A stretch of 64,000 nt of DNA, taken from assembly GCF_027364955.1 (NCBI RefSeq), contig NZ_DAHXOI010000001.1, positions 310,001 through 374,000 of the forward strand. Reading direction: 5' to 3'. Position numbers and translations under genes: made by a program. This DNA is from Ferrimicrobium sp. Its GTDB lineage: Bacteria; Actinomycetota; Acidimicrobiia; Acidimicrobiales; Acidimicrobiaceae. The stretch's first letter is position 1; each line of letters opens with the position of its first letter. Shown here piece after piece: positions 1 through 64,000 of this stretch. A model generated the notes under the pieces. The model saw nothing but the letters and a program-made list of their open reading frames with translations. It did not search any database and was not told where the DNA came from.

Positions 1-644
1 CCCAGGAGTCGCTCGGTGATGCTGCTCCCTCGGCACGACTGTACCTCCCGTACGTTCCCTTGGTTGGGACCAAGACGCTGTCGCTCGACCTCGTGAACAC
101 CTCGGCAACGGCGGATCCCGTGACGATCTCGATGGCCGGCTTCGATGGAACCGCGCAGGTAGCGGATATGGGTCAAATGCGTACCGTGGAGCGGGTCACG
201 GTTCCCGCTGACGCTCCGTTGGTCGTCGACCTCACCTCGGTGGCAAGTACTATCGGGACCCGGGCGGTCGCCATCAAAGTGACCGGTCGTACTGCGCTCT
301 ATGGGCTCGGCGCGGTTCAGACCACGAGTCCAATCTCTTCCTTTTACGAGTTAGCACCGACATTCTTTCACTCCTCGCGGTGGTGGGTCAGTTGCGCCGC
401 AAATCCCAGCACCCACGTTCCCGAGGTGGTCTTTAGTCGGGCGAGTCTGGCCTCGATCATCGGTGGAAGCCTTGCAGGGGGAGTTGCCCAGGGTTCGACA
501 GCAACGAATATTTTGCGCCCATCGCTTGAGCCCATCGGTCTGACTGCGACGACCCCATCACTCTATGAAGTACGCCTATCCCAGCCGATGACGGTCGCAC
601 CGTTGCCAGCAGTGGAGGGTTGCGCCGCACTTCCTGCGACCTGA
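1..644 (+). CDS. C-terminal part of a secreted beta-rich protein, 5' truncated by the window edge
   Basis: The reading frame is open from base 3 with no stop before the left edge, so this is the last ~213 residues of a longer protein and no start can be assigned. The visible part is rich in Val, Thr, Ala and Ser with alternating hydrophobic residues, which suggests a beta-sandwich. It has few Lys or Arg residues and contains three well-spaced Cys (one mid-chain, one near the C-terminus), which fits an exported or cell-surface protein. Such proteins (for example the DUF5719 type) are common in Actinobacteria, but I cannot assign a family with certainty. No membrane anchor is seen at the C-terminus, which ends in Leu-Pro-Ala-Thr without a following hydrophobic tail, so it is not a sortase substrate by itself. 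Confidence 0.6.
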   Translation, partial: QESLGDAAPSARLYLPYVPLVGTKTLSLDLVNTSATADPVTISMAGFDGTAQVADMGQMRTVERVTVPADAPLVVDLTSVASTIGTRAVAIKVTGRTALYGLGAVQTTSPISSFYELAPTFFHSSRWWVSCAANPSTHVPEVVFSRASLASIIGGSLAGGVAQGSTATNILRPSLEPIGLTATTPSLYEVRLSQPMTVAPLPAVEGCAALPAT

Positions 645-713
645 GACGGCACTTCCATCCCTGTGCCCGGCGTTGGTCGATCCGATCAGGGTGCGTGTTT
701 CCATGACATCAGG

Positions 714-1229
714 TTACTGGAGTTGAGAAAAGCCGATGGCCCATAGGCGTTCGTAGCCCGATTCGGCTATCGCAGCGATGATGGGACTAGGATCAGCACG
801 CAACTGGGGGTTCGCGGATATCAATGCGGTGGCCATGGCGCTCGGTATCGGGTAGGTCCCCCCCTGTTCTGCCACGCTGATCAGTCGTTCCGGCGTGTTC
901 GGTGACTCCGTGGAGATCGGGCCGGTTGCACCCCAGCAGCGCAAGATAGTTTCACAAAGCGCGTGTAGTGACAGCCTCCTGGCCACCTGGAGCGTTGCAC
1001 TTCGGCGATTCGGGTTCAGTACGTAGGGAGCGCCGAGGTAGTCAAGTTGTTCGATGGTGACCAGTCCCAGAACCTCGGACAGGTGGGTGGAAAGTTCCAT
1101 GAGGGTTGGCCCATCGATCCATGCGAGTACCTGTTGGTTGGTCTGAACTTCGTCGGCATGCTCCTCCAGGAAGGCGAGCGCCTCATCGTAGGCGCGCTGA
1201 TAATCTCGCACAATGCGACCGAGCTGCAT
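714..1229 (-). CDS. Conserved-looking hypothetical protein, 171 aa
   Basis: I do not recognise this protein. The ATG at 1229 (protein begins Met-Gln-Leu-Gly-Arg) is preferred over a longer frame starting at 1304, because it leaves a 10-base gap to the upstream RibD-like gene instead of a 65-base overlap. No good Shine-Dalgarno sequence is visible, so coupling to the upstream gene is likely. The first ~60 residues are helical and acidic. The rest is mixed, soluble, and has no signal peptide or membrane segment. The close same-strand spacing suggests one operon with the RibD-like reductase, but gives no function. Confidence 0.6.
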   Translation of the reverse strand: MQLGRIVRDYQRAYDEALAFLEEHADEVQTNQQVLAWIDGPTLMELSTHLSEVLGLVTIEQLDYLGAPYVLNPNRRSATLQVARRLSLHALCETILRCWGATGPISTESPNTPERLISVAEQGGTYPIPSAMATALISANPQLRADPSPIIAAIAESGYERLWAIGFSQLQ

Positions 1230-1239
1230 GCTTTGTATT

Positions 1240-1920
1240 CTAGTCCAGAAGACTAAGTCGTAGAAAGGTGGCCTGTTGAGTGGTGATGCTGGCCGCCAAG
1301 TCAAAGTCGGAGGGTGTCGGCAGCTGCGTGGGGACGAGCTGAGGAGAGAGTTCTCCGACGAGCAGATGCCGTATTGTCACGCAGAGTTGATCGACCAGAC
1401 CTTGAGCGAGGAGACTACCGAGCAGTGTCGGACCTCCTTCACAGAGTATGCCGCCTGGTTGATTCTCGTCGATTTGAAGGATCCGTCCTAGTTCGACCCG
1501 GTTGAGTTGTTCAGGTAGGCGGCGGTGAAAGATAGCTAAGGAGTTGCCGTCACTGGTAGCAGTGATCGCTGCTGGTGGCTGATGTCTGGTGGCAACGATG
1601 ATGCGTAGGGGCTGACGCAACCCTGCTTGTTGGCGCACCTGAGCTAATTCAGGCGTGAGTGTCGGTGGTTGGTAGTTCTCTGTTTGTGCAGTGCCTGATC
1701 CCACCAAGATGACCTGCGCCGTTGCACGCAGCAGATGGAAAATCTTGCGATCGAGACTGGTAGAGAGGCCCTTTGACCGACCATCAATAGCAATCTTTCC
1801 ATCGAGCGAGGTTACCATATTCGCACGAAGGACCGTTGCCTCAGTTACTGGATACAGCGTCAGAAGTTGCTCATAACTGAGCGTCTCTGTCTCGGAGAGA
1901 TACATAGCAGGACTCCTCAT
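1240..1920 (-). CDS. RibD C-terminal / dihydrofolate-reductase-like NAD(P)H reductase, 226 aa
   Basis: This is a stand-alone RibD_C-type reductase. Family hallmarks are the N-terminal strand followed by TSLDGKIA (about residues 37-44), the LVGSGTAQTENY nucleotide-binding loop (about 72-83), and the late ILCEGGPTLLGSLL motif (about 158-171), which in this family contacts NADPH. There is no N-terminal deaminase domain, so it is not a complete bifunctional RibD. Actinobacterial homologues are annotated as pyrimidine reductases of riboflavin or F420/deazaflavin-related metabolism; which substrate applies here cannot be read from the sequence. The start is the ATG at 1920; an internal ATG five codons later is equally possible. 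The next gene follows after 10 bases. Confidence 0.75.
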   Translation of the reverse strand: MRSPAMYLSETETLSYEQLLTLYPVTEATVLRANMVTSLDGKIAIDGRSKGLSTSLDRKIFHLLRATAQVILVGSGTAQTENYQPPTLTPELAQVRQQAGLRQPLRIIVATRHQPPAAITATSDGNSLAIFHRRLPEQLNRVELGRILQIDENQPGGILCEGGPTLLGSLLAQGLVDQLCVTIRHLLVGELSPQLVPTQLPTPSDFDLAASITTQQATFLRLSLLD

Positions 1921-2458
1921 TCCTTGAGCAATTGATAGTAGTTGTGCTGGAGCTAGTTCGGAGGGGAGATGATGACTCCGCTCATCACGATGTACGGTAG
2001 TGCAGAGTCCTTCGCCTTCACCTTGGCGTCCATGAGATCAAGGGTGATAGCGAACTCGTTTGTGACCGTGATTCGGGATCGGTTGGGGATGAGTCGTCTA
2101 TTATCTTTAACGGTGGTCCCATTGATAGGGTTCTGGGGGGTTCCCGCTGTTGGCGTTCACGCCAGGGTCTAAATCGTCGATGAGCCCAAGCCTGCGTGTA
2201 TCTCCTCCTTAAGGGTCCAGTGTTGCTTGAGTAGCTGAGTCTAGCGGTGGAAGTTATTGACCGCAAGAGGATACCCCTACGTAAGCCAACTACTTGCGTT
2301 CGTGTGTGTTGTTGATGAAGGCTGGCGGTGTGGCATGTGGCGGAGGGACAACAGTGCCGACATGGGTATTGGTGCGTTGTGGGGGCATGCATGGGTCGGG
2401 TGCATAGCCCGCGCCAGAGCGTTGCTCGAGCCCCGCTCGAGCAACGCTCAGTGTCCGT
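1921..2458. other. Gap without a supported gene; possible short coding remnant on the minus strand
   Basis: No full gene is supported. On the minus strand, about 1946-2164, a frame without a start codon reads as a plausible polar-then-hydrophobic protein tail ending in Ser-Pro-Pro-Asn before a stop; upstream it is closed by TGA. A good Shine-Dalgarno-like AAGGAGGAG lies on the minus strand near 2203-2211 but leads only to very short frames. This could be a decayed small gene. The right part contains the strong inverted repeat listed separately. Confidence 0.3.
2417..2449. repeat. Perfect 15-bp inverted repeat with 3-base loop
   Basis: Bases 2417-2431 and 2435-2449 are exact reverse complements around the loop CCC, giving a very stable hairpin on either strand. 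No T-tract follows on either side, so a classical intrinsic terminator is not supported. It lies directly before the broken acetyltransferase gene and is the strongest hairpin I noticed in the first 10 kb. Confidence 0.75.
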
Positions 2459-3062
2459 ATGGTCTCGCTGATTGCGAAAGCACCATCCATCTCGCGCAGC
2501 TCGGATGGACTTCGGATTTTAAGCGGGGAGCGGGCGGAGCGAGAGCTGAGAGAGGCCATAGAAGGTGATGCCGACGAGGTCGCGCCGCTGCATGTCGCCA
2601 CATGGAGAGCTGCTTACCGGGGTTTGATGCCCGACAGTGTCCTTGATGGACTTGACGTGAACGAACGGGCGAAGCGCTACACATTTGGCTCGCGTTTAAG
2701 TCACGGCCCGGCAACGTTGCTCGTAGTGGACGATGGACGCATCTCGGGGTTTGTCACCTTCGGACCCGATCGCGAAGACATCTCGACGGGAGAAATCTAT
2801 GCCATCTATGTGCATCCTGACCACTGGCGTCGTGGAGCGGGCAGGGCCTTGATGGGTGGCGTGTCAATCCCTCTGGCAAAAGGGTTACAAAGTGGTACAG
2901 CTGTGGGTGTTGGTGGGTAACGTCCGGGCAGAGACCTCCTATCTCTCCCAGGGGTGGACCGCCAATGGAGTGGGGCGTCAGGTTGAACCGCGGCCGACCT
3001 GGGGCCCAGCGGAAGGTGTGTCCATTCAAGAGGTACAGTATGTGAGGTCGCTGGCCCACTAG
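2459..3062 (+). pseudogene. GNAT-family N-acetyltransferase broken by a frameshift
   Basis: The first frame encodes a GNAT N-terminal half: an acidic segment, then a motif reading HVATWRAAYRGLMPD, a beta strand LLVVDDGRISGFVTFG, and the acetyl-CoA loop region IYVHPDHWRRGAGRALM, ending about 2850. The remainder of the domain (GYKVVQLWVLVGNVRAE, then YLSQGWTANG and a C-terminal tail ending at 3062) is in the +1-shifted frame beginning near 2856. The two halves join smoothly if one frame change is made between about 2850 and 2880. The first frame otherwise stops at 2920. The original start is unclear; GTG at 2459 is only a frame boundary. I read it as a recently inactivated gene, although a sequencing error is possible. 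Confidence 0.75.
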
Positions 3063-3181
3063 ACAGTCATGGATCTGGTTTTGTGCGACACAGGGCTCCT
3101 CGTGCTCGAGCCACGGATGCCGGATGGTCCAAGCATCATCTCAGCTGACCGTGAGAAAGGCACACCACCGCCCTAGCGAGG

Positions 3182-3586
3182 ATGACGACGCTGCCGGTAA
3201 GCGACGTTCCCTGCGACATCGGATCGAGAGTAAGAGGACGATCGGAGCGCCTTCCTCGGTTGAGTGCGCTCAGAATCTTTGCGGCTGTGGCGGTTGTTCT
3301 CTTCAAGGTGGGATGCTACTTGACTAGCGTCCGCGTGTTGCGCAAGGCCGGGGTCTACGGTTACGGGAGCGCTTGGTATAGTGGGACCGCGCTGTGGCAG
3401 CTTTCCCGCCCTACGTCGAGTACCAAGAGAAAACCATCAGAAAAATCCCTTTGCTGGGGCAGAGCCGCTTTCCTGAACGCGCAAGATCCGAGACCGTATG
3501 AGGTGGTGTTGCGATGTTGCTCCTCTCGGGAGGCAGGCGACGACACCTCGCGGTCGCCCGATCAGGGGAGAAATCCGATAGGGTGA
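3182..3586 (+). pseudogene. Possible remnant of an acyltransferase-3 family N-terminus within a gene-poor gap
   Basis: Between the acetyltransferase remnant and the AAA ATPase (3063-3711) there is no intact gene. One frame contains LPRLSALRIFAAVAVVLF followed by KVG, which resembles the start of acyltransferase-3 (OafA-like) membrane proteins. In that family the last segment normally reads with a His where Lys stands here. After about 60 residues the frame loses any family resemblance, so at most the first helix survives. This is inference from a short match, and the rest of 3063-3711 holds nothing I can support. Confidence 0.25.
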
Positions 3587-3711
3587 GAAGGCTCGGCGCT
3601 CACAGAGGGTTCGAGCATAGCGAAGACGATACTATCAGATGGCCAAGAGCGTCCCCTGCGTTCGGGGTAGTTGCTAGCCATCCGTGGTGTACCGAGAGGG
3701 AGGGTCGTGAG

Positions 3712-5193
3712 ATGGGTGACGAGAGTCACGCGAGCGAGGTGGTCGGGCGCGAATTTGCCGCAGAGTTCCGGTCGTTTATGCGGTGGGTTCAGAACGACAC
3801 ACAGGTTGAGCGCAACGAGGTCGCGAGCCTTGTCGCTGAGTTTCTGGGAGCAACACGAGCCCGCGAGTCGGTTGTCACCAGGGAGTGGTCGTCGTTTGAG
3901 CATGTCAACTTGCAGACGGCCTTAAACGTGTGGATGGCCGAGGAGGGGAGGAACGTTGTGGTCCATGGGGTCGCGCTACCACCCCACTTCGGCGGTGTGA
4001 CGCTGCAACAACTTGCCTCAGGTGGGGCGCTGCCGCCCATTCAACTGTGCGCCCCGCCCTTGGTCGACCTTCCAAACGGACCCGGCTCGACTCTCGCGTG
4101 TCTGCAACTCGCCCTGCTACTCGTGAGCGATCCGGCTGGCCCCTACGTGCTACTGGTCTCGGCGCCGCGCGAACACGAACGCGGCCTTCGTATTGAAGTT
4201 CTTGGGCTGCCAGTGTCGGCTGCCCAAGCGGTGGTCGCCGAGATAGATGGGCTACGGGGTGCGCTGAACGTCTACCGCAGCCAGCTGCTCGAGGTAGTGG
4301 CATTCCCGCACGGCGGTTTTGAACTGCGGTTCATGAGCGTTGCGCCTATCGAGCGCGACGGTGTCGTACTTCCCGACCAAGTGCTGGGTCGTATCGAGCG
4401 CCATGCTTTCGGGGTTGCGGAGCATCGCGACGCCCTGCTCGCATCGGGTCAGCACCTTAAGAGAGGTCTGTTGCTCTATGGACCGCCGGGAACCGGCAAG
4501 ACACACACCATGCGGTATCTGGTCGCTCACATGCCACAGTACACGCGGCTTGTGCTCACTGGCCGCTCTTTGCATGCGGTTGGTTCGGTTACCGCGATGG
4601 CACGCGATCTTGCCCCAGCGGTCATCGTTCTCGAAGATGTCGACTTGGTCGCAGAGGATCGCTCGTTTGGCAATGGGTCAAGCCCGGTACTGTTTGATCT
4701 GCTTGACGCCATGGACGGCGCCGCTGCTGATGCCGACTTGCTCTTCGTGTTGACTACCAACCGAGCTGACCTGCTCGAGCCTGCACTAGCTGCACGGCCG
4801 GGACGCGTCGATGTTGCCGTCGAAGTTCCCTTGCCCGACGCCGCTGCCCGACGCAGACTGTTCGAGTTCTACGCCCGTGGTGTCTCGTTGCAGCTCAACG
4901 ATGAGGAACTGGGCGTCGTCGTTGACCGCACAGATGGCGTGACGGCATCTTTCCTCAAGGAGTTGCTCCGTCGCTCAGTACTCGAGTCCTTGGGCGAACA
5001 GGCGCCTCTCGTAACCGCGGCGCACGTCTCCCGAGCTCTTGATGACCTGCTTGACAGCGGACAAGCGGTGACTCGGACACTGCTCGGAGTGGGCGTCGAT
5101 CCTTCCACGAGCCCATCCGGTTCCCTCGGTCCAGTGCCGCCGAGCGGCAGAATGAGGGTGGGCCGGAGGACGGCCTATCCCCCTCGCTCATAA
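3712..5193 (+). CDS. AAA-family ATPase with unknown N-terminal domain, 493 aa
   Basis: The C-terminal half is a classical AAA module: Walker A GPPGTGKT at residues 257-264, Walker B VIVLEDVDL at 304-312, sensor-1 TTN at about 348-350, and a second-region-of-homology stretch RPGR at 362-365. The family's usual two-arginine finger pattern looks reduced to this site. The N-terminal ~240 residues are unlike protease, proteasome-ATPase or FtsH domains that I know, and there is no membrane segment or zinc motif, so the partner or substrate is unknown. The ATG at 3712 is chosen because AGGGAGGG lies 8-15 bases upstream; the open frame extends back to 3514 but that part reads as noise. The gene is intact although both flanking regions carry decayed genes. 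The C-terminal ~30 residues are Pro/Gly/Ser rich. Confidence 0.8.
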   Translation: MGDESHASEVVGREFAAEFRSFMRWVQNDTQVERNEVASLVAEFLGATRARESVVTREWSSFEHVNLQTALNVWMAEEGRNVVVHGVALPPHFGGVTLQQLASGGALPPIQLCAPPLVDLPNGPGSTLACLQLALLLVSDPAGPYVLLVSAPREHERGLRIEVLGLPVSAAQAVVAEIDGLRGALNVYRSQLLEVVAFPHGGFELRFMSVAPIERDGVVLPDQVLGRIERHAFGVAEHRDALLASGQHLKRGLLLYGPPGTGKTHTMRYLVAHMPQYTRLVLTGRSLHAVGSVTAMARDLAPAVIVLEDVDLVAEDRSFGNGSSPVLFDLLDAMDGAAADADLLFVLTTNRADLLEPALAARPGRVDVAVEVPLPDAAARRRLFEFYARGVSLQLNDEELGVVVDRTDGVTASFLKELLRRSVLESLGEQAPLVTAAHVSRALDDLLDSGQAVTRTLLGVGVDPSTSPSGSLGPVPPSGRMRVGRRTAYPPRS

Positions 5194-5276
5194 GGTTCTG
5201 ATGCGACAAGGGGGCTCGAGCTTAGTTGGTGAGTGTTTTTTCGGTGCTGGCGAGGGCCCTAGTGCACATTCCTTAA

Positions 5277-5944
5277 ATTGACGGTGCCGAACGGCTTCTG
5301 TCGCTCCACTGGCGGGATCCGATTAACAACAGAATGTTCTGGGCGCCGTCCGGTGGGGGATTAAAGAGGGTGAGTCGGAGATGGACGCGGCACGGCGAGA
5401 GCGGCGGGAAGAGACCGGTCTGCCCACGGTTAGCGTTGCCGGGCAAGTTGCAAGAGTGCGGGGTAACAGTGCGTGGAAGGCGACTCGACTGGTGGGAGTT
5501 GCGCCGTTCTTCCTGGCTCGCGTGGGAGATGCTCGCGTTCGACCGACTTGCCTGACCGACGACGAACGGGCGACTCTTCTTGGTTGCCAGTGGTGGAGCG
5601 TTGAGGAATTGCGTGAGGCAGCTGGACCTCGAGAGCCCGAAGAACTCGGAGACTTGCTCGCAGCACACGTTGGTAGAGCTTGGTCCCCTCTGCTGGGGCA
5701 AGGCGGTAACGCGGTGATGCCAGACCCAAGAACTCGGCGGGGATCAGGGAGCCCAAGGGCAAGCAACGAAGACAGCTCGATCGGATCGTCGTGCCAGCTG
5801 TTGTTCGCAACTGGCATGCGCTCGCGCATGACCGCACCCCGTTGGCGCACGCCTATGGGCAACCGCAACTTGCGCCAGCTCCCACCTAGGTTCAATCGTG
5901 ACGATAAGGACCGGTCTACGGTGCGGGAGATGGAGGAGATGTGA
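5277..5944 (+). pseudogene. Nudix hydrolase remnant with a frameshift inside the Nudix box
   Basis: One frame (from about 5277, after an in-frame stop at 5274) reads as the start of a Nudix domain, with LLSLHWRDP and then FWAPSGGGLK. The helix of the Nudix box continues in a different frame as GESEMDAARRERREETGL from about 5366. The box G-x5-E-x7-R-E-x-x-E-E-x-G is therefore complete only after a single frame correction near 5358-5368. The downstream frame continues with a plausible domain end, including a WWSVEEL segment, to about 5690. After that, up to 5944, it is probably noise. No start codon precedes the first half. The gene is inactive unless a sequencing error explains the shift. Confidence 0.7.
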
Positions 5945-6464
5945 AGGCGGTGTGGATGGGTCTGCCTAGGAAGCATGCTGTCGTCGATGTGTCGTTCTCT
6001 TCTTGCCCACTTCGCCGCTACGGAGTTGTGCGGAGCCACACTGGCTCCTCATGAGCGCCCTGCTCTCACATGGTAGCGGGGCTATATTGGTCGATTGTTT
6101 CCAGGGGCCAGTGGTTCTCCTGGGTGGGCTTGCGGTTGCAGACAGACTAACCGATCCCGGAAATGGGGGTGAGGTCACCCTGGCGCCAGGTGGAGTTCGT
6201 TTGTCGCACGACACCTATCGTCCTGGGTTTTGATTCCATCGCCGAAGCGTGTGCAGAGAGAAACCCAACACCAGTACCGACTTGTTGATCATCCGACGGC
6301 TACCCATCTCGTATCGATTTGGCCACCGTGGGACCCTCGAGTTGCTGCGCCATCGGCCCCTTTCTGTCGGGCCCTTCTGTTGGGATTGTGATCGGTAGCG
6401 TCTCGGGCGACACTCGGGACGGAATATACCTCGACAGAGGTCAAGGAGGCCGCTCGCCTCTAAC
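5945..6464. other. Intergenic stretch without a supported gene
   Basis: Short frames occur on both strands but none has a convincing start, ribosome site or recognisable protein. A small plus-strand frame at about 6051-6233 begins Met-Ser-Ala-Leu-Leu and is hydrophobic in the middle; I cannot support it as a gene. An AAGGAGG lies near 6443-6449, somewhat far (about 15 bases) from the next start. Confidence 0.4.
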
Positions 6465-7499
6465 GTGGTAGCGATGGAGATGTTGCTTGGCTACCCGGCC
6501 CTCGCCCCGAGTCAGGAAGAGTTAATCGCTGCCATGGTTCCTCCTCGCGGGTTCACAGATGCGACTTTTGATTCCTACCACCCAGACCTCCGGTTTCCTT
6601 CGCAGCAGCGAGCCAAGGAAGTGCTCCACGCGTTTACGGTCGAGCGTGCGGCGCAGGCCCACAGTCATCGATTGTGGCGACGATCGACGGTGTATCAGCC
6701 GGTGGGTTGGTATCTGGATGGCGGGTTTGGAGTGGGCAAGACTCACCTGTTGGCTGCAACGTTTCATGCCTGGTCGGGGTCGAAGTTTTATACCTCCTTC
6801 TCCGGGCTGACGAGTCTTGTTGGAGCGCTTTCTTTCGCTGGTGCGCTTCAACTCCTTCGAGGGACGAGCCTGCTGGCGATCGATGAGTTTGAGCTTGACG
6901 ATCCGGGGGACACGGTCCTCATCAGCAGACTCGCTGACGAGCTACGTATGACCGGCACCAACCTCGTGGTGACATCGAACACCTTGCCCGACCGACTCGG
7001 AGAGGGGCGTTTCGGTGCGGATGACTTTCTGCGTGAGATACAGGGGCTGGCGGAAGCGTTCAAGGTGCTTTCGATTGAGGGCGGGGATTTCCGACGGCGG
7101 GGCTTTGCGCTCGATCGCGAGATGAGTGGGGTTGGATCGTTGCCGGAGAGTACGGTGCACATCGGGCTAAGCGAACTGCTGGACCAGCTCCGCCGAGTTC
7201 ATCCGATTCGTTATCGTGGAGTCGTACAGAAGCTTGATGCGGTTGAGATACACGATGTCGTTCCCATTGCGCTCCAAAGCGATGCGTTGCACTTTTGTAG
7301 CCTTGTTGACGTTCTCTATGATCAAGGGGTCGCTGTGCGATTGCGAGGGGGTGCTGTTCGAGATCTGTTCCCGGCGAGTTTCTTGGCCGGGGGGTTCAGA
7401 CAGAAGTACGGCCGCTGCCTCTCACGCCTCTATGAGCTCGGGAGTATCGAACCTTTGTCAATGCAAAGGGATCGTGAAGGTGGCTCGCGATCCGCCTAG
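6465..7499 (+). CDS. zapE: ZapE/AFG1-like P-loop ATPase, 344 aa
   Basis: The fold is that of AFG1/ZapE ATPases: Walker A GGFGVGKT at residues 86-93, Walker B LLAIDEFELDD at 136-146, and sensor-1 TSNTLPDRL at 170-178, followed by a typical GGDFRRRGFAL segment near 210. Length is normal for the actinobacterial branch. In Escherichia coli ZapE associates with the Z-ring, and mitochondrial AFG1 helps turn over respiratory subunits; which role applies here is unknown. It is a single gene: the neighbours run the other way or are decayed. Start choice is uncertain (GTG 6465, or ATG at 6474 or 6480). The 3' end overlaps the convergent sensor kinase by 42 bases. Confidence 0.8.
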   Translation: MVAMEMLLGYPALAPSQEELIAAMVPPRGFTDATFDSYHPDLRFPSQQRAKEVLHAFTVERAAQAHSHRLWRRSTVYQPVGWYLDGGFGVGKTHLLAATFHAWSGSKFYTSFSGLTSLVGALSFAGALQLLRGTSLLAIDEFELDDPGDTVLISRLADELRMTGTNLVVTSNTLPDRLGEGRFGADDFLREIQGLAEAFKVLSIEGGDFRRRGFALDREMSGVGSLPESTVHIGLSELLDQLRRVHPIRYRGVVQKLDAVEIHDVVPIALQSDALHFCSLVDVLYDQGVAVRLRGGAVRDLFPASFLAGGFRQKYGRCLSRLYELGSIEPLSMQRDREGGSRSA

Positions 7500-8597
7500 G
7501 GGGCTGGCCTCAATTGCGAAGGTCCCACCTCTGGCTGTTGCCTTGGCTTCGAGGTTTGCGATGCCATGGCCGAGGCGAGGATGGTTGCCAATACCCACGC
7601 CGTCATCGATGACGACGATGCTGAGCATTGCAGCGACTTCAATTTCAATGCGGAGTTCATGAGCATGAGCGTGTTTGATGGCGTTGGTGATGAGTTCTCG
7701 CAGGACCGTGAGGAGAAGGGTCTGTTTGGTGTTTGTGAGAACGGTATCGATTGGGCCGGTAAAAACGACGTGGTACTTCAGATCAGCAATGGTGCAGAGC
7801 CGCGAGACAAGGTCGAGTACTTCTGAACGCGATGACCCCTCCTGCGCTGGTTCGAGTTGAAAGATTGTCGTTCGGATTTCGCCGATTGCGGTATCGAGAT
7901 CGTCGATCGCTTGGCGGACGAAAAGGAAGCCATCAGTCCCCTGCAGCGAGGGCAATGCGGCCTGCAGCTGGAGGCCCACTGCGAAGAGGCGTTGGACGAT
8001 GTCATCGTGGAGGTCTCGGGCAATGCGTGCCCGGTCGTCCTCGATTTGCGCGAGAGCGAGCGCCTGTCGCAACAGTAGGTTGCCGATTACTGCGGCCGCA
8101 CCGGTGGCGAGAGTCTCAAGGATGGCGAGATCGATCTGATCGAACGGTTCATTGTCGAGGCGGTCGGTTACGTAGATGTTGCCAAAGACTTTCTCACCAG
8201 TGATAATCGGAACGCCTAGGAAGTGTTGCATGAACGGGTGGTTTGGGGGGAAACCAGCGGCTCGTGGATCCTTTGCGATGGAGTCAGAGATGACGGGAGC
8301 GTGAGAGTCGATAACCGCGCCGAGAAGTCCGCCACCGGAAGGGAGATCGCCGATGTGCTTTCGCTCCTCGGAGCTGATGCCCGATGTGACAAAGTCAAGT
8401 AGCTGGTCCGGTTGCCCTGGATCAACTACGCCGATTGCTGCATATCGCGCACGGGTAAGCGTACGAGCGTGTTCGGCGAGGAGCGCCAATGTCTCATCCA
8501 TGTCGAGCTTGCTTACGACGTCGACTAACGCGGCAAAGATGTCTTTCAAACGCGGTTCGTCTACCAGTCGGTCCACCTCGACTAGGTTAGTCCTCAT
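7458..8597 (-). CDS. GAF-domain sensor histidine kinase of the NarL/DevS type, 379 aa
   Basis: Order of domains: an N-terminal GAF domain (about 15-175), HisKA_3 dimerisation/phosphoacceptor helix with RDLHDD and His197, and a HATPase domain with the N-box Asn305, a DDGVGIG loop at 331-337 and an HGIANL G2 box at 344-349. Family membership implies autophosphorylation at His197 and transfer to a LuxR-type response regulator. No regulator gene is adjacent, so this is an orphan kinase. There is no membrane segment, so the sensor is cytoplasmic. The open frame runs back to 9059, but the region before 8597 lies inside the GalT-like gene and reads as noise, so the ATG at 8597 is chosen. The GAF part contains a PPNHPFMQHFLGVPI stretch, similar to DevS/DosT GAF domains; heme binding cannot be claimed from this. 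Confidence 0.85.
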   Translation of the reverse strand: MRTNLVEVDRLVDEPRLKDIFAALVDVVSKLDMDETLALLAEHARTLTRARYAAIGVVDPGQPDQLLDFVTSGISSEERKHIGDLPSGGGLLGAVIDSHAPVISDSIAKDPRAAGFPPNHPFMQHFLGVPIITGEKVFGNIYVTDRLDNEPFDQIDLAILETLATGAAAVIGNLLLRQALALAQIEDDRARIARDLHDDIVQRLFAVGLQLQAALPSLQGTDGFLFVRQAIDDLDTAIGEIRTTIFQLEPAQEGSSRSEVLDLVSRLCTIADLKYHVVFTGPIDTVLTNTKQTLLLTVLRELITNAIKHAHAHELRIEIEVAAMLSIVVIDDGVGIGNHPRLGHGIANLEAKATARGGTFAIEASPLGGSRATFTIPLH

Positions 8598-8627
8598 ACA
8601 TGGGTTCTGGTTCGAGGAGAGCGATCG

Positions 8628-9665
8628 ATGATTTTGTTCCAAGAGCGTGAGCTCCAAGCTGAGGTGCCAGACTTCGAGCACGGTGGTTTTAGAACAGCGA
8701 AGCTCATCCATCGGGTGGACCCGCTCTTCGGTCATGGCGCTCGCCTGATCGAGGGTGCAAAGTTGACTCCTGGACCCGTGGAACTCGGTTCCGCTGTCGA
8801 ACGAGACGGCTTCTGTCCATTTTGTGCAGATACCATTGGCGACGCAACTGCGCCCTTCCCCGAGGAGATTGCAAGAAATGGCCGAATTATCGTTGGGAAC
8901 GCCTGGGTGGTTCCCAATGTGATCGCCTACTCCTCCGTGTCGGCAGTCGGTGTTTACGATGTAAGCCGTCACTTCCTCCCACTGACGGCCATGACCCGCG
9001 AGGTTGTCTACGATGTGCTCTTGGCGATCGAACAACATGCCAAAGCAGTGCGATCTCAACGTCCGGAGTTGATTTATTCCTCAGTCAATGCGAACTATCT
9101 GCCGCCTTCGGGAAGTTCGCTCATCCATCCACATATCCAATCCTCGCATGATTCTGTCCCGCTTGGTGCACAGTCACGGTTGTTGTTGGCATCAAAGGAG
9201 CATTTTGATACCTATGGTCAGCCCTATTTTGAAGAACTCATCGCACTCGAGGATGCACAGAGTCAGCGCATGGTGGCACATATGGACCCATTTGTCTGGC
9301 TGGTTCCCTTCGCGCCCTCCGGGTTCTACGAGGTTTGGGCGCTGGCCCCGGGGCTCGGTGATCTCGTTGATCTAAGCGATCCAGATGTCTATCAATTGGC
9401 ATCGGGTCTCGCACTTGTACTCGCGACTTACGAGGAAATAGGCATTCAGTCCTTCAATTTCTCTCTCATCGGCGCCACCCCTGATAGTGGGGAGTTTGGT
9501 GCGAGTTTATTATTTCGTATCGTCGCACGAGCACCAATGGAGCCGTACTATCGGAGTGATGTCACCTATTTCGAACGTCTTTGCCTTGAGACAATGATTG
9601 ACTATTCGCCTGAGGAGTGGGCACAGACGCTTCGAAGCAACTTCGGTACGACCATCACTGGTTGA
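8628..9665 (+). CDS. GalT-like nucleotidyltransferase of the HIT superfamily, 345 aa
   Basis: The protein has the zinc-site signature CPFC (Cys63, Cys66) and the catalytic-type HPHIQ at 167-171, corresponding to the H-P-H-x-Q motif of galactose-1-phosphate uridylyltransferase. His169 would be the nucleophile that forms the uridylyl-enzyme. Beyond these motifs it diverges from housekeeping GalT, and no galK or galE is nearby, so the sugar phosphate, and even the nucleotide, are uncertain. The ATG at 8628 has GAGGAGAG about 7 bases upstream. It is divergent from the sensor kinase with only 30 bases between start codons, so at least one of the two promoters must lie inside the other gene. Confidence 0.8.
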   Translation: MILFQERELQAEVPDFEHGGFRTAKLIHRVDPLFGHGARLIEGAKLTPGPVELGSAVERDGFCPFCADTIGDATAPFPEEIARNGRIIVGNAWVVPNVIAYSSVSAVGVYDVSRHFLPLTAMTREVVYDVLLAIEQHAKAVRSQRPELIYSSVNANYLPPSGSSLIHPHIQSSHDSVPLGAQSRLLLASKEHFDTYGQPYFEELIALEDAQSQRMVAHMDPFVWLVPFAPSGFYEVWALAPGLGDLVDLSDPDVYQLASGLALVLATYEEIGIQSFNFSLIGATPDSGEFGASLLFRIVARAPMEPYYRSDVTYFERLCLETMIDYSPEEWAQTLRSNFGTTITG

Positions 9666-10194
9666 ACAGCTTATGGACAGTGTCGGTTGAGCTTGCTCGG
9701 TGACAGCTGATCGGTGCATGCGTCAAGGAAAGTTTCTCTGTGAAAAAAGGGCACGATCGGTTGACGCCCTGAGTCTGTGGCAGGTGGTTAACACGTCGAT
9801 CAGTGCATCTTGTAAGTGGCGGGCGTTAGGCTCACCGTACCTGGCAGATTGTGCCCCTGGCCCACGTGTTATGGCTAGCTGTGACGAAACGAGGATTGCT
9901 GCGCTGGTCGATTTGCCTTGATGGCGATCTCCCAGGGTCCGCGCACGAGGAGGGCGATGGCCGGCAACACGCAGGTGCTTGCCAGGCGCAGACCACTGCA
10001 GCGTCGATGCCGACGCGAGAGGCCTTCGATACCCGTGCAGAGGTAAACATTCCGATAGGCCAAGCCAGGATCATATCGATTGACAGCGCAAGGCAGCTTT
10101 GGCCTCCGACCATAGGAACCTCTGCACATAGGAACCTCCGCACTGTGCATTTCCACCAGTCACCGCTTGGTTGTGGCCCTGTAGGACGGAGCTC
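9666..10194. other. Intergenic region with a short tandem repeat and possible coding remnants
   Basis: No intact gene is supported. A 16-base unit is duplicated with one mismatch at 10111-10126 and 10127-10142. On the minus strand, frames between 9832 and 10156 contain short hydrophobic stretches such as VLPAIALLVRGPWEIAIKANRP that look like a degraded membrane protein, but they are split between frames and cannot be joined convincingly. Confidence 0.35.
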
Positions 10195-10791
10195 TTAGCG
10201 TGGAATTGAAGTGTACTTGAACTCGTTGAACTCGGGGTAGTTCGTCATGGTGTCGAGGACACGGTCGATAGTCGCGCGAGCTACCTTTGCGTCACCATTT
10301 GGTCGATGCATAACCCGTACGAACGCAGCCTGGCCGCTGACGATGAACGTGGGTACCCCAAAGACGTGGTGTTCTTCAACCGAGGCAAGATGTTGGCGTC
10401 TGAAGTCCTCGAGGATGTGCTCTGATTCAATGAGCTTTGCCACCTCTTCGGGCGCCACCTCATGACTCTCGAGAATCGATGCAAGTGCTGACCAATCACT
10501 GAGGTCGAGAGCACGGTCGTGGCGGGCGGCAAAGAGGGCAAGGTGGACGCCGGGGAAGTTTTCTGGGAAGTAACGTTGCACGGTCATACCAGTCATCACT
10601 GCGAGGAGCTCGTTGTAACGATCGGGGTCTGACCAAACGTCTGGCTCTCCATCTTCGATATGCACCTGACTGAGGGAGAACGGCACGAAGTCTACTTGGT
10701 AGTCCGCACCATCTTGCATCGCGGTAATGAGGTGTTCATGCATGTTACGTGCGAACGGGCACCGGTAGTCCCAGTTGATGGCGAAGTGCAT
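10195..10791 (-). CDS. DsbA-family thioredoxin-fold protein, 198 aa
   Basis: The thioredoxin-fold signature is an N-terminal beta strand followed by WDYRCPFARN, with a single active-site Cys11 (CPFA rather than CxxC), and a late GVPTFIV cis-proline loop near residue 145. This places it with FrnE/HCCA-isomerase-like DsbA relatives. Members with one cysteine often act on low-molecular-weight thiol conjugates (in mycothiol producers they include mycothiol-dependent reductases), but the substrate is not identifiable. It has no signal peptide, so it is cytoplasmic. It appears to be a single gene: the next gene upstream ends about 100 bases away and begins a separate group. Confidence 0.75.
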   Translation of the reverse strand: MHFAINWDYRCPFARNMHEHLITAMQDGADYQVDFVPFSLSQVHIEDGEPDVWSDPDRYNELLAVMTGMTVQRYFPENFPGVHLALFAARHDRALDLSDWSALASILESHEVAPEEVAKLIESEHILEDFRRQHLASVEEHHVFGVPTFIVSGQAAFVRVMHRPNGDAKVARATIDRVLDTMTNYPEFNEFKYTSIPR

Positions 10792-10890
10792 CAGTTACAT
10801 CTCCTTTGTGGTTGCTTTTACAACCAGTCTACCGGGTCGTAGAACGATAGCTCAAAAACACCCAAGTTCTGCGAACGAGCTGCGGGTGTA

Positions 10891-11424
10891 TTACTCCCTC
10901 GCCTGGTGTGGGAACGGCACAACAACTTTGACTACCTGCGCGTAGACAAGACCGATCAAGGCGCCGCCGACGACGTCGGAAGCATGATGGATGCGCACGT
11001 GAATGCGTGAGAGCGCGATCAACGTAGCTAGTGGGAAAAGGATCCAGCGGCCCAACCGATGGTTTGGGAGTAAGGAAGCCGCGGCAAAGGCCGCAGTTGC
11101 GTGACCACTTGGGAAGCTTGACGTTAGCGGATATCGGAGATGGTGGGGGTGTTCGTAGGTGTTGTCGATCGGACGTTCCCGGGAGAAAAAAGACTTGACG
11201 ATCACGTTGATCAACAGCGACTCTACACCCAATGCTGCCCCAGCACGCAGAGCCCTCCCGCGTCTTCGTGGAGAGATGGCAAGGAATGCCGCGAAAAGTT
11301 CCCATAGTAGCGAGTGGTCGGCGAGTGCTGAAAGTGTATAGAAGAGGCGGTCCAGGTGTTTCTGCCCCCGTAACGGTTGGAAGAGGCGATCAGCAGCGGC
11401 ATCAAAGCGATCCAGCTGTTTCAA
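10891..11424 (-). CDS. PAP2-family membrane phosphatase, 177 aa
   Basis: All three PAP2 motifs are present in order: K-x6-R-P (Lys77 to Pro85), P-S-G-H (105-108) and S-R-x5-H-x3-D (Ser139 to Asp150), with His146 the expected phosphoenzyme nucleophile. Hydrophobic segments at about 35-50, 62-78, 108-120, 126-139 and 151-170 fit the usual short multi-pass arrangement. Probable substrates are lipid or isoprenoid (undecaprenyl) pyrophosphates at the outer membrane face. The ATG overlaps the stop of the upstream nuclease gene as ATGA (11421-11424), so the two are translationally coupled, which is an unusual functional pairing. Confidence 0.85.
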   Translation of the reverse strand: MKQLDRFDAAADRLFQPLRGQKHLDRLFYTLSALADHSLLWELFAAFLAISPRRRGRALRAGAALGVESLLINVIVKSFFSRERPIDNTYEHPHHLRYPLTSSFPSGHATAAFAAASLLPNHRLGRWILFPLATLIALSRIHVRIHHASDVVGGALIGLVYAQVVKVVVPFPHQARE

Positions 11425-12242
11425 ACCTTTGGCACCCTTGGATCAGTTGGCTGTCGTTGTACATTGGGTGCGGTAAAGGAAGGGCACTGACATTGGTAGG
11501 CGCAAAAATGGCAAAGCCTCGATGGTCGTGGGCGGAAGTTCCCGGTCTCGCAGGCCATGCGAACCGCTGACCAGATCGCGGCCGTCTTGCCCTCGACGGC
11601 ATGAAGCCGGTGAGGTGACGCCTCAGCCTCGATGACCATGCGATCTCGAAGATACATCAGCTTGACGCTCTTTGGCCTTACTCCAAGGACCCGTTCAACG
11701 AGAAGCGCATAGAACAGAACGCCAGCGAGCTTATCCTGCTCGTGCGTGTGCGAGGGTGGGCGACCGGTCTTGTAATCGACGACAATGAGGTCTCCGTTGG
11801 CGTCACGGTCGAGACGATCGATCACGCCGCGAGCGAGGACATCACCAAGCGATGATTCGAACATGATCTCGGTACCGAGAACGTTGGTAGTGGTGGGATC
11901 CTCAAGCGTGAAGATGTTGAGGACCAGTTGTTCCACCTCTTGGCCGAGGCGGACTTGTGCCGCTTCGGGGAGCTCTTCTAGGAAGGTTGCGGAGTACCCG
12001 GTCTTGCGGCTACTGGCCAGCTCGTCCTGCACGATCGCGCGTGCCTGTAGTGGGGTGCGCTCGGTAGCTGGTAGCGAGAAGTAGAAGCGTTCGAGTGCCC
12101 GGTGAGCGAGGACGCCTTTGACGGTCCAAATAGAGAGCGGTTGGGGTATCTTATCGATGATAGAGAGCCGAAAAGCATAGGCGCAATCCTTGAAGGCAGT
12201 GACCTTGGTAGGCGTCAACGAGCAAGGTAGTGGTAGCCCCAT
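11421..12242 (-). CDS. RecB-family PD-(D/E)XK nuclease with probable 4Fe-4S cluster, 273 aa
   Basis: The nuclease core is seen as KGVLAHRALERF (His47), RGVIDRLDR (Asp142) and VVDYKTG (Asp156, Lys158), the typical RecB/AddB/Cas4-like H, D, D-x-K set. Cys20 plus a C-terminal Cys244-x2-Cys247-x5-Cys253 arrangement matches the pattern that holds a 4Fe-4S cluster in AddB and Cas4 nucleases. It is a stand-alone nuclease without a helicase domain, so it may process DNA ends in repair. No CRISPR array or cas1 lies nearby, so a Cas4 role is not supported. The stop is fused to the start of the PAP2 gene. There is no obvious ribosome site, and GTG/ATG choices near the start are uncertain. Confidence 0.8.
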   Translation of the reverse strand: MGLPLPCSLTPTKVTAFKDCAYAFRLSIIDKIPQPLSIWTVKGVLAHRALERFYFSLPATERTPLQARAIVQDELASSRKTGYSATFLEELPEAAQVRLGQEVEQLVLNIFTLEDPTTTNVLGTEIMFESSLGDVLARGVIDRLDRDANGDLIVVDYKTGRPPSHTHEQDKLAGVLFYALLVERVLGVRPKSVKLMYLRDRMVIEAEASPHRLHAVEGKTAAIWSAVRMACETGNFRPRPSRLCHFCAYQCQCPSFTAPNVQRQPTDPRVPKV

Positions 12243-12410
12243 GGGTCCAGGCTACCAGCATCGAAGATCCGTCGGCCGATCCTCTGTCATCATCCGAGAG
12301 GTTAGGTGCCTCGTGCGGCAGCTGCATTGGGCTGGGAGCCTGCTTGGAGTCGTGGTAAGAATTCCTGGAGATTGTGATATGCCCCGTCGCACGTAGGTAA
12401 CATTGGGACG

Positions 12411-13022
12411 ATGAACTCCTTTATTGACACGTACGTAGTGACGTATGGATTGCTCGCTATCTTGGTGTTGATGACCTTGGAGTCAGCGCTGATCCCCGTC
12501 CCCTCGGAACTGGTTATGACGCTCGCTGGCGTACTGGCCGCCTCCGGCAAACTGAGTCTCATCGGCGCGATCTTGGTAGGAATCCTGGGTAACCTCATCG
12601 GCAGTGTCATTCTTTGGGCAATCGGCCGGACGGGTGGAAGATCGCTAGTCGAACGCTTTGGACGTTTCATCTTTGTCAAGCCGCGGGACCTCGATAGAGC
12701 GGAGCGGTGGTTTCAGCGTCACGGTGAGGCGGCGGTGATCATCTCCCGGTTGTTGCCGGTGGTTCGGTCGGTCATTAGTCTTCCAGCCGGTGTTGCAGAG
12801 ATGCCAGTAAGCAAGTTTTCGCTCTATACGTTGATCGGGAGTATCCCCTTCGTGGCGTTATTGACGCTGGCGGGGTATTGGCTGGGTGCGAACTACACGG
12901 TGTTGGTCAAGGTGATCCAGGACTTGGGCTACGTGCTCGGTGCGTTGCTAGTGGTACTGGTCGTGGGTTTTGTCTGGTTCCGTTATCGACGACGCGCGAA
13001 TTTAGAGGCACTGGGAGAATAA
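12411..13022 (+). CDS. DedA-family membrane protein, 203 aa
   Basis: The DedA (SNARE-associated) fold is shown by an ESALIPVPSE re-entrant loop near residues 24-33, a GNLIGSVILWAIGR helix, the conserved RLLPVVRSVISLPAG stretch near 113-127, and four to five hydrophobic segments, the last near 165-187 followed by a basic tail. DedA proteins act as flippases or transporters of undecaprenyl phosphate and phospholipids and affect membrane potential and acid or drug tolerance. The ATG at 12411 has only a weak GGGACG upstream. The gene stands alone between the nuclease operon and the tRNA pair. Confidence 0.85.
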   Translation: MNSFIDTYVVTYGLLAILVLMTLESALIPVPSELVMTLAGVLAASGKLSLIGAILVGILGNLIGSVILWAIGRTGGRSLVERFGRFIFVKPRDLDRAERWFQRHGEAAVIISRLLPVVRSVISLPAGVAEMPVSKFSLYTLIGSIPFVALLTLAGYWLGANYTVLVKVIQDLGYVLGALLVVLVVGFVWFRYRRRANLEALGE

Positions 13023-13042
13023 TCAGCTAAACTCTGCCCTTG

Positions 13043-13116
13043 CGGGAAGTGGCGCAGCTTGGTAGCGCACCTGCTTTGGGAGCAGGGGGCCGCGGGTTCA
13101 AATCCCGCCTTCCCGA
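13043..13116 (+). tRNA. tRNA-Pro (anticodon TGG)
   Basis: The acceptor stem CGGGAAG pairs with CTTCCCG, the discriminator base is A, and there is a normal D arm with GCGC/GCGC pairing. The anticodon loop TTTGGGA (13075-13081) has TGG at 13077-13079, and the T arm contains GGTTCAAATCC. CCA is not encoded. It starts 20 bases after the DedA stop. Confidence 0.95.
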
Positions 13117-13135
13117 CGGCGCATTGTCGTGTTCC

Positions 13136-13212
<77 letters not shown>

Positions 13213-13429
13213 CTTCTCGTCGATGGTACTGCCATGAAGACCCGTCGCCCAAGCGGTCATTGAGTCGGGCCTGATCGATGGTGGGGTGGTCGTGGACGGC
13301 GCCCGACTCGTTGCGACAGTCTTGCCCATGAGTGATGTTGGCTCCTTTGCGTAGGCGATCGCTCCTTGGGTGCGAGCGTTGTGGGTCACCATTGGCTACC
13401 CGCAAAGGTTGTGGTAGCCTGGCCTATCG

Positions 13430-13446
13430 ATAACCCCCTATGGTAT
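13430..13446. promoter_or_regulatory. Candidate CsoR-type operator upstream of the CsoR gene
   Basis: The sequence ATAACCCCCTATGGTAT is an imperfect dyad with the AT-flanked C-run/G-run layout known from CsoR and CstR operators (consensus type ATACCCC...GGGGTAT). It lies about 150 bases before the CsoR-like gene. The right half is weak (only two G), so this is a hypothesis. Confidence 0.35.
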
Positions 13447-13592
13447 TGTTGTTAACCGACGCTACACTTGATAACCAGGGAGTTGTCGCAAGCTGTGTCG
13501 CGTGGTAAGAGCCGATTGGTTTGTCCTGACGGCTTCTATGAGGAGAAGGTGAGTTCGATGGTCGAGGCACATCAGAGAGGTCTGGGCGAACC

Positions 13593-13880
13593 ATGACCCC
13601 CGAGCAAGGTCAAACCGATCTACACCAGGAGGAGGCGGATCTCGATCGCCGACTCTCGAGGATCGAGGGACAGGTGCGAGGGATTCGTCGCATGGTTGCC
13701 GAGGGGCGTGATTGCAAGGAGCTCTCAATGCAGTTTGCTGCGGTGGCTAAGGCACTGGATCGGGCTGCTATCAACTACTTGACGGCACACCTCGTGTACT
13801 GCATCGAGAATCCAGAATTGGCGATGGAAGAGGGTACTTCGCTTGAGGAACTTCGTCGCTTGTTGGGGCGACTTCGTTAG
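13593..13880 (+). CDS. CsoR/RcnR-family metal-sensing repressor, 95 aa
   Basis: The all-helical DUF156 fold is recognised from RLSRIEGQVRGIRRMV near residues 20-35. The copper-type ligand set Cys41, His66 and Cys70 (C...H-x3-C) matches the C-H-C site of CsoR copper sensors, so Cu(I)-dependent derepression is likely. Nickel sensors of this family differ at these positions. No copper ATPase or chaperone gene is close, so the regulon must be elsewhere or autoregulatory. Start is the ATG at 13593, with GAGAGG about 13 bases upstream. Confidence 0.85.
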   Translation: MTPEQGQTDLHQEEADLDRRLSRIEGQVRGIRRMVAEGRDCKELSMQFAAVAKALDRAAINYLTAHLVYCIENPELAMEEGTSLEELRRLLGRLR

Positions 13881-13924
13881 GATCTTCATGACCTCGCGCG
13901 TAGACCTTGTATGCTTTGGTTGCT

Positions 13925-15307
13925 ATGCGCTCATCTGCTGAACTTCATCAAGAGTCCAATTCTGCTGTTGTGACGATCGAACTCCGCGACGAGGAGTTAC
14001 GACCGTACCTTGATCAGGCGGTGCGAAAACTTCGCTCCCAGGTCAGGATCCCTGGCTTTAGGAAGGGTCACGTTCCTGCTTCGGTGCTCGTGGCACGACT
14101 GGGTCAAGAGGCCGTTCGCCGCGAAGCGGTCGAGGATGCGGTACAGGAGAGCTACGAGGAGGTCATTGTTGACAATGGTCTCGACGTTATCGAGTCGCCC
14201 AGCCTCCGAATCGTCGATGGGGCCCAAGAGGGCGATGTGAAGGTGGAGCTTGACGTCGCGCTACGACCGGTGGTGCGCGTAGAGGGTATCGGCTCAATCG
14301 AGATCGAGCTGCCGCGGGTCGAGCTGACTGAGGCCGACGTCGATGCGGTCATCGACAGCATTCGCGAGCAGATGGCCACCCTCCAAGAGGTGGATCGTCC
14401 AGTGGCAGAAGGCGACCAAGTGACCTTCAATGTGATTACCGTTGAGGGTGACACCGAGGATGTGGTGACACCGTACCTCACTGCTCGTCTCGGAAAGGGC
14501 GAGGTTGCTCCTGAGTTTGAGGCAGCGCTCCTCGGTGCCAGTGTTGGCGATAAGGTAGCGGTTCCAGCGCCGGTCGATGGCGATACCGATAACGAAGCCC
14601 AGACACAGAAGACGATCCTTGAGGTGCTCGCTATTCGCGAGCTGGTACTACCTGATCTCGACGCTGATTTTGTTGCCCAGGTTTCGGAGTTCACCACGGT
14701 TGATGAGCTGCGCGAGGATGTGCGCACGAGTATGGCGTCGCGGCGTATCGCAGAGGCTCGTTCGCTCTTCGAGCAACAGCTCTATCAGAAGGTGCTCGAG
14801 TTGACCGAGCCTAAGACCATTCCAGAGGTGCTCCTCAACTCTGCCTACCAGCAGGAGTTGCATGAGTTTGGGCATGCCCTCGACGGCTCTGGGATCTCCT
14901 TGCGACGTTACCTAGAGATGAGCCAACAGGACGAAAACGCCCTAGCTGGACAACTCAGTTCGAAGGCTGCCCAATCAGTTCTTTGGGACCTCGCGTTGAG
15001 GGCGATAGCCGTCGATGAGGCGGTCAGCGTCGATACCCAAGAGTTGGAGGAGGAGATCGAGAAACTCAATACCTCGGGAGCACTGGAGCCTCGGCGTGGT
15101 GGCATCTCTCCGCTGCAGGAGTTTCAGGTCCGTACGTCGCTTATCAAACAGAAGGCTTACCGGCGACTGGCCAATATCGTGAGCATCAAGGACAGCGATG
15201 GCAACCCGGTGACATTGTCCCAGCTTGGGTTGGATCAGCTCCTTGAGGCGGGAAATGACGCTGGGGCAGAGGAGCTCGCTGAACCTGTTGGCTCTTCAGA
15301 GGAATAA
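13925..15307 (+). CDS. tig: Trigger factor, 460 aa
   Basis: Trigger factor is a ribosome-associated chaperone and peptidyl-prolyl isomerase. The ribosome-binding signature appears as IPGFRKGHVP around residues 40-50, the FKBP-like domain occupies about 150-240, and the C-terminal chaperone arms follow, ending in an acidic tail. The ATG at 13925 is chosen because the preceding in-frame codons are not family-like; no strong Shine-Dalgarno sequence is visible. It begins the conserved tig-clpP-clpX block, with an 80-base gap to clpP. Confidence 0.95.
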   Translation: MRSSAELHQESNSAVVTIELRDEELRPYLDQAVRKLRSQVRIPGFRKGHVPASVLVARLGQEAVRREAVEDAVQESYEEVIVDNGLDVIESPSLRIVDGAQEGDVKVELDVALRPVVRVEGIGSIEIELPRVELTEADVDAVIDSIREQMATLQEVDRPVAEGDQVTFNVITVEGDTEDVVTPYLTARLGKGEVAPEFEAALLGASVGDKVAVPAPVDGDTDNEAQTQKTILEVLAIRELVLPDLDADFVAQVSEFTTVDELREDVRTSMASRRIAEARSLFEQQLYQKVLELTEPKTIPEVLLNSAYQQELHEFGHALDGSGISLRRYLEMSQQDENALAGQLSSKAAQSVLWDLALRAIAVDEAVSVDTQELEEEIEKLNTSGALEPRRGGISPLQEFQVRTSLIKQKAYRRLANIVSIKDSDGNPVTLSQLGLDQLLEAGNDAGAEELAEPVGSSEE

Positions 15308-15387
15308 ACACCACGGCACCATTAGAATGGAAGAACTGCTCCTCGTGGTGCGAACCAAAGGGCAGTTAATGGAGATCGAGAGGTTGC

Positions 15388-15996
15388 ATGCAAGCGTATA
15401 ACTATTTGGTTCCTACCGTGATTGAGACATCTTCAAGGGGTGAGCGAGCCTACGATCTTTACTCCCGACTCCTTCGGGAGCGGATTATCGTCTTGGGGAC
15501 ACCGATTGACGATGCTGTTGCCAACCTGGTCTGCTCGCAGTTGCTGTACCTCGAGTATGAAGATCCTGACCGAGATATCAACCTGTACATCAACTCCCCG
15601 GGTGGAGAAATTACCGGCTTGTTTGCGATCTACGATACGATGCGCTATATTCGTCCAGACGTGTCCACTCTCTGCTTTGGTCAGGCTGCGTCAGCGGCTG
15701 CGGTGGTCCTTTCTGCAGGCGCGAAAGGCAAGCGCTATGCACTTCCGCATGCTCGGATCCTCCTGCATCAACCCTACGGCGGTGTTGGTGGCCAGGCAAC
15801 CGACATTGAGCTTCAGGCCAAAGAGATTCTGCGGATGCGTGATTTGCTGAACCAGATGCTTTCGGATTCCACTGGTCAAACAGTTGAGAAGATTGCCCAT
15901 GATACCGATAGAGATTTTATTCTCGAAGCGGAGCAGGCACTGGAGTATGGGGTCATCGATGAGGTGTTCTCCTCACGAGATTCTATTGGGAAATAG
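15388..15996 (+). CDS. clpP: ATP-dependent Clp protease proteolytic subunit, 202 aa
   Basis: The serine protease triad is visible as Ser102 in GQAAS, His127 in LLHQP and Asp176 in the DTDRD segment. The family helix [17 protein letters not shown] is present. It forms the barrel that degrades proteins fed by ClpX, which is encoded next. Actinobacteria often carry two tandem clpP genes; only one is here, so a second would be elsewhere. The start is ATG with GAGAGG upstream, and the normal N-terminus (Tyr-Asn-Tyr-Leu-Val-Pro) supports it. Confidence 0.95.
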
Positions 15997-16071
15997 GAAG
16001 TCTTACCCAAACACGGCGATCGTTGCGGCGATTGCGATATGGTTAGGTAAGGACTAAGGAGAGGGTTGGCC

Positions 16072-17334
16072 ATGGCGAAGATTGGTGAAGGCCAAGAGAT
16101 GGTGAAGTGCAGTTTCTGCGGAATGTCGCAGAAACAGGTACGGAAGCTGATAGCAGGGCCAGGCGTTTACATCTGTGACAAGTGCATCGAGCTGTGCAAC
16201 GACATCATCTCTGAGGAATTGGGCGCCAAACCGGAGCCCCAAGGTGATGACAAACTTCCTAAGCCCAAGGAGATCATGGAGTTCCTCAATGGCTATGTGA
16301 TCGGCCAGGAGGGCGCGAAGAAGATTCTTTCGGTGGCGGTCTACAACCACTACAAGCGCATTCGTAGCGGCATCAAAGATGACGTGGAACTCGCTAAATC
16401 CAACGTGCTGTTGCTCGGTCCAACTGGCTGTGGCAAGACCCTGCTTGCGCAGACACTCGCTCGAATGCTGAACGTGCCCTTCGCCATCGCTGATGCTACC
16501 GCACTGACCGAAGCAGGCTATGTCGGCGAGGATGTGGAGAACATTCTCCTCAAACTCATCCAAGCTGCAGATTTTGATGTGAAGCGTGCGGAGATGGGGA
16601 TCATCTACATCGATGAGATTGACAAGATAGCGCGCAAGAGTGAGAACCCATCGATCACTCGTGATGTCTCCGGAGAAGGAGTTCAACAGGCCCTTTTGAA
16701 GATACTTGAGGGTACCGTTGCCTCCGTGCCTCCCCAGGGTGGCAGGAAACATCCACATCAAGAGTTCATTCAGATCGACACCACCAATGTACTTTTCATC
16801 TGTGGTGGTGCCTTCGTTGGTCTTGAAGAGATCGTGGCAAGTCGCCTTGGGCGACGTGGCATCGGCTTCTCTGGAACCATGACCCACGCCAAGAGGGAGA
16901 TTGAGGTCCTCGGTGAAGTGCAGCCTGAGGATCTGTTGAAGTTCGGCCTGCTTCCGGAGTTCATTGGACGGCTGCCCATCATCGGTACTATCGATAACCT
17001 CGACCGACCGGCACTGATTGAGATTCTTACTGAACCCAAGAACGCGCTGGTCAAACAGTACAAGAAGGTGCTTGAACTCGACGGGGTTGAGTTAGAGATC
17101 ACCGATGGTGCTCTGGACGCCATCGCAGATCAGGCGATGTTGCGAGGGACCGGGGCCCGTGGCCTCAAAGCTATTCTCGAGGAGGTCCTGCTCGACGTGA
17201 TGTACGAGGTGCCATCGCGCGATGATGTCACCAAATGCGTAGTCGATGAACAGGTGGTGCTTGAGCACGTTGCACCAACGCTCATTCCGGCCGCGCCTGA
17301 TCAGAATGGGTCATCAACCAGGCAAGCCTCCTAG
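16072..17334 (+). CDS. clpX: ClpX ATPase, specificity subunit of ClpXP, 420 aa
   Basis: ClpX unfolds tagged substrates for ClpP. The N-terminal zinc domain has Cys13, Cys16, Cys35 and Cys38. Walker A is GPTGCGKT at 116-123, the pore loop is GYVGED at 149-154, and Walker B is IIYIDEID at 177-184. A C-terminal small AAA domain with the [14 protein letters not shown] sensor-2 region completes it. ATG 16072 is preferred to the in-frame TTG at 16066 because of the spacing to GGAGAGGG. The stop codon abuts the folC start. Confidence 0.97.
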
Positions 17335-18618
17335 TTGCGGGGTATCGAATGGTTGGAGAGTCTCCCGAACTTTGAGGCCGATCGTTCGGTGACGGTGTCA
17401 CCGCTCGATCGTGTTCGGGCGGCGGCATCGGTGCTGGGAGGCATCAGTTCCGGCCTCAGGTTTATCCATGTCGCTGGTACCAACGGTAAAGGTAGCGTCG
17501 CTGCAGCAGGGGCGGTGCTGTTGGGGGATATGGGATTTCGCGTGGGACTTTTTCGTTCCCCACATCTTTGTCGTCTCGAAGAGCGAGTGATGGTTGATGC
17601 CGTTCCAGTGGAGAGTGAGCGCCTTGAACAGGAGTTGAGCCAGTTGGCGGCGATGACCGAACAACAGTTGGTGCCCCCCTTGACGCACTTTGAAGCACTC
17701 TTTGTTGCGGCACTTTCGGTGTTTTCACTCGAAGGTTGTGAGATCGCAGTGATCGAGACGGGACTTGGTGGCCGTGACGACGCAACCAATATTATCGATG
17801 CCGAGGTAGCGGTCATCACCTCGATTGGACACGATCATCTAGCGGAGCTCGGTCCGACACTTGGTGACGTGCTCGAACACAAGCTGGGGATAGTCCACGA
17901 CGGGGCGACGGTATGCCTGGGGCCGCTCGACGACGAGTTGCGAGCCTTGGCCATGGATCGACTCTCTCTGAACCCTACAATCTGGATGGATGAGCTCGAG
18001 GTCGAACGCTTTCCTGGGGTGGGTGGGCAGGAGCTTCTTGAGCACTCACCATTAGGAGACCGATCCTTTTTTGTTCCACTCTTTGGCGAGGCCGCTTCCT
18101 GGAATGTCATGCTAGCCGTTCATGCCGTTGAGGCGCTTCTTGGTCGCCGTCTTACTAGTGAGCGGATCGAGAGCGGTCTCGCTCGTCTACACCTACCGGG
18201 GTGTTTTGAGGTCCTGCGTGGTGATCCGATTGTCGTGGTAGACACTGCGCATAACCGTGAGGCGGCTGCGGTCCTCGGGACGACGTTACTTGAGGCTTTT
18301 GGCCGAGAGCATCCCATTGGGATTGTCTTTGGCATGAGCCATGGGCGGGATCCGTATGAGTTCTTGACGGCGTTGGCGCTTCCAGGTGTCGTTGCTCTTG
18401 GCTTACTCGATTGCGGGGTTGCGCCTACCATCTTGCGTGCCGCCGCCGAGAAGGTGTATCCGGATGCGCGCATTCTCGATTGGTCCGCTGAACTCCGGTC
18501 GGTGGGAGCATTGCTCAGTTCACTCGAGGTCGGATTGGTGCTGATCACCGGTTCGCACTGTGCCTGTGGTACCGTTTTGTGTAAAGATGTTCCCAAGCTG
18601 CTGCGTGATGAGTCGTGA
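17335..18618 (+). CDS. folC: Folylpolyglutamate synthase / dihydrofolate synthase, 427 aa
   Basis: It adds glutamate to folates (or joins dihydropteroate with glutamate) in an ATP-dependent Mur-ligase-type reaction. The ATP loop GTNGKGS is at 48-54, the SPHL stretch that contacts folate is near 75, and ETGLGGRDDATN is near 142-153. The C-terminal domain carries VVDTAHNREA. The only start consistent with this N-terminus is TTG at 17335, immediately after the clpX stop, so translation is coupled. Length is typical. Confidence 0.92.
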   Translation: MRGIEWLESLPNFEADRSVTVSPLDRVRAAASVLGGISSGLRFIHVAGTNGKGSVAAAGAVLLGDMGFRVGLFRSPHLCRLEERVMVDAVPVESERLEQELSQLAAMTEQQLVPPLTHFEALFVAALSVFSLEGCEIAVIETGLGGRDDATNIIDAEVAVITSIGHDHLAELGPTLGDVLEHKLGIVHDGATVCLGPLDDELRALAMDRLSLNPTIWMDELEVERFPGVGGQELLEHSPLGDRSFFVPLFGEAASWNVMLAVHAVEALLGRRLTSERIESGLARLHLPGCFEVLRGDPIVVVDTAHNREAAAVLGTTLLEAFGREHPIGIVFGMSHGRDPYEFLTALALPGVVALGLLDCGVAPTILRAAAEKVYPDARILDWSAELRSVGALLSSLEVGLVLITGSHCACGTVLCKDVPKLLRDES

Positions 18619-18640
18619 GCCGGTAGCCTGTACCATTCGT

Positions 18641-19057
18641 ATGGCTACTACCCTTATCATCCTAAAACCAGACGCTGTTGAGCGCGGATTGATCGGTGAG
18701 ATCGTCGGTCGGTTTGAGCGCCGTGGGCTGCGCTTTCTCGCTCTTGAACTGCGACAATTGGCAAATTCACTGGTCGCCCAACACTATGCCGAGCACAGCG
18801 AGAAGCCGTTTTATCAGGATCTCATCGCTTTCCTCACGAGAGGACCAGTTGTCGTAGGCATCGTTGAAGGCCCCCCGCAAGTTGTGGAGATGGTGAGAAC
18901 GATGATGGGAGCGACGAACTCGGCTCAGGCAGCGCCGGGCACAATCCGTGGTGATCTTGCTATGCTCATGGATGAGAACTTGATCCACGGTTCGGACTCA
19001 CCCGCGGCAGCAGAACGCGAAATCAGTTTATTTTTCCCAGAGTTTCGCCTCACGTAG
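18641..19057 (+). CDS. ndk: Nucleoside diphosphate kinase, 138 aa
   Basis: It transfers the gamma-phosphate between nucleotides through a phosphohistidine. The active-site motif is NLIHGSDSP with His116, and the N-terminal [13 protein letters not shown] is canonical. ATG 18641 gives the standard length; the longer open frame overlaps folC and reads as noise. It lies 22 bases after folC in the same direction and 26 bases before mreB. Confidence 0.96.
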
Positions 19058-19083
19058 GCGAGACGCCATCTTTAGGAGGTCAA

Positions 19084-20115
19084 ATGGCAAAGAGTAGCAG
19101 CGGTCTTTTCGGTAGAGACATCGCCGTCGATCTCGGTACCGCCAACACGTTGGTGTACGTACGCGGTAAGGGTATCGTACTTAACGAGCCATCGGTGGTT
19201 GCCATCAACGTGAGGGATGGTCGCCCACTAGCGGTTGGTGCTGAGGCCAAGCGGATGATTGGACGCACCCCATCGAATATCCAGGCGATTCGGCCACTCA
19301 AGGATGGCGTGATCGCTGACTTTGAGATCTGCGAGAAGATGCTTCGCTACTTCATCCACAAGGTCAACCAGTCGAAGATGGGTAAGCCGCGTATGGTCAT
19401 CTGCGTTCCGAGCGGCATCACTGGTGTCGAGCGTCGCGCGGTCCAAGAGGCCGCTGAGTACGCGGGGGCAAGAAAACCTGCCTACATCATCGAGGAGCCG
19501 ATGGCCGCGGCGATTGGGGCTGGGTTGCCCGTGCATGAGCCGGCTGGCAATATGGTTGTCGATATCGGCGGTGGTACCACTGAGGTCGCTGTGATCTCGC
19601 TCGGCGGGATTGTTACCTCCCGCTCTATCCGCGTCGGTGGCGATGAGATGGATGAGGCGATTATCGCCTACATCAAGAAGCAGTACTCGGTCGCGCTTGG
19701 TGAGCGGACCTCTGAATCGATCAAGATGACACTTGCTTCGGCCTACCCACTTGAGGAGGAGTTGCGCGCTGAAATCAAGGGTCGTGATCTGGTGACGGGC
19801 TTGCCAAAGACGATCTCGGTAACGACTGAGGAGATCCGCGCAGCTATCTCTGAGCCGATCAACGCGATCGTCGATGCCGTTAAGGTCACACTCGACAATA
19901 CGCCGCCTGAATTGGCCGCTGATATCATGGACCAGGGCATTGTGCTGACCGGTGGTGGCGCGTTATTGGCTGGACTCGATCGACGACTCCACGAGGAGAC
20001 GGGTATGCCCATCGTTGTGGCAAAGAATCCACTCCAGTGCGTTGCTCTTGGATCGGGCCAGTGCCTGGAGGAGTTTGAGGCGCTCAAACAGGTCTTGATT
20101 ACCTCGTCACGTTAG
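19084..20115 (+). CDS. mreB: Rod-shape determining actin homologue MreB, 343 aa
   Basis: MreB filaments organise elongation of the cell wall. Actin-fold phosphate loops are visible as [13 protein letters not shown] (about 15-27) and [16 protein letters not shown] (about 160-175), with the connect segment MAAAIGAG and the C-terminal [15 protein letters not shown] 19084 follows an AGGAGG at 19074-19079. It heads the mreB-mreC-mreD-mrdA group. A rod-shaped cell is implied. Confidence 0.97.
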
Positions 20116-20128
20116 GTCTCCCAACGAC

Positions 20129-20962
20129 TTGTCACGATTACTTGAGCGACCTAGGGCAACACTTGCTGTTCTGATTCTGCTATCGGTCTCGCTCATCACG
20201 ATCAACTTTAACGCTTCCCGTATGCATTTTGGATCACTCAAGGTTGTGGTCGCTGATGTGGTGAACCCGACGAAGTCGGCCATCGACACAGTCTTTCGGC
20301 CGCTCGCGAACGCCTACCACGGAATAGCGAACTACCCTTCGGACCAGCGTGAGATCGCCCAACTCAAGTCAAAGCTTGGGGCGATAGAGCGCTCGCATTT
20401 TGAGGATCTTGGAGCGTTGCACGCGTTGACGCAGTTGAGTCGGGTGACCAGATTGCCGTTTGCTACGACCCTTGCCTCCATTCCCGCGGAGGTCATCCAG
20501 ATGACCCCTAGTAACTTGCAGCTCACCTTTGTGATTGACCGTGGTAGCGCGAACGGCGTCGTGGTAGGCAATCCAGTGGTGGGCGGTGCTGGATTGGCAG
20601 GACGGGTGGTGCAGACGACGCCTTCGACTGCGACGGTGTTGATGGTCACGGACCCAACTTCAACGGTAGGCGTTCGGATCCCCAAGTCGGGCCAGGTGGG
20701 TGCCGCGGTTGGTCAAGGTACTGGAGAGTCGTTGACGATCAACTTGGTGGTGCCTGGTACCCATATCCGGCGTGGTGCGGTGTTGGTAACCTCTGGCCTG
20801 CAGGGCGAGTTGTTCCCACCCGGGATCCCAGCGGTTCGCGTCACCCAGGTTTCGAATCCCTCGGGTGACCTCCAAGAAAGTATCCGCGCGGTTCCTTTGG
20901 TGGACTATGCCGCTCTTCAGTATGTTGCGGTGTTGAAGTGGACCCCGGGAGTTGGCTCGTGA
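20129..20962 (+). CDS. mreC: Cell-shape protein MreC, 277 aa
   Basis: A single membrane helix (about 11-28) is followed by a coiled-coil region (about 65-95) and the extracytoplasmic beta domain with DRGSANGVVVGNPVV and GLAGRVV, all typical of MreC, the scaffold between MreB and the wall synthases. The start is TTG at 20129, 13 bases after the mreB stop; no closer ATG gives the helix. The end overlaps mreD in a GTGA junction. Confidence 0.92.
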   Translation: MSRLLERPRATLAVLILLSVSLITINFNASRMHFGSLKVVVADVVNPTKSAIDTVFRPLANAYHGIANYPSDQREIAQLKSKLGAIERSHFEDLGALHALTQLSRVTRLPFATTLASIPAEVIQMTPSNLQLTFVIDRGSANGVVVGNPVVGGAGLAGRVVQTTPSTATVLMVTDPTSTVGVRIPKSGQVGAAVGQGTGESLTINLVVPGTHIRRGAVLVTSGLQGELFPPGIPAVRVTQVSNPSGDLQESIRAVPLVDYAALQYVAVLKWTPGVGS

Positions 20963-21474
20963 GGTGGGTACGGGCGCTTGGGTTGCCGCTGTTGATCTTC
21001 ACGGCGGTGGTCATACAGCGTTCAGGGGCGGGTGGCCTCACCATTTTAGGGGTACACCCGGATTTTGTGATGCTCATGGTTGCAGCCGTGGGGGTGTACC
21101 GGGGCAGAGAGATCGGAGCACTGACCGGATTCTTCGCTGGACTGTTGGTCGACTCCTTCCTCACCACTCCATTTGGTATCTCAGCGTTGGTGCTTTGTGT
21201 GGTGGGGTATCTTGCTGGTGAGATCGAACGGCTGGATTCCGGAAGTCCTCTTGCTCTCAAAATTCTCATAGTTGGGGCTACTAGCGTCGTTGGCGAGGGG
21301 TTGAGTTCCCTAGTCCTCTACCTGCTTGGCCTAGGCAATCCGTTGCGGGCGAGAACACTCGACGAGTTGATCATCGTGGGCGGAATCAATCTTGTTCTCG
21401 CAGTTGTGGCGCTTGGTCTTTGCCGGTTGGTCTTTGGAGCGCAGGAACGGACCCCGATGCTCGAACGGAGGTAG
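20959..21474 (+). CDS. mreD: Rod-shape determining protein MreD, 171 aa
   Basis: A five-to-six helix hydrophobic protein with the MreD-like stretch GVHPDFVMLMVAAVGVYRGREIGALTG (shown by His-Pro-Asp near the second helix) and FAGLLVDSF. The GTG at 20959 overlaps the mreC stop (GTGA), indicating translational coupling. An earlier GTG at 20938 would give seven more residues. It ends two bases before the mrdA start codon. Confidence 0.88.
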   Translation: MRWVRALGLPLLIFTAVVIQRSGAGGLTILGVHPDFVMLMVAAVGVYRGREIGALTGFFAGLLVDSFLTTPFGISALVLCVVGYLAGEIERLDSGSPLALKILIVGATSVVGEGLSSLVLYLLGLGNPLRARTLDELIIVGGINLVLAVVALGLCRLVFGAQERTPMLERR

Positions 21475-21476
21475 TC

Positions 21477-23546
21477 GTGCCCCAAGGATCAAAGAAAGTC
21501 TCGTTGAGTTTCCGAGCTCGTCTGCTCGGGCTGACTGGATTGGCGCTCCTTGGCGGTCTTGTCGCTCGTCTCTATGCACTGCAGGTGCTTGAGGCACCCT
21601 CATTTCAGCAGGCGGCCGCCCAGAACTCGACTCGGACCGTAGCGGTTCCAGCGCCTCGCGGCCTGATTCTTTCACGTGAACAGAATGTGTTGGCGGGCAA
21701 TCGCGTGGTTGATGTCCTCGGGTTGTCGCAGTATGAAGCATCGCTGCACCCAAAGGTGGAGGGTAGGGTGGCGAAGTTGCTGGGGATCCCTGTTACCCAA
21801 GTCGCCGCTGACTTGCGTAATTCGCAGTACTCGACCTATGTACCGACGCCGATTGGGTCAAATATTTCCCAGGCTACCGCACTCTATGTAGCCGAGCACA
21901 GCAGCGAGTTTCCGGGGGTGACCACCAACTTCGAGACCCAGCGCACCTACCCCTATGGGTCTACAGCTGCGCATGTGCTTGGCTATGTGGGATCGATCAG
22001 CCCCCAACAGTTGGCAAAGCTCGCATCGAAGGGGTATGCACCTGGTGACCAGATCGGGCTCTCCGGCGTCGAGGAGAGTTATCAGAAGTACCTGCATGGT
22101 ACCCCGGGCCAGGAGAAACTCATCGTCAACTCCTATGGCCAGGAGGTAGGGGTTGCGTCACGAACTCGTGCGAAGCCGGGTGGAGATCTTCAGTTGACCA
22201 TCTCCCTCCCATTGCAGCAGTATGTCGATAAGCTTTTAGCGCAGCGGGTCAATCAACTCCAGGGGAGCTACAACAGTTATTTTGGTCGCTACTCCAACGA
22301 TGTTACCGGTGCCGCGGTGGTGGAGAATGTGAACGATGGATCGGTGCTCGCGATGGCCTCGTATCCGACCTATCAGCCGAGCCAGTGGGTTGGTGGGATC
22401 TCCTATGCCAACTATGCCAAGCTCACAGCACCGAGTTCACGTGACCCGTTATTGAATCGGGCGATCTCGGGTGTCTACACCCCGGGTTCAACCTTCAAGC
22501 TGGCGACCTCCTCGGCTGCGCTCCAAGATGGTTTGTTGACACCTACCACCATTATCGATGATACGGGTCATTTTGTGATACCGAACTGTACGGGCTCGTT
22601 CTGTAGTCTGCACAACTCGGGCGGTGAAACCCTCGGCCCGATCGATATCAGCACGGCGATCAGTGCCTCCGATGACGTGTTCTTCTATACACTGGGTTAT
22701 CGTTTCTATACCGAACAGTCCAAGTTCGGCGCCACGCCTATCCAAAACATGGCCGCCAAATACGGCTGGGGATCGCCAACGGGCATTGCGTTGCCGGGTG
22801 AGGCGGCTGGAATGGTCGATTCTCCGGCCCTTCGGAAGAAGTTGCACCGACTCTACCCTCAGGCGTATCCCTACGATACTTGGTATGTGGCTGATCAACT
22901 TGAGATGTCCTTTGGCCAAGGTTTGACGGAGATCACCCCTTTACAGATGGCTAACGCGTATGCCACTTTTGCCAATGGTGGGACCCGGTATGTGCCGAGG
23001 ATCGCTGAAGGCATCGTCAACGGAAACGGCAACCTCGTCAAGCGATTCGCTCCCAAGGTGGCGGCACACGTTCCTTTGAGCCCGTCGGTCCGTGCGGCCA
23101 TTCTTGCTGGTTTCGAGGGAGTTATCTCCAACCCGTTAGGAACGGCTCATGGCATCTTCCTGGGCTGGCCAGAGAGTAGCTACACCTTAGCTGGCAAGAC
23201 CGGCACCGCCTCGGTCCATGGAGAGGTTCCCAACGCCTGGTTTGTTGCCTTTGGTCCCGAACCGAACCCCAAATACGTGGTTGTCGTCGTGATCAAGGAG
23301 GGCGGCTTCGGCGACACGGGCTCTGCGCCGGTCGTCCGTCAGATCTTTCAGTACTTGAAGGATCATCCGGTTGCAGCTCCGACCTATGGCCTCAAGCACC
23401 TCGCCGCTGGCTCTACGGTTGCATTGAATGCACCCGTGCATCACCAGACAACAACGGCCAAATCGACGAGCAGTTCCAAGGCAGGAACGACTGGCACGGG
23501 TACCTCCGGCACGGTGACGACGCCACCCAAGAAGAAGAACGGATAG
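21477..23546 (+). CDS. mrdA: Penicillin-binding protein 2, elongation-specific transpeptidase, 689 aa
   Basis: A class B PBP: N-terminal membrane helix (about 17-38), pedestal domain starting with RGLILSREQNVLA, then the transpeptidase with STFK (nucleophile Ser338, Lys341), SDD at 398-400 (the S-x-D form also seen in Escherichia coli PBP2) and KTGTA at 574-578. It cross-links lateral wall peptidoglycan together with MreBCD. The C-terminal ~45 residues are a Thr/Ser/Gly/Lys-rich tail beyond the domain. The start is GTG 21477 with CGGAGG just upstream. RodA is not adjacent, unlike in many mre clusters. Confidence 0.94.
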   Translation: MPQGSKKVSLSFRARLLGLTGLALLGGLVARLYALQVLEAPSFQQAAAQNSTRTVAVPAPRGLILSREQNVLAGNRVVDVLGLSQYEASLHPKVEGRVAKLLGIPVTQVAADLRNSQYSTYVPTPIGSNISQATALYVAEHSSEFPGVTTNFETQRTYPYGSTAAHVLGYVGSISPQQLAKLASKGYAPGDQIGLSGVEESYQKYLHGTPGQEKLIVNSYGQEVGVASRTRAKPGGDLQLTISLPLQQYVDKLLAQRVNQLQGSYNSYFGRYSNDVTGAAVVENVNDGSVLAMASYPTYQPSQWVGGISYANYAKLTAPSSRDPLLNRAISGVYTPGSTFKLATSSAALQDGLLTPTTIIDDTGHFVIPNCTGSFCSLHNSGGETLGPIDISTAISASDDVFFYTLGYRFYTEQSKFGATPIQNMAAKYGWGSPTGIALPGEAAGMVDSPALRKKLHRLYPQAYPYDTWYVADQLEMSFGQGLTEITPLQMANAYATFANGGTRYVPRIAEGIVNGNGNLVKRFAPKVAAHVPLSPSVRAAILAGFEGVISNPLGTAHGIFLGWPESSYTLAGKTGTASVHGEVPNAWFVAFGPEPNPKYVVVVVIKEGGFGDTGSAPVVRQIFQYLKDHPVAAPTYGLKHLAAGSTVALNAPVHHQTTTAKSTSSSKAGTTGTGTSGTVTTPPKKKNG

Positions 23547-23815
23547 CCGCCTTCGATTGGGGTGTCGGCTTTCGATCGACGCCTCTGAGTGGGCTACTAC
23601 ACTAGCGAGTGAGATGTTGCAGTACGTGCCCACTGAGTTGATTGTCACAGACCGACTATCGCTCCTCGACGGAGTTAGATGCCGCCGGGATAGGGGCACT
23701 GCTCATTCTGCTTTAAATCATGCGTGCGTTACCGTGCGGCGTTGTTACTCCCGGCATCGTCCAACGTTTGATGGGTGCCGCAGTGCTCGCATGAGTAATT
23801 TTGAAAGGTTTTTGA

Positions 23816-25375
23816 ATGGAAGAAACGAACCCGGTAGGGTCCGGTACCGATGGAGTGGCGAGCGAGAGTAAGCCAGCTCAGAGCCAACGTTCGACAGGTC
23901 GGCGCGCAAGTTCGCGAACTCGTCAGCCAGGGGATGCGACGGCGACCAACCCTCCGCGTCGAACCCAGTCGAGGCGGCGTCCCACGAAGGCTCAAGCGCC
24001 AGTCGAGATGGAGATCCAAGGTCAAGTAGCGGAGACAATTGACGCAGGAGCGAAGATCAAACGCCGGTTTGCTCAGCGGGCACCACGCGAGCGACATGGA
24101 CGTCCGGTCGGCCGGTATCAGATGGTGGTTCATGTCGCTGGAGATGTTACCCAGGTAGCTATCCTCGAGGGTCGAACCCTTATTCAACATTTTGTGTCTC
24201 GGGCCTCTGACTCGCAGTCCAATATCAGTGGGAATATCTATCTTGGGCGAGTGGCGAACGTGCTTCCTGGCATGGAGGCTGCCTTTGTTGACATTGGTAC
24301 CAATAAGAATGCGGTCCTCTATCGTGGTGACGTTCGTTATGATCGCGAAGATCTCGAATCATTCGATCGCAACGTCCGGATCGAGCAACTGCTGCGACCA
24401 AAGCAGGTGGTGATCTGTCAGGTCGTTAAGAATCCGATCGCTCAGAAAGGCGCGCGCCTGACCCAGGAGGTCTCGTTACCTGGACGGTTCGCCGTCCTGT
24501 TGCCAGGCGGCGGGAGTTTTGGGATCTCTAAACGGCTGCCTGATGATGAGCGTCGTCGTCTCCGTCGGATTCTCGATGATGTTGCTCCTGAGGGTTTTGG
24601 AGTCATCCTGCGCACGGCTGCTGAGGGATCCACGAAGGAAGAGCTCAAGCGCGATGTCGATAGTTTGATGGAGTCGTGGAGGAAGATCGAGGAGATGACC
24701 AAATCGGCACATGCTCCCGCTCTTCTCTACCGTGAACCACCTTCGGCAGTACGGGTGATCCGAGAGGAGTTCAACCGGGAGTTCCGTGGGGTCACTATCG
24801 ATGACCTTGCCCTCTACCAGGAGATCGCTGGATATGTCGCAGCGATTTCTCCAGAGTTGGCTGATCGGGTTGAGTACTTTGACTCTGCCACGGAGAAGTT
24901 GGCGATTTTTGATCAATTTCATGTTCGGGAGCAGTTGCAGAAGGTTCTTGAACACAAGGTCTGGCTCCCCTCTGGTGGGTCGATTGTGATCGACCGAACG
25001 GAGGCGTTGACGGTTATCGACGTGAATACCTCTCGCAACGTTGGTACCGTTTCGCTCGAGGAGACGATCCATAAGAACAACCTGGAAGCAGTGGAGGAGA
25101 TTGCGCGTCAGCTGAGGCTTCGCGATATCGGTGGTATCATCGTCATCGACTTCGTTGATATGATCGAGGCCCAGAATCGAGAGGATGTCATGCGCGCTTT
25201 TCGTGCCGCACTTACCCGCGATAAGACCAAGACCCATGTGTATGAGATGTCGCAGTTGGGCCTGGTGCAGATGACTCGGCACCGCATCGCTGAAGGACTT
25301 GTTGAGGCGCTCTCGGAAGTCTGCCCCAGTTGTGGCGGAAGTGGCTACGTCATCGACCCGATGATCACCCAGTAG
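23816..25375 (+). CDS. rng: Ribonuclease E/G family endoribonuclease, 519 aa
   Basis: The catalytic region has an S1-like domain (NIYLGRVANVLPGMEAAFVDIG near 138-159), the DNase-I-like segment with TVIDVNTS (catalytic-type Asp near 402) and IVIDFVDM (Asp near 441), and a C-terminal zinc-link CPSCGGSGY. The first ~75 residues are low-complexity, rich in Ser, Arg, Thr and Gln, and probably disordered or RNA-binding. It cuts single-stranded AU-rich RNA in rRNA maturation and mRNA decay. The ATG at 23816 follows GAAAGG. Its position before rplU-rpmA-obgE is the usual actinobacterial order. Confidence 0.93.
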   Translation: MEETNPVGSGTDGVASESKPAQSQRSTGRRASSRTRQPGDATATNPPRRTQSRRRPTKAQAPVEMEIQGQVAETIDAGAKIKRRFAQRAPRERHGRPVGRYQMVVHVAGDVTQVAILEGRTLIQHFVSRASDSQSNISGNIYLGRVANVLPGMEAAFVDIGTNKNAVLYRGDVRYDREDLESFDRNVRIEQLLRPKQVVICQVVKNPIAQKGARLTQEVSLPGRFAVLLPGGGSFGISKRLPDDERRRLRRILDDVAPEGFGVILRTAAEGSTKEELKRDVDSLMESWRKIEEMTKSAHAPALLYREPPSAVRVIREEFNREFRGVTIDDLALYQEIAGYVAAISPELADRVEYFDSATEKLAIFDQFHVREQLQKVLEHKVWLPSGGSIVIDRTEALTVIDVNTSRNVGTVSLEETIHKNNLEAVEEIARQLRLRDIGGIIVIDFVDMIEAQNREDVMRAFRAALTRDKTKTHVYEMSQLGLVQMTRHRIAEGLVEALSEVCPSCGGSGYVIDPMITQ

Positions 25376-25394
25376 GACGTATACTAGTAGCGAT

Positions 25395-25706
25395 ATGTAT
25401 GCAGTTGTTGATGTAGGCTCAAAGCAAGCCAAGGTTTTTGAGGGTCGGACGGTTCTCGTGGAGCGTCTTGACGTCCCCGCCGGAGATGAAGTCTCGCTGC
25501 GCCCAGTACTGTTCGTCGACGATGAGCGAGTGCTCGCTCGTGCCGATGAACTTGCCGGTGTATCGGTAGTCGGCGAGGTAGTCGAGGAGGTAAAGGGGAC
25601 CAAGGTCATTGGTTTCCGTTACAAGTCCAAGGCGAACGAGCGTAAGCACTTTGGTCACCGCCAGAAGTACACTCGAGTGCGGATTACCTCGATCGTCGCC
25701 GAGTAG
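25395..25706 (+). CDS. rplU: 50S ribosomal protein L21, 103 aa
   Basis: Recognised from the N-terminal MYAVVDVGSKQAKV, and from the C-terminal region GFRYKSKANERKHFGHRQKYTRVRI, given here by its Lys/Arg-rich character and the conserved Gly-His-Arg-Gln-Lys-Tyr-Thr core. It binds 23S rRNA. It starts 19 bases after the RNase gene. Confidence 0.96.
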   Translation: MYAVVDVGSKQAKVFEGRTVLVERLDVPAGDEVSLRPVLFVDDERVLARADELAGVSVVGEVVEEVKGTKVIGFRYKSKANERKHFGHRQKYTRVRITSIVAE

Positions 25707-25846
25707 CTCTCGCGGCTCGGTTGAGCGACTGCAGAGGAGTAATTGCTCTGAGGTGCTGTCGTGGCTCCGAAGTATGTCCAGTCGCCACTCTGCACAGGTT
25801 CTGAGGTGAGCGACAAAGGCGTGAGTACAAAAAGAATGAGGAGATA

Positions 25847-26113
25847 ATGTCAAAGACTAAGGGTGGTGGTTCCACTAAGAACGGCCGTGACTCTAATGCC
25901 CAACGATTAGGGATCAAGGTCTACGGTGGTCAAACGGTGCAGGCAGGATCGATTCTTGTTCGCCAACGTGGTACGAAGTTTTACCCAGGTGACCATGTAG
26001 GGCGTGGTAGCGATGATACCCTGTTTGCCAAGGAGTTTGGTCAAGTGGTGTATGGGCAGCATCGGGGTCGTAAGGTCGTCTCAGTGGTGCCGATCGAGGA
26101 TCCCCTCAACTAG
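25847..26113 (+). CDS. rpmA: 50S ribosomal protein L27, 88 aa
   Basis: The N-terminal [21 protein letters not shown] and the loop [15 protein letters not shown] are diagnostic; the N-terminal arm reaches the peptidyl transferase centre. The start begins Met-Ser-Lys directly, without the cleavable N-terminal extension seen in Firmicutes. The ATG has GAGGAG at a good distance. The 140-base gap after rplU holds nothing recognisable. Confidence 0.97.
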
Positions 26114-26465
26114 CCGTTTTATGACCACGTCCTCGGCGGGCCGGATAGTTTCGAGTACGCAGTGTTTGTCGCGACTAAGAGCCCTGGGACATTAGGGGCG
26201 ATGGCTCCAGCGCAACAGCGATGTGGCCAAGATAGACGCAGGCAAGCCGGGCTTGATGGAGTCGCTGGTGATAGATTCCCTACTGATGGAGTCACTGGTG
26301 TCGAACCCAAGACGAAGACGGACAAATGTTTATTGGGTCTGGGATGCCGGTAGGGCAGCTCTTTTGGGTGAGCGCGAGCGGCACTGTTTGGGCCAACGAT
26401 GGTGTGAGTGAATTCTAGAAGGCGGGGTCATGGACCCCGCCTTCATTGGTGTAAGCGAGGTGAGG
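26114..26465. other. Gap inside the rplU-rpmA-obgE order with a short direct repeat
   Basis: No gene is supported. The 17-base sequence TGATGGAGTCGCTGGTG at 26254-26270 recurs with one mismatch at 26284-26300 (30-base period). The hairpin listed next closes the gap just before obgE. The gap is long for this normally compact operon. Confidence 0.5.
26418..26444 (+). terminator. Strong GC hairpin, terminator-like, before obgE
   Basis: Arms 26418-26429 and 26433-26444 are perfect 12-base reverse complements with an ATG loop; the following bases (ATTGGT) are only weakly T-rich. It could terminate rplU-rpmA transcription or attenuate obgE. It lies only 22 bases before the obgE start. Confidence 0.5.
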
Positions 26466-27746
26466 ATGGCGGAGTTCGTAGATGCTGCGCAGGTCCATGT
26501 CAAGGGGGGTAACGGAGGAGCTGGGGCTGTCTCATTCCGACGCGAGGCGCACGTGGATCGTGGCGGACCTGATGGTGGGGATGGTGGTAAGGGTGGCGAT
26601 GTGATCCTGAAGGTCGACCCTCAGCTCGCGTCGTTAATTGTCTTTCGTGACCAGCCTTTCCGTCGCGCGGGCGATGGCGCTCACGGCCAAGGGAAAAAGA
26701 TGCATGGTGCTGGTGGTCGTGATCAGGTGGTTGGGGTACCTCTCGGCACCGTAGTACGTGACTTCGATGGTACGCTCGTCGCCGACCTTGCTGAGACTGG
26801 GGCAGCATTTGTCATTGCCCGTGGTGGTCGAGGGGGTGCTGGTAATGCTCGATTCCTCTCCAACCGTCGGCGGGCTCCTGGCTTTGCTGAGCAGGGTGAG
26901 GTGGGTGAGGAGTTCTGGTTTAATCTCGAGCTCAAACTCAAAGCCGATGTCTGTTTGATTGGGGAGCCAAATGTGGGAAAGTCTTCGCTGATTGCCAACA
27001 TTTCCCGTGCGCGTCCCAAGATTGCCGACTATGCCTTCACCACGCTCATCCCTAACCTCGGCGTCGTACGTCCCGCTGACGCAACAGAGTATATCGTTGC
27101 TGACATCCCAGGGTTGATCGAGGGTGCGAGCGAGGGTCGCGGATTGGGGCATGCCTTTTTGCGGCATGTGGAACGGGCGGTGGCGCTGGCTCTTGTCGTC
27201 CCAGCCGATCTGGATGAGCGTGCGATGGAGGAGTGCGTTGCGCAATTGCTGCATGAACTTACCAATTATCTCGAATCCCTCGGTGACCGGCCTCGCGTGC
27301 TTGTTGGAACGCGACTCGATCTTGTCGATGATGAGGAGGAGGCACAACGACGGATGAGCCGTGTTGCTGAACAATTTTCTATGCCATTGGTCGGGGTTGT
27401 CTCCAATGTGGACCGACGTGGCATGGCGAGTGTGATCTATGGATTTGCCAAGGTGGTGGCCGATTCGAAGGCTGGCGGACCGGCGACGGTGGAGAGGATG
27501 GTCTATCGGCCCCGGCCGAACTTCGAGGTACGGGTGACGCGTACGGGAGATGCGGCCTTCATGGTGGACGGTAGGGATGCGCTCCATGCAGTTGGTCTGA
27601 GTGATCTCGGGCAGGCCGATGCACTTGCGATCGTTCATACGCGCTTGGAACGCATGGGAGTGTTTCGCATGTTGCGACGGTTGGGCTGCCGTGAAGGCGA
27701 CCTTGTGAAGATAGGGAGTTTCGAGTTCACCTTCGAGGAGGACTGA
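26466..27746 (+). CDS. obgE: Obg-family GTPase (ObgE/CgtA), 426 aa
   Basis: Three domains are visible: the glycine-rich Obg fold (about 1-158, with GGNGGAGAVSFRRE and GGPDGGDGGKGGDV), the G domain with Walker A GEPNVGKSS, the TTLIPNLG switch and DIPGLIEGAS, and a C-terminal OCT domain (about 340-426). It acts in 50S maturation and stress signalling. The ATG at 26466 is chosen, with GCGAGGTGAGG upstream; the frame is open back to 26430. The stop overlaps the proB start as TGATG. Confidence 0.95.
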   Translation: MAEFVDAAQVHVKGGNGGAGAVSFRREAHVDRGGPDGGDGGKGGDVILKVDPQLASLIVFRDQPFRRAGDGAHGQGKKMHGAGGRDQVVGVPLGTVVRDFDGTLVADLAETGAAFVIARGGRGGAGNARFLSNRRRAPGFAEQGEVGEEFWFNLELKLKADVCLIGEPNVGKSSLIANISRARPKIADYAFTTLIPNLGVVRPADATEYIVADIPGLIEGASEGRGLGHAFLRHVERAVALALVVPADLDERAMEECVAQLLHELTNYLESLGDRPRVLVGTRLDLVDDEEEAQRRMSRVAEQFSMPLVGVVSNVDRRGMASVIYGFAKVVADSKAGGPATVERMVYRPRPNFEVRVTRTGDAAFMVDGRDALHAVGLSDLGQADALAIVHTRLERMGVFRMLRRLGCREGDLVKIGSFEFTFEED

Positions 27747-28801
27747 TGGGCATCGCTCGTCTGGTTGTGAAGGTCGGGACGACCTCTTTGACCTCGGATA
27801 CAGGCGAGTTCCGCACCGAGGTTGCCGCCGGGTTAGTGCAGGGTATCGACGAGGTTCGTCGGAGCGGTGTCGAGGTCGTGCTGGTAGTCTCGGGTGCGAT
27901 TGCACTCGGTGTACGGCGTCTGGGCATCGCTCGGCCATCGGAGGCGGCTGTCTTGCAGGCGATCAGTGCCGTCGGCCAAGTGGAGCTGCTCGCACAACTG
28001 GCGCAACGCTTTCGAGCTTACGGGATGGAGATCGGCCAGATGTTGCTGGCTCCGCAGGATTTTGGTGATCGCCGTCAGTATCTGCACGCGCGAGCCACCC
28101 TAGAGGAGTTGCTGCGGATGCGTGTCGTGCCGGTGATCAACGAAAATGATGCCGTTGCGAATGAGGAGATCCGCTTTGGTGACAATGACCGGCTGGCAGC
28201 CCTGGTCTCTCACCTTGTCCATGCTGATCTGTTACTCCTGCTGACGGATCTGCCAGGCGTCTATGACGCCGATCCTCGGCGAGTGAGTGGGGCACGCCTG
28301 ATTGAACGTCTCGAGCTTGATGCCTTCGATACTGTGCACGCGCAGGGTTCGATCTCAGGGCGAGGAAGCGGTGGGATGTCGTCGAAGTTAGCTGCCGCCA
28401 ATATCGCGGCTCGATCTGGCGTGGACTGTTTGATCGCGTCGGCGCAGACGGAAGGGGTCATCGTCGCCGCAGTACAGGCGCGTCCCGCTCCATCGACCTT
28501 GATCCCCTCCCTTGGAGTACGTGAGCCTGCTCGACGCCTCTGGATCGCGTACGCGACCGACCCAGAGGGTTCACTGGTTGTCGATGAGGGAGCGAGAGCG
28601 GCGCTCTGTTCGAGCTCAGCCTCGTTGTTGGCTGTGGGGATCCGCCAGGTGCACGGTCGCTTCATGGCGGGGGCAACGGTTGAGATCGAGACCGCAGCGG
28701 GTGGAGTGTTCGCTCGAGGAATTACGCGTTTAGATGCCTCCGCTATTGTGGGCACTCGTGGGGTCGTGGTCCATCGAGATGATCTTGCCATTCTTGTCTA
28801 A
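27746..28801 (+). CDS. proB: Glutamate 5-kinase with PUA domain, 351 aa
   Basis: It phosphorylates glutamate to glutamyl-5-phosphate, the first proline step. The amino-acid-kinase core is seen as VVKVGTTSLT, VVSGAIALG, PVINENDAV and the FGDNDRLAALVS stretch; the PUA domain covers about 270-351. It overlaps the obgE stop and is thus coupled. proA follows after 68 bases. Confidence 0.94.
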   Translation: MGIARLVVKVGTTSLTSDTGEFRTEVAAGLVQGIDEVRRSGVEVVLVVSGAIALGVRRLGIARPSEAAVLQAISAVGQVELLAQLAQRFRAYGMEIGQMLLAPQDFGDRRQYLHARATLEELLRMRVVPVINENDAVANEEIRFGDNDRLAALVSHLVHADLLLLLTDLPGVYDADPRRVSGARLIERLELDAFDTVHAQGSISGRGSGGMSSKLAAANIAARSGVDCLIASAQTEGVIVAAVQARPAPSTLIPSLGVREPARRLWIAYATDPEGSLVVDEGARAALCSSSASLLAVGIRQVHGRFMAGATVEIETAAGGVFARGITRLDASAIVGTRGVVVHRDDLAILV

Positions 28802-28869
28802 AATTGTGATGCTGACGGTGTACGCTGGGGGGAATTGAAGGCCATTCTTCTCCCACAATATGAGGTGCC

Positions 28870-30201
28870 ATGAGACACGATGCCGTAACCCAAGACAAGC
28901 CCACACAGGACAAGCCCACACAAGATAACCCCGTCAGCGAGGCAAATCACGAAGCCGTAACGGATCCTGATGGGCTCACGAGGATGGCCGAAGAGGCGAG
29001 GGTAGCCCAGCGTATTTTGGCCACGAGTTCGGGAGCGGTGCGGGTTCAGTTGCTAGAGGCTATCGCAGAGGTGCTCGAGGCTGATCGTGCGAAGATCCTC
29101 ACGGCGAATCGTCTCGATCTTGATGGTGCTCGAAACCTTACCACCGCCCAACGTGATCGCCTTACCCTCGACGAGTCCCGTGTCGGAGCGATGGTTGACT
29201 CCGTTCGGGCGATTAGCCGCCAACGCGACGTAGTGGGGGAGGTAGTTGAGGGTTGGGTGCTGGCCAATGGGCTCAGGGTGCGTAGGATCCGGGTGCCTCT
29301 TGGGGTCGTGGGGGTGATCTACGAGAACCGCCCCAATGTGACCTCCGATGCGAGCGCGCTGGCACTGTATGCGGGGAACGCAATTCTGTTGCGTGGCTCG
29401 TCGCAGGCTCGACACTCCAATCAAGCCATCGTTGCTGCAATAAGGCAAGCATTAGCCGAGATCGGTTTACCGGTACAGCTGGTGGGGTTGGCAGCCGAGA
29501 CAAGTCGTGAAGGCGCCGTTGCTTTTATGCGACTCGGCACGGCGATGGATGTGCTCATCCCACGAGGTGGTCCAGAGCTGATCGCTACCGTACGAGCTCA
29601 GGCTACAGTGCCTACCATCATCGATGGCGATGGCAATTGCCATGTCTACGTGGACGAGGGTGCCGATCTCGCGATGGCGGTCACCATCATCGAGAACGCC
29701 AAGATGCAGCGCCCCGGTGTTTGCAACGCGATGGAGACGCTCCTGATCCATGCCAGCGTGGCCGAGTCATTGCTCGGTCGGCTGGACACGGCTCTGGCGC
29801 CGGTGGAGTTACGTGGTGATGCGCGTACCCTCCAGGCGTGTCGCCGTGCGGTAGCCGCAACCGAGGATGACTACGCTCGCGAGTTCTTGGATCTGATCTT
29901 GGCGGTGCGTGTGGTCGATAGCCTTGATGAGGCCATTGACCACATCCGCAAGTACAGTTCAGGTCATTCAGAGGCGATTATCACGTCCAACCTGGCCCAT
30001 GCGCAACGGTTTGAGCGCGAGGTCGATGCCGCCAGCGTCTTGGTCAATGCCTCAACGCGGTTTGTTGACGGGGGTCAACTCGGCATGGGGGCCGAGATTG
30101 GCATCAGCACGCAGAAGCTTCACGCACGCGGTCCGATGGGCATCACGCAGCTGACGACGACAAAGATCGTCATAGAAGGAGAGGGTCAGATTCGTCACTA
30201 G
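28870..30201 (+). CDS. proA: Gamma-glutamyl phosphate reductase, 443 aa
   Basis: It reduces glutamyl-5-phosphate to the semialdehyde with NADPH, the second proline step. The active-site cysteine is Cys285 in QRPGVCNAMETLL; other hallmarks are GVIYENRPNVTSDA and STRFVDGGQLGMGAEIGIST. The protein carries an N-terminal extension of about 38 residues, part of which is a tandem DKPTQ repeat. The ATG at 28870 has a well-placed GAGGTG, but ATG 28984 (Met39), which matches the usual family start, is a real alternative. Confidence 0.92.
   Translation: MRHDAVTQDKPTQDKPTQDNPVSEANHEAVTDPDGLTRMAEEARVAQRILATSSGAVRVQLLEAIAEVLEADRAKILTANRLDLDGARNLTTAQRDRLTLDESRVGAMVDSVRAISRQRDVVGEVVEGWVLANGLRVRRIRVPLGVVGVIYENRPNVTSDASALALYAGNAILLRGSSQARHSNQAIVAAIRQALAEIGLPVQLVGLAAETSREGAVAFMRLGTAMDVLIPRGGPELIATVRAQATVPTIIDGDGNCHVYVDEGADLAMAVTIIENAKMQRPGVCNAMETLLIHASVAESLLGRLDTALAPVELRGDARTLQACRRAVAATEDDYAREFLDLILAVRVVDSLDEAIDHIRKYSSGHSEAIITSNLAHAQRFEREVDAASVLVNASTRFVDGGQLGMGAEIGISTQKLHARGPMGITQLTTTKIVIEGEGQIRH
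28894..28932 (+). repeat. 15-base tandem repeat in the 5' end of proA
   Basis: The unit GACAAGCCCACACAG occurs at 28894-28908 and 28909-28923 (last base differs) and partly again as GATAACCCC at 28924-28932. It is in frame and encodes the repeated Asp-Lys-Pro-Thr-Gln, so copy-number change would not break the frame. Confidence 0.8.
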
Positions 30202-30210
30202 CCTGGAGGG

Positions 30211-31062
30211 GTGTTGTACCTTCAGAGTCAAAAGGAGGTCTCGGACGCACTCGCTCAGGTGGGTTACCTGCCGAGTACCGAGATCGCCACCACCGTCTTT
30301 CTGGCGACTAAATTAGCCAAGCCTATATTGGTTGAAGGCCCGGCAGGCACTGGCAAAACTGAACTCGCCAAGGCACTGTCACGGGCGTTTTCGTTGGAGC
30401 TGATTCGCCTGCAGTGTTACGAGGGGCTCGACGAATCTCGAGCACTCTATGAATGGGACTATCGCAAGCAGTTGCTCGCGCTCCAGGCAAGAGCTGACCA
30501 AGAGGTGCAGTCGATCTTCTCACAGGAGTTCCTGTTGGAGCGGCCTCTGTTGGCCGCACTGCGGGGCGAGACGGAGAAGATTCTGCTGATCGACGAGGTG
30601 GATCGGCTCGAAGTCGAGACAGAGGCCTTGCTGCTTGAGGTCCTCGCGGAGTTTCAGGTGACCGTGCCGGAGCTTGGCACGGTGGTCGCCACGTCAAAGC
30701 CGATCGTTGTCTTGACCTCCAACGGCATGCGAGAGCTCTCCGAGGCACTCAAGCGGCGGGCGCTCTATCTCTATCTCGATTATCCAAGCCAAGCCCGGGA
30801 GCTCGATATCGTACGTACCGCGATACCAGAGATCGAGGAGGAGCTAGCGGAGCGTCTGGTGGCCATCGTGGCCCGTCTCAGGTCGTTGGACCTCAAGAAG
30901 AGCCCGTCGATCGCCGAGACGCTCGATTGGGGCCGATCCTTGATGGCGCTCTCGGTGGATGCTCTCAATGATGATGTCCTGACCACCACGCTCCCCATTC
31001 TGTTGAAGAATCGTGCCGATATCGAGCGGGCGCTCAAGGAACTGTCGCCACGGGCCTCCTGA
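30211..31062 (+). CDS. MoxR-type AAA ATPase (CoxD-like), 283 aa
   Basis: Walker A GPAGTGKT is at 43-50, Walker B ILLIDEVD at 124-131, and the sensor LTSNGMRELSEALKRR follows, with the short helical lid of the MoxR group. Such ATPases pair with VWA proteins to mature or insert metals into partner enzymes; in carbon monoxide dehydrogenase clusters they are CoxD. Here the VWA gene follows after one base, but no coxL/coxM/coxS genes are visible. The GTG start at 30211 follows GGAGGGG, nine bases after the proA stop. Confidence 0.88.
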   Translation: MLYLQSQKEVSDALAQVGYLPSTEIATTVFLATKLAKPILVEGPAGTGKTELAKALSRAFSLELIRLQCYEGLDESRALYEWDYRKQLLALQARADQEVQSIFSQEFLLERPLLAALRGETEKILLIDEVDRLEVETEALLLEVLAEFQVTVPELGTVVATSKPIVVLTSNGMRELSEALKRRALYLYLDYPSQARELDIVRTAIPEIEEELAERLVAIVARLRSLDLKKSPSIAETLDWGRSLMALSVDALNDDVLTTTLPILLKNRADIERALKELSPRAS

Positions 31063-31063
31063 C

Positions 31064-32404
31064 GTGCTACTCGACACTCTTCTTGCGTTTGTTGGGGCCC
31101 TTCGTGCGGCAGGGGTGAGTCTAGGGCCATCGTCGGTGGTCGACGCGGCGGCTGCTTTGGTCACCGTTGACCTGCTCGACAGAGAGGTACTCCGCGCGGC
31201 GTTAGCTGCCACGCTCATCAAGGATCAATCCTCTTTGGTTATCTTTCACCGCCTTTTCGACGTCTTCTTCTCCGCTGGCTCCCGCGTTGGGGCCGATGGA
31301 GAGGATGAAGAGGAGCTGATCGACGCTATTCGCGATGCCTTGTTGGCCCAAGACTATGAACGGCTCGGCGAGCTAGTCGGTCGAGCAGTGGAGCGTTTCG
31401 CCGGGGTTTCTCCGGATCGTCCGGTCTCGGGTGTCTACTATGCCTATCGAACTGCAAGGGGTCTTGATATTGACCGACTCCGCTTTGAACTTTTGGCGGG
31501 GCTTGCCACCCAACAACAGGGCGATGCGGCATCGGTCTTTGATGACTCCGATTTTGAGGTCGCACAGCGACTCAAGGCGTTGACGTCTGCCATCGATCGC
31601 GAGGTATTGGCGCGTGTGGTTGAGGCACGCGGTGCCTCTGAGGTGGCGCGCACGCTTGGCCTTCATCTGCCCGAGGATGTGGAGATTATGCATGCTTCAC
31701 GGGAGGAGCTTCGAGAGCTCCGACGCATCGTCACCCCGCTGGCTGTCAAACTGACCGCCAAACTTGAGCGGCGACATCGAGCCCACAACACTGGTCGACT
31801 GGACTTCCGAGCGACGATCCGGCGGTCACTGTCGACCGGTGGTGTCCCACTCGATCCAGTGACCCGTGACGATCGTCCGATGCGCCCAGAGGTAGTCCTG
31901 CTCGCTGATGTCTCTGGCTCGGTCGCCTCCTTTGCACGCTTCACGATGCAACTGCTGTTCGCACTCTCGCATGAGCTGCGGCGTCTGCGCAGTTTTGCCT
32001 TCATCGACGAGGTGGATGAGGTCACGGAACTCCTTGGGGGCGGCCGCGATATTGAAGTAGCGCTTCGTAGCGTTGCCCAGTCGGCCAAGGTCGTTGGCTT
32101 AGTTGGACACTCAGACTACGGGGCAACGTTTCGACATTTTGATGAACGCTACCATACGGCTATCTCGCCTTCGACGACCCTGATCATCTGTGGCGATGCG
32201 CGCTCAAACTATCACGATCCGGAGGAGCTCCATTTCCGGTCCTTTGCCGAACGGGCAAAAGCAACCTACTGGTTGAATCCCGAGCCAAAAGGTTACTGGA
32301 ACACGGGTGACTCGACCGTGGCGAGCTACTCCTCCTGGTGTAGCGCTGTGGTTGAGTGCCGGACGCTGCGCCAGTTAGAGCACTTCGTCGAGCAGATCCT
32401 TTAG
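31064..32404 (+). CDS. VWA-domain protein (CoxE-like), 446 aa
   Basis: The C-terminal von Willebrand A domain carries a MIDAS metal site with D-x-S-x-S at Asp282, Ser284 and Ser286 (ADVSGSV) and a later Asp in IICGDARSNY. The N-terminal part is helical and lacks membrane segments, so the protein is cytoplasmic. It is the presumed partner of the MoxR ATPase, whose stop is one base before the GTG at 31064. The stop overlaps by 4 bases that of the convergent secreted repeat gene. Confidence 0.88.
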   Translation: MLLDTLLAFVGALRAAGVSLGPSSVVDAAAALVTVDLLDREVLRAALAATLIKDQSSLVIFHRLFDVFFSAGSRVGADGEDEEELIDAIRDALLAQDYERLGELVGRAVERFAGVSPDRPVSGVYYAYRTARGLDIDRLRFELLAGLATQQQGDAASVFDDSDFEVAQRLKALTSAIDREVLARVVEARGASEVARTLGLHLPEDVEIMHASREELRELRRIVTPLAVKLTAKLERRHRAHNTGRLDFRATIRRSLSTGGVPLDPVTRDDRPMRPEVVLLADVSGSVASFARFTMQLLFALSHELRRLRSFAFIDEVDEVTELLGGGRDIEVALRSVAQSAKVVGLVGHSDYGATFRHFDERYHTAISPSTTLIICGDARSNYHDPEELHFRSFAERAKATYWLNPEPKGYWNTGDSTVASYSSWCSAVVECRTLRQLEHFVEQIL

Positions 32405-34323
32405 CAGCTGGCGTCCTCGTCGATGGCGCCGCCAAACTGGCTCGTGGTGCCGTACTGGACGTAGCGAATGACGCCACCTCCGAAGGCGGACCAACTCGAT
32501 CCAGCCGCTCCTTGACAGACGGATGCTGGGGTGGCTCCGGGATCAGGAACCCAGAGCGAGGTGCCCGAGGGAAGCATGCCGCCGTCGGTGATCTGTGACC
32601 ACTGGTAGTTTGTGGAGTAGACGCCCACATTGGCTGCGCCGAGAGACTCGAGCGCTGCGATGGCGCCGAGGATCGCATCGTAGTTGCCTCGAGGGTTGCT
32701 GGTCCAGCTTCCTGAAGTTTCCGTATCAAGCCACCAGGTGTTGTGGACGATGTTGGGAAGGCCAGCGGCGTTTGCATTGACCGTAGCAGTGTCGTAGCCA
32801 AAGATCGCTTGCTGCCAGCCGAAGTTAAAGTTAGGACCCGGTGTGTCACAGGAGTGGCCAGCGGCTACGTAGAGTTGGCAGCCCGACGTCGTCACCGGTG
32901 CAGTGGCAAAGTCCCCGCTCGCATTCGGTTCATCGTATTGGCAAGTACTGGTATTCCAACCTGGAAGCGTGGTGCCAGTGGCAGTGAGGCCGACGTCGTC
33001 GGGGGTGCTGGCACACCCACTGGGGACGAGATTGGTGACCGCAGGGTTCGTGTTGCTCGCATTTGGGTTGTCACCGAGAAAGAGGAAAGGTTGGGTGGCA
33101 TTGCCTGCGATCTCTAACGCAGCCATCAGACCTTGGGAGATTCCGTTGCTTGCGGTGCCACAGCCGACACCGTTCGGTGGTGTATAGTCGAAACTGAAAG
33201 GATAACCATTGGTTTCTACGAACATGAGCCCTTGCGGCGAGTTTGGAAGATCTTGACAGTTGTAGTTGGATACATCGTAGCCATGCTCCTCGGGAACCAT
33301 GACCATGGCAACAATCGGAGCTGGTATCTGTTGGCTACCAAGTGAGTTTAAGAACGGGGCAGAGCCAAAGTTAAAGACCCCGCCATCAGCGGCGACGAGC
33401 CAGTACCCGCCGCCTCCAGGGGCGACGGTCATGCCCACAATTGGTTTATTCAACGGGTGGGCGCCACCAAGGCCCGTGATCCCATCGGAGTAGGTCGATC
33501 CATAGAAGCCAGCATCGCCGAAGTCAAAGACCCCGCCATCGGCTGCCACCATCCAGTAGCCCCCACCATTTGGTGTCGCGGCCATGCCGACGATGGGGGC
33601 GTTCAACGGGTGGGCGCCACCAAGGCCCGTGATCCCATAGGTATAGGTCGATCCATAGAAGCCAGCATCGCCGAAGTCAAAGACCCCGCCGTCGGCGGCG
33701 ATTAGCCAGTAGCCGCCTCCGTTCGGTGTGGGGACAATGCCGACGATGGGGGCGTTCAGCGGATGGGCGCCACCGAGACCGGTGATCCCGTAGGTATAGG
33801 TCGACCCGTAGAAGTGTGCATTGCCGAAGTCAAAGACCCCGCCATCGGCGGCCACCAGCCAGTAACCCCCGCCATTTGGTGTCGCGGCCATACCGACGAT
33901 GGGGGCGTTCAGCGGATGGGCGCCACCGAGACCGGTGATCCCGTAGGTATAGGTCGACCCATAGTTCGCTGCATCTCCAAAGTTAAAAACCCCGCCATCT
34001 TTGCCAACCATCCAGTAACCCCCGCCATTTGGTGTCGCGGCCATACCGACGATCGGTGCGGCGAGTGGGTGGGCGCCACCGAGACCAGTGAGTCCGTCGG
34101 TGTAGGTTGATCCGTAGGTCTGCGCACCAAAGCCATAGACCGAACCATCAGCCCCGGCGAGTAGGTACCCAGCGCTAGCGGTAGTCGCGCTCGTGAGGTG
34201 TGAGGCCGGGAGTGGAGTGGTCGATGTCGCCGCCGGCTTTGCTGGGACGGCGAGTACGGCGAGGACGAGCGTAAGGCTGATAGCCAACGAACGCAGAATC
34301 GCACCACGGCTGTGTCTGAACAT
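32401..34323 (-). CDS. Secreted protein with six 51-residue G-Y-W repeats and a C-terminal lysozyme-like domain, 640 aa
   Basis: A signal peptide is clear (basic start, hydrophobic run about 11-26, then Ala-Lys-Pro-Ala-Ala). Next come repeats of about 51 residues, each with a GYW-L/M-VAADGGVF-D/N-FGDA core and an AHPLNAPIVGMAATPNGG turn, likely blades of a beta-propeller or a beta solenoid on the cell surface. The C-terminal ~320 residues are Cys-rich (about nine Cys) and contain NTWWLDTETSGSW and later NVGVYSTNYQW, which recall glycoside-hydrolase-like DUF1906/GH25 domains; hydrolase activity is inferred only. ATG 34323 is preferred (CTGGGGG upstream); a TTG at 34338 is possible. The repeat type is frequent in Acidimicrobiia. 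Confidence 0.85.
   Translation of the reverse strand: MFRHSRGAILRSLAISLTLVLAVLAVPAKPAATSTTPLPASHLTSATTASAGYLLAGADGSVYGFGAQTYGSTYTDGLTGLGGAHPLAAPIVGMAATPNGGGYWMVGKDGGVFNFGDAANYGSTYTYGITGLGGAHPLNAPIVGMAATPNGGGYWLVAADGGVFDFGNAHFYGSTYTYGITGLGGAHPLNAPIVGIVPTPNGGGYWLIAADGGVFDFGDAGFYGSTYTYGITGLGGAHPLNAPIVGMAATPNGGGYWMVAADGGVFDFGDAGFYGSTYSDGITGLGGAHPLNKPIVGMTVAPGGGGYWLVAADGGVFNFGSAPFLNSLGSQQIPAPIVAMVMVPEEHGYDVSNYNCQDLPNSPQGLMFVETNGYPFSFDYTPPNGVGCGTASNGISQGLMAALEIAGNATQPFLFLGDNPNASNTNPAVTNLVPSGCASTPDDVGLTATGTTLPGWNTSTCQYDEPNASGDFATAPVTTSGCQLYVAAGHSCDTPGPNFNFGWQQAIFGYDTATVNANAAGLPNIVHNTWWLDTETSGSWTSNPRGNYDAILGAIAALESLGAANVGVYSTNYQWSQITDGGMLPSGTSLWVPDPGATPASVCQGAAGSSWSAFGGGVIRYVQYGTTSQFGGAIDEDASC
33304..34170 (-). 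repeat. In-gene 153-bp tandem repeat array, about six copies
   Basis: Copies start on the minus strand at 34170 (150 bp), 34020, 33867, 33714 and 33561 (153 bp each), and a diverged partial copy begins at 33408. The middle copies are nearly identical at the DNA level, so recent duplication or gene conversion is likely, and length variation between strains is expected. Confidence 0.9.
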
Positions 34324-34494
34324 GATACCCCCAGGCAACGGTGAATCGACGGTAGTTATGTTACCCTCTATCGTCAGACGGTGTCCAACTATTGAGAGAA
34401 TACATCCAACAAATGTTCAATAAAAAAAGTCATAAACATGAGGTTGTACTCAAGAGCGGGGCCGAACTGCCGAGAGACCAGCAGGGAGGTGGTT

Positions 34495-34785
34495 ATGGAA
34501 CCGTTGCAGCCACAGAGTGTGCGTCGTTTTCTGGATCGACGCATGGAGGTACATATGGTAGGAGAGCAACAGCTTATGGGACGACTGCTGAGTGTCTCAG
34601 GAGGTCTTCACCCGACGATGTGGTTGACCGAGGTCGATGGCGAGGAGACCGATGTCGTTCTTGGACTCGATCGCATTGTCGACTGTCAGCTCGTCGAGGA
34701 GTCAGGGGCGACGATCCGGTTCGCAAGCACACCGATGCCTTCGATGGTCGACTCCATCGTCTCTCCTGGTTCGAGAAAACGCTGA
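34495..34785 (+). CDS. Small hypothetical protein, possibly Sm/SH3-like, 96 aa
   Basis: An ATG at 34495 with GGGAGGTGG upstream opens a 96-residue frame. Residues about 15-65 alternate hydrophobic and polar residues in a pattern like a small beta barrel (G-x-L-x-S-V ... V-x-L-x-L-D-x-I), as in Sm-like proteins, but no firm family match is possible. Its last 100 bases overlap the 3' end of the convergent FAH gene, and its last ~33 residues look like antisense noise, so the gene may be spurious or shorter in origin. Confidence 0.4.
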   Translation: MEPLQPQSVRRFLDRRMEVHMVGEQQLMGRLLSVSGGLHPTMWLTEVDGEETDVVLGLDRIVDCQLVEESGATIRFASTPMPSMVDSIVSPGSRKR

Positions 34786-35531
34786 GGGTTGCGTCCGGCA
34801 CCCACACCTGATGGCGTGCCCATGCTCACGAGGTCACCTGGCTCAAGGGTAAGGATTTGCGAGAGGTAGGCGATTGTCTCGGCTACCCCAAAGATCATCT
34901 GCGAACTCCGACCATTTTGCATCACCTCACCGTCCACCGTCAGTGTCATCGCGAGGTCGCTCGCATCATCGACTTCGTCACGGGTCACCAACCAGGGTCC
35001 GACTGGGGTGGTGCGTTCGAAGATTTTCCCCTGTAGGAACTGGCTGGTTCGATTTTGAAAGTCACGGAAGGAGACGTCATTGACGACGGTGTACCCAGCG
35101 ACGTGGTCGAGGGCTCGTTCCTGGGTGACAAAGCGTGCCGGCTTGCCGATCACCACCCCGACCTCGACTTCCCAGTCCATTGCATCAGAGATCACTGGCT
35201 TCACGATTGGAGCATAGGGGTCAGTCAGCGTTAGCGGGTATTTGGCAAAAAGTGTTGGAAACGCTGGGCGATCATGGAGCATCTCGGCAACATGATCTGT
35301 AAAGTTCAGACCGAGGCAAATAATCTTGTTCGGGGTCATCACCGTTGCCCGAATGACAGCCTCTGCGACGTCGACGGCTTCGAACTCGGTCACATCGGCC
35401 AATGCGCTGATATCACCATCAAAGGCCCGTAGGGCCGCAGCAAGGTCACCAAACGGAGTCACGCGGTAGTGGCTTCCAAAGTCGATAGCCGCTCGAGGCT
35501 GGCCCTGAAATTCGATCGTTGCAAAGCGCAT
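34686..35531 (-). CDS. Fumarylacetoacetate hydrolase family protein, 281 aa
   Basis: FAH-fold signatures are ICLGLNFTDHVAE, the metal-ligand region DWEVEVGVVIGKPAR, GYTVVNDVSFRDFQ and the late GDLVSMGTPSGVGAGRNP. Family members hydrolyse or decarboxylate oxo-acids in aromatic catabolism or clear oxaloacetate; the substrate cannot be assigned. ATG 35531 follows AAGGGAG. The frame is open farther upstream, but the first 86 codons are noise. It is not part of the box operon 6 kb away, although both could take part in aromatic acid use. Confidence 0.85.
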   Translation of the reverse strand: MRFATIEFQGQPRAAIDFGSHYRVTPFGDLAAALRAFDGDISALADVTEFEAVDVAEAVIRATVMTPNKIICLGLNFTDHVAEMLHDRPAFPTLFAKYPLTLTDPYAPIVKPVISDAMDWEVEVGVVIGKPARFVTQERALDHVAGYTVVNDVSFRDFQNRTSQFLQGKIFERTTPVGPWLVTRDEVDDASDLAMTLTVDGEVMQNGRSSQMIFGVAETIAYLSQILTLEPGDLVSMGTPSGVGAGRNPQRFLEPGETMESTIEGIGVLANRIVAPDSSTS

Positions 35532-35704
35532 GGAAACTCCCTTGAATGAAAGGCGACCGCGGTCGCGAGACCTTGGCGTCAGTCTATCGGTCGAACCCGT
35601 GTGGTGACAATGGAATTTCGGTGAGCCTAGCCCGGTGGCCAGTGTCAATAGGTCGACTAGCGTGATAGCGGATTGCATGATCGAGCGGATGACGGGAGCA
35701 GCCG

Positions 35705-36319
35705 ATGACTGACCAATTGAGCGAAGAGGAGCTAGATGCTCTGGCTGAGTTTCTCGATGATCCGGAGGCGCCACCCGAGCGCTTGACATTGACTGCCTTT
35801 GACGGCTTTGTCGCTGGTTTGGCCGTGGCTCCAGTCGGTGTTGAGCAGGATGAGTGGGTCGAGTTGGCCCTCGGCGTCGTACGCGAAGGTGAGGAGATCG
35901 ATCCCACCGTGATCGCTTTCATGGCGCGTCATGCCCAGGTCGTGCGCGAGGTGATTCGTACGCGCCCGGAAGAGTTTCTTCCCATCTTCGATTCTATCGT
36001 GGAGGTAGACGGGGATGAGGAGCTTGAGGAGATCTCACCGGTGGAGTGGTGCGCTGGCTTCCTGTTGGCGACTGATCTCTTTCCAGAGGCGTTCTCCACG
36101 TTGGCCGATGATGATGAGGCGGTGAACCTTATGTTACCGTTTGTGGTGTTCGGGACCGAGGAGGGGCTCGAGGCGCTTGAGGAGAACCAGGATGGCTTCG
36201 CCGAGGAGCTGATCGATTCTATTCAACCATCGGTGGTCGGTCTCTTCCGTTACCTAGAGGAGCGCGATGCAGTTGGTTCTCCTCCGCAAGCAGCTACGGA
36301 GCCGTCGATACCTGAGTGA
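35705..36319 (+). CDS. UPF0149 (YecA/YgfB-like) family protein, 204 aa
   Basis: The helical family fold is seen from the N-terminal LTAFDGFVAGLAVAP motif (about 28-42), the EWCAGFL motif (about 114-120) and a hydrophobic LPFVVFG segment. The protein is highly acidic and cytoplasmic. Function is unknown in general; some relatives carry a SEC-C zinc tail, which is absent here. It is divergent from the FAH gene with 174 bases between starts. Confidence 0.8.
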   Translation: MTDQLSEEELDALAEFLDDPEAPPERLTLTAFDGFVAGLAVAPVGVEQDEWVELALGVVREGEEIDPTVIAFMARHAQVVREVIRTRPEEFLPIFDSIVEVDGDEELEEISPVEWCAGFLLATDLFPEAFSTLADDDEAVNLMLPFVVFGTEEGLEALEENQDGFAEELIDSIQPSVVGLFRYLEERDAVGSPPQAATEPSIPE

Positions 36320-36700
36320 TGGCCGATCCGCGCGCATATTGGCGTGCGTGCTAACGCCTCGCTGTCGGTGGTGTCGATTGCGTGCCAAGCCAGACCTACC
36401 AATGCCATCATCGGCGATCCCATTGTTGACAACTGCATAGCAGGTATCGTATCGAACGGGCGAGTTCGTTCATGATGGGCATGCTTCGCATCTGTGACCC
36501 ACGCTAGCTGTGAGGCTTCATCTGGTCGCGGCGACTGACAACTCTCTCGCGAGCGCTGAGTCAACAAGCTCTCTTAGGGTCGGTGATTGGCGACGAGGAT
36601 CGCTCGCTCTTGGCATTGAGAGGCACTCGTTGGTGATCGGTTGTGGCGGGGGCTTGACGTGAGCGTGCTTGGCTCTCACCCAGCGTGGTGGAACCCCTGT
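36320..36700. other. Intergenic, convergent gap without a supported gene
   Basis: Only short frames occur, which read as noise on both strands. No clear terminator hairpin with a T-tract is visible between the converging UPF0149 and rsfS genes. Confidence 0.5.
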
Positions 36701-37153
36701 TCAGCGAGGTTGTGCGTTCGAGGGTATCGGTAGCTCGATGCGGGTAGCATCCGACCAAAGTCGTTCGAGTTGGTAGAACTCGCGCGCTTCGGTAGAGAAA
36801 CAATGCACGATGAGCGATCCAAAGTCGAGCAGCACCCACTCCTCGCCTCGTTCACCCTCGACACGAACATGGAGACCGTATTCGTCCCGAGCGCGGTCGC
36901 GGAGTTCGTCGACTAACGAGTGCAGGAGTCGCGTGTTGGAGCCCGTCAGGATCAAAAAGTAGCTTGCGAAGGTTGACACCTCTCCGATGTCGATCGCCAG
37001 CACATCGCTGGCCGATTTTTCCATAGCGACGGCAGCAAGAAAGAGGGCTAACTCACGTGGATCGACATCGATGCGCTTGTATTCAGTGTGTGCAGGGGGG
37101 CCAGGATAGATTTCAATACCCAATTTTTGCCCTGGTCGTAGGTTATGTTTCAC
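36701..37153 (-). CDS. rsfS: Ribosome silencing factor RsfS (Iojap family), 150 aa
   Basis: RsfS binds L14 on the 50S subunit and blocks subunit joining in starvation. The core matches the family: ASDVLAIDIGEVSTFASYFLILTGSN (from about 49), then EWVLLDFGSLIVHCFSTEAREFYQLERLW. The first ~28 residues are an unusual extension, and an alternative start within it is likely. It is encoded downstream of nadD with one small gene between, the normal nadD-rsfS association. Confidence 0.9.
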   Translation of the reverse strand: MKHNLRPGQKLGIEIYPGPPAHTEYKRIDVDPRELALFLAAVAMEKSASDVLAIDIGEVSTFASYFLILTGSNTRLLHSLVDELRDRARDEYGLHVRVEGERGEEWVLLDFGSLIVHCFSTEAREFYQLERLWSDATRIELPIPSNAQPR

Positions 37154-37207
37154 GATGCTTCCAGTGTAGCCGCCGACAACGGGCCCTTCGGTAAGGAGGG
37201 CGGGCTA

Positions 37208-37597
37208 TCACGTGCCAGGCTGCAGAGGCGTGCCATCAAGGAGCGATAGCTCAATGGTACTGATTTCGCGGGTCATCGTGAGGTCGGCCTCGGATGAGCA
37301 GATCGGACATGGTTGTCGATGGCGCTGCGACCGAAGCACGCGGGAGCCATCGGCGGTGAGACGGACGATGAACTCTCCAGAGACTGGGTCCAGCGTGAAG
37401 GACTCATAGTGCTCCCAGGCCGACTCGGGCAGGAGTGAATACGAACTCGGAAGGGGATGACTACGCGGTAGACGTAAGAACCTCTTCTCCTGCGCCTCGA
37501 AGACCCACAAGCTGTTGCAGGTCTCTATCGTCTCGTAACGATCATTTGATTCGTTGATGCGTGCAGCCATGCGTAGTATTCCAATCTGCAAGGACAT
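37208..37597 (-). CDS. Small hypothetical protein with C-terminal CxxC, 129 aa
   Basis: This frame lies in the same direction between nadD (42 bases upstream) and rsfS (54 bases downstream). It has two Met start choices (37597, with GGGACAG upstream, and 37567). The protein is soluble, with a single CPIC zinc-knuckle-like motif near the C-terminus that could bind a metal by dimerisation. I do not recognise a family. LytR-CpsA-Psr genes usually found at this place in other Actinobacteria are absent. Confidence 0.55.
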   Translation of the reverse strand: MSLQIGILRMAARINESNDRYETIETCNSLWVFEAQEKRFLRLPRSHPLPSSYSLLPESAWEHYESFTLDPVSGEFIVRLTADGSRVLRSQRHRQPCPICSSEADLTMTREISTIELSLLDGTPLQPGT

Positions 37598-37638
37598 CTC
37601 TGTCCCGATCGTGCGTTCGATCCCAGGCTTTTATTATT

Positions 37639-38289
37639 TTAGTCCAGACGAGCCGACGACCCGGTAGGGCGACCTTGGTCCTCACCGGTCATCGCATTTC
37701 TCGGGTGTTGTTCACGGTAGAGCGCAAAGCGTTCTATGGCGTCGATAGCGGTCGCTGGCAAGAGGAATTGCAGGGGCCGATGATCACGTACTCTCTCCCG
37801 AAGATCGGTAGAGGAGATATCGAGCCATGGCATCTCCGCGAGTATTGGTTCATCAAAGTCCAGGATGTGGCTGATGGTGGGGTAGCCATAGCGATTGACG
37901 ATGACCAGTCGAGCCAACCTTGAGAGCTCCTCGGCCCGTTCCCAGGTTGGCATTTGGGATGCTGCGTCAGCGCCGACGACGAGAAAGAGTTCGTCAGCTG
38001 GTTGCGCGTCGTGAAGTTCTATCAGGGTATCGATCGAGTACGATAGGCCCCCTCGACGGATCTCGATGTCGCTCGGCTCGAGTCCTGGGATAGGGGCGAG
38101 AACCTGTGTGACCACCAAGTGGCGTAGCTGAGCATCAGTGACCTCCCTGGTACCCTCCTTTTGCCACGGTTGGTTGGCGACGATAAAGAGGACGCGGTCG
38201 AGTTGTGCGGCGTGCATGGCGTTTTGGGCGGCCACAAGGTGGCCAATGTGAATAGGGTCAAAAGTCCCTCCGAAGACACCTAGCCGCAT
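37639..38289 (-). CDS. nadD: Nicotinate-nucleotide adenylyltransferase, 216 aa
   Basis: It joins nicotinate mononucleotide with ATP to form deamido-NAD. The nucleotidyltransferase motif GGTFDPIHIGH (residues 7-17, with H-x-G-H at 14-17) and the late ISSTDLRERV motif are present. ATG 38289 is chosen because the 18 preceding in-frame residues are not family-like. It heads the nadD-orf-rsfS operon. It is divergent from the DAHP synthase gene. Confidence 0.94.
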   Translation of the reverse strand: MRLGVFGGTFDPIHIGHLVAAQNAMHAAQLDRVLFIVANQPWQKEGTREVTDAQLRHLVVTQVLAPIPGLEPSDIEIRRGGLSYSIDTLIELHDAQPADELFLVVGADAASQMPTWERAEELSRLARLVIVNRYGYPTISHILDFDEPILAEMPWLDISSTDLRERVRDHRPLQFLLPATAIDAIERFALYREQHPRNAMTGEDQGRPTGSSARLD

Positions 38290-38450
38290 TGGCGGTGCCT
38301 TAGAGGGCGCTGAGCGACCTGGTCTCGCTGCATAGTGGTCCACTCCTCTGTTGCGCGGCTACGTTGCTAAGCAATCTTACTGGGGTCAGGGTGCCCAGAA
38401 CGAACCGCTGGTGGGGTTCTTGTCACGTAGACTAGCTGCAGGAGGTAGAC

Positions 38451-39794
38451 ATGGAGCTGGCGTGGGATCCGTGGGATTGGCAGAACTACCAGATCGCGCA
38501 GCAGCCGGAGTGGCATAGTGCGGACGAGCTTGAGGCGGTACGTCGGGAACTTAGCCTGCGCGCGCCATTGGTCTATCCACGGGAGGTCGACGCACTGAAA
38601 CGTGGACTCGCCCGTGCTGCGGCGGGTCGTGCCTTTGTCCTACAGGCAGGGGACTGTGCTGAGTCGTTCCATGAACATTCGGCCGCGGCCATTCGTGCAA
38701 AGCTGCGAGTCATTTTGCAGATGGCGGTCGTCCTGACGTACTCTTCGGGGGTTTCAGTCGTCAAGATCGGTCGTATCGCTGGCCAGTACGCCAAGCCGCG
38801 ATCCGCTGAGACAGAACTCCATCAGGGGGTTGAGATTCCAGTTTTTCGTGGCCATATCGTCCATAGCGACGACCCGACTGTAGCGGCACGGCGTCCCGAT
38901 CCACAACGAATGTTGACGGCATATGACTATTCACGTGCCACCGTCGCGACGGTGCGGGCGCTGACCGAAGGGGGGTTTTCTGACCTCTCGCGTGCGCATA
39001 GCTGGAACCAGGACTTCGTTGCCGCCTCGCCAGAGGGTGAGCGCTATGAGACCATTGCGGCAGAGATTGAGCGGGCGCTGAACTTCATGGGAGCCTGTGG
39101 GATCGACCTCTCCCAGGAAGAGGTCCTCCATCAGGTCACACTCTGGACCTCCCATGAGGCCTTGCTGCTTGGCTATGAGGCTGCCCTGACGCGCCGCGAT
39201 CCTGCCTCGCATCGCTACTATGATCTGTCGGCTCATCAAGTGTGGATAGGTGATCGAACGCGTGATCCACAAGGAGCTCATATCCGCTTCGTGAGCGGGA
39301 TCGCGAATCCCATCGGTGTCAAAGTGGGACCGACCATGGAGGTCGACGATCTGCTCACGATCTGTGGAGAGCTTGACCCGGACCGAGAACCGGGTCGTCT
39401 GGTCCTAGTGGCCCGCATGGGACACGATGTGGTGCGTGCAAAACTTGGCGAGCTGGTGAGGGCTGTCCAGACGGCCGGACATCCAGTCGTCTGGCTTTGT
39501 GACCCTATGCACGGTAACACCTTTGTCTCAGAAGCGGGGTACAAGACCCGAGACTTTGAAGATATCATGGATGAAATTTCGGGCTTCTTTGAGGTGCACC
39601 GACGGCTTGGTACCTGGCCAGGAGGCATCCATGTCGAACTTACTGGTCAAGACGTCACCGAGTGTCTCGGCGGAGGTGAGGGAGTCCTTGAGGAGGAACT
39701 CTCACGTGCCTACGATACGATCTGTGACCCTCGTCTCAATGCGCGACAGTCCTTAGATCTCGCCTACCGAGTCGCTGAACTGCTTATTCATTGA
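38451..39794 (+). CDS. aroF: Class II 3-deoxy-7-phosphoheptulonate synthase, 447 aa
   Basis: It condenses phosphoenolpyruvate and erythrose 4-phosphate at the start of the shikimate pathway. Class II (plant/actinobacterial) hallmarks are LQAGDCAESF, KIGRIAGQYAKPRS, GIANPIGVKVGP, LCDPMHGNT and GIHVELTGQDVTECLGG; the Cys in the first motif and the His in the fourth are metal ligands. ATG 38451 has AGGAGG 5-10 bases before it. It is a single gene, convergent with boxA. Length is near the usual 450-460 residues. Confidence 0.95.
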   Translation: MELAWDPWDWQNYQIAQQPEWHSADELEAVRRELSLRAPLVYPREVDALKRGLARAAAGRAFVLQAGDCAESFHEHSAAAIRAKLRVILQMAVVLTYSSGVSVVKIGRIAGQYAKPRSAETELHQGVEIPVFRGHIVHSDDPTVAARRPDPQRMLTAYDYSRATVATVRALTEGGFSDLSRAHSWNQDFVAASPEGERYETIAAEIERALNFMGACGIDLSQEEVLHQVTLWTSHEALLLGYEAALTRRDPASHRYYDLSAHQVWIGDRTRDPQGAHIRFVSGIANPIGVKVGPTMEVDDLLTICGELDPDREPGRLVLVARMGHDVVRAKLGELVRAVQTAGHPVVWLCDPMHGNTFVSEAGYKTRDFEDIMDEISGFFEVHRRLGTWPGGIHVELTGQDVTECLGGGEGVLEEELSRAYDTICDPRLNARQSLDLAYRVAELLIH

Positions 39795-39859
39795 GTTGAC
39801 ACGCAAGCGGGGCCAGTCATCCTGGGCAAGCGGCAGGTACTCACGGGCTGCCCCAATGA

Positions 39860-41047
39860 TCAGTAGGTTTCAATATGGAGACGGCCCTCCTGGAGGAGCT
39901 GCACCTCCCTTGCTGGCCAATCTGGGATCGACTCGGCCAGGACATCCCGGACAGATTCCTCCATTCCCTTGACTCCGCAAAGGTAGAGGTGGGTAGCGTC
40001 GTGTCCAAGGAGTTCTGTAACCTCGACGGCTCGTTCACGCAGACCATCTTGGACATGTCGAACTGGCAGTTCGTCTTCTCTCGAGAGACAGAGCTCGATG
40101 TCGATCAGCGTACGATCAAGCTTCATCAGCGGACCAAAATACGGGAGTTCCGACCGCGTGCGAGCTCCAAAAAACAGCAGCAGCTTGCCTGGCCCAGAAG
40201 GGAGGTGACGACGGTGAAACTCGGTCATGGCACGAAAGGGAGCAGAACCGGTACCGGTACAGATCATGATCAGGTTGCTCGCTGGATCGGTTGGCATGAG
40301 GAATGTGTCGCCAAAGGGGCCAACGAGGGCTACTTGATCGCCTTTGACAAGATCGCACAGATAGTTCGAGGCGAGTCCAGGCTGACCCCTTCCATTGTTC
40401 ATCACTCGCTTGACGGTGAGCGCAAGATTGTTGTGGCCAGGTCGTTCACCATCACGAGGTGAAGAGACCGAGTAGAGTCGGAGTACCGGTCGCATCGTGT
40501 CGGGACTTGACGGGGGAAGAACACCCACACTCTGGCCCTCAAGAATCGGAAAGGCGTGGCCACCAAGGTCGAGAACGAGGTGGTGCACATCAGACTCGCT
40601 CTGTGGGTCAGTGATCCGATAGTTGCCCATGACGGTAGCGGTGATTGGGGAGTGTCGAGTGGCGACGTTGAGATGCGGAACAGTGGCGCTCTTTGGCGCG
40701 ACCGCCCTTGGCGCTCCTTGGTGGGCAACCTCCAGAAGTGCTCGGGCCTCATCGTCACCTTCTGGGACCGATTCGAAGATCTCGCCAGTGTCCTCGGGCA
40801 AGAGTTCCCAGCCCAGCTGATCATCGATCGAATGTGGCGTCGTCACGATCCGCCACGAGTCGATAGCTCCGGTTGGACAGGGGCCAAGACAATCCCCGCA
40901 GGAGGCACAGATCGCTGGGTCGACGACATAGTTATCATCGTTGTGGGTGATGGCTCCGATCGGACAAGTCTCCTCGCAGGTATTACAGCGTATGCAGACC
41001 TCTGGGTCGATCAGATGTTGTCTGATCAGACCTGTGGAGGTAATCAT
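39860..41047 (-). CDS. boxA: BoxA, ferredoxin-NADP reductase-like component of benzoyl-CoA 2,3-epoxidase, 395 aa
   Basis: BoxA passes electrons from NADPH to the oxygenase BoxB. The N-terminus is a two-cluster ferredoxin (Cys18, 21, 24, 28 and Cys47, 50, 53, 57). Then comes a linker and an FNR module with LRLYSVSSPRDGERPG for FAD and ICTGTGSAPFRAM for the pyridine nucleotide, ending in an aromatic residue (Tyr). The ATG overlaps the boxB stop as ATGA (41044-41047), so the pair is coupled. It is the last gene of the operon and is convergent with the DAHP synthase gene, with 65 bases between stops. Confidence 0.93.
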   Translation of the reverse strand: MITSTGLIRQHLIDPEVCIRCNTCEETCPIGAITHNDDNYVVDPAICASCGDCLGPCPTGAIDSWRIVTTPHSIDDQLGWELLPEDTGEIFESVPEGDDEARALLEVAHQGAPRAVAPKSATVPHLNVATRHSPITATVMGNYRITDPQSESDVHHLVLDLGGHAFPILEGQSVGVLPPSSPDTMRPVLRLYSVSSPRDGERPGHNNLALTVKRVMNNGRGQPGLASNYLCDLVKGDQVALVGPFGDTFLMPTDPASNLIMICTGTGSAPFRAMTEFHRRHLPSGPGKLLLFFGARTRSELPYFGPLMKLDRTLIDIELCLSREDELPVRHVQDGLRERAVEVTELLGHDATHLYLCGVKGMEESVRDVLAESIPDWPAREVQLLQEGRLHIETY

Positions 41048-42483
41048 GCGTGGAGGCGGACGAACTCGAAGTCCCCCGGCTTGTTGTCGATGGCAACCTT
41101 TGGTGCTGCGATCCAACGCGCATAATTGCCTGGCTCATAGACAGGTTGCATCAAGGAGTTGATGAAGGCGCGATCAGTGGCGTTTGGCAGGTGCGACACG
41201 GTCACCTGGTCGAAGGTGCGATCCGTTACCACGTTGCCCGCCGGATCGATCGGTTGGGACTGAAACTCTCCGACACGACGATGAAATCCGAGATGGGGTA
41301 GGGTGAGTTGGAATTGGATGCCTGACTTTTCAATGGCCTTGTTCCAACGCTTGACACCGTTGGCACAGTCGTTGGCGTAATCATCGCGCAGGCGTGCATT
41401 CAAGACGGTCAGCGCTGGTTCGTCGCGGGCAACGATCGCCCCACCTTGGAGTCGTAGCACCGGATAGGTCGCGCCGACGAGCCGGTGGTCATCGGTGATC
41501 TTGTGCTCATTGAATCGACCCTTCAGCCCTGAGGCGAAGGCATTCGCGGCATTCGAGGAGCCCTCTGCGCCAAAGAGATCGAGGCTCACCGAGAAGTGAA
41601 AGTTGAGATAGCGTTGCAGGGTTGGCAGATCGATGACGCCCAGGGTGCGGATTCGGTCGACATCGTAGGGGTCTTCGATACCCGCGGCCTTCATAGTGGC
41701 CAGGGTTGCATCGATCACGCGACCAATGCCACTCTCTCCGACGAACATGTGGTGCGCCTCTTCGGTCAACATGAAGCGAGTGGTTCGTGCCAAAGGATCG
41801 AAGCCTGATTGGGCCAGAGCCTCGAGTTGGTACTTGCCGTCCCGGTCAGTGAAGAAGGTGAACATGAAGAAGGAGAGCCAATCAGGGGTATCCTCGTTGA
41901 AGGCTCCGAGCATCCTCGGACGGTCCTCGTCCCCCGAGCGGCGATGCAGCAGCGCCTCAGCCTCCTCCCTGCCGTCGCGCCCAAAATACCGTTGGAGGAG
42001 ATAGACCATCGCCCATAAGTGGCGACCCTCTTCGACGTTGACCTGGAAGAGATTACGAAGATCGTAGAGAGAGGGCGCGGTGGCTCCTAGGTGACGTTGT
42101 TGCTCGACGCTGGCGGGTTCAGTGTCGCCCTGTACCACGAGGAGACGACGCAGCATGGCTCGATACTCACCAGGAACCTCTTGCCACACCGGCTCACCGA
42201 TGTGCTCACCGAAGCCGATTCTCCGCTCGGGATCACCAGGGGCCAAGAAGATACCCCAGCGATACTCCGGCATCTTGACGTATTGGAACTGCGCCCAACC
42301 TTTCGGGTCGACTCCAGTGGCGGTGCGTAGGTACACCTCTGAATCTGCGAATCCGTTAGGTCCCATCTGGTTCCACCAGTTCAAGTAGCCAGGGTGCCAC
42401 TGTTCGAGGGCTCGCTTGAGACGCTCGTCGCTTGCCAACGCGACGTTGTTGGGGATTTGTGAGTCGTAGTCGATGAGCTCCAT
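41044..42483 (-). CDS. boxB: BoxB, di-iron oxygenase component of benzoyl-CoA 2,3-epoxidase, 479 aa
   Basis: BoxB forms 2,3-epoxybenzoyl-CoA using O2 and electrons from BoxA. Helices carrying the di-iron ligands are visible as NVEEGRHLWAM (Glu, His) and LTEEAHHMFVGESG (Glu-Glu-x-His), separated by the SFFMFTFFTDRDGKYQLEAL region. Length matches BoxB (about 470-480). No transmembrane helix is present. It starts two bases after the boxC stop. Confidence 0.94.
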   Translation of the reverse strand: MELIDYDSQIPNNVALASDERLKRALEQWHPGYLNWWNQMGPNGFADSEVYLRTATGVDPKGWAQFQYVKMPEYRWGIFLAPGDPERRIGFGEHIGEPVWQEVPGEYRAMLRRLLVVQGDTEPASVEQQRHLGATAPSLYDLRNLFQVNVEEGRHLWAMVYLLQRYFGRDGREEAEALLHRRSGDEDRPRMLGAFNEDTPDWLSFFMFTFFTDRDGKYQLEALAQSGFDPLARTTRFMLTEEAHHMFVGESGIGRVIDATLATMKAAGIEDPYDVDRIRTLGVIDLPTLQRYLNFHFSVSLDLFGAEGSSNAANAFASGLKGRFNEHKITDDHRLVGATYPVLRLQGGAIVARDEPALTVLNARLRDDYANDCANGVKRWNKAIEKSGIQFQLTLPHLGFHRRVGEFQSQPIDPAGNVVTDRTFDQVTVSHLPNATDRAFINSLMQPVYEPGNYARWIAAPKVAIDNKPGDFEFVRLHA

Positions 42484-42485
42484 AG

Positions 42486-44096
42486 TTAGATCCTTTCTCG
42501 TTGGAAGTTGGTGGTAAGCCCGGTACCATACCGTTGCAGCGCTCCTTCAGGTCCGACGGCATTCGGACGATTGAAGACCCAGTTTTGCCACGCGCTGAGG
42601 CGTCCAAAGATTTTGGTCGCCATGCTTTCCGGACCGGCAAAACGCAGGTTCGCCTCCATGGCAGTGAGCGCATCCGGTGAGAAGGCGTTGCGCCCGTCAA
42701 GGGCGAGGCGTAGCTCATCCTCCCAATCGTATGCATCTGGCGTGAAGGTGACCAGACCCTTGTCTTGAGCGGCGTTCGCATCGAGCGGTTGGTTGATGAG
42801 TGGTTCCAGTGCGCGAAGTTGTTCAGGGTGACCCCAAAAGCGGGTGGCGAGTCGTGAGAGTCCGTTCATCATTGGGAAGGCCTCGAAGTTGAGGTGGTTC
42901 AGAACGAGTCCAGTCTCCCCATTGTCGAGGAAGTATGAGCGATCTGAGGCAAAGATAAGTTCCGCCAAAGGCCCCGCAAAGCAGCTGTCCCCATCAATCG
43001 AAGACATGATGGATCGAGAGGTCAGGTCGAGGCGAGCAAGGGTCCGCTGCCAGAGGGCGAGACCTTCGTCGACAATCCACTCGCCGCTCCACTGCAAGAG
43101 GAGTTCGCAATAGCGCTGGGCGAGAGCAAGATCTCCGCGGCTCTTGATAAGGAGCGTTCCAACTGTTGCTTCGTTGAAGCGTAGGTGACAGAGAAGGTCG
43201 TTAAGTTCTCGCGCTGTTGCGATCAACCATGAGGCATCGCCTTGGGCGAGGAGCTCGGCGGAGGAGGCCGGAAGCTCTGTTGGTCCGAGGATCTCGATGG
43301 CCACGACGCCGTTGTTCCGGTCGATGTCAGCTTGGAGGTGACCATACCTGATTGTATCGTCAGTGAGCTCGCGGTCGATGTCGTTCAAGGTGATGCCGGG
43401 TCCCGGTGGTGGGTCGGTACGTTTGCGGGAGGTGACGAGTTCGTCGAGGAGTCGATCGAGGCCGGAACGTGGTACCAAATGGTCGACCAGCTGCCAATTG
43501 AGAGCTCGTTGACCGCTGATACCCTCTTCCAGGGTGCAGAAGTAATCGGCGCGATCACGGCGTAGATGGCGTTTGTCAGTCAGCCGCGTCAGCCCACCCG
43601 TCCCGGGAAGCACTGCGAGCAGTGCAACCTCTGGCAGCGAGACAGATGCCGATCCGTCATCGACGAGTACGATGGTGTCACAGCTCAACGCCAGTTCATA
43701 ACCACCTCCAGCCGCGGTGCCTTCGACCACTGCGATGAAATGGGCAGGAGCCCCTTCCATAAAGAGGCGCGTTTCGTTAGTGAACTTACAGAAGTTGACT
43801 TTGTGTTGGTGGGTCGCCCCGGCCAGCATGCCGATGTTGGCTCCTGCACAGAAGACGCGATCCTTCCCTGAGCGGACCAGCACCGTGGTGATCTGGGGGT
43901 AGGAGAGTCGTAGTCGCTCCAGGGCGTCGGCGAGCTCGATATCAACCCCCAGATCGTACGAGTTCATTTTCAGCTGGTAGCCGGTACCGATCGTCTCGTG
44001 CTCATCGACATCAAGGATGAGCTCTGCGCTCTGGTCGCCGAGTTTGAGCGTCCAATGGTGATAACGATCAGGGTTCGTGCGTAGGTCAATCATCAT
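42486..44096 (-). CDS. boxC: BoxC, 2,3-epoxybenzoyl-CoA dihydrolase, 536 aa
   Basis: BoxC hydrolyses the epoxide ring to 3,4-dehydroadipyl-CoA semialdehyde and formate. It is a long crotonase-family protein with the oxyanion loop FCAGANIGML (about 83-92) and EGTAAGGGYELALSCD (about 126-141), plus a second crotonase-like half typical of BoxC (length about 540-560). The start ATG-ATG at 44096 has AGGAGG at good spacing. The 57-base gap before it holds TGCA motifs like those in front of the ligase gene. Confidence 0.94.
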   Translation of the reverse strand: MMIDLRTNPDRYHHWTLKLGDQSAELILDVDEHETIGTGYQLKMNSYDLGVDIELADALERLRLSYPQITTVLVRSGKDRVFCAGANIGMLAGATHQHKVNFCKFTNETRLFMEGAPAHFIAVVEGTAAGGGYELALSCDTIVLVDDGSASVSLPEVALLAVLPGTGGLTRLTDKRHLRRDRADYFCTLEEGISGQRALNWQLVDHLVPRSGLDRLLDELVTSRKRTDPPPGPGITLNDIDRELTDDTIRYGHLQADIDRNNGVVAIEILGPTELPASSAELLAQGDASWLIATARELNDLLCHLRFNEATVGTLLIKSRGDLALAQRYCELLLQWSGEWIVDEGLALWQRTLARLDLTSRSIMSSIDGDSCFAGPLAELIFASDRSYFLDNGETGLVLNHLNFEAFPMMNGLSRLATRFWGHPEQLRALEPLINQPLDANAAQDKGLVTFTPDAYDWEDELRLALDGRNAFSPDALTAMEANLRFAGPESMATKIFGRLSAWQNWVFNRPNAVGPEGALQRYGTGLTTNFQRERI

Positions 44097-44101
44097 TCCT
44101 C

Positions 44102-44157
44102 CTATGATGCAGTATAGTTATATTTCCAGCGCCAAATACGGTAATATAGTGCATTAT
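44102..44157 (-). promoter_or_regulatory. Second TGCA-box region, before boxC
   Basis: TGCAGTATAGT at 44108-44118 equals, on the opposite strand, an 11-base part of the operator before the ligase gene (46648-46658), and TGCATTATC at 44150-44158 is identical to 46688-46696. Minus-strand TATATT (44143-44148) is a possible -10 element. The first copy is directly next to the boxC ribosome site. Such sharing suggests control of an internal promoter by BoxR. Confidence 0.6.
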
Positions 44158-44972
44158 CCTGGTGGCGACCCGGTGAGGTTGGGGACGAGGATACCCCGCT
44201 GGGCGAGGAAGCATTCGATCGCGTCCAAAACCCGGTCGGTGTGGGTGAGATGAGGGGAGTGTTTGGCCTCTCGGATGAGGGTGAGGGTCGTCTCGGCAAC
44301 GCGTGATGCGATGAGTTCTAGCTGCATGCTTGTCCCATATTCGTCCTCGGTTCCCTGCAGGGCGAGAACGGGCACGTCGATGGTGTCAAGTCGATCAAGG
44401 ATCGAAAAAGTGCGAAAGTCCGGGTCCAGCCAGGCATCGTTCCAACCCCAGAAGGCACTCGAGAGATTTGAGCGATGATATCGCGCAAGCTTTGCGGCAA
44501 GGGCGCCGGCAGTAAACTGCTCCTTCGCCCCCTGGATTGCTGCGATGGCGATCGCTTCAACTACCACATGTGGTGCGATCACGACGACGCTGGTGAGGAG
44601 CGGATCTTGCTGGGCACCCGCATAGGCCAGGGCGATCGATGCACCGTCGGAGTGTCCGAGGAGTACCCTTGGCCCGCCGCAGAGCGCTTGGAGCAGATCG
44701 GGTAGTACTTCATCCGCCTCGCGTTGCATGTAGTCAAGCGAGCGAGGGAGATCGATGGTGCTCGACCCCCCGTAACCAGCCCTAGAGTAGGCGATGACGG
44801 GCAGCCGAAGTCGGTCTGCCAGTCGCTGGGGGAAGTCTTTCCACATCTCCACGCACCCGAGACCCTCGTGAAGCAGGAAGATGGTTGGACCATCACGGGA
44901 CTCGAGGTTGGGCGACCAGTGTGCCACCTCTAGGGTGGCGGCGAGATGCTGGATCGTGGATGTCGTCCTCAT
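44154..44972 (-). CDS. Alpha/beta hydrolase of the box operon, 272 aa
   Basis: The alpha/beta hydrolase fold is shown by HEGLG (oxyanion), the nucleophile elbow GHSDGAS with Ser at about 108, an Asp in the LALQGTEDEYG segment, and the final His in AKHSPHLTH. Hydrolases of this kind occur in several box clusters; they may remove dead-end CoA thioesters or lactones, but the role is not established. The ATG is fused with the stop of the ligase gene (ATGA, 44969-44972). It is followed by the TGCA gap and boxC. Confidence 0.85.
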   Translation of the reverse strand: MRTTSTIQHLAATLEVAHWSPNLESRDGPTIFLLHEGLGCVEMWKDFPQRLADRLRLPVIAYSRAGYGGSSTIDLPRSLDYMQREADEVLPDLLQALCGGPRVLLGHSDGASIALAYAGAQQDPLLTSVVVIAPHVVVEAIAIAAIQGAKEQFTAGALAAKLARYHRSNLSSAFWGWNDAWLDPDFRTFSILDRLDTIDVPVLALQGTEDEYGTSMQLELIASRVAETTLTLIREAKHSPHLTHTDRVLDAIECFLAQRGILVPNLTGSPPG

Positions 44973-46549
44973 GACTTTCGGAGTTTGAACCGTTGGATCT
45001 TACCGGTAGCAGTTTTGGGGAGTTCTTCGACGAATTCGATCCATCGAGGGTACTTCCAGGGGGCGAGTTGCTGCTTGACAAAGCCTTGGAGGTCGGAGAC
45101 GAGCGTATCCGTGGGTTGGACATCCGAACGGGCAACGACGTAGGCCTTAGGCTTGATCAGATCATCGACATCCCTCCACGGGACGACAGCGGCCTCAAGA
45201 ACGCTTGGATGGGCGATCAATGCTGACTCCACCTCAAAGGGCGAGACCCAGTTGCCACTGACCTTCATCATGTCGTCGGATCGACCTGCATAGTAATAGT
45301 AACCATCGTCATCGCGAAGGTACTTGTCGCCGGTATGGGTCCAATGCCCTCGGAAGGTGGCGAGAGACTTGTCGCGCTGATTCCAGTAGCCATCAGCGGC
45401 GGAGTAACCACGCACTACTAGTTCGCCGATGGTACCTGAGGTGGTGATCTCTAACCCCTCGTCGTCGATGAGGCGAGCGTCATACCCGGGAACAGGAACG
45501 CCGCTGGAACCATAGCGGATACCGCCTGGACGGTTAGCCAGAAAAATATGGAGCATCTCGGTCGACCCGAGGCCGTCGATAATCGCCGCACCGGTGAGTT
45601 CTTCAAAGCGGCGCCCGATCTCCGGGGGTAACGCTTCACCGGCTGAGGTACAGATCCGGAGCCCAACATCGGCAAGTTCTCGAGCGCGGGGGCTTGCGAG
45701 TAAGGAGGCAAAGAGTGTCGGCACGCCGCAGAAGACCGATGCGTGGCTCGTCTGCAGGAGATCGATGACGGAGTCCGGGGTCGGCCGTTCGTTGAGGTAG
45801 GCCACGCTTGCCCCAACGCCGAAGGGAAAGGTCAGCCCGTTGCCAAGGCCATAGGCGAAAAAGAGTTTGGCGGCAGAGAAGACCGTGTCAGTGGGGGTAA
45901 GGCCGAGCACTTGTTGGGCGAAACAGTTGATGGTGACTGCCACATTGCGGTGGAGGTGTCGAACGCCTTTTGGGCGTCCGGTCGATCCTGATGAGTACAG
46001 CCAGAAGGCGACCTCGTCGGCGACGGTGGCGATCGGTAGTTGATACGGCGAAGCCGCTAGGATGCGGGCTCCGATCCCCGGTCCGTGCAGTCCGTTGTCA
46101 CGCTCGATCCACTTGACGCGTCGACACCCGGCCGCCGCCCGTTCGATCTTTTGCGCACCCTGGGTGTGGGCGACGATGGCTTTGACTCTGGAGTCTTCGA
46201 TGATGTAGCGAAAGTCCTCTTCGGCTAGGAGCGGGTTGAGAGGGATGGGAACGATGCCCGCTCGAATGGCCCCGAGGAAGAGGGCAGGGAAGAGAATGGT
46301 GTCGCCGATGACCAAGAGAAGTCGATCCTCAGGCTCAAGGCCGAGCTCCATCAATGCGGTGGCAGAACGGAGCACGAGATCCTCAACCTCTCGGTAGGAG
46401 TAGGTGCCGTCCGCATCCGTGACCGCTGTGCGACCAAGCGGTTGTGATCGAGCGGTAGCGAGCAGACTCTCTGCAATGTTGTAGCTCTTTGGCAGGTTTG
46501 CGAGCCACTCTTCGATCGCGATCGTCTCTTGTTGTTGGACCTGCATCAT
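44969..46549 (-). CDS. bclA: Benzoate-CoA ligase, 526 aa
   Basis: An acyl-adenylate-forming enzyme with the P-loop YSSGSTGRPKGVRHLH, the LGSTEMLHIF A5 motif typical of benzoate/aryl-CoA ligases, GRSDDMMKVSGNWVSP in the A8 hinge and the catalytic Lys in the terminal PKTATGKIQRF. Length and the STEMLHIF signature are those of the box/anaerobic benzoate ligases rather than fatty-acyl ligases. The ATG at 46549 (or the next codon) follows GGGGAG; the 24 codons before it are noise. It is the first gene of the operon after the regulator. Confidence 0.9.
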   Translation of the reverse strand: MMQVQQQETIAIEEWLANLPKSYNIAESLLATARSQPLGRTAVTDADGTYSYREVEDLVLRSATALMELGLEPEDRLLLVIGDTILFPALFLGAIRAGIVPIPLNPLLAEEDFRYIIEDSRVKAIVAHTQGAQKIERAAAGCRRVKWIERDNGLHGPGIGARILAASPYQLPIATVADEVAFWLYSSGSTGRPKGVRHLHRNVAVTINCFAQQVLGLTPTDTVFSAAKLFFAYGLGNGLTFPFGVGASVAYLNERPTPDSVIDLLQTSHASVFCGVPTLFASLLASPRARELADVGLRICTSAGEALPPEIGRRFEELTGAAIIDGLGSTEMLHIFLANRPGGIRYGSSGVPVPGYDARLIDDEGLEITTSGTIGELVVRGYSAADGYWNQRDKSLATFRGHWTHTGDKYLRDDDGYYYYAGRSDDMMKVSGNWVSPFEVESALIAHPSVLEAAVVPWRDVDDLIKPKAYVVARSDVQPTDTLVSDLQGFVKQQLAPWKYPRWIEFVEELPKTATGKIQRFKLRKS

Positions 46550-46630
46550 CACTCCCCCTTCATGGGCACGCCTGCACCGGTCATCGATGACTCGTTCTCG
46601 GTCGGCATGCCATACAGGCACCTCTTTAGG

Positions 46631-46764
46631 TGCATCGGCACACTTGCACTATACTGCAAAATATGCGGGGAAAGTCCCGCAAGGACATGCATTATCATGC
46701 AGCCCTCGGCCGCGTGATCAATGACCGTGCAGCCAATGACGGTGCAGCCAATGACGGTGCAGCC
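46631..46764 (-). promoter_or_regulatory. TGCA-rich operator/promoter region of the box operon, with 15-bp triple repeat
   Basis: Eight TGCA tetramers occur in 131 bases (46631, 46645, 46655, 46688, 46698, 46728, 46743, 46758). The central TGCACTATACTGCA at 46645-46658 is a near-palindrome and its minus strand contains TATAGT, a possible -10. The last three TGCA lie in perfect-to-one-mismatch 15-base tandem repeats at 46720-46734, 46735-46749 and 46750-46764. A GCGGG/CCCGC inverted repeat is at 46664-46681. BzdR/BoxR proteins are known to bind TGCA-containing sites, so this is the expected control region. Confidence 0.7.
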
Positions 46765-46795
46765 ATCTGTCGATGGCGCAGGTGGCGTTGGACCG

Positions 46796-47671
46796 CTACC
46801 CGTTCACCTCTTGTGGGGGCTCATCGGCTTCGGGGCGGTCGCCAACGCTGAGATACTTCGCAATCAGCCCTTCGAGTTCCGCGAGGGAGGTTTCGACGCT
46901 CCTCTGCGAAGTGGATAGATGGAGCTCGGCCGCTTGATAGAAAGGGGTCCGTTCGTACAGAATAGTCCTGAGCTCTTCCATGGCTCGATCGGAGCCGTGC
47001 ATTGGCCGCAGGTCACCCTGGGCAATGACTCGTTGCATGTGTTCCTCTGGCGTTGTCGAGAGCCAAACGGTGGTCCAATGACGACGAAGTAGCCGGTAGG
47101 CCGGTTGATTTGTGACCAGTCCGCCTCCAATCTCTACGACGATTTGACCTTTGCTATCCTCGACGAGTTGTTGCAGGGTCTCGAGTTCAAGTCTGCGAAA
47201 AGCGGCATCACCCCCAAGAGAGAAGAGCTCGTCGAGGGGCATCTGGGTTCGTTCGGTGATCAGCTCCGTTAGGCGATAGAAAGGCCAACCGAGTTGAGCA
47301 GCTAGTAGGTGGCCTAGAGTTGTCTTTCCGGCTCCGCGTAGCCCGATCAGAGCGATGCCACGGCGCTCGGAGACGACGCGCTCCTTGAGCTTTTCGATGA
47401 GCGATTCCGCCTGGGTTGGCGTGGCGAGTGCGGCGACATCGATCAACTCGATGAGGCCGAGGTCGAGGGCTTGGGCCAGTCGGGTCAGTACGGTGAGCGA
47501 GGGGTTCGCACGACCAGTCTCGACCTGGGCTAGGTAGCGTTCCGAGAGCTGGGCTCGGCATGCGAGATCGGACCGAGACAGCCCTCGAAGGCTACGCTCC
47601 CGGCGCAGCGTGTGAGCCAGCTGGGCAACGATCCGTTCGTACTCAGAGCCTTGGGGATGGGAAAGGTCCAC
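46796..47671 (-). CDS. boxR: BoxR/BzdR-family regulator, HTH plus shikimate-kinase-like domain, 291 aa
   Basis: The N-terminus is an XRE-type helix-turn-helix (about 14-70, with LSERYLAQVETGRANPS). A linker leads to a shikimate-kinase-like domain with Walker A GLRGAGKT (110-117) and a GGDAAFRRLELETL segment. In Azoarcus this architecture (BzdR, BoxR) represses benzoate genes and is released by benzoyl-CoA. The GTG start at 47671 has TAGGTG upstream. It is transcribed toward the ligase; the 246-base gap holds the operator-like repeats. The Pro/Glu-rich end extends a little beyond the domain. Confidence 0.92.
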   Translation of the reverse strand: MDLSHPQGSEYERIVAQLAHTLRRERSLRGLSRSDLACRAQLSERYLAQVETGRANPSLTVLTRLAQALDLGLIELIDVAALATPTQAESLIEKLKERVVSERRGIALIGLRGAGKTTLGHLLAAQLGWPFYRLTELITERTQMPLDELFSLGGDAAFRRLELETLQQLVEDSKGQIVVEIGGGLVTNQPAYRLLRRHWTTVWLSTTPEEHMQRVIAQGDLRPMHGSDRAMEELRTILYERTPFYQAAELHLSTSQRSVETSLAELEGLIAKYLSVGDRPEADEPPQEVNG

Positions 47672-47857
47672 CTACGTCACCAACGACCGCGTAGGTGTGT
47701 CACGATGCGCAAGGAGACAAACTGGTGCACGCGTCTACTTTAGCGGCTTTGGCTGCGAGTTGACGGAGATAGTAGTCACGATGAGTGAGGTCGGTTGTCT
47801 TGGATGGATTGGCCAAAGCCGTCAGGCAATGGGAGCGGTGGGTGCAGCGTTGGAGCC

Positions 47858-49108
47858 CTATGGCGTCGGTCTGGCGACGGGGTTGTGTCGGAGACGCATA
47901 ATGCCGACGACGCCGACAAAGATGGCGAAGAGCAGGATCACCGGGGCGAGCACCGTACCCATCATGAATCGATAGGTGGTGGCGGCGGCGATGACGCCAA
48001 GGATGAGTGGTGCGATGATACCAACGAAGTTGGAGGAACCCATCAACAAAGAGTTTGCACGGGGTAGCTGATCTGGTGGTAAAGAACTCGCCAGCGCCGA
48101 AAGTGCGAGGGGGAAGATCAAACCATGCGGGATGCCGAGGATGATCATTCCTACCAGAAAGAGAGTGAATGAGTGGCCGGCAACGATAAAGGTAAGACCG
48201 GTGATGGTCATGATCCCCGATGCCGCATAGGCCAATCCCTTGTGGTAGATGGGGGATCGCCAAGCGACAAGTCCACGGGAGCCGAGCGAGAAAATAAAAA
48301 AGACAGTGAAGGCGAGCTGGGCTTGGGCCGCAGTGGCCCGATCGGTCACGCGGGCAACCTCGGCGCCAAAGACGGTGAGGGCTGCAAAGGGCACGGCGTA
48401 CATGAGTTGTGCGAGAAGGGCTTTGACGACCTCTGGAGTCTGGAGTAGTCGCACTCGCTCAGTATCGGCGGCAGGTGTGATGGACGGCTCTCCTGCAGCA
48501 CTCGCGCGCGCAGCGGCAGCGATTGCTTCTCGACGTCGCGACATCATAATGCCGAGGGCAAGGAGCGGAAGAATGGCAAAGGCTAAGAACGGCCAACGAA
48601 CATCTTGGTGGGTAGCATCGAGGAGGCCAGCCTCAAGAAGCGGTCCAATCGCGAGCGAGATGCTCAAGACTAGCGTGTAGATTGCGAGAATTCGTTGAGG
48701 ATTCGAGGAGGTTTCACCCGCGGCAAGCTGCACTGAGCCGGCAAGCCCCGGCATTCCTAGACCTCCGCCAATGCCGAGGAGTATGGATGCGAATGCCGTG
48801 AGGTAGATTGAGTGGCTCACACCGATGATGACCAAGCCGAGAACGAGGGTAACAAGCGAGATTGCCACCGCGCGTTCGAGTTGCGCTGGCTTGAGGCGCG
48901 CACTGATCATGAGGGTGACGAGTACGAGAACAATACCGGAGAGCGCTGAGATCACGCCGATGGTTCCTGCTCCATAGCCAAGATCCTCTTTGATGATCAG
49001 CGCAAGGGTCGTGAGTGCCATGTTCTGGGCACCACGATAGAATCCCGCCACGGTATAGAGTCCAAAGACACTGTGAGGAAACGATCGAAGCCGCGACCGT
49101 TGTTGCAT
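47858..49108 (-). CDS. MFS transporter, 416 aa
   Basis: About twelve hydrophobic segments in two halves, separated by a hydrophilic loop near residues 195-225, define a major facilitator. The loop-2/3 motif is diverged (SARLKPAQLERA), so it does not match a standard sugar or drug subfamily. Substrate is unknown; its position 186 bases upstream of boxR in the same direction makes an aromatic acid possible, but there is no other support. The ATG at 49108 has GAGGGAAG just upstream. Confidence 0.82.
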   Translation of the reverse strand: MQQRSRLRSFPHSVFGLYTVAGFYRGAQNMALTTLALIIKEDLGYGAGTIGVISALSGIVLVLVTLMISARLKPAQLERAVAISLVTLVLGLVIIGVSHSIYLTAFASILLGIGGGLGMPGLAGSVQLAAGETSSNPQRILAIYTLVLSISLAIGPLLEAGLLDATHQDVRWPFLAFAILPLLALGIMMSRRREAIAAAARASAAGEPSITPAADTERVRLLQTPEVVKALLAQLMYAVPFAALTVFGAEVARVTDRATAAQAQLAFTVFFIFSLGSRGLVAWRSPIYHKGLAYAASGIMTITGLTFIVAGHSFTLFLVGMIILGIPHGLIFPLALSALASSLPPDQLPRANSLLMGSSNFVGIIAPLILGVIAAATTYRFMMGTVLAPVILLFAIFVGVVGIMRLRHNPVARPTP

Positions 49109-49239
49109 GTGCGCTTCCCTCTACCTCCGCGTGAGTAAAAGACTGTGGTTGCGTGCGGAGGAATACTCCCTCCACTCTAGTTGACAGAGTGGCGCTCGAT
49201 TGCCGCTGATCGCGTCGACGGCTTTACACTTTACTGAGT

Positions 49240-49312
49240 GCCCCTGTAGCTCAGCGGATAGAGCAGCTGCCTTCTAAGCAGTCGGTCGTAGGTTCGAGTC
49301 CTACCGGGGGCG
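49240..49312 (+). tRNA. tRNA-Arg (anticodon TCT)
   Basis: The acceptor stem GCCCCTG pairs with CGGGGGC (one G-T), discriminator G. The anticodon loop CTTCTAA (49271-49277) has TCT at 49273-49275, and the T arm GTAGG-TTCGAGT-CCTAC is perfect. CCA is not encoded. Confidence 0.95.
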
Positions 49313-49758
49313 CTGCGCAGGACGCATCGACCTTCGCCGGCGGCCCAGATGCGACATCAGAGAGCGTCTTAGGCGCGGTCCCTCATCCCTCGCTCCTGTG
49401 GAGGCCGATACAACTGACGGTGTAGTCGATGAAGGTGCGGTGATCTACTGATGATGGGTGAGAATGTGCTGCGTCATCGAGACCGCCGAAACCCTCGGAG
49501 GCGCTAGGCAAACCGTGAGAAGGTAGGACCTAGAACGTTCTCTCGAGCCAACAGACGGCACACCCGGATGCAACCGCCGTTATGGCTTGACCACAACCAT
49601 GCGGTGTGGGTCCGGTTGAACCGCAAACCTAGGTGAGTAGTCTCGTGTACGTTCCATGGAACGGTTGACGGATAGACGGCTCTTCCGGGTTCGTGGACTC
49701 CTCGGGAGTACGAAGGACTAGCTTGTGGCTAGGCAATCACAGGCGCACGTGGGCGTAC
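49313..49758. other. Intergenic region after tRNA-Arg
   Basis: No gene is supported on either strand. A perfect 14-base palindrome CGTTCCATGGAACG is at 49650-49663, and a small hairpin with arms ACTCC/GGAGT follows near 49698-49710. I see no integrase, no copy of the tRNA 3' end and no recognisable structured RNA. Confidence 0.5.
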
Positions 49759-50142
49759 TCATCCGAGGTGAACCTCGCCAATAGCTTCGAGTGCTGCATA
49801 TAACAATTTGGTGACCGGCTCGGTGATCTCTGGGCGGTCAGGTAGAAGCTCCGCAGGGGCTGGGACACTGATGCGCGTGCCTGCGGGCGTGGCATCGAGG
49901 ACGACATTACACGGGAGTAGGAGCGCGACGGACCGGTCGGCCGTCAAGGCATCGTAAGCGAACTGCGGATTACAGGCACCGAGGATTTTGAGGTTGCCGA
50001 CTGAGCGACTCAGCTTCGACGCCAGAGTAGCGCCTAGGTCGATCTCGCTGAGAATGCCAAAGCCGACGGCACCGAGTTCGGTCCGGATCATCGCTTCGGC
50101 TTCTGGCAGGCTTCTGGTGGTCTCTACTGAGAGTGATTGCAT
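49759..50142 (-). CDS. DUF302-family protein, 127 aa
   Basis: The small beta-alpha-beta DUF302 fold is recognised from the EAEAMIRTELGAVGFGILSEIDL beginning (about 14-36), then LGACNPQFAYDALTADRSVALLLPCNVVL with one conserved Cys in each part. Members are cytoplasmic and of unknown function, sometimes near sulfur or metal redox genes. The ATG has GGAGGGAAG upstream. It is a single gene. Confidence 0.85.
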   Translation of the reverse strand: MQSLSVETTRSLPEAEAMIRTELGAVGFGILSEIDLGATLASKLSRSVGNLKILGACNPQFAYDALTADRSVALLLPCNVVLDATPAGTRISVPAPAELLPDRPEITEPVTKLLYAALEAIGEVHLG

Positions 50143-50235
50143 CGCTTCCCTCCGTTGTCGATAGGTTTGCCTTCACCTTGCATGCTAGCCATGGAGATCG
50201 TTACGAGTTGTGGCAGCAACAGGAGGGATCCTCAG

Positions 50236-50634
50236 TCAGTGGGGCGCCCGATCTCGCCAGCCGAGGCCCACTCGTGCAATGATTCGCCAACCGAGTTCAG
50301 TAAGTGCAAAGAAACCCAGCGAGACAAAGATGAAGGGAACGGCGATCCCCTGGCCTGTGATGACCCGTAGAACCATGCCGACCGCAACCGTGGCTAGCCA
50401 CACGAGTATCGCTGATCGGGTCAACGGGTTTTGCCACTGACGAGTTCCCAGCCAGCCGACCATGACACCAGTGGCGAATGGCCATGATGTTTTGATGAGA
50501 CCGTGCAGGTTGTCGACGTGCCCGTGAACGTCTCGCCCGATTGCCACGAAGACCACGACCGCGATGAGGTCGAGCAGGATGTACAGTCCGCCGTGAAGAG
50601 AACGCGGTGGGGAAGATCGGCCGGTTTGCCCCAT
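50236..50634 (-). CDS. DUF3054-like four-helix membrane protein, 132 aa
   Basis: Four hydrophobic segments (about 18-36, 48-68, 76-93 and 97-115) and a positively charged end match the actinobacterial DUF3054 type, with TSWPFATGVMVGWLG as the best-conserved part. Function is unknown. The ATG at 50634 shares one base with the upstream thioesterase stop (TAATG), so the two are coupled; the longer frame to 50757 only overlaps that gene. Confidence 0.72.
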   Translation of the reverse strand: MGQTGRSSPPRSLHGGLYILLDLIAVVVFVAIGRDVHGHVDNLHGLIKTSWPFATGVMVGWLGTRQWQNPLTRSAILVWLATVAVGMVLRVITGQGIAVPFIFVSLGFFALTELGWRIIARVGLGWRDRAPH

Positions 50635-51410
50635 TACGATCCGATCCGTTGTTCCATGACCGAAGGCTCTTGCCGCTGTAACTCGACGACAGAGGCGACG
50701 CCTCCGCTCTGTGAAAGCCGAAGGGTCATGGATCCGCCACTGGTCCACAGGCTCCAATCTGCGGGATCTGGGAGTTCGAGACCATGATGGAACTCGATGA
50801 CGAAGGATTCATACTGGATGAGTGGGGAGTCCGCCCCGCGTAGCGAGGGTGCGAGCAGCTCCTCTGCGAGCGCAAGATGGACGGCATTGTTCACGTGGCC
50901 GACGATATCGAGATCACTATAGCGCAGAGGGATACTGCCGGTGCTGGCAGGTTCGTCCTCGGGAAGGGAAAGCATAAAACGCGGTTTAACCGTCCTTCCC
51001 ATTGCCGAGGGTCCGAAGACGGATAAAAAACCTTCGGGAAGTGATCGGGGAAAGCCGGTATCCGGGGCTACGTTGACCCAGAGCGCTTTGGCCTGTGCGA
51101 CGAGCTGATCGTGGCGATAGAGGTCAGTGCGTCGCTCGGCCCACGCCCGCCCAATCCCTGAGCACCAGGTGCGCGAGACGATCGAGTCGAGATAACCGGG
51201 CCAGACGCGGAGTTCAACGGATTGGTTGCGCAGAATCCAGAGGCCCTTGTCTGGTGCCGGTGAAGCTTCATTGTCCAGCGTGGCGACGTTATGGAGAATT
51301 CGAGCGATGCCATCAAGGCGGAGACGACCCGTTGGGTCGCAGTCCGACAGCAGGTTGCAGTGCTCACTGACAAAGACGCGACCTTGCTGAGGTTCTGGAA
51401 TGAAGTCCAC
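50634..51410 (-). CDS. Acyl-ACP thioesterase family protein, 258 aa
   Basis: A double hot-dog protein: the second half begins with RYSDLDIVGHVNNAVHLALAEE (about 163-184), the Asn-x-His-type catalytic surroundings of acyl-ACP thioesterases, and the first half carries an equivalent CDPTGRLRLDGIARIL. It would release fatty acids from acyl carrier protein, or hydrolyse acyl-CoA. The GTG at 51410 has AAAGGA almost touching it, so the exact start is doubtful. It follows an acyl-CoA ligase gene by 48 bases, suggesting a release/reactivation pair. Confidence 0.82.
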   Translation of the reverse strand: MDFIPEPQQGRVFVSEHCNLLSDCDPTGRLRLDGIARILHNVATLDNEASPAPDKGLWILRNQSVELRVWPGYLDSIVSRTWCSGIGRAWAERRTDLYRHDQLVAQAKALWVNVAPDTGFPRSLPEGFLSVFGPSAMGRTVKPRFMLSLPEDEPASTGSIPLRYSDLDIVGHVNNAVHLALAEELLAPSLRGADSPLIQYESFVIEFHHGLELPDPADWSLWTSGGSMTLRLSQSGGVASVVELQRQEPSVMEQRIGS

Positions 51411-51458
51411 TCCTTTAACCCTAATGTGAAGGCAACCGCCGGAAACCGCTGCGCACCA

Positions 51459-53057
51459 TCAGGTTTCTCGGCTAAAGCGCGCCCGGAGCACTTTCTTGTC
51501 AAACTTGCCTACGGAGGTTCGAGGGACTTCGTCGATGATCTCAATGCGATCGGGCAGTTGCCACTTCGGGAATCCGAGGCCGAGTAAGTAGGCCTGGATC
51601 TCTTCGAGCGTGATCGTTTCGTGTGGTTTTGGCACCACCGTGGCAAGGGGGCGTTCTTGCCACTTTGCATCGGGGACGGCGATGACGGCTGCCTCGAGGA
51701 TCTTGGGGTGTCCCATCAGCGCTCCCTCCAGCGCCACTGAGGATATCCACTCCCCACCGGATTTGATGAGATCCTTCGTGCGATCCACCAGTTCGATCAC
51801 GCCAGACGGGTGGAGAACTCCTACATCGCCGGTGCGGAACCAACCCTCGACTTCGAACGATTCAGCACCGTGTCCACCCATGTAGGAGTCCAGCACCCAT
51901 GGTCCTCGAACGTAGATGTCACCCATGCTCTTGCCATCGTGCGGCACCGATTGGTGGTCATCTCCGAGCAGCGTCGTCGCTATGCCTGTCACCGGTACAC
52001 CTGCCTTCGAGACATAGTCAACCTGGGTTTCTATGGCTGCATTGAGCAAGGCGTGTGGTAACCGAGTCGTGGTTGCGATCGGGGAGGTCTCCGTCATACC
52101 CCATGCCTGGAGCAGGCGTACATCGTACTCCTCAAGATAGGACTTGATGATGGCGTACGGCGGCTGAGAGCCGCCACACAGCAGCTCCTTCAACCCGTCA
52201 AGCCTCTCGGAACTTCGATGTAACTCATCGAGTACAGCAATCCAGATGGTCGGCACGCCCGCGGCTTTGGTGACCTGCTCCTCGTTGATGAGCTTGATGA
52301 CCATCTTTGGGTCAAATGAGGGGGTTGGGAAGACGATCTTTGAGCCGGCGGCGACTGCACCAAATGGGAGTCCCCAGGCATAGACGTGAAACATTGGCAC
52401 AATCGGCATCACACATTCACCCGTAGAGAGGGCTGGTCCGTTGCCTGAGCAGACGGTAAGTGTGTGCAGGTAGGTGGAGCGGTGGGTGGCGAGTACTCCC
52501 TTGGGGCGACCGGTAGTACCCGAGGTATAGCAGATCCCAAACGGCGAAGTCTCTGGGATACTCCGTTCGCCTAGGAAGGGGGTTGCATCACTGAGCAGCG
52601 CTTCATAGGAGAGCATGGAGGAGGGGATGGCAGTGGTGTCGTCCCCGAAGACGATGATGTGGCGCAGCCCAGGGCAATGCACCCTAAGCCGCTCGGCGAT
52701 CTCTACGAGGTCTGCTGGGATGATGAGGGCCTCATCATCGGCATCGTTGAGGATGAAGACGAGATCATCGAAACTCAGTCGCGCGTTCACGGTGTGAAGG
52801 ACGCGACCTGAACAGGGAATAGCGAAGTAACATTCGAGATGTTCGAAGCTATTCCAGGCCATGGTTGCGACGCGTGCGTGCTCGGAGAGCGCAAGGCCAT
52901 CGAGCGCTGTGATCAGCTGGCGTACTCGATGGGTGAAGTCTGCGTAAGTGTAGCGATGCTGGGATTGATGATCCCGTTGGGTGATGATCTGGACGTCTCG
53001 GTAGGACTGCTCAGCGTTACGGAACAGCATCCAACTGTTCAGATCCACATCCATCAT
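51459..53057 (-). CDS. Acyl-CoA synthetase (AMP-forming), 532 aa
   Basis: Motifs of the adenylate-forming family are YTSGTTGRPKGVLATH, the A5 WGMTETSPIA, the A7/A8 YRTGDV-like WFRTGDVGVLH and DLIKSGGEWISS, and the final Lys in PRTSVGKFDKK. The W-G-M-T-E-T-S-P pattern is the medium/long-chain fatty-acyl branch (FadD/AlkK-like), unlike the benzoate ligase 5 kb away. The substrate is most likely a fatty acid. It is followed by the thioesterase gene. Confidence 0.87.
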   Translation of the reverse strand: MMDVDLNSWMLFRNAEQSYRDVQIITQRDHQSQHRYTYADFTHRVRQLITALDGLALSEHARVATMAWNSFEHLECYFAIPCSGRVLHTVNARLSFDDLVFILNDADDEALIIPADLVEIAERLRVHCPGLRHIIVFGDDTTAIPSSMLSYEALLSDATPFLGERSIPETSPFGICYTSGTTGRPKGVLATHRSTYLHTLTVCSGNGPALSTGECVMPIVPMFHVYAWGLPFGAVAAGSKIVFPTPSFDPKMVIKLINEEQVTKAAGVPTIWIAVLDELHRSSERLDGLKELLCGGSQPPYAIIKSYLEEYDVRLLQAWGMTETSPIATTTRLPHALLNAAIETQVDYVSKAGVPVTGIATTLLGDDHQSVPHDGKSMGDIYVRGPWVLDSYMGGHGAESFEVEGWFRTGDVGVLHPSGVIELVDRTKDLIKSGGEWISSVALEGALMGHPKILEAAVIAVPDAKWQERPLATVVPKPHETITLEEIQAYLLGLGFPKWQLPDRIEIIDEVPRTSVGKFDKKVLRARFSRET

Positions 53058-53140
53058 GGCGGTTCCCCCTCGTGTGCTCGTGTTGTGACCACTCTAGCAA
53101 ATTCTTGGTCGCAGAAAATGTCGGAGCGGGCAAATCCGAG

Positions 53141-53425
53141 TCACAGCACGAACTGCACGCGGGCAACCTCATCAATCATCGGTGCTAATTCCGCACGGAT
53201 CTGATTGTGCTTGGGATCTTCGTCGTAGCCTCGATAGCTGTCGACATCGATAAAATCGGCCACGACCGCCAGCGTCCAGTTGCCGGGTCGGAGACCGGCA
53301 TCGAGAGCGGCGGTGTAGGAGAGCGTGCCGGGGCAGTTCAACGTATACAGGCGCGCGACAAGAGTGTCGAGCAGAGAGGTGTCGTGGCCGGGTTTCATCT
53401 TCATCATGACGACATTGCGGATCAT
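53141..53425 (-). CDS. Dabb-family (stress-responsive alpha/beta barrel) protein, 94 aa
   Basis: The Dabb fold is seen as IRNVVMMKMKPG at the start and WTLAVVADFIDVDSYRGYDEDPKHNQIRAELAPMID, where the Y-x-x-x-x-x-H pattern is typical. These are dimeric ferredoxin-like barrels; some are cyclases, most are unknown. The gene lies 83 bases upstream of the ligase in the same direction and may be co-transcribed. Confidence 0.83.
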   Translation of the reverse strand: MIRNVVMMKMKPGHDTSLLDTLVARLYTLNCPGTLSYTAALDAGLRPGNWTLAVVADFIDVDSYRGYDEDPKHNQIRAELAPMIDEVARVQFVL

Positions 53426-53760
53426 GCCATGACTGTAGCCGTCCCGACCGACTTCTCGGCTAGCACCAGGAGGTAGCCACGTTCATCGTCGGAGCTGCTC
53501 AATCAGTGAACGCGATTGTGGTAGATCTGTACAGCCACTCCTGGTGTTGCGGCATCAGAGTCAGACAAAGTTCGACAGGTGCGCGAAGATGGCGCATCCT
53601 CGTCCTCCTAGATACCCGCTTGGGGCTGTGCTCGCCGCATGGACTAGCACAGCCGCTGCTCACGGCATCGATGACGAGAGGACGGACGTATCTGACCGGT
53701 CCCCACCTGCGTAATGACGAAGCGAGCCAAGAGGTAACGTTGCCGGTTGCACTGATCGTC
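53426..53760. other. Intergenic region with a 9-bp hairpin
   Basis: No gene is supported; the plus-strand frame here is the antisense shadow of the downstream exporter. GGCTGTGCT at 53624-53632 and AGCACAGCC at 53646-53654 form a perfect inverted repeat with a 13-base loop, downstream of the exporter stop, without a clear T-tract. It could be a weak terminator. Confidence 0.45.
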
Positions 53761-55221
53761 TTAGAGGATGAGCGCTTCGCCACCTGTCGTCTCATCAGCT
53801 GGATTCTTAAAACGGGTCACAACAGTCGTCGCGATCAAGAAGGCCACGAACCCAAAGACGGAGGCAAGGCGGAAACTCATTGCCCAGCCGTGGGTCTCGG
53901 AGATCAACCCCACCACTGCTGGGCTGATTTGATGGTGGATGATAGCGCTATGGAGCGAACTCGCGCGGCGTCGGGCAGCCGAGACGGCGATGGTGACGAG
54001 TACCGCGAGCCCGATGGTACCCCCCACCTGTTGACCAACGTTCACCAGTGCTGATGCCATGCCAGCCTCGTTTGGATTGACACCATGGGTCGCAGTGGGG
54101 AAGATGGAGACGAAGGAGAGGCCCGAGCCAGCGGACATAATCAAGAGGGGTATCAGGATCTGTAGGTAGCTACTGTGCGGTCCGATGAATGAGAGGAGAA
54201 ACATCGCAATGGTGATGGCAAGACCACCAAGCATCATGAATATCTTGGGACCGACACGGTGGAGCGATCGAGCGGCTACTTGGGCAAAGAACACGATGCC
54301 AAGGGTCATCGGAAGAAAAGCAAAGCCGGTCTTCGTCGGTGAATATCCCATCACCTCTTGCATGTACTGGGTCAAGAAGAAGAAGATGCTGTACATGCCG
54401 GCCATCACAAACAGAATCATGCCAATGGCGCCGGCGCGGTCACGGCTCTTCAGGATGGCGAAGTTAATGATCGGCGCGGTGACATGGAGCTCGAAGAGGA
54501 CAAAGATGATTAGCAGTGCAACACCAACGAGCGCAGGTACCAGTGTCGAGGCGGTTGTCCAGGTGTGCGAGGATGCGTTGATAATGCCATAGACCAGGCT
54601 GGCAAGCCCTGCGGTACCGATGATCGCGCCACCGACATCGATGCGCGTTCGAACCTTCGTGCTCTCTTGGAGCACACGGGGGGCGGCAAAGGCGAGGAGG
54701 ATGGCGATTGGGGTGTTGACAAAGAAGACCCATCTCCATGAGACGTATTGGGTGAGCACGCCACCGAGCAGTAAACCAAGTGCGACACCCGCGACTGAGA
54801 CGGCCGAGTAGATCGCGAAGGCACGTCCTCGCTCCTTGGGCTCGACAAAGTTGGTGGAGATCAGGGCTAAGGCGGTTGGTGATGCGATTGCGGCTCCGAT
54901 TCCTTGGAGTGCACGGCCCGTCAGTAGCCAACTCGAGGTCGTGGCGAGCCCTCCAAAAAGGGACGCCCCAGCAAAGAGAAGCGTTCCAATCGTAAACATC
55001 TTGCGACGGCCAAAGATGTCACCGGAGCGACCTCCAAGGAGAAGGAGCCCACCAAAGACCAGGGTGTACGCGTTGACAACCCAGGCCAGTGATGATGGTG
55101 AAAAATGCAGAGCGGTATGGATTGAGGGAAGCGCGACGTTGACGATCGTGAGATCAAGTGTGATCATCAACTGAGCGCCTGCAACCACCGCGATGGCAAG
55201 GTTGGTGCTACGACGTGACAT
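53761..55221 (-). CDS. DHA2-type (14-helix) MFS multidrug exporter, 486 aa
   Basis: Fourteen hydrophobic segments, the loop motif GRRKMFTIGTLLFAG-like (G-D-I-F-G-R-R) after the second helix, LDLTIVNVALPSI in helix 1 and the motif-C helix GVALGLLLGGVLTQYVSWRW mark the EmrB/QacA branch: proton-driven export of drugs or toxic compounds. The ATG follows a GGGGTACC stretch. It is monocistronic; a TetR gene is not adjacent. AT-rich sequence at 55260-55315 likely holds its promoter. Confidence 0.88.
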   Translation of the reverse strand: MSRRSTNLAIAVVAGAQLMITLDLTIVNVALPSIHTALHFSPSSLAWVVNAYTLVFGGLLLLGGRSGDIFGRRKMFTIGTLLFAGASLFGGLATTSSWLLTGRALQGIGAAIASPTALALISTNFVEPKERGRAFAIYSAVSVAGVALGLLLGGVLTQYVSWRWVFFVNTPIAILLAFAAPRVLQESTKVRTRIDVGGAIIGTAGLASLVYGIINASSHTWTTASTLVPALVGVALLIIFVLFELHVTAPIINFAILKSRDRAGAIGMILFVMAGMYSIFFFLTQYMQEVMGYSPTKTGFAFLPMTLGIVFFAQVAARSLHRVGPKIFMMLGGLAITIAMFLLSFIGPHSSYLQILIPLLIMSAGSGLSFVSIFPTATHGVNPNEAGMASALVNVGQQVGGTIGLAVLVTIAVSAARRRASSLHSAIIHHQISPAVVGLISETHGWAMSFRLASVFGFVAFLIATTVVTRFKNPADETTGGEALIL

Positions 55222-55551
55222 GGTACCCCTTTTCAGATGGTAGATGGAACTCCTTGAGATAACAGGGAGGAATGAGCTTTATTCCTCGAAATAGTTTACA
55301 ATCATTAACAAATATTCCGGCTACACCCCTGTCGGGGAACGGTCGTCTCCGAAGCCATCGCCTGCGTTAGGGCAACTCCATCGCAACTAGTATCGTGTAT
55401 CGTCGAAGAACGATTATAAGGCAAGGTTGGGATCGTTCAGTGCATCCGCGTGACCGTGGTCGTTGCAGGGTAGTGGAGTGTGCCTGGTTTGCCAGAGGTT
55501 GGGACCCGGGTAGGGTCGATGGGCGTTGGGTGGAGGTAAGGAGGTGTGTTG
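55222..55551. other. Divergent control region between the exporter and arsB
   Basis: No gene is supported. The left half (about 55260-55315) is distinctly AT-rich, with TTTACAATCATTAACAAATATT, and is a good promoter candidate for either gene. The shared ars motif (listed separately) lies at 55391-55406. AAGGAGG at 55538-55544 is the arsB ribosome site. Confidence 0.55.
55391..55406 (+). promoter_or_regulatory. Candidate ArsR operator upstream of arsB
   Basis: TATCGTGTATCGTCGA occurs here and, with one mismatch (A for the second-last T), in the same orientation relative to the gene before the CoA-disulfide-reductase/arsR operon (58726-58741). It contains a direct repeat TATCGT-G-TATCGT. Binding by ArsR is inferred from the shared position only. 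Confidence 0.5.
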
Positions 55552-56865
55552 GTGACGTTGCACGGCGATATCTTGACGTTTTTGGCTGTCCTTCTCTTCC
55601 TCGTGACCCTGGTGCTGGTCATTTGGCAGCCGCGTGGACTGTCGATCGGGGTCTCAGCACTCGGCGGTGCCATTGTTGCGCTCGCCATCGGGGTTGATCA
55701 GCTCGCCAATGTGGTGACGGTCTGGGGGATCGTCTGGAACGCCACTATCACCTTTGTGGCAGTGATCATCATCTCGCTGATCCTTGACCGTATCGGGTTT
55801 TTTGAGTGGGCTGCGCTCCACGTGCTTGTTCTGGCCCGAGGCAGCGCCCTCCGCGCTTTTGTCTACTTGCTAATCCTTGGCGCTATTGTTGCCTCTGTCT
55901 TTGCCAACGATGGAGCGGCGCTCATCCTCACCCCGATCGTCTACCAGCAGACTCGTGTCCTTGGTTTCGATCGCCGCCGGGCGCTCCCCTTCGTGATGGC
56001 GGCGGGTTTTATCGCGGATACCACCAGTCTTCCTCTGGTGGTGTCGAACCTCGTCAACATCGTTACCGCGAATATTTTTCACATTGGCTTTCTTACCTAC
56101 GCGTCGAGAATGGCACCGATTGATGTCGTCTCTTTTTTGGCGAGTCTGGGCGTTTTACTGGTGTATTATCGTCGGTCGCTTCCACGTAGCTACGATCCAG
56201 CGTCACTCGAGACTCCAAAATCAGCTCTTCGCGATATCCAGTTGTTTCGACTGGGTTGGGCCGTGCTCGGCGCGCTGTTGGCGGGCTATCTACTCTCCGA
56301 GCCGTTTCACTTTCCAGTGTCGGTGCCAGCCTCCGTTGCTGCGCTCATCTTCTTGTTGGCGGCAAGCCAATCAAGTGCACTGTCGAGCCGAATGATCCTT
56401 CGCGAGGCACCGTGGAGGATTGTCGTCTTTTCGGTGGGCATGTACCTGGTGGTCTATGGTCTGTTCAATGCTGGCCTCACCGTGTACTTGTCGCGTGGAC
56501 TGGCCGACGCGAGTCATCATGGGGTACTGGCGACGGCGCTGGTTGGCGGGTTTGGCGCTGGCATCCTCTCGGCCATCATGAACAACATGCCGACGACGCT
56601 GATTGGGGCATTGAGTATCAAGGGCGCTCACTTGGCTGGCATCTCGCACAATATTGCCGTCTATGCGCTCGTCGTTGGGGCTGATATTGGACCAAAATTC
56701 ACCCCCATCGGGTCGCTAGCGACACTGCTTTGGCTTCACGTGCTCGACACAAAAGGTATCAAGATCACGTGGGGACAGTATTTCCGTCAAGGAATCGTAC
56801 TTGCTGCGCCAGTTCTCGCGATCACCTTGATCGCTCTGGCTGGCTGGGTGACACTGTTGCACTAA
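55552..56865 (+). CDS. arsB: ArsB-type arsenite/antimonite efflux permease, 437 aa
   Basis: About eleven to twelve hydrophobic segments and the signatures ANDGAALILTPIV (about 117-129), SLPLVVSNLVNIV and NNMPTTLIGAL, with IGPKFTPIGSLATLLW near the C-terminus, place it in ArsB of the IT superfamily: As(III)/H+ antiport. It is not the ACR3 type. GTG 55552 is chosen for its 7-base spacing to AAGGAGG; GTG 55546 is too close. It is convergent with arsR with 6 bases between the stops. No arsA or arsC is in the window. Confidence 0.92.
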   Translation: MTLHGDILTFLAVLLFLVTLVLVIWQPRGLSIGVSALGGAIVALAIGVDQLANVVTVWGIVWNATITFVAVIIISLILDRIGFFEWAALHVLVLARGSALRAFVYLLILGAIVASVFANDGAALILTPIVYQQTRVLGFDRRRALPFVMAAGFIADTTSLPLVVSNLVNIVTANIFHIGFLTYASRMAPIDVVSFLASLGVLLVYYRRSLPRSYDPASLETPKSALRDIQLFRLGWAVLGALLAGYLLSEPFHFPVSVPASVAALIFLLAASQSSALSSRMILREAPWRIVVFSVGMYLVVYGLFNAGLTVYLSRGLADASHHGVLATALVGGFGAGILSAIMNNMPTTLIGALSIKGAHLAGISHNIAVYALVVGADIGPKFTPIGSLATLLWLHVLDTKGIKITWGQYFRQGIVLAAPVLAITLIALAGWVTLLH

Positions 56866-56871
56866 GGGCGG

Positions 56872-57228
56872 CTAGAGCGTCTCAATGGCGCGCTTATACG
56901 CTGCGAGGACTCGCTGATTAATACAGTACGAGGTCCTTGGCCCCTCAATCTCTCCTTGGATAAGGTTGGCCTCGCGCAGAATGCGCAGGTGCTCAGAGAT
57001 GGTCGACTGCGCGAGGGGTAGCTCAGCGACGAGTTCTCCGGTCACACAGGTCTGGCGTTCCGTCAGGAGACGAAAGATTCTGATTCGGGTCGGATTCCCC
57101 AGGGCTTTGGTGATGTGGGCTAGTTCATCGTCATTGAGTGGGTCAACCTCATCCATCACTGGCTCGGGTATGGCGCACGCAACGCCATTGGTGGTGGGGG
57201 AGGTCTCGGTTGAGTTCGCTGGGTACAT
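56872..57228 (-). CDS. arsR: ArsR-family arsenic-responsive repressor, 118 aa
   Basis: The winged-helix core reads ALGNPTRIRIFRLLTERQTCVTGELVAELPLAQSTISEHLRILREANLI (given here by its conserved helices), followed by the wing GPRTSYCINQ. The common ELCVCDL metal site is missing; instead there is Cys18 before the domain, one Cys in helix 3 (QTCVTGEL) and one in the wing, resembling the alternative site of Corynebacterium-type ArsR. The ATG at 57228 is more likely than the longer frame start at 57261. It is encoded 40 bases after the flavoprotein gene and is probably in one operon with it. Confidence 0.88.
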   Translation of the reverse strand: MYPANSTETSPTTNGVACAIPEPVMDEVDPLNDDELAHITKALGNPTRIRIFRLLTERQTCVTGELVAELPLAQSTISEHLRILREANLIQGEIEGPRTSYCINQRVLAAYKRAIETL

Positions 57229-57268
57229 AGACGCTGATTCTAGTTCCGCCCTCCTCGCCATCGCTGTA

Positions 57269-58672
57269 TTAGCTCCCTGTCACTGCCTGTTGGAGCCACT
57301 GAGCGGCGGTGACTTGGAGGGCATCCCATGGCGTGCCAAGCGGCGGCGTGTAGGCGAGATCGAGATGCAGGAGATCTTCAACGCGTGCAGGTTGGGCCAG
57401 CACGGCGGCTGCAGTGTCGATGCGTTTGTGGGCACCGGACGAGATTGGGCCGAGCATAGCGACTCCGAGGAGACGGTGGGTGGAGGCGTCGGCACTCAAA
57501 CGGATGGTGAGTGTCTCAGCGCCGGGATAGTAGCGTTTATGGTCATCTGTTTGCGTGGTGATCGACAGCGGTGTGAAGCCAGCGCTCACCGCCTCGTCAT
57601 CGGTCAGGCCTGTCCGAGCGATCACCTGGTCGAAGACCTTTACGACTTGGGTCCCGACTACCCCTTGAAACTCCTCTGCTTCGTGCCCCACTGCGGCTGC
57701 ACCTGCGACCCTGCCTTGTTTGTGGGCGGTGGTTCCAAGCGGAAGGTAGGTTTCACCGAGCAGCTGATGGTGGGTGATCACGCAGTCGCCAGCTGCGTAG
57801 ACGTCGGCGACTCCGGTCTCCATGCGTCGGTTGACCCAGACGGCACCACCAGGACCGATTTTGGCTCCAGCCGTGCGCGCGAGTGCAACGGCTGGTCGTA
57901 CACCCGCTACGACGATCGCGATGTCGCCGCCCACCTGAGCGGCTCCTGATGATGGAGACGAGGTCGACAGTGCGACGCGATCCTCATCCGCAGCGATGGC
58001 GGTCACCACCGTGTTGGTCGCGAGTCGGACACCGTGGCTGGTCAGCACCATCTCAAGCTGACGAGCAAGGTCCGGGCTCACGGTGGGCAGTACATGATCT
58101 TTGGCCTCATATTGGTTGACCGTGATGCCACGAGTGGTGAGCGCCTCGGCCAACTCAAGGCCGATGTACCCGGCACCGATGACCAGCGCTTGCCGCACCT
58201 GACCTTTGTCGAGCGCCTTCATGATCGCTCGGGCATCGGTCATCGTATGAACGAGGAAGACACGATCTCCCTCAAGTGCTTCGACCAGCCCCTCGATCGG
58301 TGGTTTGATCGCCTGTGCGCCGGTGGCGATGATCAAACGATCCCAGTTGAGTGTTACCGAACGTCCATCCTGTTGCTGACAGTGCAGTTCGTGTTGCGCA
58401 GGATCAACCTCGAGGGCGTGGGTGTTGGTTCGTAAGTCGATCCCTTGATCCAGGAGTTCACGGTAGGAACGATGGGCGAGGTTTGACCAGTCCTGCACCT
58501 CGCCTGATAGATAATACGGGATGCCGCAGACGGAGAAGTTCGGGTACCCATCGTCGAGCACTACCGTCACCTCGCAGCTCGGCTCTAACTCACGAGCACG
58601 TAGCGCCGCAGCGATGCCGGCGTCACTACCTCCAACGATCACGAGTCGCAACACTTCCTCCTCCCAACTCAC
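57269..58672 (-). CDS. CoA-disulfide-reductase-like FAD/NAD(P) oxidoreductase, 467 aa
   Basis: Two Rossmann motifs are visible: FAD-binding VIVGGSDAGIAAALRA (about 11-26) and NAD-binding VIGAGYIGLELAEALTTRG (about 163-181). The catalytic Cys is in FSVCGIPYYLSG (about Cys49), the single-cysteine signature of CoA-disulfide reductases and NADH oxidases. A C-terminal dimer domain follows. The link with arsR suggests a redox job in thiol or arsenic stress, which is inference. The start Met-Ser-Trp at 58672 has GTGTGAGTTGGGAGG before it. It is on the minus strand upstream of arsR. Confidence 0.87.
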   Translation of the reverse strand: MSWEEEVLRLVIVGGSDAGIAAALRARELEPSCEVTVVLDDGYPNFSVCGIPYYLSGEVQDWSNLAHRSYRELLDQGIDLRTNTHALEVDPAQHELHCQQQDGRSVTLNWDRLIIATGAQAIKPPIEGLVEALEGDRVFLVHTMTDARAIMKALDKGQVRQALVIGAGYIGLELAEALTTRGITVNQYEAKDHVLPTVSPDLARQLEMVLTSHGVRLATNTVVTAIAADEDRVALSTSSPSSGAAQVGGDIAIVVAGVRPAVALARTAGAKIGPGGAVWVNRRMETGVADVYAAGDCVITHHQLLGETYLPLGTTAHKQGRVAGAAAVGHEAEEFQGVVGTQVVKVFDQVIARTGLTDDEAVSAGFTPLSITTQTDDHKRYYPGAETLTIRLSADASTHRLLGVAMLGPISSGAHKRIDTAAAVLAQPARVEDLLHLDLAYTPPLGTPWDALQVTAAQWLQQAVTGS

Positions 58673-58725
58673 ACAGAGACGTTCGTGACGCTACCTCGCA
58701 AGTCTGGTGAGGAGCAGAACGGTTA

Positions 58726-58741
58726 TCGTCGATACACGATA
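58726..58741 (-). promoter_or_regulatory. Candidate ArsR operator before the flavoprotein-arsR operon
   Basis: On the minus strand this reads TATCGTGTATCGACGA, 15 of 16 bases equal to the site upstream of arsB at 55391-55406 and in the same orientation toward its gene. It lies 54 bases before the flavoprotein start. The Mx20 gene start to the right is 122 bases away, so that gene could also be affected. Confidence 0.5.
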
Positions 58742-58862
58742 GATAGTAGCACGTCGCGTGGGATGCCTCAGGCAGTTTTGCAGGCGAATTGTTCCGAGGG
58801 CTGATTCTTGCTTGATGGCGGTCGGTAGGCTGTTCGCAGGCGTGGCTGAAAGGGCAAAACAG

Positions 58863-60050
58863 ATGGCGACAACAATTGATGTAAAGGGACTGTTGGCGGA
58901 GGCGAAGGCGATGGATCCCAAGGTCATCGAGGTGCGTCGCGCGATCCACGCCCATCCTGAGCTTGGACTAGATCTCCCGATCACGCAGTCGCTCATACTC
59001 GGCGAACTAGCGCGCATGGGGGTTTCGGCGACCCCAGGGAAAGCGATCTCTTCGGTGGTGGGGCGCATCGATGGCGCGCTAGAGGGTCCTACGACCCTCT
59101 TGAGAGCAGATATGGATGCACTGGCTCTCGTTGAGGAGACTGGCCTGCCCTTCGCCTCGACGATCCCAGGTTTGATGCATGCCTGCGGTCATGATGCGCA
59201 TGTGGCGATGCTCCTCGGCGCAGCGCAACTGTTAATGGATCATCGTGATGCGTTACATGGTTCCGTCATCTTGGCCTTTCAGCCTGGAGAGGAAGGTGCA
59301 GGGGGTGCACGGCGGATGATCGAGGAGGGACTGGTTGATCCTGCTCCGGATCGAAGCTATGCCCAACACGTGATCACTAACCTCCCAAGTGGGCTCATCG
59401 CTACCCGAGGGGGGCCGATGATGGCCTCCGCTGATGAATTCCTCATCACGATCACTGGCCGAGGGGGACATGCCTCTGCTCCTCACGAGGCGCTTGACCC
59501 GATTCCGGTCGCTGCCGAGCTGGTCGTGGCACTCCAGGTCGCGCTCACAAGACGGGTCAACGTTTTTGATCCAGCGGTGTTGACGGTAGGGCAGATCGCT
59601 GCGGGGACCACCTTCAACATCATCCCAGAGCTGGCAACCATTCGTGGCACCTTTCGGACGCTCTCGGAAGAGACACGCCGTGTGGTTGAAGCTTTGGTGG
59701 CCCGAGTAGCCCACGGAATCGCAGATGCCCATGAGGTTGACGTCGCGGTCAGCTTCCCGATGGAGAGCTATCCAGTGACCATCAATGACGTTGCCGGAGC
59801 AGAGCGTGCCCTTGAACTCGCACGATTGCTGGTGGGAACTTCGGATGTCCTTGCGATGGAGACCCCGGTGATGGGGGCCGAGGACTTCTCTTACCTCTTG
59901 CAGGTCTCGCCAGGAGCGATGATCTTCCTTGGTGTTGCTCCCCCCGGAAGCGCACAGCCCGCCCCGAACCATTCGAACAGGATGCTCGTTGACGAAGCCG
60001 CTCTTCATCGAGGAGTGGCGCTGCACGCACTGCTGGCGCTCGCCGAGTGA
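58863..60050 (+). CDS. M20 amidohydrolase (hippurate/IAA-amino-acid hydrolase type), 395 aa
   Basis: The family motifs are IHAHPELG (about 32-39), LLRADMDALALVEETGL (metal Asp nearby), HACGHDAHVAMLLG (Cys and His ligands), FQPGEEGAGGARRMI and GRGGHASAPH in the lid domain; the final His ligand is near NHSN. Such enzymes release an amino acid from N-acyl substrates such as hippurate, indole-acetyl or acyl amino acids. If hippurate were the substrate, benzoate would arise for the box pathway, but this is only a suggestion. ATG 58863 has AAAGGG upstream; an earlier start at 58815 is possible. Confidence 0.87.
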   Translation: MATTIDVKGLLAEAKAMDPKVIEVRRAIHAHPELGLDLPITQSLILGELARMGVSATPGKAISSVVGRIDGALEGPTTLLRADMDALALVEETGLPFASTIPGLMHACGHDAHVAMLLGAAQLLMDHRDALHGSVILAFQPGEEGAGGARRMIEEGLVDPAPDRSYAQHVITNLPSGLIATRGGPMMASADEFLITITGRGGHASAPHEALDPIPVAAELVVALQVALTRRVNVFDPAVLTVGQIAAGTTFNIIPELATIRGTFRTLSEETRRVVEALVARVAHGIADAHEVDVAVSFPMESYPVTINDVAGAERALELARLLVGTSDVLAMETPVMGAEDFSYLLQVSPGAMIFLGVAPPGSAQPAPNHSNRMLVDEAALHRGVALHALLALAE

Positions 60051-60308
60051 GGTGAGCGCGCTGACAGCTGCTGAGAACAGGAGCTGCATGGATCGCGTCA
60101 AGGTCTCTGGTTCGCTTCGTTTGGTCATGGATCGCGCTTGCTGCAAGGATTCTCCAATGCGCTCGATCGGGGCCGGTTTGCTCATCGGAGGAGAACCGTG
60201 ACGCCACTCCGACTGAGCGTTGCTACCGGGGTGATGGCGCCGGATGAGCCATCGGCAATCCGGAGCCGATGACGGCCGAAGGCTGATACGGACGTATCAT
60301 TGTGGACT

Positions 60309-61145
60309 CTAGGCCTTCTTGCCAGCAGGGCCAGCGGCGACGATCTCTCGAATGATCTCGGGTTCAGGACCGAAGGCACCGAAGGCCTCGAGAATCCAGG
60401 TCACTCCGACCTGTGCGAGGAGTGTCGCGTCACGCACGGGATCAGCGGCGCGGGACATCGCATAGCGGATGACAAGATCATACCTTGAGTCCGTTTGAGA
60501 AAGGTGATCATTGATGGCGACGAGGTCGCTCTGGCCGGGGATGGGGGGAGGTTCTGGCCCAGCAAAGATCGGGAAGAAGCCTTGGTACCGTTTCGCTCTC
60601 TGTAGCGGGGGTTGATTCGGCCAGCGACCTGCAACCCATATGGGAACTGGGTGTTGGAGCGGGCGTGGCAAGAAGGGGGGTGAGTGTACCTGATACTCGT
60701 TACCAACAAAGTCCACCGGTTCTCCAGAGGCGAAGAGCCCGAGGAGTTCAAGGGCTTCATCGAGCTGGGTCGCACGCCCACGCGGATCGATGCGCTCCCC
60801 AAATGCGCTGAACTCGTGCCATCCATCATCGCCGAGCCCTACGCCGACAATGAGTCGACCTGATGAAAGGTGGTCGAGTGTTGCTATCTGACGAGCAAGC
60901 ACCCATGGTCGTCGGCGTGCCAGTGGTGTGACCATGGCTCCGATGCGCAGCCGCTCCGTTGCGCTGGCGATCGCTGCCATCGTGATCCAGGCGTCCGCTA
61001 CCCCAAAACCTGGTTCGCTGAGCATGTGATCCCAGAGGAAGATGCCATCCCAACCAGCTCGCTCTGCACTGGTAGCCAGTTCGACGACCACGCGAGGGTC
61101 GGCAAACTCGTGAAATGGCGGTAGAAAGATTCCGAATTGCACCAT
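60309..61145 (-). CDS. LLM-class flavin (probably F420-dependent) oxidoreductase, 278 aa
   Basis: The luciferase-like monooxygenase barrel is recognised by QFGIFLPPFHEFADP at the start, AGWDGIFLWDHM (about 30-41), LARQIATLDHLSSGRLIVGVGLG (about 82-105) and PIWVAGRWPNQPP. The subgroup with AATLDHLSGGR-like motifs in Actinobacteria usually uses F420; the substrate is unknown. The ATG has AGGAAAC upstream. It is a single gene. Confidence 0.86.
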   Translation of the reverse strand: MVQFGIFLPPFHEFADPRVVVELATSAERAGWDGIFLWDHMLSEPGFGVADAWITMAAIASATERLRIGAMVTPLARRRPWVLARQIATLDHLSSGRLIVGVGLGDDGWHEFSAFGERIDPRGRATQLDEALELLGLFASGEPVDFVGNEYQVHSPPFLPRPLQHPVPIWVAGRWPNQPPLQRAKRYQGFFPIFAGPEPPPIPGQSDLVAINDHLSQTDSRYDLVIRYAMSRAADPVRDATLLAQVGVTWILEAFGAFGPEPEIIREIVAAGPAGKKA

Positions 61146-61309
61146 GTTCCTTTCTTGACAGGCAGTGACTTTTACGACGGGACGAGTGTCTCTCGTTGCA
61201 TGCCGTCCTTATGGACTATCGTAGGGTGGCGAGGTGGCGCTTCCCGTTGGGGTCCACATGCGGCGCAACAGTGGTTGGTAGTCATGCCCAATGGGAGAGT
61301 TCCTCGTAC

Positions 61310-62095
61310 TTAGGGTAGCGCTGTTGCGCTCGTGATGGAGAGCGGTGATCGATAGAGACAGGTATCACAGTTGGTGCGAACGTCTCCTCCGATCGCCTCT
61401 TGGACTCGTAGCCATAGCGCATCGATGACGAGCGGATGGGGACCAAGTTCTTCGCTGATGGCAACCGTCATGTGGTGGGTCGTTGCCCAGTCCAGCGCCT
61501 GGCTCGCGATGCGGTCCAGGAGAACGCCATGAAAGAGAAAATAGGGCGCAACGACGACGGATTGGGCACCGAGTAGGGCCAAGGTCTCGAGTCCTGTGGT
61601 GACATCAGGCGGAGTCAAAGAGACAAAGGCGGTGTGTGTTTTCGGGTATCCTCGACTCTCGCTCACGAGTCGGGTGATTGCGTGGAGTTCGGCGTTGGCG
61701 CTCGGGTCGCTAGCGCCACGCCCAACGACAAGAATGGCCTCTGTAGCCTCATCAACCCCATCGATACATTGATTGAGACGGGTGATCAGCTCGGCTGTTG
61801 TGCCAAGATCTGAGGCCAAGTGGACCACGAGTTGGGGCCACTGGCGGCGGGCATAGTTGGTGAGTTCGGCGGCATCGTCTTTTAAGTGACCCGCTGGCAG
61901 GAGCACAACGGGTGCGATGATGAGCTCATCGATCCCCTTGGCGGCGATCTCGTCGACGGCTTCGAACATCGTAGGTTGGGCGAGCTCGATGAATCCCCCT
62001 GTCACCGGCCCGTCAAAGCGTTGCGCAGCCAGCGCGACAAGTTCGTGGAACTGTGCTTGCCCTTTCGCTGATTTGGTGCCATGTCCCATCAACAT
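61310..62095 (-). CDS. cbiX: Sirohydrochlorin cobaltochelatase, CbiX type, 261 aa
   Basis: Two tandem chelatase halves: the first opens MLMGHGTKS with the metal-binding His5 and the second has FLFHGVLLDRI with another His, and each carries a G-x-x-E/D region. It inserts cobalt into sirohydrochlorin in the early-cobalt corrin pathway. ATG 62095 is chosen because AGAGGA lies just upstream; TTG 62113, overlapping cbiC, is possible. The extra C-terminal ~25 residues contain Cys-x2-Cys (DTCLY region) and could bind a cluster. It is the last gene of the operon here. Confidence 0.88.
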   Translation of the reverse strand: MLMGHGTKSAKGQAQFHELVALAAQRFDGPVTGGFIELAQPTMFEAVDEIAAKGIDELIIAPVVLLPAGHLKDDAAELTNYARRQWPQLVVHLASDLGTTAELITRLNQCIDGVDEATEAILVVGRGASDPSANAELHAITRLVSESRGYPKTHTAFVSLTPPDVTTGLETLALLGAQSVVVAPYFLFHGVLLDRIASQALDWATTHHMTVAISEELGPHPLVIDALWLRVQEAIGGDVRTNCDTCLYRSPLSITSATALP

Positions 62096-62102
62096 CAGTC
62101 CT

Positions 62103-62702
62103 CTAGTGGTCAAGTCGGTACTCTCCTTGCGATAGTAGGGCCAGTGCATTGAGGGTTGCGGCCGCCATCGGCGACCCTCCACGGCGCGAGGTATTGGTGA
62201 GGTGGGTGATCCCGGAACGGATGAGATCCTGCTTGGATTCGACCGCATCGACGAATCCGACCGGCATGCCGATGACGACGAGTGGCACGGTCTCGCTGGC
62301 GTGTTCGAGGACCGCTCTCAGCGCCGTGGGCGCGGAGCCAACAGCGACGATCGGCGTCTGTTCGGTCATCGCAGCCAAAAGTGCCGCCATCCCACTGTGC
62401 GATCGAGTCTCATTGGTGCTCCTTAGTTGTTGAGCGGCCTGGATCGCGATCGAGGGGTTGAGCTTGGCAACCCCAGCCGCTAACATGGCGACGTCGACGA
62501 CGATTGGGACGTGGTGGTTGAGCCCCCAGATCGCTCGCTCGATCGCCTCATCGTTGATGACGAGTTCGTGGATGATCTCGGTATCGCCGGTCGCATGAAT
62601 GATACGGGCAGCGATCTCAGCACCTTGGCGACTGAGATGGGAGAAGTCGACTTCACGTTGGATTCTGGTGAAGCTCTCCAGTTCGATACTCGAGACGGTC
62701 AT
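62103..62702 (-). CDS. cbiC: Cobalt-precorrin-8 methylmutase CbiC, 199 aa
   Basis: It moves the C11 methyl to C12 to give hydrogenobyrinate/cobyrinate. The active-site His is in RIIHATGD (about 36-43), and the later IVAVGSAPTALRAVLE, GMPVGFVDAVESKQ and SRRGGSPMAAATLNAL are canonical. The ATG overlaps the ferredoxin stop (ATGA, 62699-62702); the frame before it is noise. Confidence 0.93.
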   Translation of the reverse strand: MTVSSIELESFTRIQREVDFSHLSRQGAEIAARIIHATGDTEIIHELVINDEAIERAIWGLNHHVPIVVDVAMLAAGVAKLNPSIAIQAAQQLRSTNETRSHSGMAALLAAMTEQTPIVAVGSAPTALRAVLEHASETVPLVVIGMPVGFVDAVESKQDLIRSGITHLTNTSRRGGSPMAAATLNALALLSQGEYRLDH

Positions 62703-62902
62703 CGAATGCCAGCCTCTGACTCGGTGTCGAGTTGGGCGTGCCAGTCGATGGCTCCGACCGGGCAAATCTCTACACACTCGCGGTGCGCTTCACATCGTAG
62801 AGCAGACCAACGTGGGTGTTTTGGGTGCGGTTTAAGCGCGTGCGTTGGGCAGGTGACGATACAGGCCCCGCAGCCGGTGCAGGCGTCGGTAATCGTAATC
62901 AT
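62699..62902 (-). CDS. Two-cluster ferredoxin with a His in place of one Cys ligand, 67 aa
   Basis: Cluster 1 has the full motif Cys8-x2-Cys11-x2-Cys14-x3-Cys18-Pro. Cluster 2 reads Cys37-x2-His40-x2-Cys43-x3-Cys47-Pro, so the second of four cysteines is a His. The gene overlaps both the CbiG-CbiH fusion stop and the cbiC start (ATGA on both sides), so it belongs to the cobalamin operon. It may supply electrons for a corrin step such as ring contraction or cobalt reduction. The start ATG at 62902 is fixed by this coupling. Confidence 0.9.
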   Translation of the reverse strand: MITITDACTGCGACIVTCPTHALKPHPKHPRWSALRCEAHRECVEICPVGAIDWHAQLDTESEAGIR

Positions 62903-64000
62903 GGAGCACCTTGGTGGCCAGGTGTGGGCCCATAGCCACGCGGGGTATAGAGGTAACCATGGTTGGTGGCGGTGGTGGTGGCGCCGATGATGACGATCGT
63001 CTCCATGTCAATCGTCTCAAGGTCGATCTCAGCGAGGTTGGTGACCGTGATCGTCGCGCCTGAACGTTCAACGCGGGTGGCCACGAGCACCGGCGTACTC
63101 TGCTGGCGGTACTGGGCGATGATCGCCAGCGCCTTCTCCAGCTGCCATGTGCGTTGCTTGGACCGTGGGTTATAGAACGCAATGACGAAGTCAGCCTTTG
63201 CAGCTGCCTCGATACGAGTTTCGATGGCACTCCATGGGGTCAGAAGGTCGGAGAGTGAGATCATCGCGTGGTCGTGGCCAACGATTGCACCGGCCGTTGA
63301 TGAGGCGGCGTAGGCGGCGGTGACACCTGGGATGATGCGCAGAGTCAGGTCCTCGGCGAGACGTTCGATGACGAGTTGTGCCATGGCGTAGACAGCCGGG
63401 TCGCCGGAGGTGACGAGGGCGACATGATTGCCGCGCGATGCGAGGGCAATCGCTTCGCCGACTCGCTCGACCTCGTGACCGATCGGGTAGGGTCGGAGTA
63501 TCTGTGCGCGCTCGACGATGGGCTCGATCAGCTCAAGATAGCGGCTGAAACCCACGAGGAACTGGGCAGACCGCAGCGCGCCTAGGGCGCGCGGTGTTAA
63601 CAGATCCAAGGATCCTGGTCCGAGTCCAACGACCGAGAGTGATCCACGCAGCCTTTGTCGGCGTGCAACGGCGACCGTGACCCGGTCGGCCTTGACCTTT
63701 TCCACCACAAGGGAGGCACCATCGCCGCTAGCGAGAAGCGCCGCTGCTTCGGCCACCGAGTGGGTTCCGACGGATTGGTAGACGACAAATGAGGGATGCA
63801 CTGTTTCAACGGCATCGAGTTCCTCTGCCGAGAAACCGATAAGCTCCCGATGGAGCCCGATGAACGCGGGGTGGTTCAGTCGTCGATCGATAGTCGCCAC
63901 GCGATCGATGGCACAAGGGTCAAGACCAGCGTTCTGGAGCGTTGTGGCGATGAGTTCGTTGATCTCGGTTGCGGTTGCATCACTGGAACATCCTACGCCC
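62899..64000 (-). CDS. cbiH: CbiG C-terminal domain fused to precorrin-3B C17-methyltransferase (CbiH/CobJ), 5' truncated
   Basis: The frame remains open to the right window edge. The first visible part, a GVGC motif followed by an ATE-IN-LI helix and VATIDRR, is the C-terminal domain of CbiG (cobalt-precorrin-5A hydrolase). At about 100 residues from there a SAM methyltransferase domain begins with VVGLGPGSLDLLTPRA and continues with VALVTSGDPAVYAMA, PGVTAAYAASSTAG and AFYNPRSKQRTWQL, typical of CbiH/CobJ, which performs C17 methylation and ring contraction. The N-terminal CbiG part lies outside the window. A GTG at 63900 is internal and is not the start. Confidence 0.9.
   Translation of the reverse strand, partial: GVGCSSDATATEINELIATTLQNAGLDPCAIDRVATIDRRLNHPAFIGLHRELIGFSAEELDAVETVHPSFVVYQSVGTHSVAEAAALLASGDGASLVVEKVKADRVTVAVARRQRLRGSLSVVGLGPGSLDLLTPRALGALRSAQFLVGFSRYLELIEPIVERAQILRPYPIGHEVERVGEAIALASRGNHVALVTSGDPAVYAMAQLVIERLAEDLTLRIIPGVTAAYAASSTAGAIVGHDHAMISLSDLLTPWSAIETRIEAAAKADFVIAFYNPRSKQRTWQLEKALAIIAQYRQQSTPVLVATRVERSGATITVTNLAEIDLETIDMETIVIIGATTTATNHGYLYTPRGYGPTPGHQGAP

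Follow-up and report, generated by a model that had tools for sequence, protein, structure and literature searches.

A predicted BoxR operator and candidate internal promoter before boxC in the one-directional box operon of Ferrimicrobium sp.

Organization of the box operon and its main operator

The window, which is the whole 64,000-nucleotide stretch of Ferrimicrobium sp. DNA that was analysed, carries on its minus strand a run of genes for an MFS transporter, BoxR, a benzoate-CoA ligase, an alpha/beta hydrolase, BoxC, BoxB, and BoxA. A cognate repressor is encoded in the operon: the boxR product (46796..47671) is an XRE helix-turn-helix (HTH) plus shikimate-kinase-like protein that scores above the cut-off of NF006015 (271.8 bits; cut-off, 204). 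Its HTH contains the stretch SERYLAQ(V/L)E, which we take to be the recognition helix and which recurs, slightly changed, in proteobacterial BoxR proteins. The ligase (44969..46621; TIGR02262, 658.7 bits; cut-off, 375.25) and boxB (41044..42483; TIGR03225, 849.6 bits; cut-off, 499.1) are clear family members, and boxA (39860..41116; TIGR03224, 516.7 bits; cut-off, 459.2) was taken as the longest frame, which overlaps boxB and has an uncertain start codon. The enol-lactonase-like hydrolase (44154..44972) scores 49.5 bits with TIGR02427, under its cut-off, and boxC (42486..44096) scores 684.5 bits with TIGR03222, slightly below its cut-off of 712.3.

Seven genomes of the genus are present in the collection. 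BoxB was found in six of them, the window included, and the gap before boxC was read in all six, namely the window, its near relative G152, and G148, G149, G150, and G151 (G150 and G149 were taken to be the same contigs as loci L022 and L001, respectively, and each was counted once). The seventh genome, G153 (83% complete), stands outside the six, with no boxB match and only distant boxC-like matches.

The gap between the hydrolase gene and boxC is 57 bp long, as originally predicted, and spans 44097-44153; it had been placed at 44102-44158, which is offset by 5. The boxC ribosome site anticipated there is AGGAGG (44098..44103, read on the minus strand as 44103-44098), and its GGAG is invariant in the six genomes. 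The 5' end of boxC reads ATGATG (44091-44096). Because the first ATG occurs in none of the five relatives (GTG in G151) and the second in all five, the true start is probably at 44093.

The gap between boxR and the ligase gene (46622-46795) holds the main operator. BoxR and BzdR bind TGCA repeats with the footprinting consensus ATGCACTATAGTGCAT, at sites that are almost always multiple and mainly 3-5 DNA turns apart (PMC6449761), and the BzdR operators OR2 and OR3 of the bzd promoter have the form TGCA(N6)TGCA (PMC6678401). In the box gaps of the window, exact TGCA-N6-TGCA occurs only at the main operators O1 and O2. O1 (46688..46701, minus strand; TGCATGATAATGCA) is complete in all six genomes. 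O2 (46645..46658, minus strand; TGCAGTATAGTGCA) overlaps a candidate −10 hexamer, TATAGT, and is complete in five of the six, reading GGCATTATTGTGCA in G151.

Two further repeats were observed around these sites. Upstream of O1, three tandem 15-bp units of TGGCTGCACCGTCAT, the third with one change, contain TGCA words (46721-46765, minus strand); they are degenerate in G152 and, by eye, missing from the other four relatives. Between O1 and O2 lies a GC-rich inverted repeat with a terminator-like call (46664-46681, minus strand), which by eye is absent from the relatives except for a partial copy in G152.

Repeated words and a conserved site before boxC

Two words in the gap before boxC had been reported as identical to parts of the main operator. 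The 11-base word TGCAGTATAGT is indeed present in both gaps, at 44108-44118 (plus strand) and 46658-46648 (minus strand). The internal copy is inverted relative to the main-operator copy, and the main operator is nearly palindromic. The 9-base word TGCATTATC likewise has copies at 44150-44158 and 46688-46696 (both plus strand), next to the expected minus-strand TATATT (44148-44143), but only four of its nine bases lie inside the gap; the remaining five are the TAA stop codon of the hydrolase gene and two bases of the preceding Gly codon. In the alignment of the gap, ATAATGCA is lost in G148, G149, and G151. The assembly (3.08 Mb, 97.55% complete, 84 contigs) contains exactly two copies of TGCAGTATAGT, one in each gap; with one mismatch it occurs at 11 places (reversed control, 22). 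In contrast, TGCATTATC occurs ten times (reversed control, four). With ten genome copies, five bases in hydrolase codons, and no conservation, TGCATTATC is poor evidence, and its match appears to be largely coincidence.

When the two gaps were dinucleotide-shuffled as a pair 5000 times, 17 of the shuffled pairs (0.34%) shared a word of at least 11 bases. However, when the window was divided into 2037 overlapping 62-bp stretches, with the hydrolase–boxC gap left in, 12 of them had at least 11 bases in common with the main gap, so that the match within the window is by itself only moderate evidence. The shorter word TGCASTATA occurs ten times in the assembly (reversed control, 13), and four of these copies lie within the two gaps, which together measure 231 bp; two of the four overlap each other in the palindromic main operator. 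The repeated words are real and beyond chance. They are not enriched genome-wide relative to the reversed controls; what stands out is their placement and, decisively, their conservation.

The conserved site, TGCA-CTATAT-TACC, points into the gap in the direction opposite to TGCATTATC. We designated it as the putative internal operator Oi1 (44140..44153, minus strand; TGyA-nTATwT-TGCm in the relatives); it lies at an equal distance from boxC in all six genomes. The second element, a putative half-operator ATAA-CTATAC-TGCA (Oi2; 44108..44121, minus strand), overlaps a candidate −10 hexamer, and its left half is TGCA in none of the six. The complete TGCA-N6-TGCA of Oi1, with eight of eight half-site bases matching, is found in G148 and G149; seven match in G150, G151, and G152 and six in the window, which has the most degenerate Oi1 among these genomes. 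Every genome has TGyAnTATwTT followed by an invariant TATACTGCA (44116-44108 in the window) at one fixed distance from boxC. The TGCA of Oi2 is separated by 42 bp from the first Oi1 half-site (TGCA in five genomes, TGTA in G151). The sites come in multiples at whole-turn spacing in both gaps, 32 bp (about three DNA turns) from centre to centre between Oi1 and Oi2 and 43 bp between O1 and O2, each in all six genomes.

In an alignment anchored on TATACTGCA, invariant ungapped columns make up 9 of 14 in Oi1, 9 of 9 in TATACTGCA, 3 of 23 in the spacer, and 0 of 23 upstream. The Fisher value for these column classes (1.9e-9) is descriptive only, because the classes were drawn after the data had been seen and the anchor is itself one of them; a separate MAFFT alignment gave the same blocks. 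Mean pairwise identity is 0.82 in Oi1 and 1.0 in TATACTGCA, versus 0.43 in the spacer and 0.38 in the 20 bp upstream. In the relatives, boxC begins anywhere from about 64 to 160 bp beyond the end of the hydrolase match, so that the element has been kept while the gap has not.

By mismatch score, both internal sites of the window itself are weak. Exact TGCA-N6-TGCA occurs at 43 places in the assembly (reversed control, 21), and Oi1 and Oi2 are outside both these and the three places with up to three mismatches to the consensus ATGCACTATAGTGCAT (control, two), having four and five mismatches, respectively. At four mismatches, the window has five sites (expected, 1.05), of which three lie in the box gaps; at five mismatches, it has 11 (expected, 9.55), so that by this score Oi2, taken alone, does no better than chance.

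Other box loci and origin of the operon

We compared 23 box loci outside the genus, counting a site when it lay within 150 bp of boxC with up to four mismatches. Such a site precedes boxC in four of the six loci with a linked boxR (L003, L007, L009, and L023, not L004 or L021), in three of the six with a hydrolase gene before boxC (L016, L019, and L025, not L005, L012, or L020), and in none of the 11 others, versus 28 of 1680 stretches taken at random from the scanned loci. Within the genus, four of the five other genomes reach this threshold and G151 fails. The four positive loci with a linked boxR have this gene immediately before boxC and the ligase gene on the opposite strand. In the alphaproteobacterial loci L003 and L023 (after boxR) and L016, L019, and L025 (after the hydrolase gene), the sites before boxC are of the TGCAnTATA type, as in the window, whereas the sequence beyond the sites has diverged. 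L019 has two such cores 31 bp apart as counted by hand, which is close to the 32 bp of the window. The genomes carrying L016 and L019 encode BoxR (41% and 40% identity, respectively, with both domains covered); in those of L005 and L025, the search for BoxR gave only shikimate-kinase-like matches near 30%. In the gammaproteobacterial L020, which has the order ligase, hydrolase, boxC, a different palindrome, ATTATGTGATATAACACATAAT, lies before boxC (L020:6845-6997) and possibly belongs to a BoxR variant or to another regulator.

Five box loci of other genera of the same family (L100-L104, one of only 2.3 kb) gave no boxR or ligase match and no site with up to four mismatches; L104 has one TGCA-N6-TGCA without a TATA core. 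Among 19 boxC loci of the same order outside the genus (L026-L041, L043, L045, and L046; L044 was left out since its gene start is missing), an exact TGCA-N6-TGCA no more than 250 bp away was seen only in L038, where it lies at −227 and lacks a TATA core. In a BoxB tree of 55 rows, from which duplicate loci and BoxB matches shorter than 380 residues were omitted, the genus groups with Proteobacteria in a 13-row set that includes the alphaproteobacterial hydrolase–boxC loci (support, 100/99), apart from 29 rows of its own order (100/97). Of 395 genomes sampled from the class, two gave a BoxR-family match at E 1e-40 or better, and both belong to this genus. Because BoxB groups with Proteobacteria and the sampled class genomes show BoxR only in this genus, the box operon (39860-47671) was probably acquired horizontally from Proteobacteria with its control sites included. 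The internal site would then correspond to the operator before boxC in the donor lineage.

The closest described systems share parts of this arrangement. In all studied Betaproteobacteria, BoxR-regulated genes form divergent clusters (PMC6449761). Like the window, the betaproteobacterial box clusters have the palindrome ATGCACTATAGTGCAT, several turn-spaced sites, and boxR within the cluster; unlike in the window, boxR-boxCBA is oriented divergently from the ligase side there, whereas the window operon runs in one direction with the boxC site inside it, and one of its two internal sites is only a half-site (PMC6449761). The operator regions OR1-OR3 of Azoarcus bzd PN resemble the window in their TGCA(N6)TGCA sequence and in having one region that covers the promoter and further ones upstream of it, but they belong to an anaerobic pathway, with three regions from −146 to +31 at one promoter that needs the activator AcpR (PMC6678401). 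The site type and the regulator are already known, and the internal position in a one-directional operon is a modest new twist; in the literature consulted on BoxR and the box pathway, we found no description of a BoxR site inside a box operon that runs in one direction.

Promoter signals and possible function of the internal site

On its motif, location, conservation, fixed spacing, and the presence of BoxR, which are read directly from the sequence, a BoxR operator before boxC is a strongly supported prediction. Of the original proposal of a BoxR-controlled internal promoter, the operator part is supported by boxR in the operon, the motif fit, and conservation in six of six genomes, while the promoter part is plausible and has no good −35 element. 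Two hexamers are candidates for the −10 element of boxCBA. P2 (TATACT, 44111..44116, minus strand) is invariant in the six genomes, and it is followed directly by the conserved half-operator, with the ribosome site just downstream. P1 (TATATT, 44148-44143, minus strand) lies within Oi1 and is TATATT in four genomes and TATTTT in two. The best match to TTGACA 15-19 bp before TATACT has only one to four of six bases across the six genomes, and P1 has no consensus −35 element either; the main promoter is no better, with two to three of six bases. A promoter scanner called no minus-strand sigma-70 promoter in 43900-44400 or at the main promoter. Because a −35 match and a scanner call are absent, the gap is classed only as a proposed promoter and not as a sigma-70 promoter. 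With P2 as the −10 element, the transcript would start almost on the ribosome site and have a very short leader; with P1, the leader would have some 40 bases, and the layout would copy that of the main promoter, where TATAGT lies inside O2. On the sequence, both are retained as candidates. On the plus strand, an antisense promoter, TTTCCA-16-TATAGT (44123-44150), was rejected as being at chance level (one found, 0.3 expected); in G149 and G151, the second hexamer reads AATAGT and AATAAT, respectively.

The reading that we consider likely, although by no means certain, is that the hydrolase–boxC gap holds an internal BoxR-controlled promoter for boxCBA, in which Oi1 is the TGCA-N6-TGCA-type site and Oi2, 32 bp on, is a half-site merged with a −10-like hexamer. 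Azoarcus BoxR is reported to be a repressor that is released by benzoyl-CoA (PMC4424350), and we assume the same here by analogy. In the absence of benzoyl-CoA, BoxR dimers would bind Oi1 and Oi2 cooperatively and keep RNA polymerase off the internal promoter. Once the ligase makes benzoyl-CoA, BoxR would be released and boxCBA transcribed from the internal promoter as well as by read-through from the main one. Judged from the hexamers, the transcript would begin at about 44103-44106 or, should P1 serve as the −10 element, at about 44136.

A less probable but serious alternative is that the Oi sites form a BoxR operator without a promoter, acting by DNA looping to the main promoter 2.5 kb upstream or as a roadblock to read-through. 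The absence of a −35 element from the gap and the location of Oi1, the better operator, away from TATACT are consistent with such a role, which would nevertheless have no need, for looping alone, of a −10-like hexamer and a half-site before the ribosome site. Moreover, L003 and L023, with boxR directly before boxC, use the same site type next to boxC. Looping is well known from lambda CI, which joins OL and OR. A single repression loop, in which BoxR oligomers join the main and internal operators over 2.5 kb and the ligase and ring-opening genes are switched together from their own promoters, seems improbable here.

Still less probable, we consider that the internal operator is a functionless relic of an arrangement in which boxC directly followed boxR with its own operator, before a ligase–hydrolase block was inserted. 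The layout of L003, L007, L009, and L023, with the ligase gene on the other strand, is also that of the published divergent clusters (PMC6449761) and fits this history, as does the degeneracy of Oi1 in the window; against it, the blocks and their spacing have been kept in the genus while the flanks drifted (identities of 0.82 and 1.0 versus 0.43 and 0.38). An RNA hairpin formed by the partly inverted-repeat blocks and acting on mRNA processing or boxC translation is very unlikely: pairing between the blocks is possible in the window RNA, but the fold is no better than that of shuffled sequences (z +0.87; 168 of 200 fold at least as well), neither this stem nor any compensatory pair appears in the six-genome consensus fold, and 43900-46900 has no Rfam match at the gathering threshold. 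Chance repetition of AT-rich words, for which the 12 of 2037 matching stretches and the lack of genome-wide enrichment would speak, is negligible given that the exact TGCAGTATAGT is confined to these two gaps in the whole assembly and that six of six genomes conserve the element at fixed spacing.

With the internal promoter as the preferred reading, a switch of their own is probable for the ring-opening genes. If they are separately controlled, the ligase, and hence the inducer benzoyl-CoA, could be made before the oxygenase or at a different level. With this site, the BoxR operator code reaches into an actinobacterial genus whose box operon seems to have come, control sites included, from Proteobacteria, and it suggests a route by which a divergent cluster may become one-directional with boxCBA keeping its own switch.

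For a wider regulon, we took up the three regions outside the operon with the closest-looking sites (L105, L106, and L107). L107 was scanned for sites, and the translations of L105 and L106 were read by eye; neither of these two looks benzoate-related. In L106, the site falls within a reading frame. L105 carries two TGCA-N6-TGCA sites 30 bp apart (L105:2028-2071); the sequence around them is rich in repeats and lies downstream of merR-like and dnaJ-like frames.
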